Assembly (NCBI RefSeq): GCF_025685415.1
Contig: NZ_JAGSYB010000001.1
Location: forward strand, 1,116,001-1,180,000
Direction of reading: 5' to 3'
Length of the DNA stretch: 64,000 bases
Origin: Terriglobus aquaticus
Lineage (GTDB): Bacteria; Acidobacteriota; Terriglobia; Terriglobales; Acidobacteriaceae
Within the stretch, counting starts at the first letter, position 1, and each line of letters opens with the position of its first letter. The notes under the pieces were generated by a model that made no database searches, was not told where the DNA came from, and saw nothing but the letters and a program-made list of their open reading frames with translations. The position numbers and the translations under genes are program-made. Of this stretch, positions 1 to 64,000 are shown piece by piece.

Positions 1-82
1 GCCAAAAACGGTCTGGACGATGCGCATCGGAGCCAGACCCGAGACTAACAGACCCATCCGGGGCGGCCGACATCCCACCCGG

Positions 83-114
83 GCACCATCACCCGTTGCT
101 CCGGGCGATGGTGC
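83..114 (-). terminator. Possible hairpin downstream of the efflux operon
   Basis: Eight-base inverted repeat (GCACCATC at 83-90, GATGGTGC at 107-114) just past the stop of the outer-membrane factor gene. No T-tract follows on the minus strand, so it is at best a weak terminator or a 3' mRNA structure. Confidence 0.25.
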
Positions 115-139
115 ACCCAAGCGAGATGCGGTTAGGCGC

Positions 140-1606
140 TTACACCTTCGGCAACTGCGTCGTGTTCCAGCCACCACCCAGTGCCTTGATCAGAAGAACA
201 CTGGCATCGAGTCGCCGCTGCATGATCACGATTTCATTCCGCTGGTTGTTCAGGGCGGCTGTCTGATACGTGACCACCTGCAGGAACGTATCCACGCCAC
301 CCTGGTATCGAATCTCAAACAGGTTCTGCGATTCCTTCGCGGCGGTGGTTGCGGCGCGCTGCTGTTCCGCCTCGGTCTGCAGCACGCGCAACGCAGCTAG
401 ATTGTCCTCTACCTGTTGAAACGCGCTCAGCGTGGTCTGACGGTACTCCGCAACCGTTTGGTCGTACTGCGCCTGGCTCAGTTCCTTCAACGACCGGCGG
501 CGGCCCCGGTCATACAGAACCTGCGACAGTTGCGGACCAACCGCGAAGTAGCGAGCAGGGAAGCTGAACCAGTTGAGAAGGGAATTGCCGATGAACCCAC
601 CGCTGCCACTGATGGTGAGCGTCGGATAATACGCTGCCTCCGCGATGCCGATCTGCTCGTTGGCGGCAGCCACGCGGCGCTCGTCGGCCGAGATGTCAGG
701 CCGGCGCTCCAGCAGCTCCGAGGGGAGCGCGCCTGGGATGTTGGGCAGATCCGGGGCCTTCAGCGTTGGAGAGGTGGGCGGGATGGTAAGCTCCGCCGGC
801 GCCTTGCCAATGAGCACCGCGATGGCATGTTCGTACTGCGCCCGCTGCTGTTCGAGGTCTGTGCGCTGCACGCGTGCCTGCTGCAATTGGGTTTGTGCCT
901 GCGTGAGATCGCTGTAGGGCGAAACACCGCCCTGGTAGCGATCCTGGGTAAGCTGGACGGCCTGCTGGTAGACCTGGATGGTGCTGTCCAGCAGCGTCTC
1001 CTGCGCGTCTGCGCTCCGCAAGCCGAAATAGTCCATGGCGAGTTCAGCATGGAGGCTAAGCCGGGCGTTCTCCAGGTCACCCGCGGCTGCCTGCGCCTCT
1101 TCGCGGGCCTGCGTCACGCCACGACGGATGCGACCCCAAAGATCCACCTCGTAGTTCAAGTCCACCGGCAGCGAGAACACAGACACGCCGCTGTTCGCAT
1201 TGGCTTGGTTGAAGTACGGCTGGTAGACCGAATCCCGAACGCCCTGAAGGCTAGGCGAGATCGCTATCTGCGGCCCGGACTGCGATCGTGCGAAGCCGAT
1301 CTGAGTGCGAGCCGCACGGAAGTTGGCCTCGGCCGCGACCAGGGTCTGGTTTGCGGTGTCGACCTGCGGCTCCAGCGCATTCAGTTGCGGATCGCCAAAC
1401 ATCGTCCACCAGTCGCCCTTGAGCTGAGCAGCCGAAGGTGTACCGGCCTTCCAACCCTCAAACGATTGAGGTGGTGCCTCCTTGAACGCCGGAGCGGTGG
1501 CGGTTGGGGGCGGAGCGGTGTAGTTCGGACCCACGCGGCAACCGCCCACCAGCACAAGGCTGATGCTGGCCACCGCCGTGGCCAACTGGAGTAGGGAACG
1601 GTTCAT
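140..1606 (-). CDS. RND efflux outer-membrane lipoprotein, OprM/NodT family
   Basis: Outer-membrane channel of a tripartite drug efflux pump, 488 aa, the normal length for OprM/NodT factors. The N-terminus is a lipoprotein signal with lipobox VGGC followed by RVGPNY, the usual start of mature family members. Two outer-membrane-efflux repeats follow, including the family segment SELLERRPDI at about residue 300 and AAYYPTLTISGSGGF shortly after. The ATG overlaps the adaptor stop codon (ATGA), so it is translationally coupled as the last gene of a permease-adaptor-channel operon. The substrate cannot be read from the sequence. Confidence 0.93.
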   Translation of the reverse strand: MNRSLLQLATAVASISLVLVGGCRVGPNYTAPPPTATAPAFKEAPPQSFEGWKAGTPSAAQLKGDWWTMFGDPQLNALEPQVDTANQTLVAAEANFRAARTQIGFARSQSGPQIAISPSLQGVRDSVYQPYFNQANANSGVSVFSLPVDLNYEVDLWGRIRRGVTQAREEAQAAAGDLENARLSLHAELAMDYFGLRSADAQETLLDSTIQVYQQAVQLTQDRYQGGVSPYSDLTQAQTQLQQARVQRTDLEQQRAQYEHAIAVLIGKAPAELTIPPTSPTLKAPDLPNIPGALPSELLERRPDISADERRVAAANEQIGIAEAAYYPTLTISGSGGFIGNSLLNWFSFPARYFAVGPQLSQVLYDRGRRRSLKELSQAQYDQTVAEYRQTTLSAFQQVEDNLAALRVLQTEAEQQRAATTAAKESQNLFEIRYQGGVDTFLQVVTYQTAALNNQRNEIVIMQRRLDASVLLIKALGGGWNTTQLPKV

Positions 1607-3012
1607 CGCGCACCTCCCTGTGTGTCTGCCGCAGCCGCCGCGCTCACTTTGACGGGTTGGCCTTCTGCCAGCGAATCGGACGGGTTGAGAATGACCGAGT
1701 CGGAGGGATGCAGGCCTGCGGTGACCTCGACTGTGGCACCGTAATCATGCCCGATGCGGATCGGCTGCAGGTGGACATGCCCGCTCTGCACCACGCCTAC
1801 CCGCAAGCCTTCGGAACGGAAGAGCAGTGCATTCGAGGGCAGCGTGAGCGACGCATTCATGGCGGGCACCGGCAGGTGGACGAAGGTATACGCGCCAGGC
1901 AATAGGCGCCGGCCCGGATTGTCCAGATCGACCTCAACGCGCAAGGTTCGCGTGGCCGGGTCGATCGAGGTGGCGTTGCGTGCAATGGTGCCCTGGAACT
2001 GTTCGCCAGGCAGAGCGTCGCTGGTCACGGTCACGCTGCCGCCATCGTGCACGTCTTGCGTGTAGACCTCAGGCACCGGAACAAAGACGCGCAGCCGATT
2101 CACGGACGCCATATGGAACAGCTCGCTATGTGGCGTGTTGCTGTCGCCGGCCTGAATGAGCGACCCGATGTCGACGTTGCGGGCAGTGACGATGCCATCA
2201 AAGGGCGCATAGATGCGTTCGAATCCCTGCATCTGCTGCAGCCTTCGCAGGTTCGCCTCGGCTGCTTCCAGCGTCGCCTGGCGGGCGTTCTTGTCGCTCA
2301 GCGCCTGGTCGGTTTCCTGCCGCGAAACAGCGTTCTTGGCCAGCAGGTCCTGCCAGCGCTTGGCCGTGACCTCCGCGATCTGCTCGTTGGCCCTTGCCGT
2401 GGATACCTGGGCCTGCGCCTGCTCCACCTGCTGATCCACTTCCGGCGTCTGCACCACGGCCAACAGTTGGCCCTTGTGCACGGTAGCGCCAATATCTGCG
2501 AACCACTTCTGCAGGTATCCGTCAGTACGTGAGTAGATAGGCGTGTCGATGAATGCCTCGGTGTTTGCCGGCAGCCGAAGCTCCTGGGAACGCGCGCCCA
2601 GGGTGGGGTGTGTGACCGAGACAGTCTCGATCGCGTTCTCGCGCGTCTCGGTCTTCAGCGACGACGCCGCCCGCACGCGGCTCAGCAGGCCGAGCGCGAT
2701 GACCACAACCAGCGCGACACCCGCGACGGCCAGGGCGACAAAAGCTCCGCGGCCCAGCTTACGATTCGGATCGATGGTGACCGTTGGCCCCTCTGCATGG
2801 GTGCTGGCCACAGGTTCGTGCTCGCCGGCTTGTGGAGCGCCTTCGGCAGCTACGGCGGCGCGTTGCTGTTCTGTCTCGGACGGGACGGTGCCGCCGGGAC
2901 GGATATCGTTCGCGTTCGCGCCCTCGTTCATCGCTGGCGTTCTCTCGTGGGAACTCAACGGAGCGTTGCCGCTCTCTGGCCGCGTCAGCGCGTAATCCTC
3001 AAAGTCAGGCAT
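1603..3012 (-). CDS. RND efflux periplasmic adaptor, HlyD/AcrA family
   Basis: Membrane-fusion protein linking the inner-membrane pump to the outer-membrane channel, 469 aa. It has an N-terminal cytoplasmic stretch of about 90 residues, one transmembrane anchor (about 90-110, AVAGVALVVVIALGLL), a barrel-sandwich/lipoyl half with FADIGATVHKGQLLAVV, a coiled-coil hairpin rich in Q, A and E, the second lipoyl half (YAPFDGIVTARNVDIGSLI), and a beta-barrel with LPGAYTFVHLPVP. The start at 3012 overlaps the permease stop by 8 nt. MNEGAN at residue 28 is an alternative start. The long N-terminal extension is typical of acidobacterial and proteobacterial members of this HAE1-linked group. Confidence 0.92.
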   Translation of the reverse strand: MPDFEDYALTRPESGNAPLSSHERTPAMNEGANANDIRPGGTVPSETEQQRAAVAAEGAPQAGEHEPVASTHAEGPTVTIDPNRKLGRGAFVALAVAGVALVVVIALGLLSRVRAASSLKTETRENAIETVSVTHPTLGARSQELRLPANTEAFIDTPIYSRTDGYLQKWFADIGATVHKGQLLAVVQTPEVDQQVEQAQAQVSTARANEQIAEVTAKRWQDLLAKNAVSRQETDQALSDKNARQATLEAAEANLRRLQQMQGFERIYAPFDGIVTARNVDIGSLIQAGDSNTPHSELFHMASVNRLRVFVPVPEVYTQDVHDGGSVTVTSDALPGEQFQGTIARNATSIDPATRTLRVEVDLDNPGRRLLPGAYTFVHLPVPAMNASLTLPSNALLFRSEGLRVGVVQSGHVHLQPIRIGHDYGATVEVTAGLHPSDSVILNPSDSLAEGQPVKVSAAAAADTQGGAR

Positions 3013-6000
3013 GGGCTACTTCTCCGGAAGTGGTACTGTGTGCAGATTCTTTCTTGCCCTTCGCGGCGCCATGCAGCATGGCGAACACGGCCGGCACAAA
3101 GGCAAGGGTGGCCACGGTTGCGCAAAGCAGGCCACCAATCACGGCGCGTCCCAGTGGCGCATTCTGCTCGCCGCCTTCGCCCAGGCCCATGGCCATCGGA
3201 ACCATGCCGATGATCATGGCGAGTGCCGTCATGCATACGGGGCGGAACCGGGTCGCGCCGGCTTCGATCGCCGAAAGAACCGCGTCTCCGTGCTCGTCCA
3301 GGCGGATCTTGGCAAAGGAAACAACCAGGATGCTGTTTGCGGTGGCGACGCCCATACACATGATGGCGCCCATGAGCGCGGGCACGCTAAGCGTCGTGTG
3401 AGTGACAAATAGGAACAGAACGATGCCGGCCAACGCCGCTGGCAAAGCCGTGATGATGATGAAAGGGTCAAGCCACGACTGGAAGTTGACGACGATCAGC
3501 ATGTAGACCAGCACGATCGCGAAGACCAGTCCACCCAGCAGCGCGGTGTATGACGTCTTCATCGTCTCGACTTGTCCGCGTAGATCCACAAAGGTGCCGC
3601 GCGGCAAAGCCTTGCGATGCCGATCGACAATGCGCTGCACGTCGTTCGCAACAGCACCCAGGTCGCGGCCCTGCACCGAGGCATAAATATCAACGACACG
3701 CCGGATGTTGTAGTGGTTTACCACGGCGGCCTCGTGCCCGCGCGAGATGCTGGTCAGGTCGCCCACGATCTCCGGCGTCGTCCGCTGCTGCGAGGTTACG
3801 GAGTTGACCGGAATGTTCTGGATGTCCTGCAGCGACGTCATGTTGTACTGCGGGTTTTGCGCGACCAGGTTGTAGTTCACGCCGTTCTTCCAGTTCAGAA
3901 AGAACATGGGCGTGAGCTGGAACGAACTGGAGAGGCTGTTCAACATGCTCTGCGAGATGTCGCGGGTGGTATAGCCACCCTGCTCAGCCTTGGTGCGCTC
4001 GATGTTCACGTCGAGCGTTGGGTAGTCCAGCGGTTGCTGAATGCGTACGTCGACCAGGCCGGGCACGTTGCGCAGTTCCGAAAGCATGCTTTGCGCCTGC
4101 GCGGTAGCGCCTTCCATGTCCGAGCTTTGGAACTGCACGTCGATCGGAGCCGGCAGGCCGAAGTTCAAGATCTGCGTCGTGATATCCGCGGGCAGGAAGT
4201 AGAACGTGGTGCCAGGAAACTGCCGGGGCAGCTTCTGCCGCAGCGCCGCAACGTAGTCGGCGGTGGGGTGATGCTTTTCCGTAAGCCCCACGAAAATGTC
4301 GCCGTCGCCCGCACCCACGATTCCGTTGGTCAAGTGCATGGTGTTCATGGCGCTGTAGGGCATGCCCAGGTTGTCCAGCACACTTTCAACTTCGCCAGGG
4401 GCCACAGTCTCCCGGATAGATTGCTCCACCTGGTCCGCCAGCCGCGCCGTCTCTTCAATGCGGGTGCCAGTCCTGGCGCGAATGTGCAGCGTGAACTGTC
4501 CCGAGTCGGAGCTGGGAAAGAAGTCCTGGCCGAGGAAGGGCACCAGCAGCATCGCCAACACGCATCCGCCCAGAAAGACGGGAAGGAATATGCGCCGCGA
4601 CAGCACCAGCCGAGTCAACAGGAATTCGTAGCCGGAGCGAAGACGTTCGAACCCGCGTTCGAACCCTCGCTGGAAGTTGACCAGGGGATTGCGCGAGGGA
4701 GCCGTGTTCTTGTGGCGCAACAGGTACATGGCCAGCGTGGGCACCAGGGTTCGCGACAGGATGTACGACGCGATCATGGCAAAGATGACCGCCTCGGCCA
4801 GCGGCGCGAACAGATAGCGCGCAACACCACTCAGAAAGAACATCGGTAGAAACACGATGCAGATACAGAGCGTGGAAACGAGCGCAGGTACAGCGATCTG
4901 TGCCGCGCCGTCGAGAATCGCATCCCGCAGTTCGTAGCCCTCTTCCAGGAAGCGCTCAATGTTCTCCAGCGTCACCGTTGCGTCGTCGACCAGGATGCCG
5001 ACCGCCAGCGCAAGTCCGCCCAGCGTCATCGTGTTGATCGTCTCGCCAAGGAAGCTCAGCACAATCACCGACGTGAGGATCGACAGCGGAATGGAGACCG
5101 CGATGATCAGCGTGGATCGCCACGATCCGAGGAAGAGGAGAATCATCAACCCGGTCAGCGAGGCCGCGATCACCGCCTCACGCACCACGCCAGAGATCGC
5201 TCCGCGCACGAAGACGCTCTGGTCGTTCAGCGGAGTCAGCTTCAGGCCCGCCGGGGCAATCTGCAGAGCTCGCGGCAATAACTTGTTGATGCCGGTAACA
5301 ACATCCAGCGTGGACGCTGTGCCGGCCTTCAGCACAGACAAGAGAACGCCGCGATGGCCATCCTGGCGCACGATGTTCGTCTGGTACGCAGCGCCGCTGC
5401 TTACCGTGGCCACGTCGCGCACATAGACCATGGCGCCGTTCACCTGCTTGATCGGCATCAAGCTGATTTCGTCGATCGTGTGCGGCGCAGCATTGCTGCG
5501 AACGTCGTACTCCAGCGGTCCAATCTTCGCGGTGCCGCTGGGCATCACCACGTTCTGTGCGTTCATGGCGTTCAGCAGGTCACCCGGTGAGACACCCTTG
5601 GCCTGCATTTTCGCCTGATCCATGCTCACGGTGATCTGCGGCGATTTGCCGCCGTACGCCTGCGGCAGCACCGCGCCGGCGACCGTGACCAATTGCGGCC
5701 GCACGGTGTTCTGCGCAATGTCGTTCAGTTGCTGCTCGTTCAGGTTGTTGCCTGACACACCGATCTGCAGAATCGGAACGCTGCTGGCACTGAAGTTGAT
5801 GATCTCCGGTGGGAGGATGCCCGGTGGCAACTGACGCAGCAGATACTGCGAGGCCGCCGTCACCTGTGCGTTCGCCGTGTCCAGGCTGGCGCCCGGCTGC
5901 AGGTAGATCTTGACCACCGAGGTGCCGTTGTAGCTAGTCGACTCGGTGTGCTGGATGTTGTCGACCAGCGTGGTCAGCGCCTTCTCGTAGGGCGTCGTCA

Positions 6001-6187
6001 GCCTGCCCTCAATCTCTTCCGCATTCAACCCGGTGTACTGCCACGCCACGGCAACCACCGGAATGTTGATGTTGGGGAAGATGTCGGTCGGCGTGCGCAG
6101 AATCACGACAGGGCTGAGGATGAGGATGAGGATCGCTAACACGATGAACGTGTATGGGCGATTCAAGGCGATTTTGACAATCCACAT
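3005..6187 (-). CDS. RND multidrug efflux permease, HAE1 family
   Basis: Proton-driven inner-membrane pump, 1060 aa, with the AcrB-type 12-helix layout. It begins MWIVKIALNRPYTF, a normal start in which helix 1 follows immediately. TM4 carries the proton-relay pair in GILVDDATVTLENIER (about residue 400), which places it in the hydrophobic/amphiphilic efflux (HAE) class rather than the metal class. Large periplasmic loops follow TM1 and TM7. It is the first gene of the operon; the adaptor start overlaps its stop. A LysR regulator is transcribed divergently from 145 bp away and probably controls it. Confidence 0.94.
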   Translation of the reverse strand: MWIVKIALNRPYTFIVLAILILILSPVVILRTPTDIFPNINIPVVAVAWQYTGLNAEEIEGRLTTPYEKALTTLVDNIQHTESTSYNGTSVVKIYLQPGASLDTANAQVTAASQYLLRQLPPGILPPEIINFSASSVPILQIGVSGNNLNEQQLNDIAQNTVRPQLVTVAGAVLPQAYGGKSPQITVSMDQAKMQAKGVSPGDLLNAMNAQNVVMPSGTAKIGPLEYDVRSNAAPHTIDEISLMPIKQVNGAMVYVRDVATVSSGAAYQTNIVRQDGHRGVLLSVLKAGTASTLDVVTGINKLLPRALQIAPAGLKLTPLNDQSVFVRGAISGVVREAVIAASLTGLMILLFLGSWRSTLIIAVSIPLSILTSVIVLSFLGETINTMTLGGLALAVGILVDDATVTLENIERFLEEGYELRDAILDGAAQIAVPALVSTLCICIVFLPMFFLSGVARYLFAPLAEAVIFAMIASYILSRTLVPTLAMYLLRHKNTAPSRNPLVNFQRGFERGFERLRSGYEFLLTRLVLSRRIFLPVFLGGCVLAMLLVPFLGQDFFPSSDSGQFTLHIRARTGTRIEETARLADQVEQSIRETVAPGEVESVLDNLGMPYSAMNTMHLTNGIVGAGDGDIFVGLTEKHHPTADYVAALRQKLPRQFPGTTFYFLPADITTQILNFGLPAPIDVQFQSSDMEGATAQAQSMLSELRNVPGLVDVRIQQPLDYPTLDVNIERTKAEQGGYTTRDISQSMLNSLSSSFQLTPMFFLNWKNGVNYNLVAQNPQYNMTSLQDIQNIPVNSVTSQQRTTPEIVGDLTSISRGHEAAVVNHYNIRRVVDIYASVQGRDLGAVANDVQRIVDRHRKALPRGTFVDLRGQVETMKTSYTALLGGLVFAIVLVYMLIVVNFQSWLDPFIIITALPAALAGIVLFLFVTHTTLSVPALMGAIMCMGVATANSILVVSFAKIRLDEHGDAVLSAIEAGATRFRPVCMTALAMIIGMVPMAMGLGEGGEQNAPLGRAVIGGLLCATVATLAFVPAVFAMLHGAAKGKKESAHSTTSGEVAHA

Positions 6188-6331
6188 GCGAAAACCCCTG
6201 CCCAGCGGTCGACGTCATCGGAAATACCGCTGTCTCTATTAGAAGGCCCGCAGTGTGTTTCGTTCCATCCTTTGTTCCGGCAGAGCCCATCGGTTTTTCC
6301 GCTCAATCTGAGAGTTACACTGCTTTGGACG
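6188..6331. promoter_or_regulatory. Divergent promoter region, RND operon and LysR gene
   Basis: 144 bp separate the permease start (minus) from the LysR start (plus). LysR regulators usually bind such divergent spacers at T-N11-A dyads. I could not assign a convincing box or -35/-10 pair by eye, so the call rests on gene arrangement. Confidence 0.5.
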
Positions 6332-7276
6332 ATGGAGCTACGACATCTCAGATATTTCGTTGCGGTGGCAGAAACCGGCGGTTTCAGCGCAGCTTCTCGC
6401 GCTCTGCACGTGTCACAGTCGGCCATCAGTGAACAGATTGCGGACCTGGAGGACGAAGTCGAGGTCCCGCTGCTTCATCGGAAAAATCGAACAACCACAC
6501 TGACGGCCTACGGCGAAGTCTTCCTGGAGCGGTCGCGCGACATCCTCCGCATGTCAGAGCAAGCCATTCAATTGACTCGCAGTGCGTACCGAGGCGAGAC
6601 GGGTCGCCTGACCATAGGTTTTTTCGTCGGCGGTGTCCGTCACTGGTTCCCGCAGTGGATTCGCCAGTTCCGCAGGCGTTATCCATCCGTCACGGTTTCG
6701 CTCGTCGAGATGCCACCGACCGCGCAACACGCCGCTCTGCTGAGCGGAACCATCGACGTGGCGTTCACTCGACCCGTGCCCGCCGCCCTGCGATCTGACC
6801 TCCGTACCGAGCAGCTCTACAGCGAAGATCTGGTCGCCGTGCTTCCGCGACAGCACAGCATGGCCGCTATGAAGAACCTGAAAATGCGCGAACTGGAAGG
6901 GCAGCGTTTTGTCATGAACGAGCGCGCCAACTCGCCAGCCGTTTTCGACAAGGTGCTTTCGTTGTGTGCCGATGCGGGCTTTTCGCCACAGATTGTGACC
7001 CAGGCTTCGGTCTCCTCCGGAGTGATCGCCCTGGTGGAGGCGGGCGAGGGAATCGGCGTACTGCCCCGCGGCTCGGAGCAGCTTGGATCGCACGATGTCG
7101 TGTTCACGCCGCTCGCAGACGAGGGTGCCACCGTTGACCTAGTGATGGCGTGGCCGGCCAGACGCGATGATGCTGTGCTGCACCAGTTCGTCGAACTGGT
7201 GCGCAGCGCCGTACGAAGCAAGGCCTTCCCCGCCAGAACTGCAGTGAAACGAGCTTCACGACAGGACGCTCCCTAG
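6332..7276 (+). CDS. LysR-family transcriptional regulator
   Basis: 314 aa from ATG 6332, chosen because MELRHLRYFVAVAETGGFSA is the canonical LysR N-terminus; an upstream in-frame extension of 20 residues looks untranslated. Winged HTH at about 1-60 (AASRALHVSQSAISEQIADLE), then the type 2 periplasmic-binding-like effector domain at about 90-295 (GRLTIGFFVGG near its start, GEGIGVLPRG near its end). It stands divergent from the RND operon, so efflux control in response to a small molecule is likely. The effector is unknown. Confidence 0.92.
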   Translation: MELRHLRYFVAVAETGGFSAASRALHVSQSAISEQIADLEDEVEVPLLHRKNRTTTLTAYGEVFLERSRDILRMSEQAIQLTRSAYRGETGRLTIGFFVGGVRHWFPQWIRQFRRRYPSVTVSLVEMPPTAQHAALLSGTIDVAFTRPVPAALRSDLRTEQLYSEDLVAVLPRQHSMAAMKNLKMRELEGQRFVMNERANSPAVFDKVLSLCADAGFSPQIVTQASVSSGVIALVEAGEGIGVLPRGSEQLGSHDVVFTPLADEGATVDLVMAWPARRDDAVLHQFVELVRSAVRSKAFPARTAVKRASRQDAP

Positions 7277-7321
7277 CACGTCGCAAGCATAAGAGGCGCA
7301 GCCGTGGGACGGCCTTGAGGT

Positions 7322-10300
7322 CTATCGGGAAACGAAGCTGGTCTGCCCCGATCCGATCTCGGCCGTCGCTCCCGGCAGCGGCGATCCATCCTGCAGGTAG
7401 TGGCCCTCGGGTGCTGCCGGCAAACGCACCGTTGCCGTGGTATTTGCGGGCAGTCGCACCGTCATGGCAAAGCTTCCATCCGCGCTTCGCGTCCAGTCCG
7501 TCACCACGGTGCCGTATGGCGAATCGAACTCAGTGCGGGCATGGGCCAGCGCCGCGTCGATCACCGGCGCGATCACCAGGTGATGGTAGCCGGGGTGCTG
7601 TTCGTCCGTTGCTATGCCGGACACGCGGCTGTACACCCACGCCATCACCGAGCCAAACGCGTAGTGGTTGTAGGAGTTCATGCCCGGATCGCCCGTGTCC
7701 CCATTCCAGCGCTCCCACCAGGTCGTCGCTCCCTTGCGAACCATGTATCCCCACGAGGGATAGGTATCGCTGAGCAGCAGTTGATAGGCCACGTCGCCGC
7801 GGCCCTCGCGATCGAGCACGGTAAGCAGGAACGGCGTTCCGAGGAAGCCGGTCGTCAGATGATTGCCGTGGCTCTGGATGTCTGCCACGAGACGCCGGAC
7901 CATTGCGGCGCGCTCCGCAGGTTCCGCCATGCCCGTATACAGCGAAAGCACGTACGCGGTCTGAGTATTGCCCGTAACTCCACCTTCTTTGCCGATGTAA
8001 GCGGAACGATAGCTGGCGCGCAGCCTGCGATACAGCGCGGCATACCGATCGGCTTCATCAGTCCGTTGCGTCGCGCGCGCCATCGCCTCCATTTGCCTTG
8101 TGATTAAGGCCCAGTAGGCCGTAGCCACCAGATCCGACGGCGTATGTGGATCGGGTGCAAGCCAATCTGCGTAATTGGGTCCCAGGTCCTTCCGGCGCAG
8201 ACCGTCCGGGTTGGATCGCTCGATGAATTGCATCCATCGCTCCATCGCGTCCCAGTTACGGTCGATCACGCTGCGGTCGCCATACTGCTGCCAAGTCGCG
8301 TACGGAACCAGAACGCCCGCGTCGCCCCACCCAGGCGCGCCGGTTCCTTCCGGCCCTACCCGCAGCAGGTTGGGCGAAATGTTCATGAAAACTCCGCGCG
8401 CATCCTGCGCATCGGTCACATCGTCCATGAACTTACGTGAGAACGCGTCGATGTCGTAGTTGTACGATCCCGTTCGCCAAAACACTCCGGCATCGCCCAT
8501 CCAGCCCATGCGCTCGTCGCGTTGCGGGCAGTCTGTGGGTATGGAAACGAAGTTGCCGCGCTGTCCCCACAGGCCAAGCTGAAACATGCCGTTCAGCAGC
8601 GTGCTCGAGCTGCTGAAGCGCATGGAAGGGGACTGCGGCAGGCTGTTCTCCACCTCTCCAACGATGGTGTCTAGCCCGGCGTCCGCGGCAAGTCCATCAA
8701 CCTGCACATAGCGGAAGCCGTGGAAGGTGAAGACCGGCGTCCACTCTTCCCATCCGCCGCCGCGCAGGGTGTACTCGTCCGTTGCATCGGCGTTGCGTAG
8801 ATTCTCGGTGTACACCGTGCCATCGGGCTGCAGGCGCTCCGCAAAGCGCAGGCGAATGGTGCGGCCGCGTTCGCCGCGAACCCGCAGGCGCACCACTCCC
8901 ACCATGTTCTGGCCCATGTCGAAGACCTTGGCAGAGGTTTGCGCGCCGGCAACCTGCACGTCCTTCACCGCGACCGGCTTCAGCGATTGCTCCACGTGCG
9001 GAGGCAGGTCGGCTTCGGCAGTAATTGCAATCTGCTGCGGAGCATCGCCAACCTGAACAGGTTGCCAACCGGCGGTGTTCGTGAACGGCTGCCGATTCCA
9101 GCCATTCTGCGCAAGCCGCGCATCGTAACTTTCCCCGCCATAGATTTCCGAAGAGTCGGTGGCATCGCGGGCTCCCATCCAGCTTGCGTCGGTAACAACA
9201 GTCTGCCGGTGACCATCGCGCAACGTCAGTACGAGTTCGGCTCGGACCATATCCGGGCCGGGATAGTCGCGCAAGCCAGCCCACAGCAGCGGGCTGCTGT
9301 GCCATCCCCCACCCAACTGGATGCCGAACGCATTTCTGCCGGAGTGGACCAGGTCGGTGACATCGTAGGTCTGGTAGAGCACACGTTTGTGGAAGTCGGT
9401 GAAGCCTGGCGTGAGCACATCATGGCCAACGGCAACACCGTTCAGCGACGCGCGGTAGGCACCCAGCGCGGTGATGTAAAGCCGCGCGGAGAGCACACCT
9501 GCAGGCGCGCTGAACCCTTTCCGCAACAGCGAGACCTCCGTCGAAATTCGGTCGGGAGCTGCAATCATCTTTCGACGGTCAGAACCCGTGCTGACCTGCA
9601 AAGAGCTGAGCGGACCGACAACATCGGCGGCCTGCCACGCGGCACCCGAGCCAGAGCGCGCCTGCCACGCTCCATCTGTCACCACGGTTCGTGTGCGCTT
9701 GTTCGCCTCCCGCAGGAAGATCGCCGCCGCGAAGGCGTTCGCATTGGTTGCAGCATCGTGAATGCCACGAGCGGTAGTGTGAACGACGATCTCGTTATCG
9801 CCGCTCGCACCGGCACCGAAGCGCAAAGCACGCAGAATGTTTTCGCGGTCGAACGAACTCCAATCCTGCTTGTGGCCGGTCGTCTGGCCGTTGACCTCTG
9901 CGGTGAAGGTGCCGCCCGAAAGGCAATGGAGCACCGCGGATTCGGGCTCGCTGTCCAGATGAAGGGTGAGCCGAAAGTCCGCCTGCTGATGATCCGCAAC
10001 GGCTCGCGGATCGCCTTGGGGCAGCCACAGCCACCGGATATTCTGAATGGCTTGTCGTTCGACAGGATCGTCGTATCGAATCCAGCGGGCCTGCCACGCG
10101 CTACCCATCAGCCCTGTTTCCCACCAGGCGTGTTCGGCGGAGACCTGTTCCACGTGCGCCTGGTCCCAGGTATGGACACGCCAGTAATATCGTGTGCGCG
10201 GTTGCAGCGGCTTGCCACGGTAGCCGATGCCCAGAGACTCATCGGAAGCGACCTGTCCGCTGTCCCACAGGTCGGCTTTGCCAGCCGCAAGAGCTGCCGC

Positions 10301-10528
10301 GGTAGTTGCCACCTCGATGCGGTACGCGGTCTGCCGCCAGTTCTTCGCGGTGTCGTCGCTTTGCCAGGAGAACGTAGGTTGCGACTCATCCACACCGAGC
10401 GGATTGCTTCGGGCGTCGACTCGCAGGTACATCGGCTTGGCCTGCGACGAACTCACCACGCTCCCCATCAGCAACACGGCCATTACGTTGATCAAGCCGA
10501 GGGGAAGAGAAAACCGAAAGGTGCGCAT
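7322..10528 (-). CDS. Alpha-L-rhamnosidase, GH78
   Basis: Secreted inverting glycosidase removing terminal alpha-L-rhamnose from plant glycans or rhamnosides; 1068 aa, within the GH78 size range. ATG 10528 is preceded by GGAGG and opens a signal peptide (MRTFRFSLPLG..SSSQAKP). Order: N-terminal Ig-like domain (PTFSWQSDDT), a carbohydrate-binding beta domain, the Bac_rhamnosid region (GVVRLRVRGERGRTIRLRFAE), the (alpha/alpha)6 catalytic domain with FVSIPTDCPQRDERMGWMGD, whose acidic residues match the GH78 active-site segment, and a C-terminal beta domain (WERWNGDTGDPGMNSYNHY). It is a single-gene unit facing LysR. No transporter is adjacent. Confidence 0.93.
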   Translation of the reverse strand: MRTFRFSLPLGLINVMAVLLMGSVVSSSQAKPMYLRVDARSNPLGVDESQPTFSWQSDDTAKNWRQTAYRIEVATTAAALAAGKADLWDSGQVASDESLGIGYRGKPLQPRTRYYWRVHTWDQAHVEQVSAEHAWWETGLMGSAWQARWIRYDDPVERQAIQNIRWLWLPQGDPRAVADHQQADFRLTLHLDSEPESAVLHCLSGGTFTAEVNGQTTGHKQDWSSFDRENILRALRFGAGASGDNEIVVHTTARGIHDAATNANAFAAAIFLREANKRTRTVVTDGAWQARSGSGAAWQAADVVGPLSSLQVSTGSDRRKMIAAPDRISTEVSLLRKGFSAPAGVLSARLYITALGAYRASLNGVAVGHDVLTPGFTDFHKRVLYQTYDVTDLVHSGRNAFGIQLGGGWHSSPLLWAGLRDYPGPDMVRAELVLTLRDGHRQTVVTDASWMGARDATDSSEIYGGESYDARLAQNGWNRQPFTNTAGWQPVQVGDAPQQIAITAEADLPPHVEQSLKPVAVKDVQVAGAQTSAKVFDMGQNMVGVVRLRVRGERGRTIRLRFAERLQPDGTVYTENLRNADATDEYTLRGGGWEEWTPVFTFHGFRYVQVDGLAADAGLDTIVGEVENSLPQSPSMRFSSSSTLLNGMFQLGLWGQRGNFVSIPTDCPQRDERMGWMGDAGVFWRTGSYNYDIDAFSRKFMDDVTDAQDARGVFMNISPNLLRVGPEGTGAPGWGDAGVLVPYATWQQYGDRSVIDRNWDAMERWMQFIERSNPDGLRRKDLGPNYADWLAPDPHTPSDLVATAYWALITRQMEAMARATQRTDEADRYAALYRRLRASYRSAYIGKEGGVTGNTQTAYVLSLYTGMAEPAERAAMVRRLVADIQSHGNHLTTGFLGTPFLLTVLDREGRGDVAYQLLLSDTYPSWGYMVRKGATTWWERWNGDTGDPGMNSYNHYAFGSVMAWVYSRVSGIATDEQHPGYHHLVIAPVIDAALAHARTEFDSPYGTVVTDWTRSADGSFAMTVRLPANTTATVRLPAAPEGHYLQDGSPLPGATAEIGSGQTSFVSR

Positions 10529-10679
10529 ACTGCCTCCGCTGGCTCGTTCTGGGAGCCCATGCTGACACACGCCTGGCCAGGTTCACGTACCGGCCGCTGA
10601 AGGCGATTGCAACCTCGCCATCATAGGGTCTTCCACTGTGTTTGAGACAGCGGTTTGCCGAGGCTCGCAGCGCTGGGGG

Positions 10680-11195
10680 CTACGACTGGCCGATCAGCAC
10701 CCCTGACAAAAAGACGAGAGCTCCACCAAGGATGACCTGCACGCAGGATCTCAAAAAAGGCGTCTGCATGAAGCGGAAGCGCACCCAGGAGATCGCGATC
10801 AGCTCCAGGCCGACCACCGCGTATGCCAACTCCAGCGCCACATGCAGGTTGTTCACGAGGAAGGGGAGAGTGTGGAGGAAACCGCCGAGGAACGTCATGA
10901 CACCGGTGATGACGCCGCGAATCACCGGCTTGCCGCGGCCCGTAAGCTCGCCGTTATCGGATAGGCCTTCGGAGAAGGCCATGGAGATGCCCGCACCTAC
11001 GGCGGAGGCGGCACCGATGAGAAAAGCGGTGTGTGCCTGATGCGTCGCGAAAGCCGTGGCGAAGATGGGTGCCAGCGTGGAAACGGAGCCGTCCATCAGT
11101 CCCGCCAGTCCGGGCTGCACCACGCGGAGCACAAATGCGGGCTCGTCCTGAAGCAGTTCGCGGAAACTCTCCATCGGCTGCGATTGCTGTTCCAT
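10680..11195 (-). CDS. VIT1/CCC1-like small membrane protein
   Basis: 171 aa with five predicted membrane segments, the VIT domain topology. It resembles the VIT1/CCC1 family of iron/manganese transporters, especially the membrane domain attached to rubrerythrin-like ferritins in bacterial MbfA: the segment PGLAGLMDGSVSTLAPIFA matches the conserved first helix. No ferritin-like domain precedes it here, so this is the membrane half alone. Transport of Fe2+ or Mn2+ is inferred from family only. Isolated gene, opposite the diguanylate cyclase. Confidence 0.75.
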   Translation of the reverse strand: MEQQSQPMESFRELLQDEPAFVLRVVQPGLAGLMDGSVSTLAPIFATAFATHQAHTAFLIGAASAVGAGISMAFSEGLSDNGELTGRGKPVIRGVITGVMTFLGGFLHTLPFLVNNLHVALELAYAVVGLELIAISWVRFRFMQTPFLRSCVQVILGGALVFLSGVLIGQS

Positions 11196-11329
11196 ACCTG
11201 CAAGGATGCCGCCCTGGTCTCCGGAAGAAGTACGACTGCGTCAGTCTGAGAAGCCACAGATCTCCCACCGTTTTGTGCTGTGAATTTTCCAACTTTGGCC
11301 GCCGTTCCACCTTTCGTACACTGCAGAAG

Positions 11330-12799
11330 ATGTTTGAACCGCCCCTCGATCCCGCAACCAATATGCCTGGCCAGAATGAGGAGCAGCGCCTTCGCGCGCT
11401 GTACGAACAAGAGCTTCTGGATACTGCGCCGGAGTCCGAGTTTGACGAGGCTGTAAGTGTTGCGGCCGCGATCTGCGGCGCCGCTTCCGCCGTCGTGAAC
11501 CTGCTGGATCGCGACCGGCAGTGGTTCAAAGCGCGAACGGGGATCGACTATGACCAGACGCCACGTAACGGAGCCCTGTGCAATCACCTGATTGGCACGG
11601 ACGACCTGCTAGTAATTCCGGACGCGATCGCCGACCCGCGATTCATGTCCAATCCCTTCGTTGTCGGAGAGCCGGGTATTCGCTTCTACGCCGCAATGCC
11701 GCTCAACACGCGGGAAGGATTCACACTCGGTTCGCTCTGCGTGATGGACCGAGAGCCGCGGGTGCTGAACGCTGGTCAGCAGGACGCCTTGCGGGCACTA
11801 GGCAGGCAGGTCGCCGCACAGATCGAACTTCGATCCAGCCTGCACAAACTGCGGGACAGAGTGGCCGAAAAAGACCGTGCCGAACGCGATTTGAGGGAGC
11901 GCAATCGGCTCTTCAGCGCTTTCATGGATCACAGCCCTGCCATCGGTTTCATCAAGGATGCGAGTGGCCGGTTCATCTACTACAACAAGCTCTTCTGTGA
12001 ACGCTTCGCCGTTTCTCAGACCGAGTGGATCGGCAAGAGCGTCTTCGACCTGTTTCCCCCGGAGTTCGCGACCGCATACCACGAGAACGACCTGGCCGTG
12101 CTCACATCTGGCGTGCCGAAGGTGATTGAGGAAACTTCGCCTGGGCCCGACGGTTCCATCATGTACTGGCGATCGCACAAGTTCCGGGTCGAGACGGAGG
12201 ACGGCACCTGCCTCCTCGGAGGCCTCTCGCTCGACGTCAGTTCGGAGCAGGAAGCGGTATCGCGCTTGCGCAAGCTGCATGCAGACCTGACTGCGGCAAA
12301 CGTTGAGCTCGCGGAGCTTTCCACGACCGACGCACTGACAGGGCTGAGCAATCGGCGCGCTTTGGATGAGCGCTTGTCCCGGCAGTTGCAGGCCACAACA
12401 AGCGCTGCATTCATCCTGCTCGACCTGGATCATTTCAAGGCGTTGAACGATACCTATGGTCATCCCTTCGGGGACTCTGTTCTGCAGACAACAGCGCGAC
12501 TGCTCAAGTCGGCATGCCGCGCACCGGATTGCGTCGCTCGCATGGGAGGCGAAGAATTTGCCATTCTCCTGGTCAACGCAGACGGAAATAGGGCAATGGA
12601 GATCGCAGAGCGGTTGCGGCAGACGGTAGAGCAACATCCATGGACGGAACGGCCCGTCACCGCTTCGTTCGGCGTCACTCTCTGCTCGCCATCCAAGAGC
12701 GTGACCCAGACTCTGGCGGAGGCGGACCAGGCCCTCTATCAGGCGAAAGCAGCCGGCCGAAACCGGGTGTGCTCGTTCGATTCTCCAGTCGCGTCGTGA
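11330..12799 (+). CDS. GAF-PAS-GGDEF diguanylate cyclase
   Basis: 489 aa soluble signalling enzyme predicted to make cyclic di-GMP. ATG 11330 was chosen because the reading frame upstream has no family similarity and MFEPPLDP leads straight into the family start EEQRLRALYEQELLDT. GAF domain at about 35-165, coiled link at 175-195, PAS at about 195-315 (FSAFMDHSPAIGFIKDASGR), GGDEF at about 330-485. The catalytic signature is intact as GGEEF at residue 406. RAPD sits exactly five residues before it, the position of the RxxD product-inhibition I-site. No membrane segment; the ligand of the GAF domain is unknown. Confidence 0.92.
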   Translation: MFEPPLDPATNMPGQNEEQRLRALYEQELLDTAPESEFDEAVSVAAAICGAASAVVNLLDRDRQWFKARTGIDYDQTPRNGALCNHLIGTDDLLVIPDAIADPRFMSNPFVVGEPGIRFYAAMPLNTREGFTLGSLCVMDREPRVLNAGQQDALRALGRQVAAQIELRSSLHKLRDRVAEKDRAERDLRERNRLFSAFMDHSPAIGFIKDASGRFIYYNKLFCERFAVSQTEWIGKSVFDLFPPEFATAYHENDLAVLTSGVPKVIEETSPGPDGSIMYWRSHKFRVETEDGTCLLGGLSLDVSSEQEAVSRLRKLHADLTAANVELAELSTTDALTGLSNRRALDERLSRQLQATTSAAFILLDLDHFKALNDTYGHPFGDSVLQTTARLLKSACRAPDCVARMGGEEFAILLVNADGNRAMEIAERLRQTVEQHPWTERPVTASFGVTLCSPSKSVTQTLAEADQALYQAKAAGRNRVCSFDSPVAS

Positions 12800-12909
12800 C
12801 GTTCAGGCGAGACGAAGAACTACGACGCGCGCGCAAGCGCACCAGACCTCGCGACTCGCTGTGACCGGCCTTTGCTGAATCAGCTCTCGATTTTCCATAT
12901 CATCGCGGC

Positions 12910-14139
12910 ATGCTCACAGTTGCAGCCACGGTGGTTGTACTCGCCGCCGCCTTTGGCCTGATCAGCGTCCGTTGGCTGCGTTTGCCGATCGTAGTCGGCA
13001 CCATGCTTCTCACGGTCCTGTCCTCGGTCGGCCTATTGGCCTTGAGTGGAGCAGTCCCGTCGCTCCGGCAGGCAGCGCTCCATTCCTTCGGCCAACTGAA
13101 CTATGAAGCGTTCATGCTGCATGGCTTTCTTGCTCTCCTGCTGTTCGCGGGCGCGTTCCTTCTTGACATCGAGAGCCTGTGGGAAGAACGCGTCGCGATC
13201 GTCATCCTGTCGGTCTTTGCCACGGTCATCTCGACGTTACTTGTAGGTTGCGGCATCCGGTACTGCGCTCCCTGGACGGGCTTCCATCCCTCATGGATCC
13301 AGGCGCTCCTCTTTGGCGCTGTCATCTCACCCACCGACCCCATCGCCGTGCTTGAGATGCTGCGTCGCGTCGCCGCGCCTCGATGGCTACAGGCGCAGCT
13401 TGCCGGAGAGAGCCTCTTCAACGATGGCGTTGCTGCCGTGCTCTTCATCACGTTGCTCGGTATCGCGGAGCAGGGCAGAGCGCCGTCTGTTCCTGCGGTC
13501 GTGAGCCACTTGCTCATCCAATCCGGCGGCGGACTGGCGTTGGGTTGCGTGCTGGCTTGGCCGGTGGCCCGCCTGATGCGCGCGGTAGATGCTTACCAGA
13601 TCGACATCCTTATGACCCTCTCGCTCGCTCTCGGGGGTTATGCCGTTGCGGAGCATCTACACGTTTCAGCGCCACTGGAAGCCGTTGCGGCCGGCCTTGC
13701 TTTGCGATGGGAAAGCCGGCGCAATCCGAACAACATCGCGAGGGAAGAGATCGAGCACTTCTGGAGCGCCATAGACGAGGTGCAGAACTCCGTGCTTTTC
13801 GTGTTAATGGGCCTGCAGTGCCTGGTGGTCGCCTACAGCCGCGGCTTTCTACTGCTGGGCGGTGTTTCGATCGTGGTCGTGAACGTTGCGCGCTTTGCTT
13901 CCGTCGCATGCGCGCTCTTAGCGTTGCGACTGATCCAACCACACAGGCGAAGCTCGCTTGCCGTTCTCTCTTGGGGAGGCCTGCGTGGCGGGCTATCCAT
14001 CGCTCTCGCCCTTAGCCTTCCGTTTGCTTTGGGCCGCGAATGGATCCTGGCGACCACGTTTATTGTGGTCACGTTTTCCATCGTGATCAAAGGAGGTTCG
14101 ATGGACATCTTCCTGAAACGCTTCGCTCCGCAGGACTAA
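12910..14139 (+). CDS. Na+/H+ antiporter, CPA1/NhaP family
   Basis: 409 aa polytopic inner-membrane protein with about 12 hydrophobic segments and no C-terminal regulatory domain. Family signatures are intact: ISPTDPIAVLEML (about residue 140), and GESLFNDGVAAVLF (about 165), which carries the ND pair of the CPA1 ion-binding site. SWGGLRGGLSIALALSLP near 365 is the usual arginine-containing helix. Probable sodium (or potassium)/proton exchange for pH and salt homeostasis. It lies 110 bp after the cyclase gene and may be a separate unit. Confidence 0.92.
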   Translation: MLTVAATVVVLAAAFGLISVRWLRLPIVVGTMLLTVLSSVGLLALSGAVPSLRQAALHSFGQLNYEAFMLHGFLALLLFAGAFLLDIESLWEERVAIVILSVFATVISTLLVGCGIRYCAPWTGFHPSWIQALLFGAVISPTDPIAVLEMLRRVAAPRWLQAQLAGESLFNDGVAAVLFITLLGIAEQGRAPSVPAVVSHLLIQSGGGLALGCVLAWPVARLMRAVDAYQIDILMTLSLALGGYAVAEHLHVSAPLEAVAAGLALRWESRRNPNNIAREEIEHFWSAIDEVQNSVLFVLMGLQCLVVAYSRGFLLLGGVSIVVVNVARFASVACALLALRLIQPHRRSSLAVLSWGGLRGGLSIALALSLPFALGREWILATTFIVVTFSIVIKGGSMDIFLKRFAPQD

Positions 14140-14168
14140 ACCGCTCTCAGGCTTGCGGCTCATAGGGC

Positions 14169-16046
14169 ATGCACTCCAATCGGCAGACAACAGTTCCTCA
14201 GGTCGACCCTCTATGTCCTAGTGAGCTAGATACTGCACTTTGTAGCTCTACTGCAAAGGCGAATCAGGCTTCGCTGCTTGCCGACAACGACGTCGTCAAG
14301 GCCGGTGAAACGGATCTGTCCTGCAATCCTGGCCTGCAAAATCGCGTTGCGGCCTTCTCTTGCGCAATCCTCGCGGATGGTGTTCACATCGATGCCATGA
14401 ACGAGCCAGCGGAACTCCAAGGTCGTAAAACCGGCGAGTTGCGTCGTGGGCCCTTGGCCGACAGACCTCCCGAGGCATTTGGAGCGACCGCATCCGCCGA
14501 CTTCCAACGGCTTCTAAACGAGCAGCGCGATCGCTTCGAGTTCTCGACGGCCGCGTCTGATATCGGCTACTGGTTCTGCGATCTGCCCTTTGACAAGCTG
14601 ATATGGGACAGCCGCGTGAAGCGGCACTTTTGGCTCGCACCAGATACTGAAGTCGACATCCACCTCTTCTATCGCCAGATTCATCCTGACGATCGCGAGC
14701 CGACCCGCCAGGCTATCGAGACGTCCATCAACTCTCACAACCGATACGACATTGAGTACCGAACCGTTTCGCCAGAAGGAGAGATTCGCTGGATTCGCGC
14801 GATCGGGCGTACCGCTTATGATTCGAACGGCCGAGCCATTCGGTTCGATGGCGTGACGCAGGATGTGACCGAACTGAAAGTCGCGCAGCAGGCATTGGAC
14901 GCGGAACGGCAAAGGTTGACCGCGGTCTTCCAAAACGTTCCGATCGGTCTCGTCTTCGCTGAAGCAGACGGCCGGGTCATCAGCGGCAATCCGCAGGCGG
15001 AGCGCACGTTCCGGTTTGCTCCGGAAACCTCTGAGCAGCCCAGACCACACGAAGGTTGGAACCTCTTCGATGCGGAGGGACAACGAGTTCCCGGCAGCGA
15101 ACTTCCACTATGCCGCGCCCTCGAAGACGGCGGCACGCACCGTGCTGAGTACCTGGCATGTGCCGAAGACGGTACGTTAAAGTGGGTGGAGCTTACCGGT
15201 GCACCCATCTTCGATGTAGAAGGGAACATCTCGGGCGGCATTGTCGCGAGCGTGGATATCGACGCCCGCAAGCGCGCGGAGCAGGCGCTGTTGCGCAGCG
15301 AGAAACTGGCTGCGGTGGGTCGGCTGGCGTCCACCATCGCCCACGAGATCAACAATCCGCTCGAGTCCGTCGTCAATCTGGTTTATCTCATCCAGCAGTT
15401 GGCCAAGGACCCGGTGCTCCAGGCTTACGCGCAGACCGCACAGGAGGAGCTTGCGCGCGTCTCGCACATCGTGACCCACAGTCTCCGCTTCAATCGTCAG
15501 ACCAACGCGCCCCACGCGGAACGCATCTCTCGGCTGATCGAATCCGCGGTAGCTATCTATGAACCGCGCATCACTCGTTCTGGTTCAACGCTGATGCGCG
15601 ACTACGCCGAAGACGACGTCGCATTGTGCCTGCCGTCCGAACTTCGCCAAGTCTTTTCCAACCTGATCGGCAATGCCTTCGACGCGATCAAAGGGCGCGG
15701 CATCATCCGCATCCGCACTCGCCTGGTCCATGGCCCTGCAGATGAGCGATGCGTTCGCGTGACCGTCGCTGACAGCGGCTGTGGCATGGACGAGGCCGCC
15801 AGGACCCGGCTGTTCGAAGCTTTCTTCTCCACCAAGGGCGATAACGGCACTGGGCTCGGGCTCTGGATCTCCAACGAGATCCCTTCCAGGCACTCGGCAA
15901 AGATTCGCGTTCGCAGCAGTCAACAAGCCGGTCGCACGGGAACAACCTTCTGCATCTGGCTTCCCATTCACCCGGAGGTCACCAGCTACGTTCCCGACGA
16001 GAGCATTCGCAGCGCTGCGCTCCAGCCCGTGCACAGCGCTTCCTGA
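14169..16046 (+). CDS. PAS-domain sensor histidine kinase
   Basis: 625 aa, no membrane segment, so a cytoplasmic sensor. Two PAS/PAC modules at about 115-245 and 250-375, then HisKA with the phospho-acceptor in STIAHEINNP (H392), and HATPase with the N box NLIGNAFDAI, the G1 box DSGCGMDE, and GTGLGLWIS. About the first 75 residues have no recognisable domain and no good ribosome site precedes 14169; ATG 14397 is a plausible later start. No response regulator is adjacent, so it is an orphan kinase. The last 60 residues are less conserved than usual. Confidence 0.88.
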   Translation: MHSNRQTTVPQVDPLCPSELDTALCSSTAKANQASLLADNDVVKAGETDLSCNPGLQNRVAAFSCAILADGVHIDAMNEPAELQGRKTGELRRGPLADRPPEAFGATASADFQRLLNEQRDRFEFSTAASDIGYWFCDLPFDKLIWDSRVKRHFWLAPDTEVDIHLFYRQIHPDDREPTRQAIETSINSHNRYDIEYRTVSPEGEIRWIRAIGRTAYDSNGRAIRFDGVTQDVTELKVAQQALDAERQRLTAVFQNVPIGLVFAEADGRVISGNPQAERTFRFAPETSEQPRPHEGWNLFDAEGQRVPGSELPLCRALEDGGTHRAEYLACAEDGTLKWVELTGAPIFDVEGNISGGIVASVDIDARKRAEQALLRSEKLAAVGRLASTIAHEINNPLESVVNLVYLIQQLAKDPVLQAYAQTAQEELARVSHIVTHSLRFNRQTNAPHAERISRLIESAVAIYEPRITRSGSTLMRDYAEDDVALCLPSELRQVFSNLIGNAFDAIKGRGIIRIRTRLVHGPADERCVRVTVADSGCGMDEAARTRLFEAFFSTKGDNGTGLGLWISNEIPSRHSAKIRVRSSQQAGRTGTTFCIWLPIHPEVTSYVPDESIRSAALQPVHSAS

Positions 16047-16456
16047 TGAGGCATACTCGCTCGGCTTGGACGATTCGTAGGCCGTCAAGAGACGCTTTCA
16101 CACGGTTTCGTCAAAGGGAAGCGATCGGCATGACTCACGACCGATCCGGGTCAATAAAGCGCTCTCGCTCCAAGCCGCTCGGTCGCCGTGAACAACTGCA
16201 TGGCTTGTGGACTCATGCAGAGTGGAACGGACCTGCCGTTACGGAGCGCTCGCATCCCGCGATCGCTTCATCCCTAGGTCGGGCGGATATCACGCCGCCA
16301 TATGGGCGAGACATAGCCGCAAGACTCGGATGGGCGCCACAAGTCAGCTATACAGAATATGTGTTATCGGACATAGCATGCGTGGTGCGGAGCCCGGCTC
16401 TTCCTGACCACATCCTGCTCCGGATAGCCGCCATGCGAGCGCTCAGGCATACCTAG
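16046..16456 (+). CDS. Doubtful small ORF after the histidine kinase
   Basis: 136-codon ORF whose ATG overlaps the kinase stop (TGATG at 16044-16048), an arrangement typical of coupled genes. The product is Arg-rich, has no recognisable domain or membrane segment, and looks like unselected translation of GC-rich DNA. Kept only because of the overlap; probably not a gene. Confidence 0.2.
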   Translation: MRHTRSAWTIRRPSRDAFTRFRQREAIGMTHDRSGSIKRSRSKPLGRREQLHGLWTHAEWNGPAVTERSHPAIASSLGRADITPPYGRDIAARLGWAPQVSYTEYVLSDIACVVRSPALPDHILLRIAAMRALRHT

Positions 16457-16630
16457 ATCGCACGTCGGCCGGCGCCTTGTCCTTACATTCAGTCGTCCAA
16501 TCCTTTGCGGCCCTTGCCGTAGTGTCACCGGCCCAACGGTCCGTCGCCATCTTTGCAGCACGCGCCGGCACGTACGCACGATCCGTCGACCGCGAACGCT
16601 CGCTATTACACGGCCTACACACATCCTTCG
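16457..16630. other. Intergenic region before the CRTAC1 gene
   Basis: With the doubtful ORF excluded, 16047-16630 is the longest gene-poor gap in this part of the window. I see no RNA gene, repeat or clear promoter in it; it presumably carries the promoter of the CRTAC1 gene. Confidence 0.3.
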
Positions 16631-18424
16631 ATGGATGACACAGCAATTCCGAGAGCGGTATCATGCCTGCATTCCGTGGACCCGCTCTCCCATCTGTTCC
16701 GCTACAGCCGGCTCGCCCTCACGTGGTTCGTGGCCGTCTCCGGATGCCTGACAGCGATCGCACAGGCCCCACCCGCTGCTCCCTCCAGCAAGCCGTCGTT
16801 CACGGACGTGGCTGTGCAACGAGGCGTCCACTTCAAGGGCCAGGCGTATCACACCAGCACGAAGTACCTGATGGAGACCATGGGCTCCGGGGTCGCCGTC
16901 TTCGATTACGACAACGATGGCCTGCTCGACATCTTCTTCGTTAATGGCGCCCCGATCCCCAACCCCGCGCCCAAGGGTACGGTGCCGCAAAAGGCGTCTC
17001 CTGCCGACTGGAACCGGCTCTTTCACCAGCGCAAGGATGGGACCTTTGAGGATGTCACCGAACGCGCCGGCTTAAAAGGTGTGGGCTACGGCATGGGGGT
17101 TGCCGTAGGCGATTACGATAACGACGGTTTTGAGGACCTGTTTGTCACGTCCTACGGCGGCAATCACCTGTATCACAACAATGGCAACGGCACCTTTACG
17201 GACGTAACGGTTCACTCCGGCACAGGTGGTCCCACCACGCCTGGACAGACCTGGTCGACCTCTGCGATGTGGGTCGATCTGGACAACGACGGACGTCTGG
17301 ACCTCCTGGTGCTTCGCTACGTCACTTGGGACTTCGAAGACGTGTGGTGCGGCGAACACCGCGAGGGCTACCGCTCCTACTGCCACCCGGACATCTTCCC
17401 GGTGATTCGTCCCCTTGCCTACCACAACAATGGAGATGGAACCTTCAAAGAAGTAGGCGGCGATATCGGGTTGAAGCCGGGAAAGGGCCTGGGACTGGCG
17501 CTGGCGGACTTCGATGGAGACGGCAAGGTGGACTTTGCCGTTGCAAACGACTCCATGCTGGAGTTCCTCTACCGCAACAAGGGGGACGGCACCTTCGAAG
17601 AGACCGGCCTCAACGCGGAGATCGCCGTTGACAGCGACGGCAAGACCTACGCTGGCATGGGCATCGATTTCCAGGACTATGACAACGACGGTCTGCCGGA
17701 TCTCGTCATCACCAATCTCGCCAACCAGAAGTATGCGCTGTACCGCAACAACGGCGACGGCTCGTTCACCTACGACACCTACGTTTCCGGCCTGGCGCGC
17801 ATGACCCTGCTGCACTCCGGCTGGGGCATCCACTTTTTCGATTACGACAACGATGGCTTGAAGGACCTGCTGATCACGCAGGGGCACGACCTCGATACGG
17901 TCCAACTGAACTTCCCACAGCTTCACTACAAAGAGCCGATGCTCCTGGCGCGCAACGAAGGATCCGGCAAGTTCGTCGACGTCTCGCGGGAAGCAGGACC
18001 AGCTTTCCAGGAACCCTGGGTCGGACGCGGTATGGCCATCGGCGATCTCGACAACGATGGCCGTCTCGACGCCGTTGTCTCTACGAACGACGGACCTGCC
18101 CACATCCTGCATAACGAGACGGCATCAACGAATCACTGGATCACGCTGCTGCTGGTCGGGCACCGCTCCAACCGGGATGCGATCGGAGCGCAGGTAAAGG
18201 TGACAACCGCCAAGGCGTCGCAGTTCTTTACGGTATCGACCGCCGGCTCGTACCTTTCGGCCAGTGACAAGCGGCTTCATTTCGGGCTTGGCTCAGAGCA
18301 GACGATTCAGCGCATCCATATCCGCTGGCCAAGCGGAATCGAACAGGATCTGACAAACGTCGCTACAGACCGGCAGCTCACCATCGACGAGCCCACCAGC
18401 ACGAAATCCCCTGCGAAACCCTAG
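16631..18424 (+). CDS. CRTAC1-family FG-GAP/ASPIC-UnbV secreted protein
   Basis: 597 aa exported protein with an N-terminal signal (hydrophobic LALTWFVAVSGCLTAIAQA at about 28-46). The body is a predicted seven-bladed beta-propeller: seven Ca-binding loops of the form D-x-D-x-D-G are visible (DYDNDGLLD, DYDNDGFED, DLDNDGRLD, DFDGDGKVD, DYDNDGLPD, DYDNDGLKD, DLDNDGRLD). The C-terminal 80 residues are an ASPIC/UnbV domain (NRDAIGAQVKV, HFGLGSEQTIQRIHIRWPSG). Function is unproven in bacteria; Ca-dependent extracellular or periplasmic binding is the family expectation. It converges on the cytochrome/TPR/CRTAC1 cluster on the other strand. Start ATG 16631 is the first that leaves a plausible signal; MQHAP at 16553 is an alternative. 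Confidence 0.88.
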   Translation: MDDTAIPRAVSCLHSVDPLSHLFRYSRLALTWFVAVSGCLTAIAQAPPAAPSSKPSFTDVAVQRGVHFKGQAYHTSTKYLMETMGSGVAVFDYDNDGLLDIFFVNGAPIPNPAPKGTVPQKASPADWNRLFHQRKDGTFEDVTERAGLKGVGYGMGVAVGDYDNDGFEDLFVTSYGGNHLYHNNGNGTFTDVTVHSGTGGPTTPGQTWSTSAMWVDLDNDGRLDLLVLRYVTWDFEDVWCGEHREGYRSYCHPDIFPVIRPLAYHNNGDGTFKEVGGDIGLKPGKGLGLALADFDGDGKVDFAVANDSMLEFLYRNKGDGTFEETGLNAEIAVDSDGKTYAGMGIDFQDYDNDGLPDLVITNLANQKYALYRNNGDGSFTYDTYVSGLARMTLLHSGWGIHFFDYDNDGLKDLLITQGHDLDTVQLNFPQLHYKEPMLLARNEGSGKFVDVSREAGPAFQEPWVGRGMAIGDLDNDGRLDAVVSTNDGPAHILHNETASTNHWITLLLVGHRSNRDAIGAQVKVTTAKASQFFTVSTAGSYLSASDKRLHFGLGSEQTIQRIHIRWPSGIEQDLTNVATDRQLTIDEPTSTKSPAKP

Positions 18425-18458
18425 CGGCCGCTTCCTTTCCCAAAGATAGTCGACCTGT

Positions 18459-20155
18459 CTAGTGGCGTGAACATCCCTGGCGGGAGATCACCTGTAGCTC
18501 TTGGCGTGCCTTGATGGAAGCAGGGCTGAACTTCAGCACCGTTTCGAGCGCGGTTCGGGCATCCGCGGCATTCCCCAGGATGCAATCCGCAACGGCCAAG
18601 TTGATACCAATCGCTTCCTGGTCCTCTGCGCGCGCAAAGATCTTCGCCCACATTTTCTGCGCCGTATCCATGTCGCCCTCTCGCGCCAGGATCAGCGCCA
18701 GATCACTCGCCGCTTGCACCTCTTCTGCCCTGCCCTTCAGAGCCTCGCGGTAGATCGTCTCCGCATCCTTCCATCGGCCCTGGGCCTGGTAGATAGCGGC
18801 AAGCGTGATGCCGACGTCACTGTCTGACGGATCTTTCGCCCATGCTTCTGACAAGTTAGAGAAAGCGGCCGGAGCCCAGCGTGCCTCCCCTTTCAACACC
18901 AGGTTGTAATACGCCAGTCCAAGCTCCCGGGCCGTCACGGTCTCTCCATCCAGCGCAGGTACCACGGCAGTCGAACTCGACCCGGTGCTTTCGCCAAGCT
19001 GCGGCAATTTCAGAATGCGGTGATCGGTCCACGCGACGTGCGGAGTATCGCTAATCTCCGCCTTCGGCATGTGGCATGACGTGCAGTCCGGGTTCTCCGG
19101 ATGGTGGCTCGTCGCAAACGTAGCACCGGTATGGCAGGCCAGACATTTCGCCCGATAGAACGACGCCCGCTGCGCCGGTTCGGGATGGAAATGCGGGTCG
19201 TGACAACTCATGCACGACATGTGATCGCCGCTGCGCCGCTTGCATACGCTCTGGTTCAGTTGCTCGATCTCGGTCACACTTCGTCCTGAGTTACTGGGCA
19301 CGACGAAGTATGCCAGGTACTTCCGGATGTCATCGCCCGGCTTGTATTGCGTGACGGACTTACCATGAAGCTCGACGCTGGTATCCCCTTCCAGATGACA
19401 ACTGATGCATACCGAATCGCGAGCCGGCGCCGAGAGTTTGGCAGGGTTCAACGCCGGCTGTTTGCCTTTACTCAGAACATGCTGCGAGGTGTCGCCGTGG
19501 CACTGTTCGCACGTGATGCCGCCATGCAAAAACGGCAAACCGGCGAACCTGTTGCCACCACCGGGCAGCGGTTCCTGAACGTCGCTCATGTGGCAGCGCA
19601 TACAGCGCGCGTTCATGGGCAATGCCGAGGGTACCGACGACACATCCGCCAGGCCCGGTGCCATGGCATAACCGCGGAGCGAAGAATGGTACGCAACCGG
19701 CGACTCGAGCAGGTAGCCGTCGATCGAGTACAGATAGGTCCGTCCGAGCTTACCGGAGCCCAGGTAGTACAGCAGAGATTGCCGAGCAGCAATGCCGCGT
19801 GTTGGCACCTCATAGCTCAGCACGGCACCGTCCGGCTCAGCTCCCACCCGGTATGTGGCTCCCGAACGTGCGTGCGTGAAAACGCCCGGTATCAGCCCGT
19901 CGCTTGCCACTCCGCTGGCGTTTGCCATAGGAGTCCGAAGATACTCATCCACGATCGCCTGATGGCAGTTCCTGCAAACCGCGTCGGCCGAGCTCACAGG
20001 CGTTGGGCCCGGCGGAGCAGATCGGGGCGCGGTGCCCTGATAGCGGCATGAACCGCCGGCCGCGACACCCCCAAGAGCGTTAGGAGGATCACCAGAAGAC
20101 CGAGGATCGCAAATGGGAGCGCCCAACGCCTGAGCACGCCTGTTCTCCTGCTCAT
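18459..20155 (-). CDS. Seven-haem c-type cytochrome with C-terminal TPRs, apparent frameshift
   Basis: Exported multihaem cytochrome. Seven CXXCH haem sites are visible: CRNCH, CMRCH, CEQCH, CISCH, CMSCH, CLACH and CTSCH, followed by a C-terminal TPR region of about 150 residues (AAIYQAQGRWKDAETIYREA). The long open frame has no signal peptide and runs back into the upstream TPR gene. In another frame, ATG 20155 overlaps the upstream TPR stop (ATGA) and encodes MSRRTGVLRRWALPFAILG then LLVILLTLLG, a textbook signal-anchor; that frame stops at 19994. One extra base in the five-G run at 20068-20072 would join the two as LLTLLGGVAAGGSC. I therefore read one gene with a single-base deletion, either real or a sequencing error. 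Resembles cytochrome c554-like family proteins; electron partner unknown. Confidence 0.85.
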
Positions 20156-21153
20156 TGGGGTACTTCGGCCCTGCGACCATCCGCATTCGGCGTGGTGGTG
20201 CTGGAATGAGATCCGGCAAGTTTTTGAACAATTGCGAACTGTTGGTCTGCTTCCGGAGCCTTGCCGGCCGCGCGATAGGCTCGCCCAAGAAAATAGTGCG
20301 GCTGCTCCGCAGACGGTGCCAGCGCAGCCGCTGTCTTCAGCGCAACGATCGCCTCATCAGGGCGTTTCAATTCGAGGAGCGTGCGGCCAAGTTCCAGGAA
20401 GACAGTCGGGTTGCCGGGCGAAAGCGCGGCCGCCCGTTGCAACTGCGGCAAAGCTTGGTCAGCATGCCCTTGAGCGCGGTCGAGCACGCCAAGATCCAGG
20501 TAAGGCTGGGCATCAGGTGTGTGCTTCTTCTCGGCCCAATCGATTGCCGTTTGGTACGCAGCACGAGCAAGGTCCGGCCGCTGCAATCGCTCATAGGCAA
20601 GGCCCAGGTTGTACTCAGCCTTCGGGTCTTCCGGGATCACCGTCAGGCTGTGCTGGAACGACTCAACTGCGGCAGCGTTCTGCTCTAGGTTGTACTGCGT
20701 GCGCCCCAGCAGGTACCAGGTCTGCACATCCACCGGCTCTGTTCTGGTGGCCCGTTCTAGCCAACGCTCAGCGTCGGCATAGTCCTTCAGCAGGATGTAG
20801 TCCGATGCAACGCCGACGAACTCACTCGACGTCGGGTTCCGCAACTTCGCCGCAGCGGTGTACTCCTTCAAGGAGGCGTCTGGCTCATTATCGCGAAGCA
20901 GAGTGTAAGCCAGTAGATAGTGCGCGTTCGCGCAGGCTGCATTCGCAGAGATGTTCTGCCGCAACGAGTCTGCGGCCGCTTTCCAGTTCTGCTGCATCAT
21001 CAGGCTTCGAGCTTCTACCAGCGAAGGACAGGCCGCAGCGGTGGGCTGCTGAGCAAATGCAGAAACCGTTGCAGCCGCGATCATGACAACGTAAAACCAC
21101 CCTGCCAAAGCGAACGGCACCGAACGTCTAGGCCTGGCCTTGTAGTCCGACAT
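20152..21153 (-). CDS. Secreted TPR protein
   Basis: 333 aa from ATG 21153, chosen because it opens a signal peptide (MSDYKARPRRSVPFALAGWF, cleavage after VSAFA). The rest is about seven TPR units (for example YLLGRTQYNLEQNAAAVESF and YNLGLAYERLQRPDLARAAY), so a protein-protein scaffold in the periplasm. An earlier in-frame ATG at 21261 is possible. It sits between the CRTAC1 gene and the cytochrome gene, whose ATG overlaps its stop. It likely belongs to the same operon and complex. Confidence 0.85.
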   Translation of the reverse strand: MSDYKARPRRSVPFALAGWFYVVMIAAATVSAFAQQPTAAACPSLVEARSLMMQQNWKAAADSLRQNISANAACANAHYLLAYTLLRDNEPDASLKEYTAAAKLRNPTSSEFVGVASDYILLKDYADAERWLERATRTEPVDVQTWYLLGRTQYNLEQNAAAVESFQHSLTVIPEDPKAEYNLGLAYERLQRPDLARAAYQTAIDWAEKKHTPDAQPYLDLGVLDRAQGHADQALPQLQRAAALSPGNPTVFLELGRTLLELKRPDEAIVALKTAAALAPSAEQPHYFLGRAYRAAGKAPEADQQFAIVQKLAGSHSSTTTPNADGRRAEVPQ

Positions 21154-21269
21154 ACCCCATGACCATTGCCATGAACAGAGCGAGTTGAGCTTAGCCGCAC
21201 TTCCGTCCACGAGTTCGCATGCAGCTTGTGCCTGCACCCGATCTTCTGCGTTGATGGACATAGGCGATT

Positions 21270-23114
21270 TCACTTCGATGTAGCCTGAGGGCGAGCTGTT
21301 CTCTCCCCTTCCACGATCGTATAGATGTGATCTGCCGCAAGGCCAGAGAAAGACTGGTGGCTGTGATCTGGCCAGGTAATCTCCACAGACTCGACCGTCG
21401 TAGCATCTCCTAACCCAAAGAAGACACGCGGATCGCTGGATGAGGCGAAGCTGCCCCCGCATAGCACATCACGCCTCAGGTGCAATGGCCCGGCCACCAA
21501 CGTCACGCGAGCTCCGATCGCCTCGCGGTTCGACTTTCCGGTGCCACGTAAGCTGAACTCAATCCAGTGATGCCGATCGGAAGAAACATTCCGCAGCAAC
21601 GTCGGCGGACCTTCCAGGTTGTTGATTACGACGTCGATCCTGCCTTTGTTGAAGAGATCACCGAAGGCGGCGCCTCGACCCGTGATCGCCTGCGCTAAAC
21701 CACTTCCTTCCACAGCTTCGACTGGCCGGAACTTAGCGTTTCCGGCATTGCGAAACAGCAGCGGGCGTTGTGCGAAGCTGGTGCCCCATTGCTGCTGGTC
21801 CACTTGGGGGTAAACGTGCCCATTGACGAAGAACAGGTCCTCCAGCCCATCTCGATCGAAGTCTGCAAAACCTACGCCCCACCCCAGGAAAGGTGTACTC
21901 AAGTCGGCGATCCCCGCCTTTGCGCTGATGTCGCTGAAGCTGAGGCCGCCATCCCCCTCATACAACAGCTTGTAATCGTCCGAAAAGTTTGTCAGGGCTA
22001 AGCCAAGGTTGCCACTGTTCTTGAAATCCGCGGCGGCGACCCCCATCGTCGCGGTTTCGCGGCCCTGCCCGTTCACCGCAAACCCCGACTCGAAGCTCTC
22101 GTCCTGGAATGTGCCGTTGCCCATATTCTGGTAAAGGTAGTTTGGAGTTGAGTCGTTGCCGACAAGCAGCTCCGGCAGACCGTCCCCATCCAAATCGACG
22201 AAGAGTGATGCCAGCCCGTAGTAGCCAGGTTTGTCGGCAACGTGAGCTTGCTCGCTTACCTCAACGAAGGTTCCATCGCCCCTGTTGCGGAATAGATGGT
22301 CAGGCGCGCCCAGCAGACCACGCGGACCGCAGAACGTAGCCACGCCACGGAAGGTACAGGTATTCGCAGCAACGCTGTTCGAGCCTGGCTGCGGTAGCTT
22401 CGCGAAATCGAACGCCGTGTACCCGGGAACGAACAGGTCGAGCAATCCGTCCCCGTCAAAGTCCCCTGCGGTTGCACCCGTCGACCACCCTCCCAGGGCA
22501 ACACCCGCGCTCTCGGCAATGTCCGTGAAGGTTCCGTTCCGGTTGTTGTGATACAGCCGGTTCTTGCCAAGATTGGTGACGTAGAGGTCGGGCCAGCCAT
22601 CGTTGTCGAAGTCGGCCGCGATCGCGCCAACGCCCCAGCGATCGTTCGCCACACCGGCGGACCGGGTCACGTCCGTAAAGGTCCCGTCGTGATTGTTGCG
22701 GAACAGCGCGGCGTGCGCAGACACTGCTCTACCCTCCAACGCTTCCACCGTTGAGCCGTTCACCAGGTAGATGTCCAGCCAGCCGTCGCCATCGAAGTCG
22801 AGAAGCGCGACTCCGCTTCCCAGCGACTCGGAGATCAGGGTGCGTTTCGTGCTACCGACGTGATGCTGCCAGCTGGCCAGTCCGGCGGCGCGCGTCACAT
22901 CCTCAAACACCGCTTCGCCAGCCGCGACGTATCCGCCAGCAGTGATCGGACGATGACGCGCATCGTAAGTGGGCGCGTGTGCCTCTCCTGTGCTGGCTCC
23001 TCCGCCGGTTTGTGCATGCACGAGCGCATACCCCACGCAGCCCAGCAACAGGATGCAGCCTGCACTGCGGAGTGAGCCCGGCCTAGCGCGCTTGGTCCTT
23101 CGCCGAGATAACAT
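21270..23114 (-). CDS. CRTAC1-family FG-GAP/ASPIC-UnbV secreted protein
   Basis: 614 aa paralogue of the protein at 16631. The N-terminal signal is Arg-rich then hydrophobic (SAGCILLLGCVGYALVHAQ). Seven propeller repeats are visible, but two of the calcium loops are degenerate: DFDGDGWLD, DFDNDGWPD, DFDGDGLLD, DLDGDGLPE, DFKNSGNLG, DFDRDGLED and DLFNKGRID. It ends in an ASPIC/UnbV domain (NREAIGARVTL, FFGLGDATTVESVEITWPD). The ATG at 23114 overlaps the end of the upstream TPR gene by 32 bp; a start further in is possible. The order TPR-CRTAC1-TPR-cytochrome on one strand suggests one envelope complex. Confidence 0.88.
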   Translation of the reverse strand: MLSRRRTKRARPGSLRSAGCILLLGCVGYALVHAQTGGGASTGEAHAPTYDARHRPITAGGYVAAGEAVFEDVTRAAGLASWQHHVGSTKRTLISESLGSGVALLDFDGDGWLDIYLVNGSTVEALEGRAVSAHAALFRNNHDGTFTDVTRSAGVANDRWGVGAIAADFDNDGWPDLYVTNLGKNRLYHNNRNGTFTDIAESAGVALGGWSTGATAGDFDGDGLLDLFVPGYTAFDFAKLPQPGSNSVAANTCTFRGVATFCGPRGLLGAPDHLFRNRGDGTFVEVSEQAHVADKPGYYGLASLFVDLDGDGLPELLVGNDSTPNYLYQNMGNGTFQDESFESGFAVNGQGRETATMGVAAADFKNSGNLGLALTNFSDDYKLLYEGDGGLSFSDISAKAGIADLSTPFLGWGVGFADFDRDGLEDLFFVNGHVYPQVDQQQWGTSFAQRPLLFRNAGNAKFRPVEAVEGSGLAQAITGRGAAFGDLFNKGRIDVVINNLEGPPTLLRNVSSDRHHWIEFSLRGTGKSNREAIGARVTLVAGPLHLRRDVLCGGSFASSSDPRVFFGLGDATTVESVEITWPDHSHQSFSGLAADHIYTIVEGERTARPQATSK

Positions 23115-24279
23115 CCTTCGCCTGCTTTGCACTGGCCTCGCTCGCCTGCCGTTGCAGCCGCGCATACACCTGCAACTCCGAACGTGCTTCTTCGTTCTTC
23201 CCTAGTGCCTTGTACGCACGGGACAGCAGGAAGTGGATCGACGGTTCATCAGGCGAGGCCTGGGCCGCGGGTCGCAAGTCGTCCAGCGCCTGCTGTGCAC
23301 GATCCAGCTTCAGCAGCGCATTCGCGCGATCCACCCGAGCCTGCATCAGATCCGGGCACGTTGTCACCGCAGAGTTCAGGGGCGGCAGCGCCTCTGCCGC
23401 GGGTTGGTTCGCACTTAGAATGCTGTTTCCTAGCTTCCACTGCGTGATGCAGTTGTTTGGATCGATTCGCAGTTCCGCCCGAAACTCGTTCGCGGCAGAC
23501 TCGTACTTCTCCTCCAGCCAGAACGCATTCCCCAAATGGTAGTGATTGCCGGCTTGGTTCGGATCCTTCGCGAGCGCCTTGGTGTACTCCGCCAGAGCAC
23601 CGTCGTAGTTCTTCATGCTCTCGTCGACTTCGCCAGCCATAATGTGCGCCACACCCGAGTCGGGATCGATCTGGTCGACCTTGGCCAGTGACTCCTCAGA
23701 CAACTTCAGGTATGCCTTGCCCAGCAAATACCAGACTTGCTGGTCTTTGGGATTGCGCTGCAGATAATCACGCAGATGAGCCGTGCCCGCAGAGCTGTCA
23801 CCCGTCGAGATCTCAAGTCGGCCTAGTGCGAGCTCCGCGTCATTGTTCGCCGGATCGGCTTCGAGCGCCTTGGTCAGTTCGGCTTTCGCTTCAATGGATC
23901 GGCCGAGCCGAACGTCACTCAACCCCAGCAGCGTCTGGGCAGTCGTCATCCGCGGATCGATGGCGAGCCCCTTGCGAAGCGTCTCCGCAGCGTGACTGTA
24001 ATCGCCGGTGTTGTAGTACAGCATGCCCAGGTTGTTATACGCAGGCGCCAAACGTGGTGCCAACCGCAGGATCTCGGTATAACGCGCGATCGCCGTCTGA
24101 GCGTCTCCGTGCGCCTGAGCATCGTGCGCTTCCGCATACAGCTGCTGCACCTGCGGAGTAATTGCATCAGAGCCGCGCTGAGCTGACGCGCCGCTGCGCT
24201 GCGGCTGTGCCGCCAACGGGAACAGGAAGGCAACGGACACGGCGCAGAGCATGGATCGAATGAGTGTCGGGTGAGGCAT
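23083..24279 (-). CDS. Secreted TPR protein
   Basis: 398 aa. Clear signal peptide (MPHPTLIRSMLCAVSVAFLF, cleaved near LAAQPQ). The mature protein is almost entirely TPR units (NNLGMLYYNTGDYSHAAETL, YHLGNAFWLEEKYESAANEF) with a basic, Gln/Lys-rich tail. Predicted periplasmic scaffold. First gene of the TPR-CRTAC1-TPR-cytochrome run; the CRTAC1 start lies inside its 3' end. A terminator hairpin separates it from the TonB receptor upstream. Confidence 0.9.
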   Translation of the reverse strand: MPHPTLIRSMLCAVSVAFLFPLAAQPQRSGASAQRGSDAITPQVQQLYAEAHDAQAHGDAQTAIARYTEILRLAPRLAPAYNNLGMLYYNTGDYSHAAETLRKGLAIDPRMTTAQTLLGLSDVRLGRSIEAKAELTKALEADPANNDAELALGRLEISTGDSSAGTAHLRDYLQRNPKDQQVWYLLGKAYLKLSEESLAKVDQIDPDSGVAHIMAGEVDESMKNYDGALAEYTKALAKDPNQAGNHYHLGNAFWLEEKYESAANEFRAELRIDPNNCITQWKLGNSILSANQPAAEALPPLNSAVTTCPDLMQARVDRANALLKLDRAQQALDDLRPAAQASPDEPSIHFLLSRAYKALGKNEEARSELQVYARLQRQASEASAKQAKDVISAKDQAR

Positions 24280-24322
24280 GTGATTCCGTGCTGCAGGTTA
24301 GCAGAGCCTAAGTGAAGAAAGG

Positions 24323-24346
24323 AAGGGGCTGCTCACGCAGCCCCTT
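24323..24346 (-). terminator. Intrinsic terminator after the TonB receptor
   Basis: Perfect ten-base stem (AAGGGGCTGC at 24323-24332, GCAGCCCCTT at 24337-24346) with a four-base loop. On the minus strand it is followed by a pyrimidine-rich CCTTTCTTC stretch. It lies 22 bp after the receptor stop and 44 bp before the TPR gene, so receptor transcription probably ends largely here. Confidence 0.75.
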
Positions 24347-24367
24347 TAGCGAGTGGTCGGTGTAAGG

Positions 24368-26527
24368 TCAGAACGTGAACTTTCCGGTGATCTGACCTTG
24401 TCGATTGTTTGTGTTCGTGGACGGATTGAAGAGTCCGAAGCTTCCATTCGACAGGTCGGTGTTGGTGCCGCCCGCCAGATAGGTCCGGTTTAGCAAGTTG
24501 AAGTAATCCATCTTCAAGGTGAACCGGTAACGCTCGGTCAGGAAGAAGCTCTTCTCCAAACTTGCAGCCTCATTGTAGTAATTGGGGCTGCGCAACTCGG
24601 AGTAGTTTCTCTTCGCCGTACCGATGACGTACTGGCTACCCGTCGAGGTGAAGGCCGCGGGATTGAAGATTTGCGGAGCGCTGCCCTGCTTGCCGCCAAT
24701 CAGGAATTTCTTCACCAGATCGTAGCTCGCCGTCTTCAGAGGCACGCTTGCATTTCGGTTCGGGCGGTTGAAGCCGTTGAGTGGACTAGAGCCATCCACA
24801 ACGCCAAACGGTGTTCCCTGTTCGTAATCAAGGATCCAGCCGATCTTCCAGCCGCCGGTAAGCTGGCCGGTAACTCCCTTGTTGTTCAGGAATGGCTTGC
24901 CAGGACCAAGCGGCAGTTCATACGTGCCGCTCACTTTCAACGTGTTCGGCTCATCGGCGCCTGAGATCGACCACTCGGGCCTCTGATCGTATTTGTTGAT
25001 GCCACCATTGACAAAACTGCTGAAGCCGCTGCTGGCATTATCCAGCGAACGGGACAGCGTGTAGCCCACCAGAAACGACAGGCCGTTGCTCAGGTGCTTA
25101 TCTACCTCGACTTGAAGGCTCTGATAGTACGCGGTACCGAAACCCTCGAAGTTGTTCATGATGTTATTGAACTGAGGGTAGGGCCGCAGCGCTTGCGCCA
25201 CCGTCGCGCTGCCGCCGAAGTCCTTGACGAAGTTGCCGTAGGGCAAGTTCACGCCGTCTAGCTGCGTTTGCCCTGGCTGGAAGACATCGGCAAGTTTGGC
25301 GCCCAGCGCCAGATACTTCGGATCGAGTTGGTCGATTGGGTTCAGGTTGCTGGGCAAGTGGATTACCCGGTTGCCAACCCACGACGCTGTCAGGAAGGTA
25401 CGGAACGGCAACTGGCGCTGCACATTCACGTTCCACTGCTGGCTGTATGGGGCAAAGCCGTCGGTGGAGGTGTTCAGAGCGTTGACATTCTGCCCGTTGC
25501 CTAAGCTCGGGTTATACGGGGTGGCTTGGGGGTTCGGCAGCGGATTGCCGTCCCATTGCCCGTATGAGGAGGTGTAGCTGTTGGTCGTGCCTCTCACAAA
25601 CGAGCCGACCAGCAGGTTGCCGTAGTTTACGGCGACCTTGTTGGTGCCGTACTCGTATGCGCCACCGTTCAAGAAGGCAAGCGAGAAGCCGCCCTGAACC
25701 ACGGTCTTGTCATTCAGCTTGTAGGCAAAGCCAAGGCGCGGTCCAAAGTGGCCGAAGTGAGTGCCCACTCGAGATGGCTGACCGTTGTAACCGAGACGGC
25801 TGACCGCTCCGAACAACGGTTGGCCACCAAGATTGACGGCGGAAGGGTTCTGCACGTTGGCGTCGAAGTAGACAACGTTCTGATGCACTTCTGTGAATGG
25901 TACCTGGATGTCCCAACGGAGACCGAGGTTGACAGTCAGCCGTGGAGTGATTTTGATGTCGTCCTGAATGTAAGGCGAGTAATCGATATTGCGCAGTTTC
26001 AGTTCTTGCGAGTTGCTGCGCAACGCGTTGTCGGGCAGACCAAGCAGGAAGCTCGCGAACGGATTGCCGAAGGTTTTGAAATTGGCATCACCAGGATCGT
26101 GAATCGACGTCTGGTGATTGCTGAAGTTGAACTGGCCGCCGGCTGTCTGTTCTTCGTTGTCGTCCTGGAAGGAACGTCGGATCTCGCCACCGATGTTGAA
26201 GGTGTGTCGGCCCTTCGTCCAGAGCCAGTTGTTCACGAAATCGAGACCGAGCTTCCGATTGACCGATCCAGTATTTGAACCGCTCGTTCCCCAGCTTGTA
26301 TAACCCTGGCCTCCGCCGAAATTGATGTTGGGAGAGATAATGCTTTGCTGCACCACCGGCGAGTTGATGCCAGTCAGATGGTTGAACTGATTATTGATTT
26401 CACCTACCCAGCCAAATCCGGCGGTCATCACCACCTTGTCTGTCAGGGAATTGCTATAGCTCAACAGGAACACGCTGCCGATATTGGGGTAGAACCGCTG
26501 GCTGCTCAGTGGATTCGGTGCCAGCAC
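24368..26527 (-). CDS. TonB-dependent receptor, C-terminal part (frameshifted)
   Basis: Beta-barrel portion of an Oar/CarboxypepD_reg-type TonB-dependent receptor, about 719 aa, ending in ITGKFTF with the terminal Phe expected for outer-membrane insertion. It is not a separate gene: the frame is open upstream of the GTG at 26527 to a stop at 26681-26683, and that stretch encodes barrel sequence (HKINDKQSIHYTQWRNTF). It continues the receptor begun at 27923 after a one-base shift near 26664-26680. Typical barrel features include FGPRLGFAYKLNDKTVVQGG and frequent aromatic strand ends. Confidence 0.9.
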   Translation of the reverse strand: MLAPNPLSSQRFYPNIGSVFLLSYSNSLTDKVVMTAGFGWVGEINNQFNHLTGINSPVVQQSIISPNINFGGGQGYTSWGTSGSNTGSVNRKLGLDFVNNWLWTKGRHTFNIGGEIRRSFQDDNEEQTAGGQFNFSNHQTSIHDPGDANFKTFGNPFASFLLGLPDNALRSNSQELKLRNIDYSPYIQDDIKITPRLTVNLGLRWDIQVPFTEVHQNVVYFDANVQNPSAVNLGGQPLFGAVSRLGYNGQPSRVGTHFGHFGPRLGFAYKLNDKTVVQGGFSLAFLNGGAYEYGTNKVAVNYGNLLVGSFVRGTTNSYTSSYGQWDGNPLPNPQATPYNPSLGNGQNVNALNTSTDGFAPYSQQWNVNVQRQLPFRTFLTASWVGNRVIHLPSNLNPIDQLDPKYLALGAKLADVFQPGQTQLDGVNLPYGNFVKDFGGSATVAQALRPYPQFNNIMNNFEGFGTAYYQSLQVEVDKHLSNGLSFLVGYTLSRSLDNASSGFSSFVNGGINKYDQRPEWSISGADEPNTLKVSGTYELPLGPGKPFLNNKGVTGQLTGGWKIGWILDYEQGTPFGVVDGSSPLNGFNRPNRNASVPLKTASYDLVKKFLIGGKQGSAPQIFNPAAFTSTGSQYVIGTAKRNYSELRSPNYYNEAASLEKSFFLTERYRFTLKMDYFNLLNRTYLAGGTNTDLSNGSFGLFNPSTNTNNRQGQITGKFTF

Positions 26528-26612
26528 GAACGGCGAGTGATCAAAGCCCGAGTTGTTGAAGGTATTACGCCACTGCGTGTAGTGAATGCTCTGCTTGTCG
26601 TTGATCTTGTGA

Positions 26613-27923
26613 TCAACTACGAAGCCCCAAACGTGCTGGATGTTTGGAATAGCATTCGGCGCCGCGTTTCTTATTGTTATTCAGGTTGTAGGTACCGCTT
26701 CCCGCACGATCGGGGTCCGGCAGGTACTGCAACATGCTGACTGACGCCGGGCTGAAGCGTGCTGTCGGGATGATGTTGGTGTCACAGGACGGGGTGCTGG
26801 CATATTGGGCGGCGCTCGCGCATCCAAACGGCGCCCCCGTGATGGGATCATAGATGGGGATCAATTTGCCCGTGGTCGTGTCGATCAGGTCGCCGAAGTT
26901 GCCGGCCTTCTCCTGCACGGTCGCGACCGTCGAAAGATCCTGATCCTGCAGATTCTGCTTGAACCACTCCTGGCTATAGAGGCCGAAGGTGCGATCATGC
27001 GCGTTGTACAACTTCGGGATTGAAAGCGGTCCGCCCACTGTAAAGCCGTAGTTGTTCTCGTGATCCAAAGGGGACTTACCACTGCCGCCCTGCGCCTTGC
27101 TGTTGTAAAAGCCGACAGAATCGAAGAAATTATTGCGGTTAATCTCAAAGAGATTGCCGTGGTACTGGTTCGTGCCGGACTTGGTCTGGTACGTGAGGGC
27201 GCCCTGGCCAAGACCGAACTGCGCGGAGAAGGTAGTGCGCTCCACACGTACTTCGCCGACCAGATCGTAGGGCGGGTTGTAATTGACGGTGTACCCTTCC
27301 GTCTCCGACTGCGGTACCGGGATGCCGTTGTAGATAATCTCCTGCGAGAAGTCCACGCCACCGCTTACGCGATGCGAGAAGCTGTTGCCCGTGGTTCCTG
27401 GCGAGAGGAACTGCAGGTTGTCGATCTGGCGACCGCGGCCTGATACCTCGACCGGCAGGTCGTCCGTGATTTCCGGATCGATTGTCGTTCCGATTTGCGG
27501 CTGTGTCGTGTTCAGTGTGAGTTGATTGGCCGTGACCTCGACGGTCTCAGACGCCGATCCATTTTGCAGGGAAAAATCCACCGTGCCGACTGTGCTGACC
27601 TGCACCGGAATACCGGTCTTGACGATCTTCTGGAATCCGGGAGCCGCAATTTCCACGTTGTAGTTTCCCGGAACCAGTCCGCGCACCGTGTAGGTGCCCG
27701 CGCTGCTGGTCACCAGCTTTTGCGATACGTTGGTGGCCTGATTGGTGACGGTTACGGCTGCGCCGGGAACCACCGCACCGGCGTTGTCGGTTACGGTGCC
27801 CGTTAGGCCCGCGTCGGCTTGCGCGAAGAGGCTTGGACTCGCGACAAAAAGCGTGCTGGCCACGCATGCAGAGAGAATTGGGGATGTCCAGCGTGAGCGT
27901 GGACGGAGTGGAAACGTTTGCAT
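26613..27923 (-). CDS. TonB-dependent receptor, N-terminal part (frameshifted)
   Basis: Signal peptide (cleavage near SLFAQA), then a carboxypeptidase-regulatory/Cna-like beta domain (GTVTDNAGAVVPGAAVTVTN, residues about 40-120), the plug (about 125-250) and the first barrel strands. This is the usual architecture of acidobacterial receptors of about 1,150-1,200 aa that import polymer fragments. The frame runs off after GTYNLNNNKKRG into an unrelated tail ending at 26613. Deleting one A from the AGAAAC stretch restores ...NNNKNAAPNAIPNIQHV and joins the C-terminal part. Substrate unknown; it neighbours the CRTAC1/TPR cluster and the mannosidase. Confidence 0.9.
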   Translation of the reverse strand: MQTFPLRPRSRWTSPILSACVASTLFVASPSLFAQADAGLTGTVTDNAGAVVPGAAVTVTNQATNVSQKLVTSSAGTYTVRGLVPGNYNVEIAAPGFQKIVKTGIPVQVSTVGTVDFSLQNGSASETVEVTANQLTLNTTQPQIGTTIDPEITDDLPVEVSGRGRQIDNLQFLSPGTTGNSFSHRVSGGVDFSQEIIYNGIPVPQSETEGYTVNYNPPYDLVGEVRVERTTFSAQFGLGQGALTYQTKSGTNQYHGNLFEINRNNFFDSVGFYNSKAQGGSGKSPLDHENNYGFTVGGPLSIPKLYNAHDRTFGLYSQEWFKQNLQDQDLSTVATVQEKAGNFGDLIDTTTGKLIPIYDPITGAPFGCASAAQYASTPSCDTNIIPTARFSPASVSMLQYLPDPDRAGSGTYNLNNNKKRGAECYSKHPARLGLRS

Positions 27924-28128
27924 TTGGTCTCCAGAAAATGCTGCGAAGAGCGCTCTAAGGTGCTTCGGTGTATGGAGGTAGATCGCGACTCAGTGTCGAG
28001 GGTGTTCCCTCAGCGACTTCGGACCCGATCAAAGGCTGGCCTATGGATCGGCCAAAAACTAATGCCTTCGATGGAGGCGTGTCAACAAGTTTTCTTGTAA
28101 CCAAATGCCGAAACAATGAGGCCGTCGT

Positions 28129-28140
28129 GCAAAGCTTTGC
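28129..28140. promoter_or_regulatory. Candidate operator upstream of the TonB receptor
   Basis: Perfect 12-bp palindrome GCAAAGCTTTGC, extending to 16 of 18 symmetric positions. It resembles LacI-family operators with a GC centre and the AA..TT core seen near the mannosidase. It lies about 205 bp upstream of the receptor start, far for direct repression. Regulation is inferred. Confidence 0.35.
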
Positions 28141-28146
28141 GCGCAC

Positions 28147-28178
28147 AAAAGGCCGGGCGCACAGCGGTGAAGCGCCCC
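28147..28178 (-). terminator. Possible terminator after the mannosidase
   Basis: Six-base stem GGGCGC (28155-28160) and GCGCCC (28172-28177) with an 11-base loop. On the minus strand it is followed after a few bases by TTTTGTG. It lies about 40 bp beyond the mannosidase stop. Short stem, so moderate support. Confidence 0.45.
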
Positions 28179-28215
28179 GCCGAACTGGCTGGACGCGCTT
28201 CACCGACGCACGCGC

Positions 28216-31200
28216 TTATGGGCGTTTGTAAGTAATCCGCACCGTCTGAATCTGGTACGGTTCGACCGGCACCTCAACTGCGTTGCCGGATACGTTCAAT
28301 GCACCGCCTTCAGGACGCTCCATCAGATTGGCCACAGTTGCGCCCGTTGCGCCGCTTGGCAGCATTACTCGCACCATGCCGCGCTCGCCGGCCCACTCGT
28401 ACATGCGAACGATCAGAGCATCGCCGTCCTCGGCCTTCTTCACTGCCGTGACGGTCACGTTCTTCGCATCCACAGCCACGAATGAATGCTCCGATTTCCA
28501 GTCACCTTCGTGCCGGTCCACCTGCATGGCGCGCAGGCCGTAGTTGAACTCGTAGCCGTGCTCCACACTACCGGCCTCCTTCCACGTTCCGGCGTGGGGA
28601 AACAATGCATAGCTGAACTGGTGGCGCTCGCGATCAGCGTCCGGATCAGGCCAAGTGGGCGAACGCAGCAGCGTGAGCCGTAACTGGTTCCCCACTGCGT
28701 CGTAGCCGTACTTGGAGTTGTTGATCAGGCTGAACCCATGCTTGCCGTCGCCCAGGTCCGCCCACCTCATTGCAGGCACTTCGAACTGCGCCTTCTCGAA
28801 GCTGTTATTGCGAGTGGTGGGCCGCTCGATAGTTCCATACGGAATCTCGTAGGTCGCAGCCGGGCCCGTTGCTGCCAGCGGAAATGCTGCCTTCAACAGC
28901 ACATGGGTCTCGTGCCAATCGATGTCGTTCTTCACGACGGCATGATCCGAGTTCGCATAAAGGATGATGTCCTGCGTGATGGTCGAGTTCTGCCAATGCC
29001 GCGTCACGCGAACCACGGACCGCAGCGGTCCTGACTCGGTCATGCTCACCTGGTCGACCGTGTGCAACAGTGTCGGCGCTACATCAAACGTTCCGGGATC
29101 GACGTTCCAGGCGTCGTAATCCTTTGGCGTGTCTTTGAAGGCCTGCAGTTCGTTGCCGCATCCACCCTGCGCGATCGCGTCGTAGCCAGATTGCTTGTCG
29201 ACCATCGACGTGATGCAGCCCGTCTGCGGGTCGACCACCACACGCAAGCGCGCATTCTCAAGCGTAGTCCCCTTGCTCACAAGGTCGGACCCAAACTTCG
29301 CATGTCCCTGCGTAACTTCCAGCACCTTGTAACCCAGCGACGGCACGGCGCTCACGTCCATCAGCACGGTCGCGCTGTGGGTCGCCGCGTTGCGATCCAC
29401 AACTTCTGCCGGTACCGGCTTCCCTGCCGCATCCTGCACTGCGATTTCATTCACCTCGCCTGAGGGGAACTGCACCGTCGTTTCCACCAGGCCCGAGCGT
29501 TCCGCTGCCAACGGATTCATCACAACCACCGGAACGCCATTCTTCACGCGCGTGTCCATGTGCGAGGTCAGCGTCTTCAGCGATGCCTGGCTGATCTCAT
29601 TCGTCGACCAGTGCACCTGGTCGTAGTCTTTCTGTGCTTCCCGGTAAATGGTGCCGATTCCGGAGCCTGCCGCCAGGTCATGGAACTGGTTGAACAGCAC
29701 CAGCTTCCACGCATCGGTAAAGCGCGTCGTCGGATATGAGCTTCCGTTCAGCCAAGCCAGCGACGCATACTTCTCCGCATTCAGAACCCATTCCTCACTG
29801 TCGCGCATGTTGCGCTTGTGATCCGCCTGAGAGGTGAACACTCCGCGGTGATACTCCAGGTACAGTTCTGAGTTCCAGGTCGGAACGGTGATCTGCCCAG
29901 CCGGCGGTGCGGGCAAAGCTGTATTGCCGCTGGCCAGGGTCTTGTAGTTCCACGTCGGCGATTCCTTTGCGATCTGGTTCTCCACCTTCGTAAAGAACGG
30001 CTGTGCCGTACCGAACTCCTCGTGCGCCGCTACCCGTCCCGGCTCCATCCAGTGCAGGCCCTCATCCAACATCGTGCGCGTCGGACCGCCACCGTGGTCG
30101 CCAACCCCGTACAGATCCAGCATGGTCGTCGTGCCCGGGTCGCGCGCGACTGCCTGCTGGAAGTCTCGTGCCAATCGCACAGGATTCACATTGTCGTTCG
30201 CGTAGTCGTGTGGGAAGTAGGTCAACACCTTGCTGCCGTCCGGCGACTGCCACCAGAACAGCTTCAGCGGCAACTGGTTTGTGTCGTTCCACGTCATCTT
30301 CTGGGTTACGAAGTAGTCGATGCCGGAACGCTTGTAGATCTGCGGTAGCTGCCAGTTGTATCCAAAGGAGTCGGGATTCCAGCCGATCCGCGTCGTTCGG
30401 CCATACAGCTTCTGAAAGGTCTGCTGCCCAACCAGGATCTGCCGCACCAGCGACTCGCCGTCCGGCATGTTCAGGTCCGGCTCCAGCCACATTCCTCCCA
30501 CCAGCTCCCAACGGCCCTCCTGGACGCGCTGCTTAATCTGCGCATTCAGCTCGGGATACTTATCCGCCATCCACTGGCTGTACGCCGCCGCAGACTGCGT
30601 GTAGGTGTACGTCGGGTATTCGCTCATCAACTGGGCGGCGGTACCAAAGGTACGCTTCACCACATCGACGGTCTCGGTCCACGGCCAGAGCCACGCGGCG
30701 TCAATGTGCGAGTTGCCCGTCAGGTGCAGCGTTGCCGTCTGCAGCAGCGGACGCACCGCCTCCAGCGTCGTGTGAGCGCGCTTCAGCGAAGCATCGAACG
30801 CCGCCTGGTTGTGCTGGTCCAGCGCAGACACATCAATCTGCTGAATCGCTTTCGATAGCACATCCAGGTTTGCCGGTCCTGCTCCGAGCGCTGGCAGCAG
30901 GTGTGAGGCGCTGGCCAGTTCTTGCCGCAGGTCGTCCGGATTCGGGCGATTCGGAGCGAACGTTACCTTCATCTCCACCCGATCAAAGGTCTTCTCGTCC
31001 ACCGTCGGCAGCAGCTTCACCGCCACTTGGATCTTTTCTCCCGGTTTGGCAGCATGGAAGAGCTGCACCTGCTCCAGGTCGTCGCCCAGCGCAACCCGCC
31101 GGCCGTCGAAATACAAGATCTCCGGCATCGGGCCATTCGCCGACGCGCGGAAGCGGAAGCTGACGTCCGCTCCGGTCAGGTCGTACCCGTGCAGGGTCTG

Positions 31201-31494
31201 CGGGATCTCGATCGTTCGCCGGTACCAGACCGCGCCCTTCCCTGCCTTGCTCCCGGGCTTTGCCGTTGGCCAGGCGCTGTCATCCAGCGTGACCGCCTCG
31301 CCGTGCGGCACATCGCCCTCGTGCACCCGCCAGGGAGCGTCCGGGAGCGTGTTCAACTGCTCCAGCCGGGTCAGCTTTTCCTGCTGCGCAGCGGTCAGCG
31401 GACCGCTGGTATCGTGCGGTGCTTGGCCAAAAGTGGTGGCTGCCACAGCAAGACTGCATGCCAGCAAACGGAGGCGAGAGACAACAAGAGTCAC
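28216..31494 (-). CDS. Secreted alpha-mannosidase, GH38
   Basis: 1092 aa retaining glycosidase that uses zinc and removes alpha-mannose. Signal peptide at 1-25 (ACSLAVAATTFGQA). A beta-sandwich domain at about 70-170 precedes the GH38 catalytic barrel. Active-site signatures are intact: SHIDAAWLWPW (zinc His and Asp), GGMWLEPDLNMPDGES, and IGWNPDSFGYNWQLPQ, which carries the aspartate nucleophile. The mid domain and C-terminal beta domains follow (FGSDLVSKGTTLENARLRV; YAWAGERG-like end). It is longer than cytosolic family members because of the N-terminal extension. A LacI regulator is divergent and an operator-like dyad lies 23 bp upstream of the start. Confidence 0.93.
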   Translation of the reverse strand: MTLVVSRLRLLACSLAVAATTFGQAPHDTSGPLTAAQQEKLTRLEQLNTLPDAPWRVHEGDVPHGEAVTLDDSAWPTAKPGSKAGKGAVWYRRTIEIPQTLHGYDLTGADVSFRFRASANGPMPEILYFDGRRVALGDDLEQVQLFHAAKPGEKIQVAVKLLPTVDEKTFDRVEMKVTFAPNRPNPDDLRQELASASHLLPALGAGPANLDVLSKAIQQIDVSALDQHNQAAFDASLKRAHTTLEAVRPLLQTATLHLTGNSHIDAAWLWPWTETVDVVKRTFGTAAQLMSEYPTYTYTQSAAAYSQWMADKYPELNAQIKQRVQEGRWELVGGMWLEPDLNMPDGESLVRQILVGQQTFQKLYGRTTRIGWNPDSFGYNWQLPQIYKRSGIDYFVTQKMTWNDTNQLPLKLFWWQSPDGSKVLTYFPHDYANDNVNPVRLARDFQQAVARDPGTTTMLDLYGVGDHGGGPTRTMLDEGLHWMEPGRVAAHEEFGTAQPFFTKVENQIAKESPTWNYKTLASGNTALPAPPAGQITVPTWNSELYLEYHRGVFTSQADHKRNMRDSEEWVLNAEKYASLAWLNGSSYPTTRFTDAWKLVLFNQFHDLAAGSGIGTIYREAQKDYDQVHWSTNEISQASLKTLTSHMDTRVKNGVPVVVMNPLAAERSGLVETTVQFPSGEVNEIAVQDAAGKPVPAEVVDRNAATHSATVLMDVSAVPSLGYKVLEVTQGHAKFGSDLVSKGTTLENARLRVVVDPQTGCITSMVDKQSGYDAIAQGGCGNELQAFKDTPKDYDAWNVDPGTFDVAPTLLHTVDQVSMTESGPLRSVVRVTRHWQNSTITQDIILYANSDHAVVKNDIDWHETHVLLKAAFPLAATGPAATYEIPYGTIERPTTRNNSFEKAQFEVPAMRWADLGDGKHGFSLINNSKYGYDAVGNQLRLTLLRSPTWPDPDADRERHQFSYALFPHAGTWKEAGSVEHGYEFNYGLRAMQVDRHEGDWKSEHSFVAVDAKNVTVTAVKKAEDGDALIVRMYEWAGERGMVRVMLPSGATGATVANLMERPEGGALNVSGNAVEVPVEPYQIQTVRITYKRP

Positions 31495-31516
31495 AGGTAC
31501 ATCCCCTTGGCCATGA

Positions 31517-31530
31517 TGGAATCGTTTCCA
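31517..31530. promoter_or_regulatory. LacI-type operator near the mannosidase start
   Basis: Perfect 14-bp dyad TGGAATCGTTTCCA, matching the LacI-family centre AANCGNTT. It sits 23 bp upstream of the mannosidase ATG, where a bound repressor would block transcription or its initiation. It shares the pattern TGNAANCGNTTNCA with the site at 31637. Confidence 0.6.
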
Positions 31531-31636
31531 CCGAGGCTTATGATTTCAGACAGGCTGCCATAGTAGCGCATCGACCACACCTTCGTCCCTGCCTTTCACA
31601 TATTCCCGCTCCCGCACCACAATCTGCACAATTGCG

Positions 31637-31650
31637 TGAAACCGCTTGCA
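31637..31650. promoter_or_regulatory. Second LacI-type operator, before the regulator gene
   Basis: TGAAACCGCTTGCA, fitting TGNAANCGNTTNCA with an intact CG centre. It lies about 47 bp before the chosen regulator start and 107 bp from the first site, suggesting autoregulation and possible looping between the two. Confidence 0.5.
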
Positions 31651-31696
31651 TTCCCGCCGCGTCTCTCAGATATTCCTGATGGCCCGTGAAGTCGGG

Positions 31697-32779
31697 ATGG
31701 TCAGTGCGTCGGATCGGAACGTGTCGATACCCTTTGACGTAGCCAAATTGGAGGATGTAGCGCGAAAGGCGGGCGTCTCAAACGCCACGGCTTCTCGTGC
31801 CCTCAGCGGCGCAGGCAAAGTCAGCGACACCGCGCGCCGGCGCATCCTGGAAGCGGCTAAGCAACTGAGTTACACCCCGAACCGCAGCGCACAGGCGCTC
31901 AAGGGTGGTCGCTCCGGCATGATCGGCATGGTCGTGCCCAATCTGTCCGACCTCTTCTTCGCCAGTTGCGTCAACGCGGTCGAGGCGGTTGCGATGCGCA
32001 ACTCCTCACTCCTGGTCGTGGCAGCCACGCACGACCGCGCAGACCGCACCGTCGATGCCATGAAGCGGCTGCTCGATCACCGTGTGGACGGCCTCGTCCT
32101 TGGTTGCAGCGAGTACCTTACGCCGCTGCTCACACGCACCCTGCGAGCGCTGCCCGTTCCGGTCGTCGGCATCGACGCTCCTCTGACCAAGGCCGGCCGT
32201 CCGTCGGTGCTGATCGACAACAGCGCCGCCGCCCAACGGGCGACCGAACACCTGATCGCAAACGGCTATCAGCGCATCATCAGCGTTCAGGTAGAGCCCA
32301 CGCTCTACACCATGAAAGAGCGCCAGCTCGGCTACGAACGCGCCATGCGCGACGCTGGACTGACCCCGGAAACGCGCCACGTGCCAGACGCAACAGCAGC
32401 GCAAGCATTGCTGCGCGACCATCAGGATGGCCGAACCAGGCGGGCCTTCCTGGTGGGCAATGAGCTCGGGGCACGATACATGATCGGCGCTGCCAAGCAG
32501 CTCTCCTTGAGCATGCCCAAAGATTTCGCCATGGTAAGCTTCGACGACTTCGAACTCGCCGGCTTCCTCGAGACTCCGCTCACCGTGATCAGTCAGCCAA
32601 CCACCCTCATCGGCGAAGCCGCGGCCACGAAGCTGTTTCGGCATATGCTGCACGGGACGGCAGCAAACAGCGATTCGGAAGGCGAACTGGAGACCATTCT
32701 CGAGGCCAGCCTCGTCATTCGAGGCTCGTCCATCTGCCGGCCGAGCCCCCATGACTCGCGACGCTCTACCCACACGTAG
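31697..32779 (+). CDS. LacI-family transcriptional regulator
   Basis: 360 aa from ATG 31697. A TTG at 31646 extends the frame but overlaps an operator-like site; ATG 31679 is also possible. The N-terminal HTH is clear (KLEDVARKAGVSNATASRAL) with the hinge helix region YTPNRSAQALKGGRS. The periplasmic-binding-like sugar domain starts at IGMVVPNLSDLFFA, has VDGLVLGCSEY and ends with FDDFELAGFLETPLTVISQP. It is divergent from the GH38 mannosidase and probably represses it until a mannoside-derived sugar is present. Confidence 0.93.
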   Translation: MVSASDRNVSIPFDVAKLEDVARKAGVSNATASRALSGAGKVSDTARRRILEAAKQLSYTPNRSAQALKGGRSGMIGMVVPNLSDLFFASCVNAVEAVAMRNSSLLVVAATHDRADRTVDAMKRLLDHRVDGLVLGCSEYLTPLLTRTLRALPVPVVGIDAPLTKAGRPSVLIDNSAAAQRATEHLIANGYQRIISVQVEPTLYTMKERQLGYERAMRDAGLTPETRHVPDATAAQALLRDHQDGRTRRAFLVGNELGARYMIGAAKQLSLSMPKDFAMVSFDDFELAGFLETPLTVISQPTTLIGEAAATKLFRHMLHGTAANSDSEGELETILEASLVIRGSSICRPSPHDSRRSTHT

Positions 32780-32847
32780 GCCTCATAGCGTTGTCATCGA
32801 AGCGCCTGATCAACCGCGAGCGGCTCCATTGCACAACCTTTCACAAC

Positions 32848-34212
32848 TCAGCTCTCTTCTTCCGGCAACGAAATCTCGTATTTCGCAAGCTTGTACGTCA
32901 TATCGCTCTTGGAGAGACCGAGCCGACGCGCTGCTTCCGCTTTACGCCCGTGCGTCCGTCCTAACATCTGCACGATCGCACTCTTCTCCCAATCGGCAAG
33001 TGCCTTTCTCAAATCCATCTCTTCCGGCACCGCTGGGTTCGGCGTCGCTGCCGAGGCAGTCGGCAGGTTCACAGAAAAGATCACAGGATCGGCGGACAGG
33101 ATGCACGCACGTTCCAACACGTTCCGCAGCTCACGAACGTTTCCGGGATACCGGTATTCCTGAAGTTCCTTCAAGGCTTTGGCGTGCAGCGTGCGAACAG
33201 GCATTTTCAGGTCGCTGGCGATTTGTTGCAGAAGATGCTTTGCAAGAACAGGGATATCTTCCGCTCGCTCGCGAAGGGGTGGCACCTCCACCGGCACGAC
33301 AGCCAGCCGGTAATAGAGGTCCTGGCGAAAGCGCCCGGCCTCAACCTCTCGCAACAGGTTGCGGTGTGTAGCGAGCAAAACACGAACGTCTACGTCACGA
33401 GACACGGAAGAGCCCAGACGGGTGATCTTGCCTTCAGCCAGCGCGCGCAGCAGCTTTGCCTGCGCGTTTGGTGACATTTCACCGACCTCGTCCAGAAACA
33501 GGGTGCCCTGGTGTGCGGTCTCGAACAGACCGTGTCGCAGCCGGTCTGCACCGGTAAAGGCGCCCTTCTCGTGGCCGAACAGTTCGCTCTCCAGCAAGGT
33601 ATCGGGCAGCGCGGCACAGTTGACCGTGACCAGTGGTTTGGTCGCACGCGCACTCAGCTTGTGGATCGCGCGGGCGACAAGCTCTTTCCCGGTTCCCGTT
33701 TCACCGGTGATAAGCACCGTGGCATCAGTCCGTCCCACGCGCCGAATCAGTTCACGGAGTGCGGCGATCCTGGTCCCGGTTCCGTAGATCTCCCCATCCC
33801 CTTCGAGTGCCTCGACCGTGTTCCGCAGCAGGAGATTTTCCCGGCGAAGCTGTGCGTGCTGTGCAGCTCGAGCTATGACTGCTCTCAGGTTGTCGGCAGC
33901 AAAGGGTTTGGTCAGGAAGTCGAAGGCGCCTTTGCGCATCGCTTCCACGGCCAGCTCCACCGTTCCAAAGGCGGTAAGCAGAACCACCGTTCCCGTGGAG
34001 CCTGCTGACCCCGGCATTTCCAACAGCCGGCTTCCCTCACCATCCGGCAGCTTCTGGTCCGTCAGGATCACATCGAAGTCCTGCTGTTCCAGAGTCTGCT
34101 GAGCCTCTCGAAGAGATTCGACCGAGTGGATCGTATGCCCATCCTGCCGCAGGTGCAGGCCGATCAAGCGACGCATGTTCGGTTCGTCTTCAATAACCAG
34201 CACTCGCGCCAC
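32848..34212 (-). CDS. Sigma54-dependent NtrC-family response regulator
   Basis: 454 aa with three domains. Receiver at 1-120 (VLVIEDEPNMRR, phosphorylation Asp in DVILTDQKLPDGEG, Lys in FLTKPF). AAA+ sigma54-activation domain at about 140-375, with Walker A GETGTGKE, the sigma54-contact loop GAFTGA (ELFGHEKGAFTGAD) and LFLDEVGEMS as Walker B. Fis-type HTH at about 405-450 (GRKAEAARRLGLSKSDMTYK). It starts 4 bp after the histidine kinase stop. The two probably activate the divergent metal-efflux operon, whose upstream region has a sigma54 promoter and dyads. Confidence 0.95.
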   Translation of the reverse strand: MARVLVIEDEPNMRRLIGLHLRQDGHTIHSVESLREAQQTLEQQDFDVILTDQKLPDGEGSRLLEMPGSAGSTGTVVLLTAFGTVELAVEAMRKGAFDFLTKPFAADNLRAVIARAAQHAQLRRENLLLRNTVEALEGDGEIYGTGTRIAALRELIRRVGRTDATVLITGETGTGKELVARAIHKLSARATKPLVTVNCAALPDTLLESELFGHEKGAFTGADRLRHGLFETAHQGTLFLDEVGEMSPNAQAKLLRALAEGKITRLGSSVSRDVDVRVLLATHRNLLREVEAGRFRQDLYYRLAVVPVEVPPLRERAEDIPVLAKHLLQQIASDLKMPVRTLHAKALKELQEYRYPGNVRELRNVLERACILSADPVIFSVNLPTASAATPNPAVPEEMDLRKALADWEKSAIVQMLGRTHGRKAEAARRLGLSKSDMTYKLAKYEISLPEEES

Positions 34213-34216
34213 CCGC

Positions 34217-35689
34217 TCAGCCCTCCACCGCAGATGATTTCAGTTGACCGGCAAACGCTGGCAACTTGAGTTGGAAGCACACCCTGCCCTGTTCGTTCCT
34301 TGCAAGGGTAAGAGTGCCCTCATGAGCCTCGGCGATTCTGCGCGCGATCGAAAGACCAAGCCCCGTTCCTCCGCTCTTCGCGGTAAAGAAGGGCTCGAAG
34401 ATTTGCGGTACGGCATACGCCGGGATACATTCGCCTTCGTTCTCGACCGCAATACAGACCATCTCTGCCTCGCTCGCGCAACGAACTACGATTTCTCCTC
34501 CGGCCGGTGTCGCGTCTATGGCGTTCCGTACTAAATTCAGCAAAGCCTGCTGCAGCCGGTCCTGGTTGCCGAACAACAGCGGGGCATGGGTGACAACGGG
34601 CCGGATAGAAAGCTCCTTCCGGAGTGCCTGTGCCTTCGCGATCGAACACACGTAGCCGATCAATGGCTCAGCTTCCACCTCGCGGCAGGCAAAGCGATCC
34701 GGTTGCGCATAGGAGAGAAACTCGGTCGTCAGTTTCTCCAAACGCTGCGCTTCCGCCAGCGCAATGCGTGACATCTCGTCGCGGTCTTCCTCGGAGAGCG
34801 CAACAGAGCCAGCCGCCTCCATCGCGCTCGAGATGATCGCCACCGGATTTCTGATTTCATGCGCTACCGCGCTGGCCAGTCTGCCGACCGCTGCCAGCTT
34901 CTCTTCCTCGACCAGCCGGGCGCGGGTGGTCTCCAGGTCTTCCATGCGAGCGCGCAGCTCCACGTCTCGCCTTCGCAGCAGGTCTAGTAGCAGCCACACC
35001 AAGGTGCCGACGGTATACAGCAACAATGCCAGTGTCGCTGTCTCCAACAGCTCGCCTAACTGAAAAGGCGGTCGAAAGTGAGCGGCGTAGCTCACCCAAA
35101 GCAAACCGGTCAGCGAAGCCACGGTGGCAGCCATCAGCGTGATGGTGAGCGAAAAGTACAACGCCGCTTCCAGCACAGGCAGGATCAGCAGACCGAAGTA
35201 GTGCGTGTGAAACTGCCGCGTCGCGGCCGCAAGCAGGAATGGTGCCACCACTCCGAGCGTGATCGAAGCACACACCAGCATCCGAGTCCCGCTGCGAGAT
35301 CGCGTCCACTCTTTGCGAGACAGCGCAAGCTCGGCCAAGCGAAGCGAGACAGCAATTGCCGCAACCAGGAACATCGTGCGAGGCGTCGCGAAATGGAAGT
35401 ACGAGAAGCCCAGCTCGACCAGAACGAACACCAGAAGCGCGACCGCGTACACAGCTGCGATCGCCGTTCTCGGAAACAGGGCGCTTGGGAATCGAAACTG
35501 ACTCAGGTCGTTCGTAAGCCGCTCCCCTTTCCGTGTGAAGACTGCAATCGCCTTGCCAATTTCGCCGGCCCAAACTCGGCGTCTGCCCCAGACTTGCGCC
35601 TGCCGGTGTTCGAATGATCGTATCGAACCGTACGAACTTTCGAACGACTCCTCGCCTTCTACCGTCGGCCAAGCTGGGCAATCTAGCAA
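34217..35689 (-). CDS. Membrane sensor histidine kinase (PilS/NtrB-like)
   Basis: Up to 490 aa. About six tightly packed transmembrane helices (residues about 75-235) with no sizeable periplasmic loop, a short coiled linker, HisKA with AVAHEIRNP, the N box NLVRNAIDA, and GTGLGLSIA. The G1 box reads ENEGECIP, with Asn in place of the usual Asp, as in some metal-sensor kinases. The start is unclear: the frame opens with TTG 35689 and has no ATG before helix 1. The first 60 residues look untranslated, and overlap the proposed enhancer dyads. It pairs with the downstream NtrC-type regulator and probably senses metal or envelope state through the membrane. Confidence 0.9.
   Translation of the reverse strand: MLDCPAWPTVEGEESFESSYGSIRSFEHRQAQVWGRRRVWAGEIGKAIAVFTRKGERLTNDLSQFRFPSALFPRTAIAAVYAVALLVFVLVELGFSYFHFATPRTMFLVAAIAVSLRLAELALSRKEWTRSRSGTRMLVCASITLGVVAPFLLAAATRQFHTHYFGLLILPVLEAALYFSLTITLMAATVASLTGLLWVSYAAHFRPPFQLGELLETATLALLLYTVGTLVWLLLDLLRRRDVELRARMEDLETTRARLVEEEKLAAVGRLASAVAHEIRNPVAIISSAMEAAGSVALSEEDRDEMSRIALAEAQRLEKLTTEFLSYAQPDRFACREVEAEPLIGYVCSIAKAQALRKELSIRPVVTHAPLLFGNQDRLQQALLNLVRNAIDATPAGGEIVVRCASEAEMVCIAVENEGECIPAYAVPQIFEPFFTAKSGGTGLGLSIARRIAEAHEGTLTLARNEQGRVCFQLKLPAFAGQLKSSAVEG
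35608..35646. promoter_or_regulatory. Two inverted repeats, candidate enhancer sites for the NtrC-type regulator
   Basis: Adjacent dyads: GTTCGA-N9-TCGAAC (35608-35628) and CGTACGAA-CT-TTCGAACG (35629-35646, 7 of 8 paired). Both share CGAA/TTCG half-sites. They lie 97-135 bp upstream of the predicted sigma54 start site, the usual place for activator binding in this family. Confidence 0.5.
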
Positions 35690-35715
35690 AAACGGCTACA
35701 TCTCGTTTCAACCTT

Positions 35716-35732
35716 TTGGCAAAGTGCATGCA
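35716..35732 (+). promoter_or_regulatory. Sigma54 promoter of the metal-efflux operon
   Basis: TTTGGCAAAGTGCATGCAC contains the invariant GG (35718-35719) and GC (35730-35731) with exactly ten bases between them; the left half TTGGCA is canonical. The predicted start near 35743 leaves a leader of about 30 nt before the chosen ATG at 35773. A sigma54 activator gene is 1.5 kb away. Confidence 0.6.
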
Positions 35733-35772
35733 CTACGCGACTATGGTCCGCTGCGGACCTGCACCATCGGAG

Positions 35773-37062
35773 ATGCCCATCTCGACTGAACAGACCAATA
35801 CCGTTCCTGCCACGCGCTTTCCTCTACGGAGGAGGACGACGGTCCTGGCCGTCCTCGCATCGGCGCTGGCATGGTCCGCTCAGGCGCAGAGCCCTCCCAC
35901 AGCTCCCACTCTGAGTCTCCACGATGCGATCGTCCGCTCACAGGCGAGCCCTCAGGCACACATCAGCCAGGATCAGGTAGACCTCACGCGTGGAGCGGTG
36001 ATACAGGCCGGTCTGGCGCCGAACCCCAGACTCTATCTCCAGTCCGAGGATCTGCGTCCGTGGGCGAGCAACTTCGACTTCCCTAACTCGACGGAGGACT
36101 ACGGCTACGTCGGGCAGCTCTTTGAGTTGGGCGGCAAACGCAGCCGCCGCGTCGACTTCGCGCGCGCCAACGAACGGCAGGCTGAAGCCAACCGCACGCT
36201 GGCCAACCAGCAGATTGCAGGCCGCGTCGCGGCAGCGTATTGGTCCGCTGTCGCGAACGCCGGCATCGAGCAATTGCTGGAGAGAGACCTTTCCGCCGTC
36301 GACGAGATCGCCCGCTACAACCAGGAGCGGGTGAACTCTGGAGCAGGGCGAGGTGTCGACCTGATCCGCGTACAGATCGAACGCGACAGGCTGCGGTTGG
36401 CGCTTGCTACGGCCAAACGTGAAGTGGTCCAAAGCCGGATTGAACTGTTTCGCCAGGTGGGACAAGCGCCCGACGACGCCGTCCGCTTGTCAGACAAGCT
36501 GGACTCCAGCCTCCCGGCACAAACCCAGACACTGGCAACCGTCCTGGCCACGCGCGCAGACCTGGTCGCCGCCCGAGAGGCTGTGCAAGCCGCGGAAGCC
36601 GATGTTCGGCTGCAGCGAGCCGTGGGGGTTCCCGACCTCGATCTACTCGCCGGCTACAAGCGCAATGCAGCGGACAACACGCTCTACAGCAGCCTGCAGC
36701 TGCCGCTCCCTTTTCGAAACCGGAACCAAGGTGAGATTGCCCGCGCACAGGCGTCCGTGCATCTCGCCCAGGACCGCCTCAGGCAGTTGGAACTTTCCGC
36801 TCAGGCCGACATCACTGCCGCACAGCAAGCGTTCCAGCAACAACAGGAGATCGTCCGTGACATCCTTCCCGACATGCGCGCGCGCGCAGCGCAGAACCTG
36901 GCCATCATGGACGACGCCTACCGCTCCGGTGGAGTCGATCTGCTGCGATTTCTCGACGCAGAGCGCACGGCATTCGACGTGGAAGTAAGCGCTTTGCGCA
37001 CACTTGCGGAGTATCAGCAGGCTGGGCTTCGGCTGCAACTTGCCTATGGGATGCAACCATGA
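35773..37062 (+). CDS. Outer-membrane efflux protein, CzcC/CusC-like (TolC family)
   Basis: 429 aa from ATG 35773, which follows CGGAG and lies just inside a predicted sigma54 transcript. Signal peptide with TTVLAVLASALAWSAQAQ. The mature protein has two outer-membrane-efflux repeats with long Gln/Ala-rich helices (EARE..VQAAEADVRLQRA) and the family element PDLDLLAGYKRN followed by LQLPLPFRNRNQGEIA, typical of CzcC-like metal channels. First gene of a five-gene operon; its stop overlaps the adaptor start (ATGA at 37059). Confidence 0.92.
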   Translation: MPISTEQTNTVPATRFPLRRRTTVLAVLASALAWSAQAQSPPTAPTLSLHDAIVRSQASPQAHISQDQVDLTRGAVIQAGLAPNPRLYLQSEDLRPWASNFDFPNSTEDYGYVGQLFELGGKRSRRVDFARANERQAEANRTLANQQIAGRVAAAYWSAVANAGIEQLLERDLSAVDEIARYNQERVNSGAGRGVDLIRVQIERDRLRLALATAKREVVQSRIELFRQVGQAPDDAVRLSDKLDSSLPAQTQTLATVLATRADLVAAREAVQAAEADVRLQRAVGVPDLDLLAGYKRNAADNTLYSSLQLPLPFRNRNQGEIARAQASVHLAQDRLRQLELSAQADITAAQQAFQQQQEIVRDILPDMRARAAQNLAIMDDAYRSGGVDLLRFLDAERTAFDVEVSALRTLAEYQQAGLRLQLAYGMQP

Positions 37063-38324
37063 CGCCATCGAAACGAGTTCTCGGTTTTCTTCTACTCACC
37101 TGCTGTCTCCACGGCTGCTCCAAGAAGCAGGCGGGCGATAAGCCAGGCGGTTCGTCTGGAGACGCATCACAGAGCGCCGCCACGTCCCAGGACCAGCCAG
37201 ACAAGAGCGCCAAAGGCGGCGCGCAGGCGAACGACATCGTCAAGATTCCGGCGCAGGACCAGCAGCGTGCCGGCATTCAGATCGCCTCCGTCCTCGTTCA
37301 GCGCATGCCGCGCACCCTCGCCGTGGCGGGCCAGGTAGTCATGGACGAGCAGCATACGTCCCACCTCGGCACTATCGCAGATGGCCGTATCACCTCCGTC
37401 ACTGTTCTTCCGGGCGCGGTGGTTCGGCGCGGTCAGGTTCTTGGAACTCTTCACAGCCACATGGTTCACGAAACGGTGGGATCCCTGGTTCAGGCCTACG
37501 CGGCAGAAAACCGGCAGCGCGGCGCCGTCGCATTCGCGAAGCAGGCGCAGGATCGCTATCACCATCTCTACTCCATCCAGGCGGCCTCCCTGGAGGAATC
37601 GCAACGTGCCGACCAGCAGTTGCAGGAGGCGCAGCAGATGCTGGTTGACGCGCAGGCAAACGTACACATGGAGCGGGAACACCTGTCGGAGTTGCTCCAG
37701 GTCTCGCCAGAGTCACTCAACCCAAACAATCTGTACGACCGTGAACTCATCCCCATCCGCTCGCCCATGGATGGCGTCGTGATCGCGCGCAACATCAGCG
37801 TCGGCCAAGTCGTTGACACCGGCTTTGTCGCCTTCGACATAACAAACCTGAGCACGGTCTGGGTGACGGCCGCGGTGAACCAGCCGGACATTGGCATGAT
37901 GCATGCCGGTGCCGCAACGGATGTCGTGACCGCCGGCTTCCCCGATCAGGTGTTCCATGGTCGCGTTGGATTGGTCGGCGACACACTTTCGCCCGACACA
38001 CGGACGATCCCCGTTCGCATCGTCGTTCCCAACCCTGGCACCCGCCTCAAGCCGGGCATGTTCGTCTCTGCGCACATTGCGGAACCGCAAACGCGCGACG
38101 CCGTCTTTGTTCCCCAGGACGCGCTGCAAAACATCAATGGCATGCCTGTCGTCTTCGTCACAAACGACGGCACGACGTTCCAGGCCCGTACCGTCAACGT
38201 GGGCACGCGTTCCATGGGCAAAGCGGAGATCCTGGAAGGCCTGAAGCCAGGAGACCGCATTGTGGTCAACGGCGCCTTCATGGTGAAGTCCGAGATGCTC
38301 AAGGGCACCATGGGAGACGGCTAG
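37059..38324 (+). CDS. Metal-efflux RND periplasmic adaptor, CzcB/CusB-like lipoprotein
   Basis: 421 aa membrane-fusion protein. Lipoprotein signal with lipobox LHGC (Cys near residue 21), then a charged low-complexity linker. Barrel-sandwich halves (GRITSVTVLPGAVVRRGQVL and SPMDGVVIARNISVGQVVD) flank a helical hairpin, with a C-terminal beta-barrel and membrane-proximal domain (LKPGMFVSAHIAEP, LEGLKPGDRIVVNGAF). No Met- or His-rich metal site is visible at the N-terminus. It is coupled to the channel gene and is followed 1 bp later by the pump gene. Confidence 0.92.
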   Translation: MTPSKRVLGFLLLTCCLHGCSKKQAGDKPGGSSGDASQSAATSQDQPDKSAKGGAQANDIVKIPAQDQQRAGIQIASVLVQRMPRTLAVAGQVVMDEQHTSHLGTIADGRITSVTVLPGAVVRRGQVLGTLHSHMVHETVGSLVQAYAAENRQRGAVAFAKQAQDRYHHLYSIQAASLEESQRADQQLQEAQQMLVDAQANVHMEREHLSELLQVSPESLNPNNLYDRELIPIRSPMDGVVIARNISVGQVVDTGFVAFDITNLSTVWVTAAVNQPDIGMMHAGAATDVVTAGFPDQVFHGRVGLVGDTLSPDTRTIPVRIVVPNPGTRLKPGMFVSAHIAEPQTRDAVFVPQDALQNINGMPVVFVTNDGTTFQARTVNVGTRSMGKAEILEGLKPGDRIVVNGAFMVKSEMLKGTMGDG

Positions 38325-38325
38325 C

Positions 38326-41300
38326 ATGCGCAGGCTTGTCGACTTCTTCCTGTCCAATCGCTGGCTCGTCGCCGCGCTGCTGCTCGTCCTCATCATCGGT
38401 GGCATCACCGTCATGCTGCACCTGCCGCTGGAGGCCTTCCCGGACCTCACTAACAACCAAGTCGTCGTCACGGTTCAGTGCCCGGGCATGTCGCCGGTCG
38501 AGGTCGAGCAGCTTGTTACGTATCCCATCGAGACCTCGATGATGGGCATGCCCAAGCTTCAGATGGTTCGCTCCACCTCCAAGCTCGACCTCTCCATGGT
38601 GACAGTCATCTTCGACGACTCCATGGACAAGTACCTCGTTCGGCAACTCGTCGCCGAGCGCATCAACCAGGTGCAGAGCCGCATCCCGGCAGGCCTGCAG
38701 CCGCAGATGAATCCCATGTCCACTGCGTTCGGAGAGGTGTACCAATACACCGTTGCTGCTCCGAACATGTCGCTGATGCAGATCAAGACTCTGCATGACT
38801 GGGTCATCCGCTACGCCCTGCTAACGATCCCGGGTGTGAGTGAGATCAACTCCTGGGGCGGAGAAACAAAGCAATACACGGCCGAGGTAGACCCTGAGAA
38901 CCTGCGCCGCTTCAATCTCACACTGCACGATGTAGTCACGGCGGTTACCAACAACAACGCCAACTTTGGCGGCAGCTACATCGAGCACGCCGAGCAACAG
39001 TACACTGTGCGCGGTCTGGGGCGCGCTCAGAGCATCGACGACCTGGGCAACATCGTGGTCTCGACCACGAACGGCGTACCCGTGCTGCTCAAGCAGGTCG
39101 CCTCGATTCAGACCGAGCCTCTTCCCAGACACGGCGCGGTCATGCGCAACGGTCAGGGCGAGACGGTCTCCGGCATGGTCATCATCCTGCGTGGCGAGAA
39201 CGGCCAGAAGATCATCAAGGAGATCAAAGCTAAGATCGCCAGCTTGAAACTGCCGAACGGTGCGAAGATCATCCCGTTCTACGACCAGTCCGACGTCATC
39301 GATGCGACCACCGCTACAGTGCGGCGCAACCTGATTGAGGCCGCCGTTCTGGTCATTGTCATTCTTCTCATCTTCCTAGGCGACTGGCGAGCCGCTCTGG
39401 TGGTCGCGTTCACCATTCCCCTCTCCTTGCTCTTCGGATTCCTCGGCATGGACCTGTTCGGGATTTCGGTCAACCTCATGAGCCTTGGCGCGATCGACTT
39501 CGGCACCATCGTCGACGGCTCGGTCGTGATGACCGAAAACTGTATGCACCGGCTGGAGAATGGCGGCGCGGGCAAGCCGTTGATCTATGTCGTTCGGGAA
39601 GCGGCGCAGGAAGTGGCTCGGCCGGTAATCTTCGGCGTTCTCATCATCATCGCCGTCTACCTGCCAGTCCTCACCTTGCAGAGCCTGGAAGGCCGCATGT
39701 TCCGCCCCATGGCAGTCACCGTGGTCTCGGCCCTGGCCGGTTCCCTTCTGCTTGCACTGTTCGTAGTTCCCACGTTGTGCACGATCGCTCTTCGACATCG
39801 CGCTCGCAAACTCGCGGAGGCCGAACAGCACAAAGCAAGTTCCAGGCCAGGCTGGTTCGATCGGTTGCGCGCTGCATACGGTCGCTCTCTCACCCGGAGT
39901 GAAGGACATCGAAAGCCGATTCTTATCGTGTCTGTCGTGTTGATTATCCTGGCGCTCGGCTCGCTCAAGTTCATCGGGACGGAGTTCATGCCGACCCTCG
40001 ATGAGGGTTCCATGGTCGTCACGTCCAAACGCCTCCCCGGCATCGCTCTCTCCGAATCCGTAACCATCGGAGACCAGATCGAGAAGACCATCAAGGCCCA
40101 GCCCGGCGTCACCAGCATCGTGACCAAGCTGGGTCGGCCGGACCTGGCCACGGAAGCCATGGGCGAGTACGAATCGGACTCGTACCTCAACTTCACACCG
40201 CAGCTGCAGAACGCGAGCGCAAAAGAAAAGCAGCGGTTTACCGACGATCTTCAGCACTCCCTGGACAAGATCCCTGGAGTCACCTACGAGATCACGCAGC
40301 CCATGCAGATGCGCATGGACGAGACGATCACCGGCACCCGCGGCGATGTGGCGCTCAAGATCTTCGGCGAAGACCTCGACACGCTGGAGCAGATGGCACA
40401 CAGCGCGGAAAAGATCATCTCGGGTGTTCAGGGCGCTTCGGAAACGCAGATGGAGATCATCTCCGGCGCTCAGGAGCTCCAGGTGCGCATCGACCGCCAG
40501 GAGGCCGCGCGTTACGGCGTAAATGTCTCCGACATTCAGGAAGTGATCGAGACCCTCTACGGCTCCAAACAGCTCTCCGAAATGTTGCTGGGCGAGGAGC
40601 GTTTTCCGATCGCCATTCGTCTCCCGGCAGACATCCGCAACGATCCGGAGCGTCTGCGCTCACTCCAGATCAAGACTCCTCAGGGTGAACTCGTCCGGCT
40701 CGATCAGGTGGCTGAAGTGAAGACCGTCGGTGGCCCGATCCTGATCAACCGCGAGCAGGCGCATCGCCGGGCTGTGGTCATGAGCAATGTCAGCGGCCGA
40801 GACCTTGGCAGCTTCGTCAAGGACTGCAAATCCGCGGTCGCCGCAAAGCTGCCACTGCCTCCCGGCTATCGCTTGGAGTGGGGCGGTCAGTATGAAAATC
40901 AGCAGCGAGCGCAGCAGCGCCTCCTCATCGTCTTCCCTGTGTCGCTCCTCATCATCTCCGCCCTGCTATACGCCACGTTTCAGAATGCGAAGCAGATGCT
41001 CCTTATCCTCTGCATCGTTCCGCTCGCGCTTGTAGGAGGCGTCGCAGCGCTTTGGCTTCGCGGGATCAATCTCAATCTCTCCGCGTGCGTGGGCTTCATT
41101 GCACTCTTCGGCATCGCCGTTCTCAACGGCGTAGTTATGGTGAGTCACATCAACTCCCTGCGCAAAGACGGTAAGGAGATGGAAGAAGCGGTCCACAGCG
41201 GTGCATCCGATCGGCTTCGCCCCGTCCTCATCACCGCGCTTGTCGCAAGTCTTGGCTTTGTGCCCATGGCGATCTCGACGTCACGAGGCGCCGAGATCGA

Positions 41301-41427
41301 ACGCCCGCTTGCCACCGTTGTCATCGGCGGCCTCATTACGGCCACTGCCCTGACCCTCTACGTTCTGCCCCTGCTTTACCCCTTGTTCAGCAAGAACGCC
41401 ATTGCAGAAGCGGAGTCTCACGCATAA
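38326..41427 (+). CDS. Heavy-metal efflux RND pump, CzcA/HME family
   Basis: 1033 aa inner-membrane proton/metal antiporter, preceded by GGGAGA. TM4 reads IDFGTIVDGSVVMTEN, with the Asp-Asp-Glu pattern of CzcA-type pumps for divalent cations, not the Met-based pattern of Cu/Ag pumps (CusA has AMVDAA here). The two halves, with FIGTEFMPTLDEGSMVVTSK starting the second, are normal for HME proteins. The likely substrate is Zn, Co, Cd or Ni; this is inferred from TM4 only. Probably controlled by the adjacent two-component system through sigma54. Confidence 0.93.
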   Translation: MRRLVDFFLSNRWLVAALLLVLIIGGITVMLHLPLEAFPDLTNNQVVVTVQCPGMSPVEVEQLVTYPIETSMMGMPKLQMVRSTSKLDLSMVTVIFDDSMDKYLVRQLVAERINQVQSRIPAGLQPQMNPMSTAFGEVYQYTVAAPNMSLMQIKTLHDWVIRYALLTIPGVSEINSWGGETKQYTAEVDPENLRRFNLTLHDVVTAVTNNNANFGGSYIEHAEQQYTVRGLGRAQSIDDLGNIVVSTTNGVPVLLKQVASIQTEPLPRHGAVMRNGQGETVSGMVIILRGENGQKIIKEIKAKIASLKLPNGAKIIPFYDQSDVIDATTATVRRNLIEAAVLVIVILLIFLGDWRAALVVAFTIPLSLLFGFLGMDLFGISVNLMSLGAIDFGTIVDGSVVMTENCMHRLENGGAGKPLIYVVREAAQEVARPVIFGVLIIIAVYLPVLTLQSLEGRMFRPMAVTVVSALAGSLLLALFVVPTLCTIALRHRARKLAEAEQHKASSRPGWFDRLRAAYGRSLTRSEGHRKPILIVSVVLIILALGSLKFIGTEFMPTLDEGSMVVTSKRLPGIALSESVTIGDQIEKTIKAQPGVTSIVTKLGRPDLATEAMGEYESDSYLNFTPQLQNASAKEKQRFTDDLQHSLDKIPGVTYEITQPMQMRMDETITGTRGDVALKIFGEDLDTLEQMAHSAEKIISGVQGASETQMEIISGAQELQVRIDRQEAARYGVNVSDIQEVIETLYGSKQLSEMLLGEERFPIAIRLPADIRNDPERLRSLQIKTPQGELVRLDQVAEVKTVGGPILINREQAHRRAVVMSNVSGRDLGSFVKDCKSAVAAKLPLPPGYRLEWGGQYENQQRAQQRLLIVFPVSLLIISALLYATFQNAKQMLLILCIVPLALVGGVAALWLRGINLNLSACVGFIALFGIAVLNGVVMVSHINSLRKDGKEMEEAVHSGASDRLRPVLITALVASLGFVPMAISTSRGAEIERPLATVVIGGLITATALTLYVLPLLYPLFSKNAIAEAESHA

Positions 41428-41496
41428 CCGTTCTCACCGGACAAGTCCGATCAAACGCCAGGCCATACGACGCCTGGTAAATCAAGGAGCTCTTCA

Positions 41497-42093
41497 ATGT
41501 CTTCTGCCGACAACCAGCCCCGCAGGCTCGCTTCCTTCCTCCTCGGGGTAGTAGTCACAATCGTCGTCCTCGTGCTCGGCTTTTTCGCCTACATCCGCTT
41601 CGGCCGTCTACCCGTCGCCACGGCCGATCCGTCGTTCCCCATGGAAGCGCAAATCGTCCATGTGCCACTCGAGGCGCGAATCGCGCGAGAGATGCAATCG
41701 GTACCGTTCCAGGCCGATGCGCAGACTTACCAGGCCGGAGCTCAGATCTACGTGCAGCAATGTGCCAGTTGCCACGGAACTCCAGGACATGATGTTGCCT
41801 TTGCCTCCGGAATGTTTCCCAGAACTCCTCAGCTCTGGAAAAAGCACGCAAACGGGGTCGTCGGCGTAAGTGACGACGAGCCCGGCGAGACATTCTGGAA
41901 GGTAAAGAACGGTATCCGCCTCTCCGGCATGCCCTCGTATCAGAACGTGCTCTCCCCGACTCAGATGTGGCAGGTAACGCTCCTGCTCAAGGACGCCGAC
42001 AAACCGCTGCCGGCAACAGTGCAGGAAACCCTCACCAAGGATCAATCGCCGGCTGCCGCTCCCCCGGCGACGCAAGGACTCAAGCATGACTAA
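41497..42093 (+). CDS. Membrane-anchored monohaem cytochrome c
   Basis: 198 aa. AAGGAG lies 7 bp before the ATG. One N-terminal membrane anchor (residues about 11-33), then a class I cytochrome c domain with the haem site CASCH (about residue 88) and the axial Met in RLSGMPSYQ. The C-terminal tail is Ala/Pro-rich. It lies 70 bp after the metal pump on the same strand and overlaps the next gene, so it appears to be part of the efflux operon. An electron carrier in a metal-efflux operon is unusual; its partner is unknown. Confidence 0.9.
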   Translation: MSSADNQPRRLASFLLGVVVTIVVLVLGFFAYIRFGRLPVATADPSFPMEAQIVHVPLEARIAREMQSVPFQADAQTYQAGAQIYVQQCASCHGTPGHDVAFASGMFPRTPQLWKKHANGVVGVSDDEPGETFWKVKNGIRLSGMPSYQNVLSPTQMWQVTLLLKDADKPLPATVQETLTKDQSPAAAPPATQGLKHD

Positions 42094-42898
42094 GCAATCG
42101 AATCTCGCGCGGCGCACCTTGGCCACGATTTCTGTGTTGGCGTTCGCAGCCACCTCTCCTGCATACGCGCAATCGACTCTCCCGGACGCGCCCTCAGCCC
42201 AGGCCGCTCCCTCTGCGTCACGTTCACATGATCCACAAAACATCGACGACCTCTCTCTCAAAGGCACCCCGAAGCGCATAGTCCTCGACGAGGTAAAGAT
42301 CGTCACCTCACCGGCTCGCCTGCGGTCGCGAGATCTCGTGTGGCTCCTCCCCGTCGCTGGTGCAACCGCAGCAAGCCTTGCCACCGACTCCTACACCATG
42401 CGAAACGTGGTTAGCCGAAACCCGGACTTCAACTCCGCTGCAACCACGAGTTCCGATGTACTTCGAGGTGCATTCATCGGTGTTCCGGTTGTCCTCTTCG
42501 GCGCCGGTGAGTTGACCCACCAGGCAAAGCCTCGCGAGGCGGGCCTGCTTGCTGGCGAAGCCATGGTGAATGCCTACGCCACCAGCGAGGCGATCAAATA
42601 CATCACGCTGCGCGAACGCCCGAACCTCCAGAACGCTCGCGGCCACTTCTTTCAGGGCGACGCCGCCTCCGACCCATCGTTCGTCTCCGGACACAGCATC
42701 GTGGCCTGGTCTTCCGCCGCGGTACTCGCCAGTGAATACTCCAAACCATGGCAGCAGGTAGGCATCTACACGCTGGCCACCGGTGCCAGCCTCACCCGCG
42801 TCCTCGGGCAAAACCACTTCCCTACCGACGCGTTGCTCGGCTCCGTCTCAGGATGGCTCATCGGCAAATACGTCTATCGTTCCCACCACAGACGATAG
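42086..42898 (+). CDS. PAP2-superfamily phosphatase
   Basis: 270 aa with a signal peptide (cleavage near SPAYAQ). The three phosphatase motifs are present: KYITLRERP (K-x6-RP), SFVSGHS (SGH) and TRVLGQNHFPTD (R-x5-H-x3-D). It therefore probably dephosphorylates a lipid such as undecaprenyl diphosphate or phosphatidate on the outer face of the inner membrane. It overlaps the cytochrome gene by 8 nt. Its place at the end of a metal-efflux operon is unexplained. Confidence 0.88.
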   Translation: MTKQSNLARRTLATISVLAFAATSPAYAQSTLPDAPSAQAAPSASRSHDPQNIDDLSLKGTPKRIVLDEVKIVTSPARLRSRDLVWLLPVAGATAASLATDSYTMRNVVSRNPDFNSAATTSSDVLRGAFIGVPVVLFGAGELTHQAKPREAGLLAGEAMVNAYATSEAIKYITLRERPNLQNARGHFFQGDAASDPSFVSGHSIVAWSSAAVLASEYSKPWQQVGIYTLATGASLTRVLGQNHFPTDALLGSVSGWLIGKYVYRSHHRR

Positions 42899-43027
42899 GC
42901 TGAACTCTTCTTCGCTCGTGTTCCGGCAGCAGCCTCGAAGCGAGTTCATGCTGGCGTGAATCGGACGCCATGTCCCCACCGTGCCCGCTTGCACCGGCAT
43001 CGGTGCGACTGCGAAGATAGAGCGAAG

Positions 43028-45547
43028 ATGATCGCCAAAGCCAACGTGGATTTGTCCTCCCTTCTGCGTTCGACCTTTGGCTTCTCCGGCTTCCGCGCCA
43101 ACCAGCAGGCCGTCTGCGAGGCGGCCGCCGCAGGCAAAGACGTCCTGCTCGTCATGCCGACCGGCGCCGGCAAATCCCTGTGCTACCAACTTCCAGCCCT
43201 CGCGCGTTGCGGCACCGCGTTGGTCATTTCGCCGCTCATCGCTCTCATGGACGACCAGGCGAACAAGCTCCAGTCGCTTGGCCTGCGCGTCGGCCGCATC
43301 CACTCCGGCATGGATCGTGAAGCAAGCCGTCAGGTTTGCTGCGACTATCTTGACGGCCACCTGCAGTTCCTCTTCATCGCGCCCGAGCGGCTGCGGGTCC
43401 CCGGCTTTGCCGACATGCTTCGCAAGCGCACGCTCTCACTCGTCGCGGTCGACGAGGCTCATTGCATCTCGCAATGGGGCCACGACTTCCGCCCCGACTA
43501 CCGCAACCTTGCCCGGCACCTGCAGGCCTTCCGCCCCGCCCCGATCCTTGCTCTCACCGCAACGGCCACGCCACAGGTGCAGCGCGACATCGTGGCGCAA
43601 CTGCAACTGGAAGGCGCGGCGGAGTTCATCACGGGGTTTCGCCGCACGAACCTGGCCGTCGAAGTCCTCGAATTTTCCAAACCGCAGCGCCGCGAGATGG
43701 CACTCAAGCTCCTGCGAGACAGCGCCGCCCGGCCCGCCATCGTGTACGCTCCATCGCGCAAAGAAGCCGAAGAGGTGACCGCGTATCTGCAGGACCACTT
43801 CCTGGTCGCGGCCTATCACGCCGGGTTGCCGCCCTCCGTCCGCGAATCCGTGCAGGCCAACTTTCTTTCCGGCCAGACTGAGGTCATCGTCGCAACCATC
43901 GCCTTCGGCATGGGCATCGACAAGGCCGACGTGCGCACCGTCCTCCACATGGCCATGCCCGCCAGCGTGGAAAGCTACTACCAGGAGATCGGCCGTGCTG
44001 GTCGCGACGGCAAACCGTCGCGCGCCGTGCTCATGTACTCCTACGCCGACCGTCGCACGCACGAGTTCTTTCTGGACCGCGACTACCCGCCGCCGAACAC
44101 GCTGCACCGCGTCGCCGCCGCACTCAAGTCCGAACCGATCCACGCAGACGATCTTCGCCTGTCCCTTCGGCTCGACATGGACGCCTTCGCGCCCGCGCTC
44201 GACAAGCTGCTGGCCCAGGGCGCGGCCGAGATCGACTTTGGCAACAACGTATGGCGCACCGGCATGGCGCAGTCCGAGTGGCTGCCCCGCTATGAATCGC
44301 AGGTCAGCTTTCGCCGCGCGCAGATCGACAGCATGATGCGCTTCGCCTCTGCGGCGGAGTGCCGCATGGCCGCGCTCATCCGTCACTTCGGCGACCGCAA
44401 CGACAGCGCCCGCACCTGCGGCCTGTGCGACTTCTGCTCGCCCGAGCGCGCCACTGCGGGGGCCTTTCGCGACCTGACCGACGACGAAGAGCGCCTGTCG
44501 CATCGCATCCTCAGTGAGCTGGAGCGATACGGGCAGGGCCGCTCCACCGGCAAGCTGTACGAAGCGGTGGACCCGCGATCGCGGATGGAACGTCGCGACT
44601 TCGACGCGCTGACCGACGCCCTGGCCCGCGCCGGCTATCTCACCATCGAATCCGCCAGCTTCACACCGTCCGACGGCAGCGGCCGCGAGATCGCTTATCG
44701 CAAGGCAATGCTTACGCACGAAGGGCACGCCGTTGTCGCAGGCGAGCCAATCGTCGGCGTTCAACTGCGGGCCGCCGTTGGTGAGTCAACCAAGCCGAAA
44801 AAGTCAGCACGCAAGGCCTCCGCGCCCAGCGAAATGGAACCGCTCACCGAGGCACAGAAGCGCACCGACGCCGCTCTGCGCGCTTGGCGCCGCGAGGTCG
44901 CAACCGAGCTGAAGCAGCCAGCATTCTGCGTCTTCGGTGACCGGGTCCTGCGCGCCATCGCAGTCGAGGAGCCCGCAACCGAAGCCGACCTGCTGCAGAT
45001 CAGCGGCCTAGGTCGCGCCAAGGTCGACAAATGGGGAGCCGACATCCTCGAAGTCCTCCGATCCGCTGGCACGGAGCACACCCCTGCTGCAGAGAGCAAG
45101 ACTCCCCGTCCGCATCGCTTGCGGGAAGACGCGAAGAGCGTCAAACCAGCTGCCAAGCCGGCGCCGGGCAGATCCAAACAGGCACGCAATGCCGTCACCG
45201 CCGCCAGCCGCCCTCTCCCACTCACGAACGAGCCCGCCGGTCCCAGACTCGTGCCGAAGAAGCCAGCAGTGGTCCCAGCATCCCAGCCGCCTGAAAGCGC
45301 CTCCCCTGCACTGGCCATGGATCGTGCCCTGAAAGTCTGGCGTATGCACGAGGCAAAGCGCCTCGGTGTCGCCCCATTTGTTCTGCTCCTCGACCAGACC
45401 ATCCGCGGCATTGTCGCCGCCGAGCCACGTTCGCCGGAAGCCCTCCGCGGTATCGATGGCCTATCCGCGAAATGGGTGGAAGAGCACGGCCGCGCGATTG
45501 TCGGCGTGGTCACGCCGTTTCTGTCCTCTGTCTCCGCCGAAGCGTAA
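43028..45547 (+). CDS. recQ: ATP-dependent DNA helicase RecQ with two HRDC domains
   Basis: 839 aa from ATG 43028; an upstream GTG at 42956 adds an Arg/His-rich segment unlike RecQ. 3'-5' helicase in recombination repair. Motif I MPTGAGKSLCYQ, DEAH box VDEAHCISQWGHDFRP, motif VI QEIGRAGRDG, and the zinc-binding cysteines (CRMAALIRHF..CGLCDFC). After the winged-helix region come two HRDC-like domains: about 620-690 (DLLQISGLGRAKVDKWG) and about 765-835 (ALRGIDGLSAKWVEEHG), joined by an Ala/Pro/Lys linker. Most RecQ have one HRDC; Deinococcus has three. Confidence 0.94.
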   Translation: MIAKANVDLSSLLRSTFGFSGFRANQQAVCEAAAAGKDVLLVMPTGAGKSLCYQLPALARCGTALVISPLIALMDDQANKLQSLGLRVGRIHSGMDREASRQVCCDYLDGHLQFLFIAPERLRVPGFADMLRKRTLSLVAVDEAHCISQWGHDFRPDYRNLARHLQAFRPAPILALTATATPQVQRDIVAQLQLEGAAEFITGFRRTNLAVEVLEFSKPQRREMALKLLRDSAARPAIVYAPSRKEAEEVTAYLQDHFLVAAYHAGLPPSVRESVQANFLSGQTEVIVATIAFGMGIDKADVRTVLHMAMPASVESYYQEIGRAGRDGKPSRAVLMYSYADRRTHEFFLDRDYPPPNTLHRVAAALKSEPIHADDLRLSLRLDMDAFAPALDKLLAQGAAEIDFGNNVWRTGMAQSEWLPRYESQVSFRRAQIDSMMRFASAAECRMAALIRHFGDRNDSARTCGLCDFCSPERATAGAFRDLTDDEERLSHRILSELERYGQGRSTGKLYEAVDPRSRMERRDFDALTDALARAGYLTIESASFTPSDGSGREIAYRKAMLTHEGHAVVAGEPIVGVQLRAAVGESTKPKKSARKASAPSEMEPLTEAQKRTDAALRAWRREVATELKQPAFCVFGDRVLRAIAVEEPATEADLLQISGLGRAKVDKWGADILEVLRSAGTEHTPAAESKTPRPHRLREDAKSVKPAAKPAPGRSKQARNAVTAASRPLPLTNEPAGPRLVPKKPAVVPASQPPESASPALAMDRALKVWRMHEAKRLGVAPFVLLLDQTIRGIVAAEPRSPEALRGIDGLSAKWVEEHGRAIVGVVTPFLSSVSAEA

Positions 45548-45602
45548 GCGGACACTGAAATCCGCGATAAACTGAAGGCCTCCGCACAGCCACCGACCGA
45601 TC

Positions 45603-45608
45603 AAGGAG
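45603..45608 (+). promoter_or_regulatory. Ribosome-binding site deciding the pdxS start
   Basis: AAGGAG lies 8 bp before ATG 45617. The in-frame GTG at 45608 overlaps this site, so the ATG is the start. Confidence 0.7.
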
Positions 45609-45616
45609 TGCTTGCC

Positions 45617-46654
45617 ATGGCAGATCAAAGCCCCGACACCAGCAACAGCGCCAACCAGAACGGCCGTTACGCGCCGCAATCGCTCCGTCTCAAAACCGGG
45701 CTCGCGGAAATGCTCAAGGGCGGCGTCATTATGGACGTGATGTCCGTCGAGCAGGCGCGCATCGCCGAAGAAGCCGGCGCAGTCTCCGTCATGGCGCTCG
45801 AGCGCGTGCCCGCCATGATCCGCGCCCAGGGCGGCGTGGCCCGCATGGCCAACCCCAAGCTCATCAAGGAAATCATCGGCGCGGTCTCCATCCCGGTCAT
45901 GGCCAAAGCCCGCATCGGCCACTTCGCCGAGGCACAAGTGCTGCAGGAACTCGGCGTCGACTTCATCGACGAGTCCGAAGTGCTCACCCCTGCCGACGAG
46001 AAGTTCCACATCGACAAGCACGCCTTCACCACACCGTTCGTCTGCGGTGCGAAGGACCTGGGCGAAGCCCTTCGCCGCATCGCCGAGGGCGCAGCGATGA
46101 TCCGCACCAAGGGCGAACCTGGCACCGGGGACGTCGTTCACGCCGTGCAGCACATGCGCCAGATCACGCGCGAAATGAAGGCGCTCACCGTCCTCGGCGA
46201 CGAAGAGCTCTACCACGCCGCCAAGAACCTGCAGGCTCCCTACGAACTCGTCCGCATGGTCGCGAAAGCCGGCAAGCTGCCGGTGCCCAATTTCTCCGCC
46301 GGCGGCATTGCGACACCGGCCGACGCTGCCCTCATGATGCAGCTCGGCGCAGAGACCGTCTTCGTCGGTTCCGGCATCTTCATGAAGGACGGCGCTGATC
46401 CGCTCGACGTCTCCTCCTGGACCAGGGAAGAGGCCGAGATCGGTCTGTGCACTCAGAAGGAAGTGGGCACGCCGCGCAATCCCGACGAGCACGCCGAAGC
46501 CGTGTCCCGCGCGAAGGCTATCGTTCTCGCCACCTTGCATCACAACGACCCCAAGATCGTCGCCGAAGCTTCGGAAGCCGTTCTCGGCAGCATGAAGGGT
46601 CTCGCCGCGGCGGGCATCGAAGAGTCCCAGCGCATGCAGACCCGCGGCTGGTAA
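45617..46654 (+). CDS. pdxS: Pyridoxal 5'-phosphate synthase lyase subunit PdxS
   Basis: 345 aa, somewhat longer than the usual 290-295 aa owing to an N-terminal tail and a mid insertion. It makes pyridoxal phosphate from ribose 5-phosphate, glyceraldehyde 3-phosphate and ammonia, working in a 12+12 complex with PdxT. The conserved start of the barrel ([20 protein letters not shown]) and the lysine in [10 protein letters not shown] are present, as are the phosphate loop [20 protein letters not shown] and VFVGSGIF. A terminator hairpin separates it from pdxT. Confidence 0.96.
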
Positions 46655-46677
46655 CTTCGCGCGCTCAGAACCAGCAG

Positions 46678-46700
46678 AGGCCGCGTTTCAAGCGCGGCCT
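46678..46700 (+). terminator. Intrinsic terminator between pdxS and pdxT
   Basis: Perfect eight-base stem AGGCCGCG / CGCGGCCT with a seven-base loop, followed by TTGTCTTGTG. It lies 23 bp after pdxS and 32 bp before pdxT, so the two subunit genes may be transcribed in unequal amounts. Confidence 0.65.
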
Positions 46701-46732
46701 TTGTCTTGTGTTCAGGACAGTAGAATCAAACC

Positions 46733-47332
46733 ATGTCGGACGATGCTCACCTGTCGCACACACCACGCATCGGTGTGCTTGCCCTGCAAGGCGCGTTTGA
46801 AGCGCATGCATCGCGCCTTCGTTCGCTCGGAGCGGAAACCGTCCTGGTCCGCACTCCAGAGCAACTCGCCGGCCTCGACGGCCTCATCATCCCCGGCGGT
46901 GAGTCCACCACCTTTCTGAAGCATCTGGAACGCGGTGGCTTCTTCGACGCCCTCAAGACCTTCGCGCGCGACACCCCGACCTTCGGCACCTGCGCCGGCG
47001 CCATCCTGCTCGCCACGGGCGTCCGCAACCCGGAGCAGCGCTCGCTTGCCGCCATGGACATCACGGTCGAACGCAACGCTTACGGCCGCCAGAACGAATC
47101 GCACATTCTCGAGACCGAAACCAGCATTCCCGGCGGCCCGCTTGAGATGGTGTACATCCGCGCTCCACGCATCGCAGAAACCGGCCCCGAAGTGACCACG
47201 CTCGCCGAGCGCAACGGCTCCCCGACCCTCGTCCGCCAGGGCCACCTCCTCGCCGCCACCTTCCACCCGGAACTCTCCGAAGACCCCCGCGTGCATCAGC
47301 TCTTTCTCGACATCGTGCGGTCGACGAAGTAG
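46733..47332 (+). CDS. pdxT: Pyridoxal 5'-phosphate synthase glutaminase subunit PdxT
   Basis: 199 aa class I glutaminase that feeds ammonia to PdxS. It starts with the family pattern IGVLALQGAFEAHASRL. GGESTTFLKHLE, the nucleophile in TFGTCAGAILLA (Cys about 87) and the His-Glu pair in ATFHPELSED complete the catalytic triad. Normal length, downstream of pdxS as expected. Confidence 0.96.
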   Translation: MSDDAHLSHTPRIGVLALQGAFEAHASRLRSLGAETVLVRTPEQLAGLDGLIIPGGESTTFLKHLERGGFFDALKTFARDTPTFGTCAGAILLATGVRNPEQRSLAAMDITVERNAYGRQNESHILETETSIPGGPLEMVYIRAPRIAETGPEVTTLAERNGSPTLVRQGHLLAATFHPELSEDPRVHQLFLDIVRSTK

Positions 47333-47342
47333 CTTTAACCGT

Positions 47343-48323
47343 GTGAAGAAGCCCAGCCCCTCCCATGAAAAACACGCCGGCTGGGCTGTTCGCATCTCCA
47401 TCAGCTTCTTGCTTTGCACATTCCCTGCGGGTGCGGTTAGATCCCAGCAGTGCGCGGTTGAGCCACTCGCAGACGCGATCAACCGCCTTCCCGACTTCCT
47501 TCCGGGATCCGAGAACAGCAAGTGCTCCCAGGCTTTCGAGCAACGGATGGAGCAGGCATCTGTTGCGGAAAAGCGGGCTGCTCTTCCTCAGCTTCTCAGA
47601 TGGGCAGCCGACCCTCGACCCACCGTTCGCCTTTCATCGCTCACACACATCTACTTCTCACTGCGCGCCTTCACCTTTGCTCCCTCATCCGGCCCGAATG
47701 GTTTGAGGCCGGACGAGATTGCGCTCACACCAGAGCAGATGTCTCGAATCGCGTCGCACCTGCTGGATCCTGACGATCGCGTCAGCTATGTGACCACATT
47801 CAGTCTGAGAACTCTAATGTCCACACCTGCCGGACGGAGAGAATTGCAGCCATTTCTACTTTCCGTGCTGCGTGGCTCCCAGGCTCTGCAGTCTTCTGCA
47901 CCCGGTGTTATGGCTTTCTATCTGCTGCTCAATGGCAACCCTAACCAAGTGGCAATCGAACCTGCCCTTCTCAGCTTCCTAAATCGGGACGATCAAACGG
48001 GCGCAACGCTAAAGGAATGTCTGCATAACGTTGGTCTCGCGGGGGCACCGGAACCCGTCGCTAACGACGCGATCAATCGCGTCTTCGAGAAAGGTGCGAT
48101 GTCCGACTTCCTAATACAGTTCCTTGGTCGCGTTACCCTCACGCCCGAACACCTCATGAAGCAACGTGCGCGATTGGCGGAGTTGGCCCAAGACTCTTCC
48201 GCGACTGCAGAGACACGTCACGCCGCAGCCGTCTACGCAAAGTGCTGGGGCCAAGATGAAGCTTGCTGGCATGACCCGTCTAATGCTGCACTCGGCGGGG
48301 CATCTCAGGGCAGTTCGCGTTAA
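47343..48323 (+). CDS. Secreted hypothetical protein, possibly HEAT-like
   Basis: 326 aa from GTG 47343, 10 bp after pdxT. A signal peptide is likely (ISISFLLCTFPAGAVRSQ). Helical repeats of about 35-40 residues with Arg/Leu patterns (RPTVRLSSLTHIYFSL, DRVSYVTTFSLRTLMSTPAG) suggest a HEAT-type solenoid. No catalytic motif or known family recognised. Lower GC and less biased codon use than its neighbours. Close spacing puts it in the pdxT transcript, but a role in vitamin B6 synthesis is not implied. Confidence 0.65.
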   Translation: MKKPSPSHEKHAGWAVRISISFLLCTFPAGAVRSQQCAVEPLADAINRLPDFLPGSENSKCSQAFEQRMEQASVAEKRAALPQLLRWAADPRPTVRLSSLTHIYFSLRAFTFAPSSGPNGLRPDEIALTPEQMSRIASHLLDPDDRVSYVTTFSLRTLMSTPAGRRELQPFLLSVLRGSQALQSSAPGVMAFYLLLNGNPNQVAIEPALLSFLNRDDQTGATLKECLHNVGLAGAPEPVANDAINRVFEKGAMSDFLIQFLGRVTLTPEHLMKQRARLAELAQDSSATAETRHAAAVYAKCWGQDEACWHDPSNAALGGASQGSSR

Positions 48324-48338
48324 CTTCGTCAGCGCAAA

Positions 48339-49961
48339 TCAAAGATTCGCTGCTGGAAAGACCCGCAGATCGCCGCCAGTCATCTCCTTGGGCAGATCCA
48401 GTCCAAGCATCGCCAGCATCGTTGGCGAAAGATCCCGCAACGATCCACCCTCGCGCAGACGAAATCCTCTCCCCTGCTCCGTCACCGCGATCAGCGGCAC
48501 AGGATTGGTCGTGTGCGCCGTGTGCGGGCCACCTGTGACTGGGTCGATCAGCATCTCCGCATTGCCGTGATCGGCGGTGATCAGCCACGATCCACCATTG
48601 CGGCGCAGCGCGGAGTAGATCTCGCCCAGGCAGGCGTCCACGGTTTCCACGGCTTTGACGGTAGGCTCCATCTTGCCCGAGTGACCGACCATGTCCGCAT
48701 TGGCGAAGTTCACCACCACCACATCAAAGGCTGTGTCCTCGATCGCCTTCAGTACCGTGTCGCAGATGCCGCGCGCACTCATCTCCGGAGCCAGATCGTA
48801 GGTCGCCACCTTTTGCGACGGCACCACCTCGCGCTCCTCGCCGGCAAACGGCTTCTCGATGCCACCGTTGAAGAAGTACGTCACGTGCGCGTATTTCTCC
48901 GTCTCCGCCACACGCAGGTTGCGCAACTCATGAACCGCAAGCACGTTGGCCAGCAAGTTATCCATGCTCTCCGGCTCGATCACCATCGGCACGCGGAACT
49001 TCGGATCGTACTGCGTCATCGAGATATAGCGCAGCCCCTGCGGCACGCTATTCCGCGGAATCTCTAAATCCAGTTCTTCCGCCTTCGGCAGATCGCGAGC
49101 ATCGCCCGCAGTCAGGCCACCTTCCACATTCCGCGCCAGCACCCGCGTAATCTGCCGCACGCGATCGCTACGGTAGTTGAAGCAGATGCAGAGATCGTCC
49201 TCCTGCACCGTCGCAACCGCGCGGCCGTCAGCCCCGGTACACACAAACGGCACAATGAACTCATCCGTCGTTCCGCCGCTGTAGTTCTCGCGCACACGCG
49301 CCACCGGATCGGCGAAGGCGCCGCCCTCGGCAACGCCTTTCACCATCGCGTCGAACACCTTCGCTTCGCGGTCCCACTTCAGGTCACGATCCATCGCGTA
49401 GTAGCGGCCCGAACAGGTTGCAATCGCACCGACGCCGATTTCGCGCATCTGCTGGTGCAACTGCTCCAGGTATCCCGCCCCACTGGTCGGCAGAGTGTCG
49501 CGGCCGTCTAGGAATGCGTGCACAAACACGCGCTTCGCGCCCTGCTGCGCGCACAGCCGCAGCAACGCATACAGGTGCCGCTGGTGCGAGTGCACCCCAC
49601 CATCCGAGACCAAACCCAGCAGGTGGATCGCCCGCCCACGCTCCATCGCGGCCTGCACTGCATTCACCAGCAGCGGCAAGCTGAAGAACTCGCCTGAATC
49701 GATCAGCGCATCGATGCGCGTGATGTCCATGCGGACCACGCGGCCGGCACCCAGGTTCAGGTGGCCAACCTCGCTGTTGCCCATTTGCCCATCCGGCAGG
49801 CCCACAAAGTGCTCACTCGCGCGAACCAGCGTGTTGGGATACTCGCGCAGCAGCATGTCATACGTCGGCTTGCGCGCCATCGCAATCGCGTTGCCGTGAG
49901 TTTCAGAACGCACGCCCCAACCGTCCAGAATGGTGAGCACAAGAGGTTTACGACGCGGCAT
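48339..49961 (-). CDS. gpmI: 2,3-bisphosphoglycerate-independent phosphoglycerate mutase
   Basis: 540 aa, Mn-dependent glycolytic enzyme converting 3-phosphoglycerate to 2-phosphoglycerate. Start ATG 49961 ([16 protein letters not shown]); an earlier in-frame start adds ten residues. Phosphatase-like metal residues at DGWG, the catalytic Ser in [16 protein letters not shown] (about residue 65), [13 protein letters not shown], and the metal site [10 protein letters not shown] near the C-terminus are all present. It lies 69 bp downstream of eno on the same strand, so consecutive glycolytic steps are co-transcribed. Confidence 0.96.
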
Positions 49962-50030
49962 GATTCCACTCCAAAATGGCGAAAGGGCCACGTCGATTGT
50001 GACATGACCCCCAGCCCGCTCCTGCTCACG

Positions 50031-51665
<1,635 letters not shown>

Positions 51666-52631
51666 TTGTCCAAGCTCCCCCTCGCCGCAGTCTTGCTTGC
51701 AGCCACCCCCCTGCTCGCTCAGCAAACCGGTGTGTCCCATCCGCCAGACTCCGCAGTGGAGGATTCCGCGCCCGTCACGAGCGCTCCAGTTCGCGTCGTC
51801 GACGCTCCCGTGCTCGTCGTTCCTTCTGCAGCGGCACCGGTACCTGCCCGGCCGGCCTACACACCAGCCGCACCCGTGGACGAATCGCCTTCCGTGAGCC
51901 TGCAGCGCCGCGACCTCGCCCGATTTGACCCGGACGGCAAGGTGGTTGGTGATGACGTAGTCGTGAATCCAAACGCCGTAGCCGCCGGCACCATGCTGCG
52001 CGCCCGGCTTGAAACCGAAATCCAGACGGCAACCACCCAGCCCGGTTCACCCTTCCGCGCCCAGATCACAGAGCCCCTCATGCACGAAGGCCGCGTCGTA
52101 GTTCCCGCTGGTGCCGTACTCGAAGGCCGCGTGACAGACATCCGCGGTGGCCGCCGTCTACATGGACCCGCGCTCATCCATCTCCAGGCGCAGACCATCG
52201 TCCTGCCTGACGGCTCGCGCATGCCCATCCGCGCCTCCGTCATCGACACGGACAAGTTCGCCGACACGCGCATCGACAGCGAAGGCAACATCGTGCGCAA
52301 GGATCACGCAACGCAGACGCTCGCCGAGTTCTCCCTGGCAGCCGGCAGCACCGCGGCCGCAGGCGGCCTCATCGCCGGCGTTCCTGGCGCTCTGGTCGGC
52401 GCCGGCATCGGCGCAGGCGTGGGCACCGTCATGTGGCTCAAGGCGGATCGCCAGACACAACTGCCGCCCGACACCCTGCTGGTGTTAGCGCTCGACACGC
52501 CTCTGCCGATTCAGCCGCTTGTGCGCGAGCCCGAATACTCCGTGCAGCCCCTTGCGCCCGCCGGGACTCCGGCGGCAAAGCCCACTGCGCCCGTCGAGGC
52601 GGAACCGCAAGCCTTCGTTCCCACCAGTTAG
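51666..52631 (+). CDS. Glycine-zipper, TrbI/VirB10-like envelope protein
   Basis: 321 aa starting at TTG 51666, supported by GGAGG 8 bp upstream and an immediate signal peptide (LAAVLLAATPLLAQ). After a Pro/Ala-rich linker comes a beta domain resembling TrbI/VirB10 C-terminal folds (AGTMLRARLETEIQTATT, VVVPAGAVLEGRVTDIRGG). Then a glycine zipper (AAGGLIAGVPGALVGAGIGA) that could insert in a membrane, and a Pro-rich tail. No type IV secretion genes are nearby, so a structural envelope role is as likely. Function unknown. Confidence 0.75.
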   Translation: MSKLPLAAVLLAATPLLAQQTGVSHPPDSAVEDSAPVTSAPVRVVDAPVLVVPSAAAPVPARPAYTPAAPVDESPSVSLQRRDLARFDPDGKVVGDDVVVNPNAVAAGTMLRARLETEIQTATTQPGSPFRAQITEPLMHEGRVVVPAGAVLEGRVTDIRGGRRLHGPALIHLQAQTIVLPDGSRMPIRASVIDTDKFADTRIDSEGNIVRKDHATQTLAEFSLAAGSTAAAGGLIAGVPGALVGAGIGAGVGTVMWLKADRQTQLPPDTLLVLALDTPLPIQPLVREPEYSVQPLAPAGTPAAKPTAPVEAEPQAFVPTS

Positions 52632-52667
52632 CTCACTCACGAACACCGGCTACTGCCCGCCTGCTCG

Positions 52668-55121
52668 CTAGCGCAACTCGCCGAGCAGGCGTTTCCACGT
52701 TTTGGTGTTCCTGCGCCAGTTCTTTTTCAGGTCTTCCAGAATCCGCTCGAAATCCCCATTGCCCTTCAGCCGATTCCACAGCGGATTGCGGCTGAACCAC
52801 GGGTAGTTTTCATTACCGAGGTAAATGGCGCGGCGCAGCCAGTGCAGAGCCTCGCTCTCATCGCCTTCTACCGCGAAGTAAGTCGCCAGCCGGTACGCCA
52901 TCTCACTGTCCGCCTCGGCCGCCGCCAGCGTCTCATCGACAATGTAGCTCGCCGCCTTCTCGCGCTGTCCCAACTGCGTGTAGCACATGGCGATCGTGGG
53001 GAACACGATGCGCAAGGAGTCGTCCTCACGCGTCACCGCCTCCAGCACCTGAACGGCACGCTCCAGTTCACCCATGCGCATGTATTGGTAGCCCTCGCTG
53101 ATGCGCAGCAAAGGCTGCTTCGGCTCCAGCGTCAGGCCCTTCTCAATTTCGTCCGCCGCCAGCTCCAACTGGTTCTGGTACTGGTACACCCGCGCCCGGT
53201 GGTTGTAGACCACGGCAGCGTTAGACGGGTTCAGCCGAAGCGCAATGTTGAACTGCTCCAGCGCCTCGTCATACAGGCCGTCCAGCCGCAGCGTTTGACC
53301 CGCCACCTGGTGCACGTTCCAGTCGTTGCCGGCCGTCTGCAACAGGTGCTCAATCCCGTGGCGAGCGCTCTCCTTCTCACCACGCGACAGCAGCATGTAC
53401 ACGCGATACAGGTTCGCATCCACCGATCCCGGGTCGATCGACAGCGCTTTATCGAACGCGCGCCGCGCCTCGATCAGGTGCATCTGGCCGCCCAGTCCAT
53501 GACGCGTGTACTGCAGATGCGTAATGCCCAGCCCGGTCCACGCGGGCGCATACTCTTTGTTCCGCTGCGTCACCTGCTCAAAGATCTGCCGTGCGCGGTC
53601 CAGGTCTTCCCGGGCTCCGGTGCGCGACATGAACGAGCTCAGCAGCGCACTGGCCTGCAGGTAGTCTTCCGACTGCTCATCCGACAACGGCCGCGACGGC
53701 GTGTGTTCCACAGGGTGAATCGAGTAGCTGCCCTGCAGCGTGCTGAAGATCTCTTCCGTGATCTCGCGCTGCACCGCCACCAGGTCGAAGCTCTCCACGT
53801 TCATCGACCCACCTGCGCGCACTGCACCCGCCGGCACGTCCAGCATCTGCCAGTTCAGGTCGAACCCGGCCTCCCGACGCATGAAGTTGCCAGACACCAC
53901 GTACTGCACCAGCAATTTGCGGCCGATGGTCAGTGGGTCCATCTGCCGGTACGGCAGACTCATCAGCGCGCTGGAAGGTCGCACCACCAGCGATTGCACC
54001 CGCGCCAGTCGCGTCGCGATCGCATCGGCCAGGGCATAGCCGTACAGTGGCGCAGCCTCCGCCGGGCCCAGGTTGAAAAACGGCAGCACCACGATTGTGT
54101 TGCGCTTTTCATTGCCGCCGCTCTCGCGGAACCGCTCGGCTAGCATGCTCAACAGGCCGGTTGTGCGCTTCTCTTCTTCCGGACTATCGAGTGACAACCG
54201 CTCCTGGTTCGGCATGCTCGCCAGCGTGTCGCCCGGGATCAGCATGCCGTCCAACTGCGACGCTTTCAGGATCGTCTTCAGCGCCTCGCGCACATCCGAA
54301 GCCGATGCGAAACGCGCCGAAGGCTGCTTCTCCAAGCATCGCAGGATCACGCTTTCCAGTTCACCCGGGATACCTGGTACGGCATCCCGCAACGATGGTG
54401 GATCGGCAAACTGGATCGCGCGAATGCTCTGGAAATCCGGCAAGTCCGGCCGATGAAACGGATGCCGGCCCGTCACCAGTTCGTACAGCACCACGCCCAG
54501 CGCAAAGATGTCGCTCTGCACGGACGACTGACCGGTCACAAACTGCTCGGGCGCCATGTAGGCGATCGTGCCGCCGCGCGCGGTGTAAGTCGCTCCCGGC
54601 GCGGGCATGCGGTTCAGCGGCTTCGACGGATTGAACTCCGCATCATCCAAGCTGATGCGGCGCGCCAGGCCGAAATCGAGAATCTTGATCAAGCCGCCCT
54701 CGGTCAGAATCACGTTGGCCGGTTTCAGATCGCGGTGAAAGATGCCAAGCGAGTGCGCCGCTGCCAGGCCGTCCGCAATCTGGATGCCTGCCGACAGCAC
54801 CAGCTCCACGTTTGCCGGCCCCTCTTCGATCAAGCGGTCCAGAGGCTTGCCCGGGACGTACTGCATCACGATGAACGCTTCGTCGTCCACCTCGCCCACG
54901 TCATAGATGGCGCAAACATTCGGGTGCTCGATGGCCGAGGCCAGCCGCGCCTCCCGCAGAAACGTGGCGCGCATCTGCTCCGGCGTCAAATTGCCGCGCG
55001 TCAGCAGCTTCAGCACCACGGGTCGCTGCAGCATCGTGTCGTTCGACAGGTACACCACACCGCTGCCACCCGCACCCAGCTTGCGGATCAGCTCATAATG
55101 CTCGATGACACGGCGCTTCAT
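52668..55121 (-). CDS. Serine/threonine protein kinase with TolB/FlgO-like domain and TPRs
   Basis: 817 aa. Protein kinase domain at about 8-275: Gly loop LGAGGSGVVYLS, Lys in VVLKLL, catalytic loop HRDLKPANVI, DFG in KILDFGLA, APE in IAYMAPEQFV; all key residues intact. A middle domain at about 345-465 (VVLPFFNLGPAEAAPLYGYA) resembles the FlgO/adenylate-cyclase-linked nucleotide-independent region found in acidobacterial kinases. The C-terminal half has about eight TPR units. No transmembrane segment is obvious, so cytosolic. Targets unknown. It is divergent from a lone receiver protein. Confidence 0.92.
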   Translation of the reverse strand: MKRRVIEHYELIRKLGAGGSGVVYLSNDTMLQRPVVLKLLTRGNLTPEQMRATFLREARLASAIEHPNVCAIYDVGEVDDEAFIVMQYVPGKPLDRLIEEGPANVELVLSAGIQIADGLAAAHSLGIFHRDLKPANVILTEGGLIKILDFGLARRISLDDAEFNPSKPLNRMPAPGATYTARGGTIAYMAPEQFVTGQSSVQSDIFALGVVLYELVTGRHPFHRPDLPDFQSIRAIQFADPPSLRDAVPGIPGELESVILRCLEKQPSARFASASDVREALKTILKASQLDGMLIPGDTLASMPNQERLSLDSPEEEKRTTGLLSMLAERFRESGGNEKRNTIVVLPFFNLGPAEAAPLYGYALADAIATRLARVQSLVVRPSSALMSLPYRQMDPLTIGRKLLVQYVVSGNFMRREAGFDLNWQMLDVPAGAVRAGGSMNVESFDLVAVQREITEEIFSTLQGSYSIHPVEHTPSRPLSDEQSEDYLQASALLSSFMSRTGAREDLDRARQIFEQVTQRNKEYAPAWTGLGITHLQYTRHGLGGQMHLIEARRAFDKALSIDPGSVDANLYRVYMLLSRGEKESARHGIEHLLQTAGNDWNVHQVAGQTLRLDGLYDEALEQFNIALRLNPSNAAVVYNHRARVYQYQNQLELAADEIEKGLTLEPKQPLLRISEGYQYMRMGELERAVQVLEAVTREDDSLRIVFPTIAMCYTQLGQREKAASYIVDETLAAAEADSEMAYRLATYFAVEGDESEALHWLRRAIYLGNENYPWFSRNPLWNRLKGNGDFERILEDLKKNWRRNTKTWKRLLGELR

Positions 55122-55286
55122 AGCCCGATTCTCTCATCCGGACACAAACAGAGACTGCCACTTCGGCGGCATATTGGCACAGGACGGCACCTCTCGCGCC
55201 AACATGGTTGCCCGCCAAGCGGCGAAATCCAGCTTTGCTGCATCACACCCTCAATTCCAAGAAAAAACAACGGTGTTGACTCACGC

Positions 55287-55661
55287 ATGCCTTCTACTGT
55301 TCTGCTGATTGACGACAATGCGATCCAGGCCGCTACCCGACAGACCATCCTGAAACGTGCTGGCTACTTCGTCATCCCTGTTCTCAACCCGCAACGCGCA
55401 CTGGAACAGTTCCAGGCCAATGACTTTCCTTCCCCGATCGATCTGGTCATCACCGACCACGTCATGCCCGGCATGACCGGTGCCGACTTTGTACGGGAAC
55501 TACGGAAAGCGCACGCCGATCTTCCGGTGCTGGTCATCAGCGGCATGGAGGAAGCCCAGGACGAGTACCGTGACTTGAATGTCACCTTCCGCCTCAAGCC
55601 TCTGCTACCGGACTATCTGCTCGCCTCGGTCGACCGCATGCTCCACGGAGTCCAGTCCTAA
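55287..55661 (+). CDS. Single-domain response regulator
   Basis: 124 aa receiver domain only. Acidic pair in VLLIDDNAIQ, phosphorylation Asp in LVITDHVMPGMTG (about residue 54), Thr/Ser position VISGM and Lys in RLKPLLPD are all present. No output domain, so a CheY-like relay or competitor. ATG 55287 was chosen because the open frame upstream overlaps the kinase gene on the other strand and is unlike any receiver. No histidine kinase is adjacent. Confidence 0.9.
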   Translation: MPSTVLLIDDNAIQAATRQTILKRAGYFVIPVLNPQRALEQFQANDFPSPIDLVITDHVMPGMTGADFVRELRKAHADLPVLVISGMEEAQDEYRDLNVTFRLKPLLPDYLLASVDRMLHGVQS

Positions 55662-55832
55662 AGAGTCAGCGAGCAAAGAGCTGCGGTGCGCTCTCTCCCG
55701 AGGACATCCACGCCATCTCCGCCCTCCGGCGGAGGTCCGTCTCCATCTGAGGTTGCGCGGCGTATTTCTAGGCGCGAATAGCGGCTTCGTACGTTGCTGC
55801 GCGGCCATTTCGCCTGCGACAATCATGAACAT

Positions 55833-57902
55833 ATGCATCCCATGCCCGAGTTCGGAAGCTTTGCGCTGCTGCTGGCTCTGGTGCTCTCCGCCTACACGCT
55901 CTTTGCCGGCTCCCTCTCGCTCTATCAGGTAGCGCACGGCGTTGCCGGCCGAGTCTCGCCCGAGCGTCTTGGCGAAACCGCCCGACGCGCCGGTATCGCC
56001 ACCTTCATCGCAGTTTCGGGCGCCGCATTCGCCCTGGTCTGGGCAGCGTTCACCAACGACTTCTCGGTCTCGTACATCCTGCACCACACCAATCGGGCAC
56101 TCCACCCCGCCTACAAGTTCAGCGCCTTGTGGAGCGGCCAGGAAGGTTCACTGCTGCTGTGGTCGTGGTTGCTCACCGGCTACGGCTTCATCCTGCGGTT
56201 GCGCCACCGCGAAGACGTCCGCCTGTACGCCTACGCATCGACCATCCTCTCCGCCGTCCAGGTTTTCTTCCTTCTTCTGCTCGTCATCCCCGCTCCGCCC
56301 TTCGCGTTGACCCAGGGTGCGATCCCGGCCGACGGCAACGGCCTGAATCCGCTGCTGCAGTACCCGGAGATGGTCATCCATCCGCCCATGCTGTACCTGG
56401 GCTACGTCGGCTTCTCCGTGCCGTTCGCCTTCGCCCTGGGCGCACTCATGATGCGCTACCCCGGTGAAAAGTGGATCCGCATCACTCGTCGCTGGACGCT
56501 CGTCACCTGGCTGCTTCTCACCTGCGGCATCTCGCTCGGCATGCACTGGGCCTACGCTGTTCTGGGTTGGGGCGGCTACTGGGGTTGGGACCCCGTCGAG
56601 AACGCCTCGTTCCTGCCCTGGCTCACCGCCACGGCCTTCCTGCACTCGGTCATGATGCAGGAGAAGCGCGGCATGATGAAGCAGTGGAACGTGTGGCTCA
56701 TCTTCACCACGTTCCTGCTCACCGTGCTCGGCACCGACCTCACCCGCGGCGGCCTCGTCTCCAGCGTGCACGCCTTCGCGCAAAGCTCCATCAGCCAGTG
56801 GTTCACCTGGTTCCTGTGCATCACCGCCGCGGTCTGCCTCTTCACCTTCTTCCGGCAGCGTTCGCACCTTGTAACGGAGCACAAGCTCGAGTCGATCGTC
56901 TCTCGCGAAAGCTCCTTCCTCTTCAACAACCTCGTCCTGCTCGTCGCCTGCTTCACCGTCCTCTTCGGCACGCTTTTCCCCGTCCTCAGTGAGTTTGTGC
57001 AGGGCTCCAAAGTCACCATGGGCGCTCCCTTCTTCAACAAGGTCGCCGTCCCCATCGGCCTCTTCCTGCTCATGCTCACCGGCGTGGGCCCGCTGCTAGC
57101 CTGGCGAGCCACCTCGATCCGCTCCATTCGCCGCAATTTCGTGTTGCCGTGCATCGCGACCTTGGGCAGCGCCCTCATCCTCGTCGCCTGCGGCATCCGC
57201 CCGTGGCGCATGGCGGACGCCGATCAGCAGGGTTCCATCTACGCCCTGGTCTGCTTCTCCATTGGTGCCGGCGTCACGGTCGCTATCCTCACCGAGTTCC
57301 TGCGCGGCGTGGGCGTCGTCCGCACCCAGACCGGCCGCAACTTCGCCTCCTCTGCGTGGACGCTGACCCGCCGCAACAACCGGCGCTACGGCGGCTATCT
57401 CGTCCACTTCGGCATCGTTGCCCTGTTCGTCGGCCTCGCGGGCGCCGCGTTCAACCAGTCCCGCGAACTCGAGATGGGCTTCGGCGATTCGCTCCAGATC
57501 GGCAGCTACAAGCTCGTCTGCCAGAGCTACACGCAGGATTCCAACCCGAACTACGACACCGACTTCGCCCTGCTTGACGTCTACGACGGCCCGAAAAAGA
57601 TCACGCAGATGGCGCCCGAGAAGCGCTTCTACAACGCCAGCCAGACCACCAGTACCATCGTCGCCATTCACTCCACGCCGCTGCGCGACCTGTACGTCGT
57701 CTTCGAAGGCCGCAACCCGGAGACCGGCCGCCCCATCATCAAGGTCTTCCTGAACCCGCTCGTCTCTTGGATCTGGATTGGCGTCGGCATCGTCATCGCA
57801 GGCACCTTCCTCAGCCTCGCCCCGGGACTCAAGCCTGCCCTCAGCCGCAGCACGGCTCCACTGCCTTTGCAGCCCGAACTGCAGACCGTAGGAGCCGACT
57901 GA
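55833..57902 (+). CDS. ccmF: Cytochrome c maturation protein CcmF
   Basis: 689 aa haem-handling inner-membrane protein with about 14 transmembrane helices. It starts HPMPEFGSFALLLALVLSAY; ATG 55842 is an alternative. The tryptophan-rich haem motif WGGYWGWDPVENASFLPWL is intact at about 250, and the periplasmic His ligands HHTNRALHPAYKFSALWSGQ are present. It delivers haem to apocytochromes together with CcmH. First gene of a tight ccm operon; the ccmH start overlaps its stop. It would serve the haem proteins at 18.5 and 41.5 kb. Confidence 0.95.
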   Translation: MHPMPEFGSFALLLALVLSAYTLFAGSLSLYQVAHGVAGRVSPERLGETARRAGIATFIAVSGAAFALVWAAFTNDFSVSYILHHTNRALHPAYKFSALWSGQEGSLLLWSWLLTGYGFILRLRHREDVRLYAYASTILSAVQVFFLLLLVIPAPPFALTQGAIPADGNGLNPLLQYPEMVIHPPMLYLGYVGFSVPFAFALGALMMRYPGEKWIRITRRWTLVTWLLLTCGISLGMHWAYAVLGWGGYWGWDPVENASFLPWLTATAFLHSVMMQEKRGMMKQWNVWLIFTTFLLTVLGTDLTRGGLVSSVHAFAQSSISQWFTWFLCITAAVCLFTFFRQRSHLVTEHKLESIVSRESSFLFNNLVLLVACFTVLFGTLFPVLSEFVQGSKVTMGAPFFNKVAVPIGLFLLMLTGVGPLLAWRATSIRSIRRNFVLPCIATLGSALILVACGIRPWRMADADQQGSIYALVCFSIGAGVTVAILTEFLRGVGVVRTQTGRNFASSAWTLTRRNNRRYGGYLVHFGIVALFVGLAGAAFNQSRELEMGFGDSLQIGSYKLVCQSYTQDSNPNYDTDFALLDVYDGPKKITQMAPEKRFYNASQTTSTIVAIHSTPLRDLYVVFEGRNPETGRPIIKVFLNPLVSWIWIGVGIVIAGTFLSLAPGLKPALSRSTAPLPLQPELQTVGAD

Positions 57903-58393
57903 TGCCGCGACTGATGCGCCAGCCCTCGCGCCGCCTTCTCCTGCTCCTCACCATCTTCTTCGCCGCGCTAGTCACCACGGGCGCCAGCAACACCGGCTCC
58001 CGCTTCAACGATCTCGGCCACAAGATGGTCTGCACCTGCGGCTGCAATCAGATACTGCTCGAGTGCAACCACGTCGGCTGCCCAAACTCCAGCGGCATGA
58101 TCGACGAACTGCGCGGCCAGCTCGGCTCTGGCGCCAACGACACCAGCATCCTCAACGCGTTTGCCGCCAAGTACGGCCCTACCGTCCTCGCTGCGCCGAT
58201 CCGCGGCGGGTTCGACAACGCCGCTTGGATCGTCCCCTTCGTGGTCTTCCTGCTGGCCATCGGCGGTACCGCCCTGCTCATCCGGAAGTGGCGCGGCCGC
58301 CATCTCATCACGCCCGAGGGTATTCCCGTCACCCTGCCCGGCACCGACCACGACAGCATGCGCGAGCGCATTCGCCGCGAGACGGAGTTCTAA
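57902..58393 (+). CDS. ccmH: Cytochrome c maturation protein CcmH
   Basis: 163 aa, start ATG 57902 overlapping the ccmF stop (TGATG). Signal/anchor (LLLLLTIFFAALV), thioredoxin-reductant motif region and a C-terminal membrane anchor (AWIVPFVVFLLAIGGTALLI). The active region reads MVCTCGCNQILLECNHVGCP: five cysteines replace the usual LRCxxCQ motif. This pattern is common in non-proteobacterial CcmH. It reduces apocytochrome CXXCH thiols. Confidence 0.9.
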   Translation: MPRLMRQPSRRLLLLLTIFFAALVTTGASNTGSRFNDLGHKMVCTCGCNQILLECNHVGCPNSSGMIDELRGQLGSGANDTSILNAFAAKYGPTVLAAPIRGGFDNAAWIVPFVVFLLAIGGTALLIRKWRGRHLITPEGIPVTLPGTDHDSMRERIRRETEF

Positions 58394-58396
58394 CTC

Positions 58397-58675
58397 ATGG
58401 GCCTGCTCGCCTCCGCCGTCCTGCTCCTCGCCCTCTTCGCCTACACCTTCTGGCCGGAAAAGAATCCCTTCACCCAGCGCGACCGCACCCGCCTCGACTT
58501 CCTGCAAGAGAGGCGCGAGGTTGTCATGAACAACCTCCGCGACCTCACCTTCGAGTTCCGCGCCGGCAAGTACCCCGCCGAGGACTACGCCACTCAACGC
58601 GAGATACTCGAGCGCGAAGCCGCCGAAATCCTGAGCGAGATCGACGCTCTCCAGGGCATTCCCTCGCGCGCCTGA
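58397..58675 (+). CDS. CcmI-like small membrane protein
   Basis: 92 aa with one N-terminal transmembrane helix (LLASAVLLLALFAYTFWP), then a charged alpha-helical segment (LQERREVVMNNLRDLTFEFR) that resembles the start of CcmI, without its TPR domain. It begins 4 bp after ccmH. Likely positions CcmF and CcmH or binds apocytochrome; inferred from position and partial similarity. Confidence 0.75.
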   Translation: MGLLASAVLLLALFAYTFWPEKNPFTQRDRTRLDFLQERREVVMNNLRDLTFEFRAGKYPAEDYATQREILEREAAEILSEIDALQGIPSRA

Positions 58676-58760
58676 GCCCGTGTCGGTGATCGCTCTTTGC
58701 AGAGCCACTCCATCGCGCGATGGACGCCGCAGCACCGCTCTCCACGTATGCTGAACAGGT

Positions 58761-60083
58761 ATGCTCCAGCATTTCCGTCAGTACCTCGCCGGCCTCAGCT
58801 TGGCGCTGCTCAGCGGCACCGCTTTCGCCGCCGCCTCCATCACCGGCACGGTCACCAACCAGACCACGCATAAGCCCGCGGCCGGTGACGACGTCGTCCT
58901 CATCCGCCTTGCCCAAGGCATGCAGGAAGCCACGCGCACCACCACCGACGCGCGCGGCCACTTCGAGCTCACCGTGCCCGACGACGGCATCCACCTCGTC
59001 CGCGTCACCCACGAGAAGGCAAACTACTTCAAGCCCGCGCCTCCGGGGACGCAGTCGCTCGACATCGACGTCTTCAACGCCGCACCCAAGGTCGCCGGCG
59101 TCTCGCTCGACGCGAACGTCATCCGCCTGCAGACCGAGGCCGACGGCAAGAGCCTGCGCGTCGTCGAAAACTTCTTCCTCAAGAACGAATCGTCGCCGCC
59201 ACGCACCCAGTTCAGCGACCGCGCGTTCGAGTTCAACCTGCCCGACGGCGCAGTCGTCGAGGGCGCCGCGGCCCAGGGCACCGGCGGCATGACCGTTCAG
59301 TCGCCACCCGTCCCGCTGCCCGAAAAAGGCCACTACGCCTTCATCTTTCCCATTCGTCCCGGCGGTCAGACCCGCTTCCAAATCTCGTACAAGGTCCCCT
59401 ACAACGGCTCGCTGCAACTCGCGCCACTCGCCACCATGGCTACCGACAACCTGGTCGTGATGATGCCCAAAGCGATGAAGTTCGACGGGGGTTCCTCCTC
59501 GCCCTTCAACTCCGTTGCAGAAGAGATGGACGCGCAGACCTACGTCGCGCGCAGCGTACCCCAGGGCAAGACCACGGCCTTCACGGTCAGCGGCGTCGGC
59601 CAACTGCCCCGCCCCACCACCACGCCGAACGATGCCTCGCAACAGGACCAGGGCAACGCCGGCCCCACCGGCACTCCCGCCACCGGCGCAGACCCGAACG
59701 CCGACCCCGGCGCTAACACCAGCGACAAGCGGCCCGGCGGCGGCCTCGGCGCTCCCATCGGCAGCCCCGATCCGCTCTCCAAGTACAAGTGGTGGATCGT
59801 CGGCGGCCTCGTTCTCCTGCTGGCCGGTGGCGCCGGCTTCCTGCTCTCGCGTCCGCAAACCGCTGCAGTCACAGGCGCCCCGCAAACCGCCACAGCGGCT
59901 GGCCCGGCACCCGCACCGGGAAGCACGCTGATGCAGGTGCTGCGCGATGAACTCTTCACGCTTGAATCCGAGCGCCTCACCGGCAAGATCACCCAGGCCG
60001 AGTATGACCGGGTCAAGCCCGCTCTTGAGACCGTCCTCCAGCACGCTCTCACGCGTCACAACAAACCCACCCAGCAGGCCTGA
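58761..60083 (+). CDS. Exported carboxypeptidase-regulatory-like protein of the ccm operon
   Basis: 440 aa. Signal peptide (LALLSGTAFAA), carboxypeptidase-regulatory-like beta domain at about 25-115 (SITGTVTNQTTHKPAAGDDV), a second beta domain, a Pro/Gly/Asn-rich linker of about 60 residues, a transmembrane helix at about 355-375 (WWIVGGLVLLLAGGAGFLL) and a cytoplasmic helical tail (LRDELFTLESERLTGKITQA) that resembles the CcmI-like tail of the preceding gene. So a type I membrane protein. It follows the ccm genes in the same direction by 85 bp. Role unknown. Confidence 0.8.
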   Translation: MLQHFRQYLAGLSLALLSGTAFAAASITGTVTNQTTHKPAAGDDVVLIRLAQGMQEATRTTTDARGHFELTVPDDGIHLVRVTHEKANYFKPAPPGTQSLDIDVFNAAPKVAGVSLDANVIRLQTEADGKSLRVVENFFLKNESSPPRTQFSDRAFEFNLPDGAVVEGAAAQGTGGMTVQSPPVPLPEKGHYAFIFPIRPGGQTRFQISYKVPYNGSLQLAPLATMATDNLVVMMPKAMKFDGGSSSPFNSVAEEMDAQTYVARSVPQGKTTAFTVSGVGQLPRPTTTPNDASQQDQGNAGPTGTPATGADPNADPGANTSDKRPGGGLGAPIGSPDPLSKYKWWIVGGLVLLLAGGAGFLLSRPQTAAVTGAPQTATAAGPAPAPGSTLMQVLRDELFTLESERLTGKITQAEYDRVKPALETVLQHALTRHNKPTQQA

Positions 60084-60100
60084 TCGACGCTGCGACAAAC

Positions 60101-60132
60101 AGAAGAGGCCGGGAGCAATCCCTGCCTCTTCT
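60101..60132. terminator. Bidirectional terminator between convergent genes
   Basis: Nine-base stem AGAAGAGGC (60101-60109) / GCCTCTTCT (60124-60132), with inner GGG/CCC pairing and a short loop. On the plus strand it runs into CATTGCTTTCTTTCC. It lies 18 bp after the ccm operon and 22 bp after the pseudopilin stop on the other strand. Confidence 0.7.
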
Positions 60133-60153
60133 CATTGCTTTCTTTCCGCCTGG

Positions 60154-60585
60154 CTACCAGGTCGAGTACGAAGACCCATCCGTCGCCCCACCGCCCGCGC
60201 CGGAATGCACGTTGTTGATCCCCGTGTCCGTCTCGTCCACGCTGTTGTAGCTGTCGCTGTGATCAAAGATCCACGTCTGCGACGAACTCGTAATCGGATC
60301 GATCGGGATGAACTTCAGGTACCCCGAAGTCACCAGGTCTTCCTTCGATTGCGGCGCCTTCTGCTTGTCTACCGTGTAGCTGTCGATCGCCTGTCTCATC
60401 GTCGCCAGATCTTCCCGAAGCACCGATTCCTTCGCCACCCGGATATGGTGCGAATACGCCGGCACGGCCATGGCAGCCAGCGTCGCGATAATAATCATCA
60501 CCACGATCAGCTCCACAAGCGTGAAGCCCTGCTCTTCCTGACCGCCCTCAGTCACCGCTGTGTTCTCTCGCAGACGCGTCACCAT
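60154..60585 (-). CDS. Type II secretion major pseudopilin GspG-like
   Basis: 143 aa. Prepilin leader ending EEQG, cleaved before FTLVELIVVMII with the conserved Glu at position 5, then a membrane/assembly helix and a small beta domain with PIDPITSSSQ and a C-terminal Trp (SSYSTW), as in GspG. It overlaps the preceding pseudopilin by 7 nt. The partners GspE, F, C and L-M are not in this window. Confidence 0.9.
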   Translation of the reverse strand: MVTRLRENTAVTEGGQEEQGFTLVELIVVMIIIATLAAMAVPAYSHHIRVAKESVLREDLATMRQAIDSYTVDKQKAPQSKEDLVTSGYLKFIPIDPITSSSQTWIFDHSDSYNSVDETDTGINNVHSGAGGGATDGSSYSTW

Positions 60586-61055
60586 GATGAGTATCTCGTC
60601 CCGTCCAGCGCCGTGCCGTCGCTCTTGCTATGAACGTCGAAAACGTTCTGTCCGCCCCAGCTTGTCGTGTCCGCATCGTCCTGCATCGACCGCAACTGCC
60701 ACTCATTCGTCTTGGTCATGGGATCCACCGGGATCTCGCGCAGAAACCGCACCTTCTTGTCCTTCACGTCCACGCCATTCACCAACGTGTCCAGATCCGG
60801 CGGATAGTTGAACGAGTCCACCTTGGTCTGAAACGCTCCCCGGTCCGCCGCGTCCTTGTAGCGGTCGATCGCGTCCCGCATCATCCACAGGTCAGCGCGC
60901 AGCTCTCGCTCTTTCTGCCGCTTCAACTGGAACCGCGCAATCGGCACCGCCGCGGTGGCCAGCAGCGCAATAATGCTGACAACCACGATCAGTTCCACCA
61001 GCGTCATGCCGGCTTCGCCACGGTCTCGCATTCGGCACTGCTCGCTCGCGCGCAT
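60579..61055 (-). CDS. Second type II pseudopilin, GspG-like
   Basis: 158 aa. Leader ends RDRGEAG before MTLVELIVVVSIIALLAT with Glu at position 5. The globular part has DLWMMRDAIDRYKDAADRG and ends PVDPMTKTNEWQLRS...GTRYSSW, the same Pro-Asp-Pro and Tyr-x-x-Trp features as its neighbour, so a GspG paralogue rather than GspH. It follows the secretin by 2 bp and precedes the other pseudopilin with overlap. Confidence 0.9.
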   Translation of the reverse strand: MRASEQCRMRDRGEAGMTLVELIVVVSIIALLATAAVPIARFQLKRQKERELRADLWMMRDAIDRYKDAADRGAFQTKVDSFNYPPDLDTLVNGVDVKDKKVRFLREIPVDPMTKTNEWQLRSMQDDADTTSWGGQNVFDVHSKSDGTALDGTRYSSW

Positions 61056-61057
61056 AC

Positions 61058-63610
61058 CTATTTGACGTGCACGACCGTCTGGGAGCCCACTGCCGGCACA
61101 TTTGCCTGGGCGCTGTTCTTCGCGCCCACCCGCGCCAGCGAGACTGTCGCATCTCCGGCGCCGATCGCCTTGAAGGTCAGCACCGCAACACTGCCCGTCC
61201 CGTCCACACCGCGCACTGCCGGCGGACGCGACACCGACACCGTCACCATCCCGTTGCCCTCATCGCGGTGAACCACTGACACAGCTTGGCCATCGCGCCC
61301 CAGCATCTCGCCCGAATCCACGTTCACCAGCGACAGCAGCTTGGGGTCGAACTGCACCTGCATCGGCGCGGCATACAGATCCTTCGCGTCCGCCGCCGCC
61401 ACCGAAACCTGGAACGTGCTTCCCACAGCCTGCGTCGCGTTCGACGCCACCACGCTGAATCGCACCGGTGCCCCGCCCGTCGGCTGCGCGCTGACCGGAC
61501 CGGTCGCCGCCTGCTGCACTCCGCTCGGCGAAATGGTGGGCTGATTCATCTGGTTATGAAGCGCGCTCTGCGCCGCTCGCTGCGCCTGCTCGCTCCCGAC
61601 TTGGCCGATCATCGCGTTGGCAGCCTGTGCTGCGGTCATCCCCGTCGCCGGAATCTGCTGCCGTTGGAACGCTCCCGTCGTCACCAGCGCACTCGTGTCG
61701 CCGCTTGCGGCCGCCAGCGTGTCGTCATGCCGCAGCTCAAAGTGCGCGCTCGTGCCCGAGTCGATCGCTCGCGTATTCAGCCGCGTAATCAGCGGCTCGC
61801 GCACAATGTGCGGAATCAGCAGAAAGACGATCTCATCGTCCGTGTTCGTCTTCGTGTTGCTGCCCAGCACCTTGTTCAGGATCGGGATGCTTCCAATGCC
61901 CGGCGTTCCCGAGACCGAACGCTCCTCATCCTTGGTCAGCAGGCCGGCCAGAATGCTCGGTTCGCCTTCCTTCAACTGGATCGTCTGCTCCACGCGCCGC
62001 TGGCCGATGATGGGCTGCTGCACACCCGAGATCGTCACAGTGCCGCTCTCGTTCGAGATCTCCATCACCATCTTCAGCGTGATCTCGCGATCCTGGTGCA
62101 CGGTTGGCGTCATCTCAATGTTCACGCCCACATCGATATAGGTGAACTGCGTGTTCACCAGCGAACTCACAATGGCCGTCGACGCGCCACTCGAAAATGA
62201 TCCCGTAGCGATCGGAATACGCGACCCGATCTTCAACGTCGCCTTCTGGTTGTCCGTCGCACGTACGCGCGGGTTCTGCAGGATGCGCGTATCGCTGTCC
62301 GTCAGCAAGGCGTTCACCGCGGCCGTACCAATGCTCACCGCGATGTTCGAAGCCGTGAAGTTCGCCAGGTCGTTCAACGAGGGGTTGGTGGTCGTGCTGC
62401 TGGTGCTGGTTCCCGTCGTGGTGCTGCTCGTGCTGGTAGCGGAACTACTGTTCAGCGTCGACGATGTCCCGTTGTTCAACTGCGTTCCCAGTTGCACACT
62501 CTGTGGCAGCGTAATGCCCAGGTTGCGCGTGCGGGTCTTGTTCACTTCCAGCACCGCAACGTCCACAACCACTTCACTGCGCGGCCGGTCCAGGTTATTC
62601 AGCAGGCTTTCCACCAGCAGCAGTTGGTCGGGCGTGGAACGCATCACGATCGCGTTCTGGCTCGGCACCAGGAAGATCTTCGTCTGCGGGTCCAGCACAT
62701 TACGCAGCGCCGTCAGCAGTTCATTCGCATCCGCCGCCGAAGCCGCGTTGGAAATGTAGAACGTCTGCACCGCGACCGTGTCCAGCTCTTGCCGCTTCTG
62801 CTGTGTGTTCGCCGCAACAAAGATCGTGTTGCTCGTCACCGGCTTCCAAAAGGTGCCGCTGATCGTGCCCAGGATGCGCAGAGCGTCGTACAGCGACACG
62901 TTCACCAGGTCCAGCGGAATGCGGCGAGACGTGTAGTCCGGGTCGAAGATCACGTTCAGCCCTGCGCTCTTCGCGATCGCCTGGTACAGCACCTTGGTGT
63001 CTTCCACCACGTGCAGCGTCACTGGCGCATTATCCACCGGCTTCAATTGGATCGGCCCCGCTACCGTCGACGCCGCGGCAGACGGTCCTACCGGCGCCTG
63101 CTGCAGCAGCGCCGCGCCGGGCGCGTTGCTCATGTCGCGCTCAACCGCAACAATCTCCTGCTGCGCCGTCTGGTTGCCGCCATCGATGGCCAGCGCGCGC
63201 TGAAACTCCGTCAACGCGCCGTTGAAGTCGCCGCTCTGGCGCAGGACCCTGCCGCGATCCACATGCGCCGCCGCGGCTGCAAACCGCACCCGCTCGAACT
63301 TGGTCTTGTAAATCAGGTTGTCCGGCCGCTGTAGAAGCGCCTGGCGATAGGCCTCGAACGCAGCGTCGTAGTCCTCATGCGCTTCCGCATCGGCGCCGCG
63401 CTTGGCCCAACTCTTCGCCGACTGCCCATGCGCCTGCACCGGCATCGCCGCGCCGCATCCTATGGCCAGTGTGGCGGCCAACGCCAGCCCCGCGCGCCAA
63501 CCTGGCGCCCGCCGCTCCGTGCCGCGGCATACGTCGGATGAGGGGACAAGCCCACCGCTAAGCGGGAAGCGAAACGGCCACGTTGCGCGGCGCGAACCTG
63601 CGGAAATCAA
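61058..63610 (-). CDS. Secretin (GspD-like) with N-terminal TPR and C-terminal cohesin domain
   Basis: About 850 aa from TTG 63610, the best-supported start (AGAGGGG upstream); the frame opens further up without signal features. Signal or lipid-type segment LALAATLAIGCG, two TPR-like repeats (EAYRQALLQRPDN; LTEFQRALAIDGG), a secretin N0/STN domain (LYQAIAKSAGLNVIFDP), an N1-type domain, a Ser/Thr low-complexity stretch (SSATSTSSTTTGTSTS) and the secretin pore (IQLKEGEPSILAGLLT). The last 135 residues (FSVVASNATQAVGSTFQVSV; LVNVDSGEMLG) are a cohesin domain. First gene of the secretin-pseudopilin operon. Confidence 0.88.
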   Translation of the reverse strand: MISAGSRRATWPFRFPLSGGLVPSSDVCRGTERRAPGWRAGLALAATLAIGCGAAMPVQAHGQSAKSWAKRGADAEAHEDYDAAFEAYRQALLQRPDNLIYKTKFERVRFAAAAAHVDRGRVLRQSGDFNGALTEFQRALAIDGGNQTAQQEIVAVERDMSNAPGAALLQQAPVGPSAAASTVAGPIQLKPVDNAPVTLHVVEDTKVLYQAIAKSAGLNVIFDPDYTSRRIPLDLVNVSLYDALRILGTISGTFWKPVTSNTIFVAANTQQKRQELDTVAVQTFYISNAASAADANELLTALRNVLDPQTKIFLVPSQNAIVMRSTPDQLLLVESLLNNLDRPRSEVVVDVAVLEVNKTRTRNLGITLPQSVQLGTQLNNGTSSTLNSSSATSTSSTTTGTSTSSTTTNPSLNDLANFTASNIAVSIGTAAVNALLTDSDTRILQNPRVRATDNQKATLKIGSRIPIATGSFSSGASTAIVSSLVNTQFTYIDVGVNIEMTPTVHQDREITLKMVMEISNESGTVTISGVQQPIIGQRRVEQTIQLKEGEPSILAGLLTKDEERSVSGTPGIGSIPILNKVLGSNTKTNTDDEIVFLLIPHIVREPLITRLNTRAIDSGTSAHFELRHDDTLAAASGDTSALVTTGAFQRQQIPATGMTAAQAANAMIGQVGSEQAQRAAQSALHNQMNQPTISPSGVQQAATGPVSAQPTGGAPVRFSVVASNATQAVGSTFQVSVAAADAKDLYAAPMQVQFDPKLLSLVNVDSGEMLGRDGQAVSVVHRDEGNGMVTVSVSRPPAVRGVDGTGSVAVLTFKAIGAGDATVSLARVGAKNSAQANVPAVGSQTVVHVK

Positions 63611-63805
63611 CCTCGTTGCCCCTCTGTGGCGCGCCAGGATGCACACCGCTTCCCGCCCTGAACCGCACGGCGAAAACAATTCGAAACGTGGCCTGGAATG
63701 CCTGAAAAGAATACCATCCGTGCCTGTTGGACGAGCCTCCGCGCAGAAGGGTAATGCCCGCTGTGCCCTGCCCGTCAACCCAGACTGGTAGCATCAAATC
63801 CAGCG
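63611..63805. other. Divergent region between the secretin and smpB
   Basis: 195 bp. The secretin frame remains open to 63778 but reads as unselected sequence. No clear promoter box recognised. Confidence 0.3.
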
Positions 63806-64000
63806 ATGCCCCACATGGTTTCCATGCCGACGCAGTCTGCGCCTTCCAAAAAGGCAAAGCCGCGCGATCCCATCGCCGTGGGCGACCGCGACGCCGCCGT
63901 CAATCGCGCCGCCAGCCATAACTACTTCCTTACCGACCGGTTCGAAGCCGGCGTCGCCCTGCGCGGCACCGAGGTCAAGAGCATCCGCGAAGGCAAAGCC
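63806..64000 (+). CDS. smpB: SsrA-binding protein SmpB (partial, runs off the window)
   Basis: First 65 codons of SmpB, which binds tmRNA for rescue of stalled ribosomes. The reading frame from ATG 63806 gives a short basic leader, then NRAASHNYFLTDRFEAGVAL and RGTEVKSIREGKA, the conserved N-terminal core including GTEVKS. Start could also be ATG 63815 or 63824. The rest lies beyond the window. Confidence 0.93.
   Translation, partial: MPHMVSMPTQSAPSKKAKPRDPIAVGDRDAAVNRAASHNYFLTDRFEAGVALRGTEVKSIREGKA

Follow-up and report, generated by a model that had tools for sequence, protein, structure and literature searches.

The pump operon and the divergent kinase-regulator genes

The stretch of Terriglobus aquaticus DNA analysed here (the window, 64,000 nucleotides) carries on its plus strand the genes of a CzcCBA-like pump: a CzcC-like outer-membrane factor (OEP; 35773..37062), a CzcB-like periplasmic adaptor recognised by profile matches (37059..38324) and a CzcA/ZneA-like heavy-metal RND transporter (38326..41427). 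The start of czcC was chosen, and another in-frame ATG lies exactly at 35743. The transporter belongs to the CzcA/CusA heavy-metal RND family, since it matches TIGR00914 with 1100.5 bits against a cut-off of 701.45. Its closest solved chain is ZneA (721.6 bits), followed by CusA (approximately 612 bits), and the three methionines of CusA, which we take to be residues 573, 623 and 672, have T, E and E as their counterparts in the window protein in an alignment read by eye; because of these replacements, Cu(I) or Ag(I) would be an unlikely substrate of the pump and a divalent cation a likelier one. The cytochrome c and PAP2 genes that follow czcA (41497..42898, plus strand; profile matches) are possibly co-transcribed with czcCBA, but nothing suggests that they are part of the conserved unit, and they are unmatched in the related loci examined, four of which (L027, L028, L056 and L057) end inside czcA with their contig or stretch.

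Two genes run in the opposite direction. A membrane histidine kinase with a HEIRNP box occupies 34217..35515 of the minus strand (its start is inferred), and an NtrC-type response regulator follows at 32848..34212, also on the minus strand. The class of the regulator is given by its Pfam architecture, a receiver domain (PF00072), an AAA+ domain (PF00158) and a Fis-type HTH (PF02954), as well as by a GAFTGA motif (residue 217), a Walker A motif and an Asp box. The initial annotation had described this divergent pair as a membrane kinase and a GAFTGA-type NtrC regulator, and the domains bear it out. The same genome encodes RpoN, so that both the sigma factor and the GAFTGA activator that a sigma-54 promoter requires are present; the sigma-54 activator domain has eight strong and four weak matches in the genome.

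The kinase is 46–63% identical to 11 orthologues. Its membrane part consists of about five or six hydrophobic segments joined by short loops, in which a Pfam profile search recognised no sensor domain; conserved metal ligands are few in this part, and the His residues of its HTHYFG motif are not invariant among the orthologues. No canonical start codon is found near the inferred start of the gene, and the candidates are an ACG at 35515-35513, with GGGGAG six bases before it, or a GTG at 35440.

Two promoter-like sites and the palindromes between them

Sigma-54 promoters have the consensus GG-N10-GC (TGGCAC-N5-TTGCA-like), and two sites of this form face outwards from the region between the kinase and czcC. 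The site that faces the pump operon, TGGCAAAGTGCATGCA (35717..35732, plus strand), has GG at 35718-35719 and, ten bases further, GC at 35730-35731 (TTGGCA...TGCA in TTTTGGCAAAGTGCATGCACTAC), and its predicted transcription start at approximately 35743 is 30 nt before the czcC ATG at 35773; the motif and the distance are those that the initial annotation had reported. Scored with a matrix based on this consensus, this site reaches 13.6 and ranks fourth among the sigma-54-like sites on both strands of the window. This is only a moderate score taken by itself, the best scores in each of 3000 random 480-bp stretches having a 95th percentile of 11.0 and a 99th of 14.4. A single site of this kind proves little, because loose matches to the consensus are not enriched in the window as a whole (111 against 127 expected from shuffles); its strength lies in its recurrence in related loci and in the existence of a second, stronger site.

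The second site, TGGCAAGGCGATTGCA, faces the kinase and regulator genes (35543..35558, minus strand), with a predicted start at approximately 35532. Its score of 16.7 bits is the best of the 64 kb on either strand. The sites that rank second (35247, minus strand, 14.4) and third (39849, minus strand) fall within the kinase gene and czcA, respectively. The kinase-facing site had gone unmentioned in the initial annotation. If it is the promoter of the kinase, translation must begin downstream of 35532 and not at the TTG at 35689 that the list of open reading frames gives as the start. That TTG was rejected because its frame encloses both the kinase-facing site and the palindromes described below, and also because the extension is not kept: ahead of the anchor, the corresponding frames of L027 and L056 stay open for 23 and 25 codons, compared with 65 codons in the window. 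A sigma-70 promoter within the interval was rejected as well, since no sigma-70-like site was found in 35480-35800.

Between the two promoter-like sites lie two 16-bp palindromes of the type GTTC-N8-GAAC, palindrome A (GTTCGAATGATCGTAT, 35608..35623) and, 22 bp from it, palindrome B (GTACGAACTTTCGAAC, 35630..35645), which are putative activator sites on the grounds of their pattern and conservation. Relative to the predicted pump start they cover -135 to -98, in agreement with the two dyads that had been placed 97-135 bp upstream of that start. The midpoint of the pair is separated from the two predicted starts by approximately 95 bp (kinase) and 116 bp (pump). Activator sites of sigma-54 promoters are usually found some 80–150 bp upstream, and the distances of the putative sites fall within this range.

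The pair in the window scores 13 of 16; among 5000 random 170-bp windows, 67 score at least as high, and a loose measure of the palindrome gives 13 or 14 at three further places in the 64 kb. A pattern fitted to the window pair matches the 4.16-Mb genome once, and a control pattern has no match; since the pair pattern, a narrow one, matches only once, the regulator would apparently have a single target. In a search for single palindromes in ten genomes, unlinked sites appeared in several of them, including two in the genome of the window.

Recurrence in related loci and in weaker relatives

The N-terminal part of the kinase was searched in four overlapping draws: 200 genomes of the family (E ≤ 1e-10), and 397 of the order, 62 of one genus and 396 of the phylum (E ≤ 1e-25). 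Matches at E ≤ 1e-25 define 13 loci in 11 genomes, all of one family, and in all 13 the kinase is adjoined by matches to the regulator, czcC, czcB and czcA. The initial annotation had a full CzcCBA-like pump as the governed target, a proposal with which this constant linkage, as well as the presence of the three pump genes in the window, is consistent. Three loci (the window, L027 and L056) are divergent, and the other ten (L028, L057-L064 and L146) have the co-directional order kinase-regulator-czcCBA. For the window's own genus the order draw lists 17 further genomes (seven of which are also in the family draw), none of them with a match, and the 396 genomes of the phylum draw added no new locus. 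A search of the genome contigs gave at least 80 loci, mostly of distant kinases. The best among the matches listed, L065 (38%), has a regulator but lacks a Czc match over the 13 kb examined. A more distant parallel is found in L066 (Edaphobacter modestus).

The conservation of the -24/-12 bases and of the dyads in orthologous regions had been named in the initial annotation as a way to check its proposal, and both elements are kept. A GG-N10-GC is found before czcC in 13 of 13 kinase-linked loci, window included, and before the kinase in 11 of the 12 testable loci, counts that are partly built in because the sites were picked with a matrix favouring GG and GC. L062 was left out of the kinase-promoter counts, as its contig ends approximately 137 bp before the kinase anchor. 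The kinase-facing sites score at least 11.0 in 8 of 12 loci and at least 13 in 4 of 12; the one testable locus that has no kinase-facing GG-N10-GC is L146, where AC replaces the -12 GC on the kinase side and the palindromes are also lost, the elements on its pump side being kept. On the pump side only the window (13.6) and L027 (13.5) exceed 11.0, and the sites of the other 11 of 13 loci, with scores of 6.5–10.6 that are inside the background range, therefore rest on alignment and not on score; for L057, L058 and L146 the site taken is the second-best scorer, picked for its match to the orthologues. When the czcC upstream regions of nine co-directional loci are aligned, two blocks are kept, the paired palindromes and GTTTGG...TGC (GTCTGG in L060), with little else conserved save an ATGA stretch close to the start codon. 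Outside the motifs, two of the divergent intergenic regions align poorly with each other.

The palindromes were scored in 23 promoter regions, which represent 20 distinct stretches given that divergent loci share one stretch for both promoters. The best pair with sites 18–25 bp apart scores at least 12 of 16 in 22 of the 23 regions (19 of the 20 distinct stretches) and at least 13 in 16 of the 20, as compared with 300 and 67, respectively, of 5000 random 170-bp windows, under a consensus that was written after viewing the same sequences. The spacing of the best pair is 20–22 bp in 20 of the 23 regions, equal to two helical turns, which would fit two dimers bound to one face of the DNA, and the centre of its first site lies between -92 and -142 (in the window, -127 from the pump start and -105 from the kinase start). 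The clearest case is L027, with two perfect sites 21 bp apart. Among the co-directional loci, palindromes are found on the kinase side in 8 of 9 testable cases, L146 being the one without them, and on the czcC side in 8 of 9 by the fixed N8 score, a figure in which the pair of L060 includes one weak partner. The real palindrome of L057 has N9 and fails that score, so that the L057 pair counted among the 23 regions is a chance match; the czcC palindromes of L146, to which inspection by eye gave 13 of 16 with a spacing of 22 bp, stand outside the 23 regions. Because the kinase and czcC of the co-directional loci each carry a promoter-like site and palindromes of their own (with the exception of the kinase side of L146, and with L062 untestable), both halves of the putative circuit appear to have been kept through rearrangement, and selection may have retained both outputs in either gene order.

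As a control, the same features were sought at 20 weaker relatives of the kinase that lie beside regulator genes, taken from the family draw, in a scan that covered the kinase side only, over the 600 bp preceding an anchor placed as far as approximately 100 codons into the kinase gene. No Czc match lies beside the 20 control kinases in the DNA examined, in which the contigs of L036, L040 and L042 are short. Six of the controls share a family of neighbouring genes, which where examined (L033 and L029) encode multihaem cytochromes, another six share neighbours that where examined (L044) encode rubrerythrin and DUF2231 proteins, and the rest have different genes beside them. A sigma-54 score of at least 13 is found in 1 of 20 controls and 4 of 12 pump-linked kinases, and a score of at least 11.0 in 5 of 20 and 8 of 12, respectively, so the promoter score by itself separates the two groups only partly. 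A palindrome pair of at least 12 is present in 2 of the 18 controls scored and in 11 of 11 pump-linked kinase regions (L146, without palindromes, is outside the 11), a distribution in which the palindromes clearly follow the pump-linked subfamily.

Proposed circuit, alternative explanations and known systems

Taken together, these observations make it highly probable that the locus is a dedicated, self-amplifying two-component sigma-54 switch for the Czc/Zne-type pump and for its own kinase and regulator genes. The membrane kinase would respond to a signal that is probably an excess of metal, either at the inner membrane or within it, and would phosphorylate the NtrC-type regulator, as expected from its domains; the regulator would then bind the two conserved palindromes (35608-35645). 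From this one enhancer it would activate sigma-54 polymerase, by ATP-driven opening, at both divergent promoters, with czcCBA as one output (from 35717-35732) and the kinase and regulator genes as the other (from 35558-35543). The pump and its control would thus rise together by positive feedback and would be silent without the signal. These steps are proposed because of the established biology of NtrC-type activators, and each of them is read from the sequence. The circuit so outlined would be bidirectional, and fuller than the one initially described. A further idea, rather speculative and on balance doubtful, is that the non-AUG start of the kinase (ACG in the window and L056, ATC in L027) is a deliberate brake, such that only strong autoactivation from the shared enhancer would yield enough kinase in an autocatalytic, single-target sigma-54 switch.

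The nature of the signal is the point at which another reading has some weight. The sigma-54 circuit could be real and respond to envelope or membrane stress instead of metal, with the pump as one outlet, a view that we consider somewhat unlikely. The features of the kinase itself agree with it, namely the lack of a Pfam sensor domain, the scarcity of conserved metal ligands and the variable His residues of HTHYFG; moreover, ZraSR is viewed as an envelope-stress system by several authors, according to the accessible text of two papers (PMC7657598, PMC4987338). However, the only match of the genome to the palindrome-pair pattern adjoins a heavy-metal RND operon, and in all 13 loci the kinase and regulator genes are linked to czcCBA.

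Two other explanations concern the motifs. It is improbable, in our judgement, that only the pump promoter depends on sigma-54, the kinase being read from another start and the site at 35558-35543 being there by chance. The kinase frame does run open upstream to 35689, the -12 GC facing the kinase is missing in L146, and a site of at least 11.0 also precedes 5 of the 20 control kinases; but the site in question is the best of the 64 kb, 11 of the 12 testable loci have a GG-N10-GC ahead of the kinase (8 of 12 with at least 11.0), and the upstream extension of the frame is not kept in L027 and L056. That all the motifs are fortuitous and the operon uses an ordinary promoter is more improbable still, to the point of being barely credible: shuffled sequence does contain loose consensus matches as often as the window itself, but sequence, spacing and pairing recur over 13 loci in two layouts, and the interval contains no sigma-70-like site. 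A chance origin was rejected on the palindrome scores relative to random windows and to the controls, on the single match in the genome and on the alignment of the czcC upstream regions.

Transcription from a sigma-54 promoter requires ATP hydrolysis by the activator and is absent before it; if the dedicated sigma-54 switch is correct, the locus would therefore be a metal-pump switch that is off by default and has built-in feedback. The GTTC-N8-GAAC pairs and the apparently single-target regulator would open the kinase signal to direct testing, and the circuit suggests a metal reporter module. To our knowledge, Czc pumps are controlled by OmpR-type regulators at ordinary promoters. Among the papers listed in literature searches that covered only a small part of the subscription journals, judged by title and by the opening of the abstract, no description of NtrC/sigma-54 control of a CzcCBA pump was found. 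The main text of a wide survey of sigma-54 (PMC12316311) contains no czc, RND or Acidobacter, and HydH/HydG (ZraR was formerly called HydG; PMC7657598, accessible text) are reported together with many CzcCBA genes in acidobacterial bins, unconnected in the accessible text of that report (PMC5462947). The parts are familiar, but the sigma-54 wiring for such a pump appears to be undescribed.

Among known systems, the likeness to ZraSR/ZraP resides in the membrane kinase, the GAFTGA regulator and the sigma-54 promoters that diverge towards the two-component genes on one side and their target on the other. In Salmonella, zraSR and zraP have divergent sigma-54 promoters under the control of ZraR (PMC4987338), and in E. 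coli an RpoN site has been located in vitro between zraP and zraSR (PMC8743547), as far as the accessible text of each paper goes. The target is different, a full RND pump in the window and the chaperone ZraP in ZraSR. The initial annotation had called the circuit ZraSR-type, which holds for the logic and not for membership: the NCBIfam models of ZraR (379.3 bits against a cut-off of 760) and ZraS (154.8 against 479) fall far below their thresholds and are outscored on this pair by those of AtoC and AtoS, and membership was rejected on these scores and on the lack of an adjacent zraP, the sole match of the genome to the ZraP family (PF13801) being at 2.62 Mb, approximately 1.4 Mb from the window (1.116–1.180 Mb). 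The sensor part also differs, given that ZraS has a periplasmic domain whereas the kinase of the window has short-looped membrane segments. With CzcRS-CzcCBA of Cupriavidus and Pseudomonas aeruginosa the locus shares the two-component control of a CzcCBA pump, but CzcR is of the OmpR type and does not depend on sigma-54, whereas the regulator of the window is of the NtrC type. Finally, the pump itself resembles ZneCAB and CusCBA, as ZneA and then CusA are the best solved relatives of its CzcA, and it departs from CusA at the three methionine positions that read T, E and E.

Start and upstream region of the kinase gene

In all three loci in which the kinase and czcCBA genes are divergent (the window, L027 and L056), ATG, GTG and TTG are absent near the inferred start of the kinase. 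The start region of the window (35440-35515, minus strand) contains an ACG with GGGGAG six bases ahead, that of L056 (about 3184-3205) an ACG preceded by GGGGG, and that of L027 (about 5202-5214) an ATC preceded by AAGGAG; the first canonical codons are found further on in these loci, at or inside the first membrane helix. An ATG lies near the equivalent position in eight of the nine co-directional kinase orthologues, the exception being L062.

The kinase-facing sigma-54-like site of the co-directional locus L146 (genome G416; about 9840-9860, minus strand) has AC in place of the -12 GC, and the palindromes proposed as activator sites are gone from the kinase side of this locus, while its czcC side is still intact. 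It is possible that autoregulation has been lost in this one lineage.

Pump genes and their surroundings

Residues 1-131 of CzcA are 97% identical between the window (38326-38718) and L056 (3-395), which belongs to another genus, compared with 80% for CzcB, 74% for CzcC and 64% for the kinase. The CzcA value may reflect either strong constraint or recent exchange. The kinase-regulator-czcCBA cluster is present in two copies in two genomes, G410 and G233 (L057/L058, L060/L061); the L057 contig stops inside czcA.

About 70 bp after czcA, the window carries genes for a cytochrome c and a PAP2 phosphatase (41497-42898), which overlap and could form part of the czcA transcript. Neither is matched in the related loci that reach beyond czcA.

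Related kinase-regulator pairs

In Edaphobacter modestus (L066), a remoter NtrC-type pair (33%/41% identity) and CzcBA-like genes lie in divergent orientation. The pump is faced there by the sigma-54-like site TGGCCTCTCGATTGCT (5659-5674, minus strand; score 11.4), near which there is no GTTC-N8-GAAC site scoring at least 7. Six genomes of the family carry a paralogous pair of a kinase and an NtrC-type regulator next to a common gene family (L029, L030, L031, L033, L035, L043); the members of this gene family that were examined (L033, L029) proved to be multihaem c-type cytochromes with Cytochrome_C7 and MtrC/MtrF-like domains. Further relatives of the pair (L026, L034, L037, L038, L041, L044) adjoin other gene families, namely rubrerythrin and DUF2231 in the member examined (L044).
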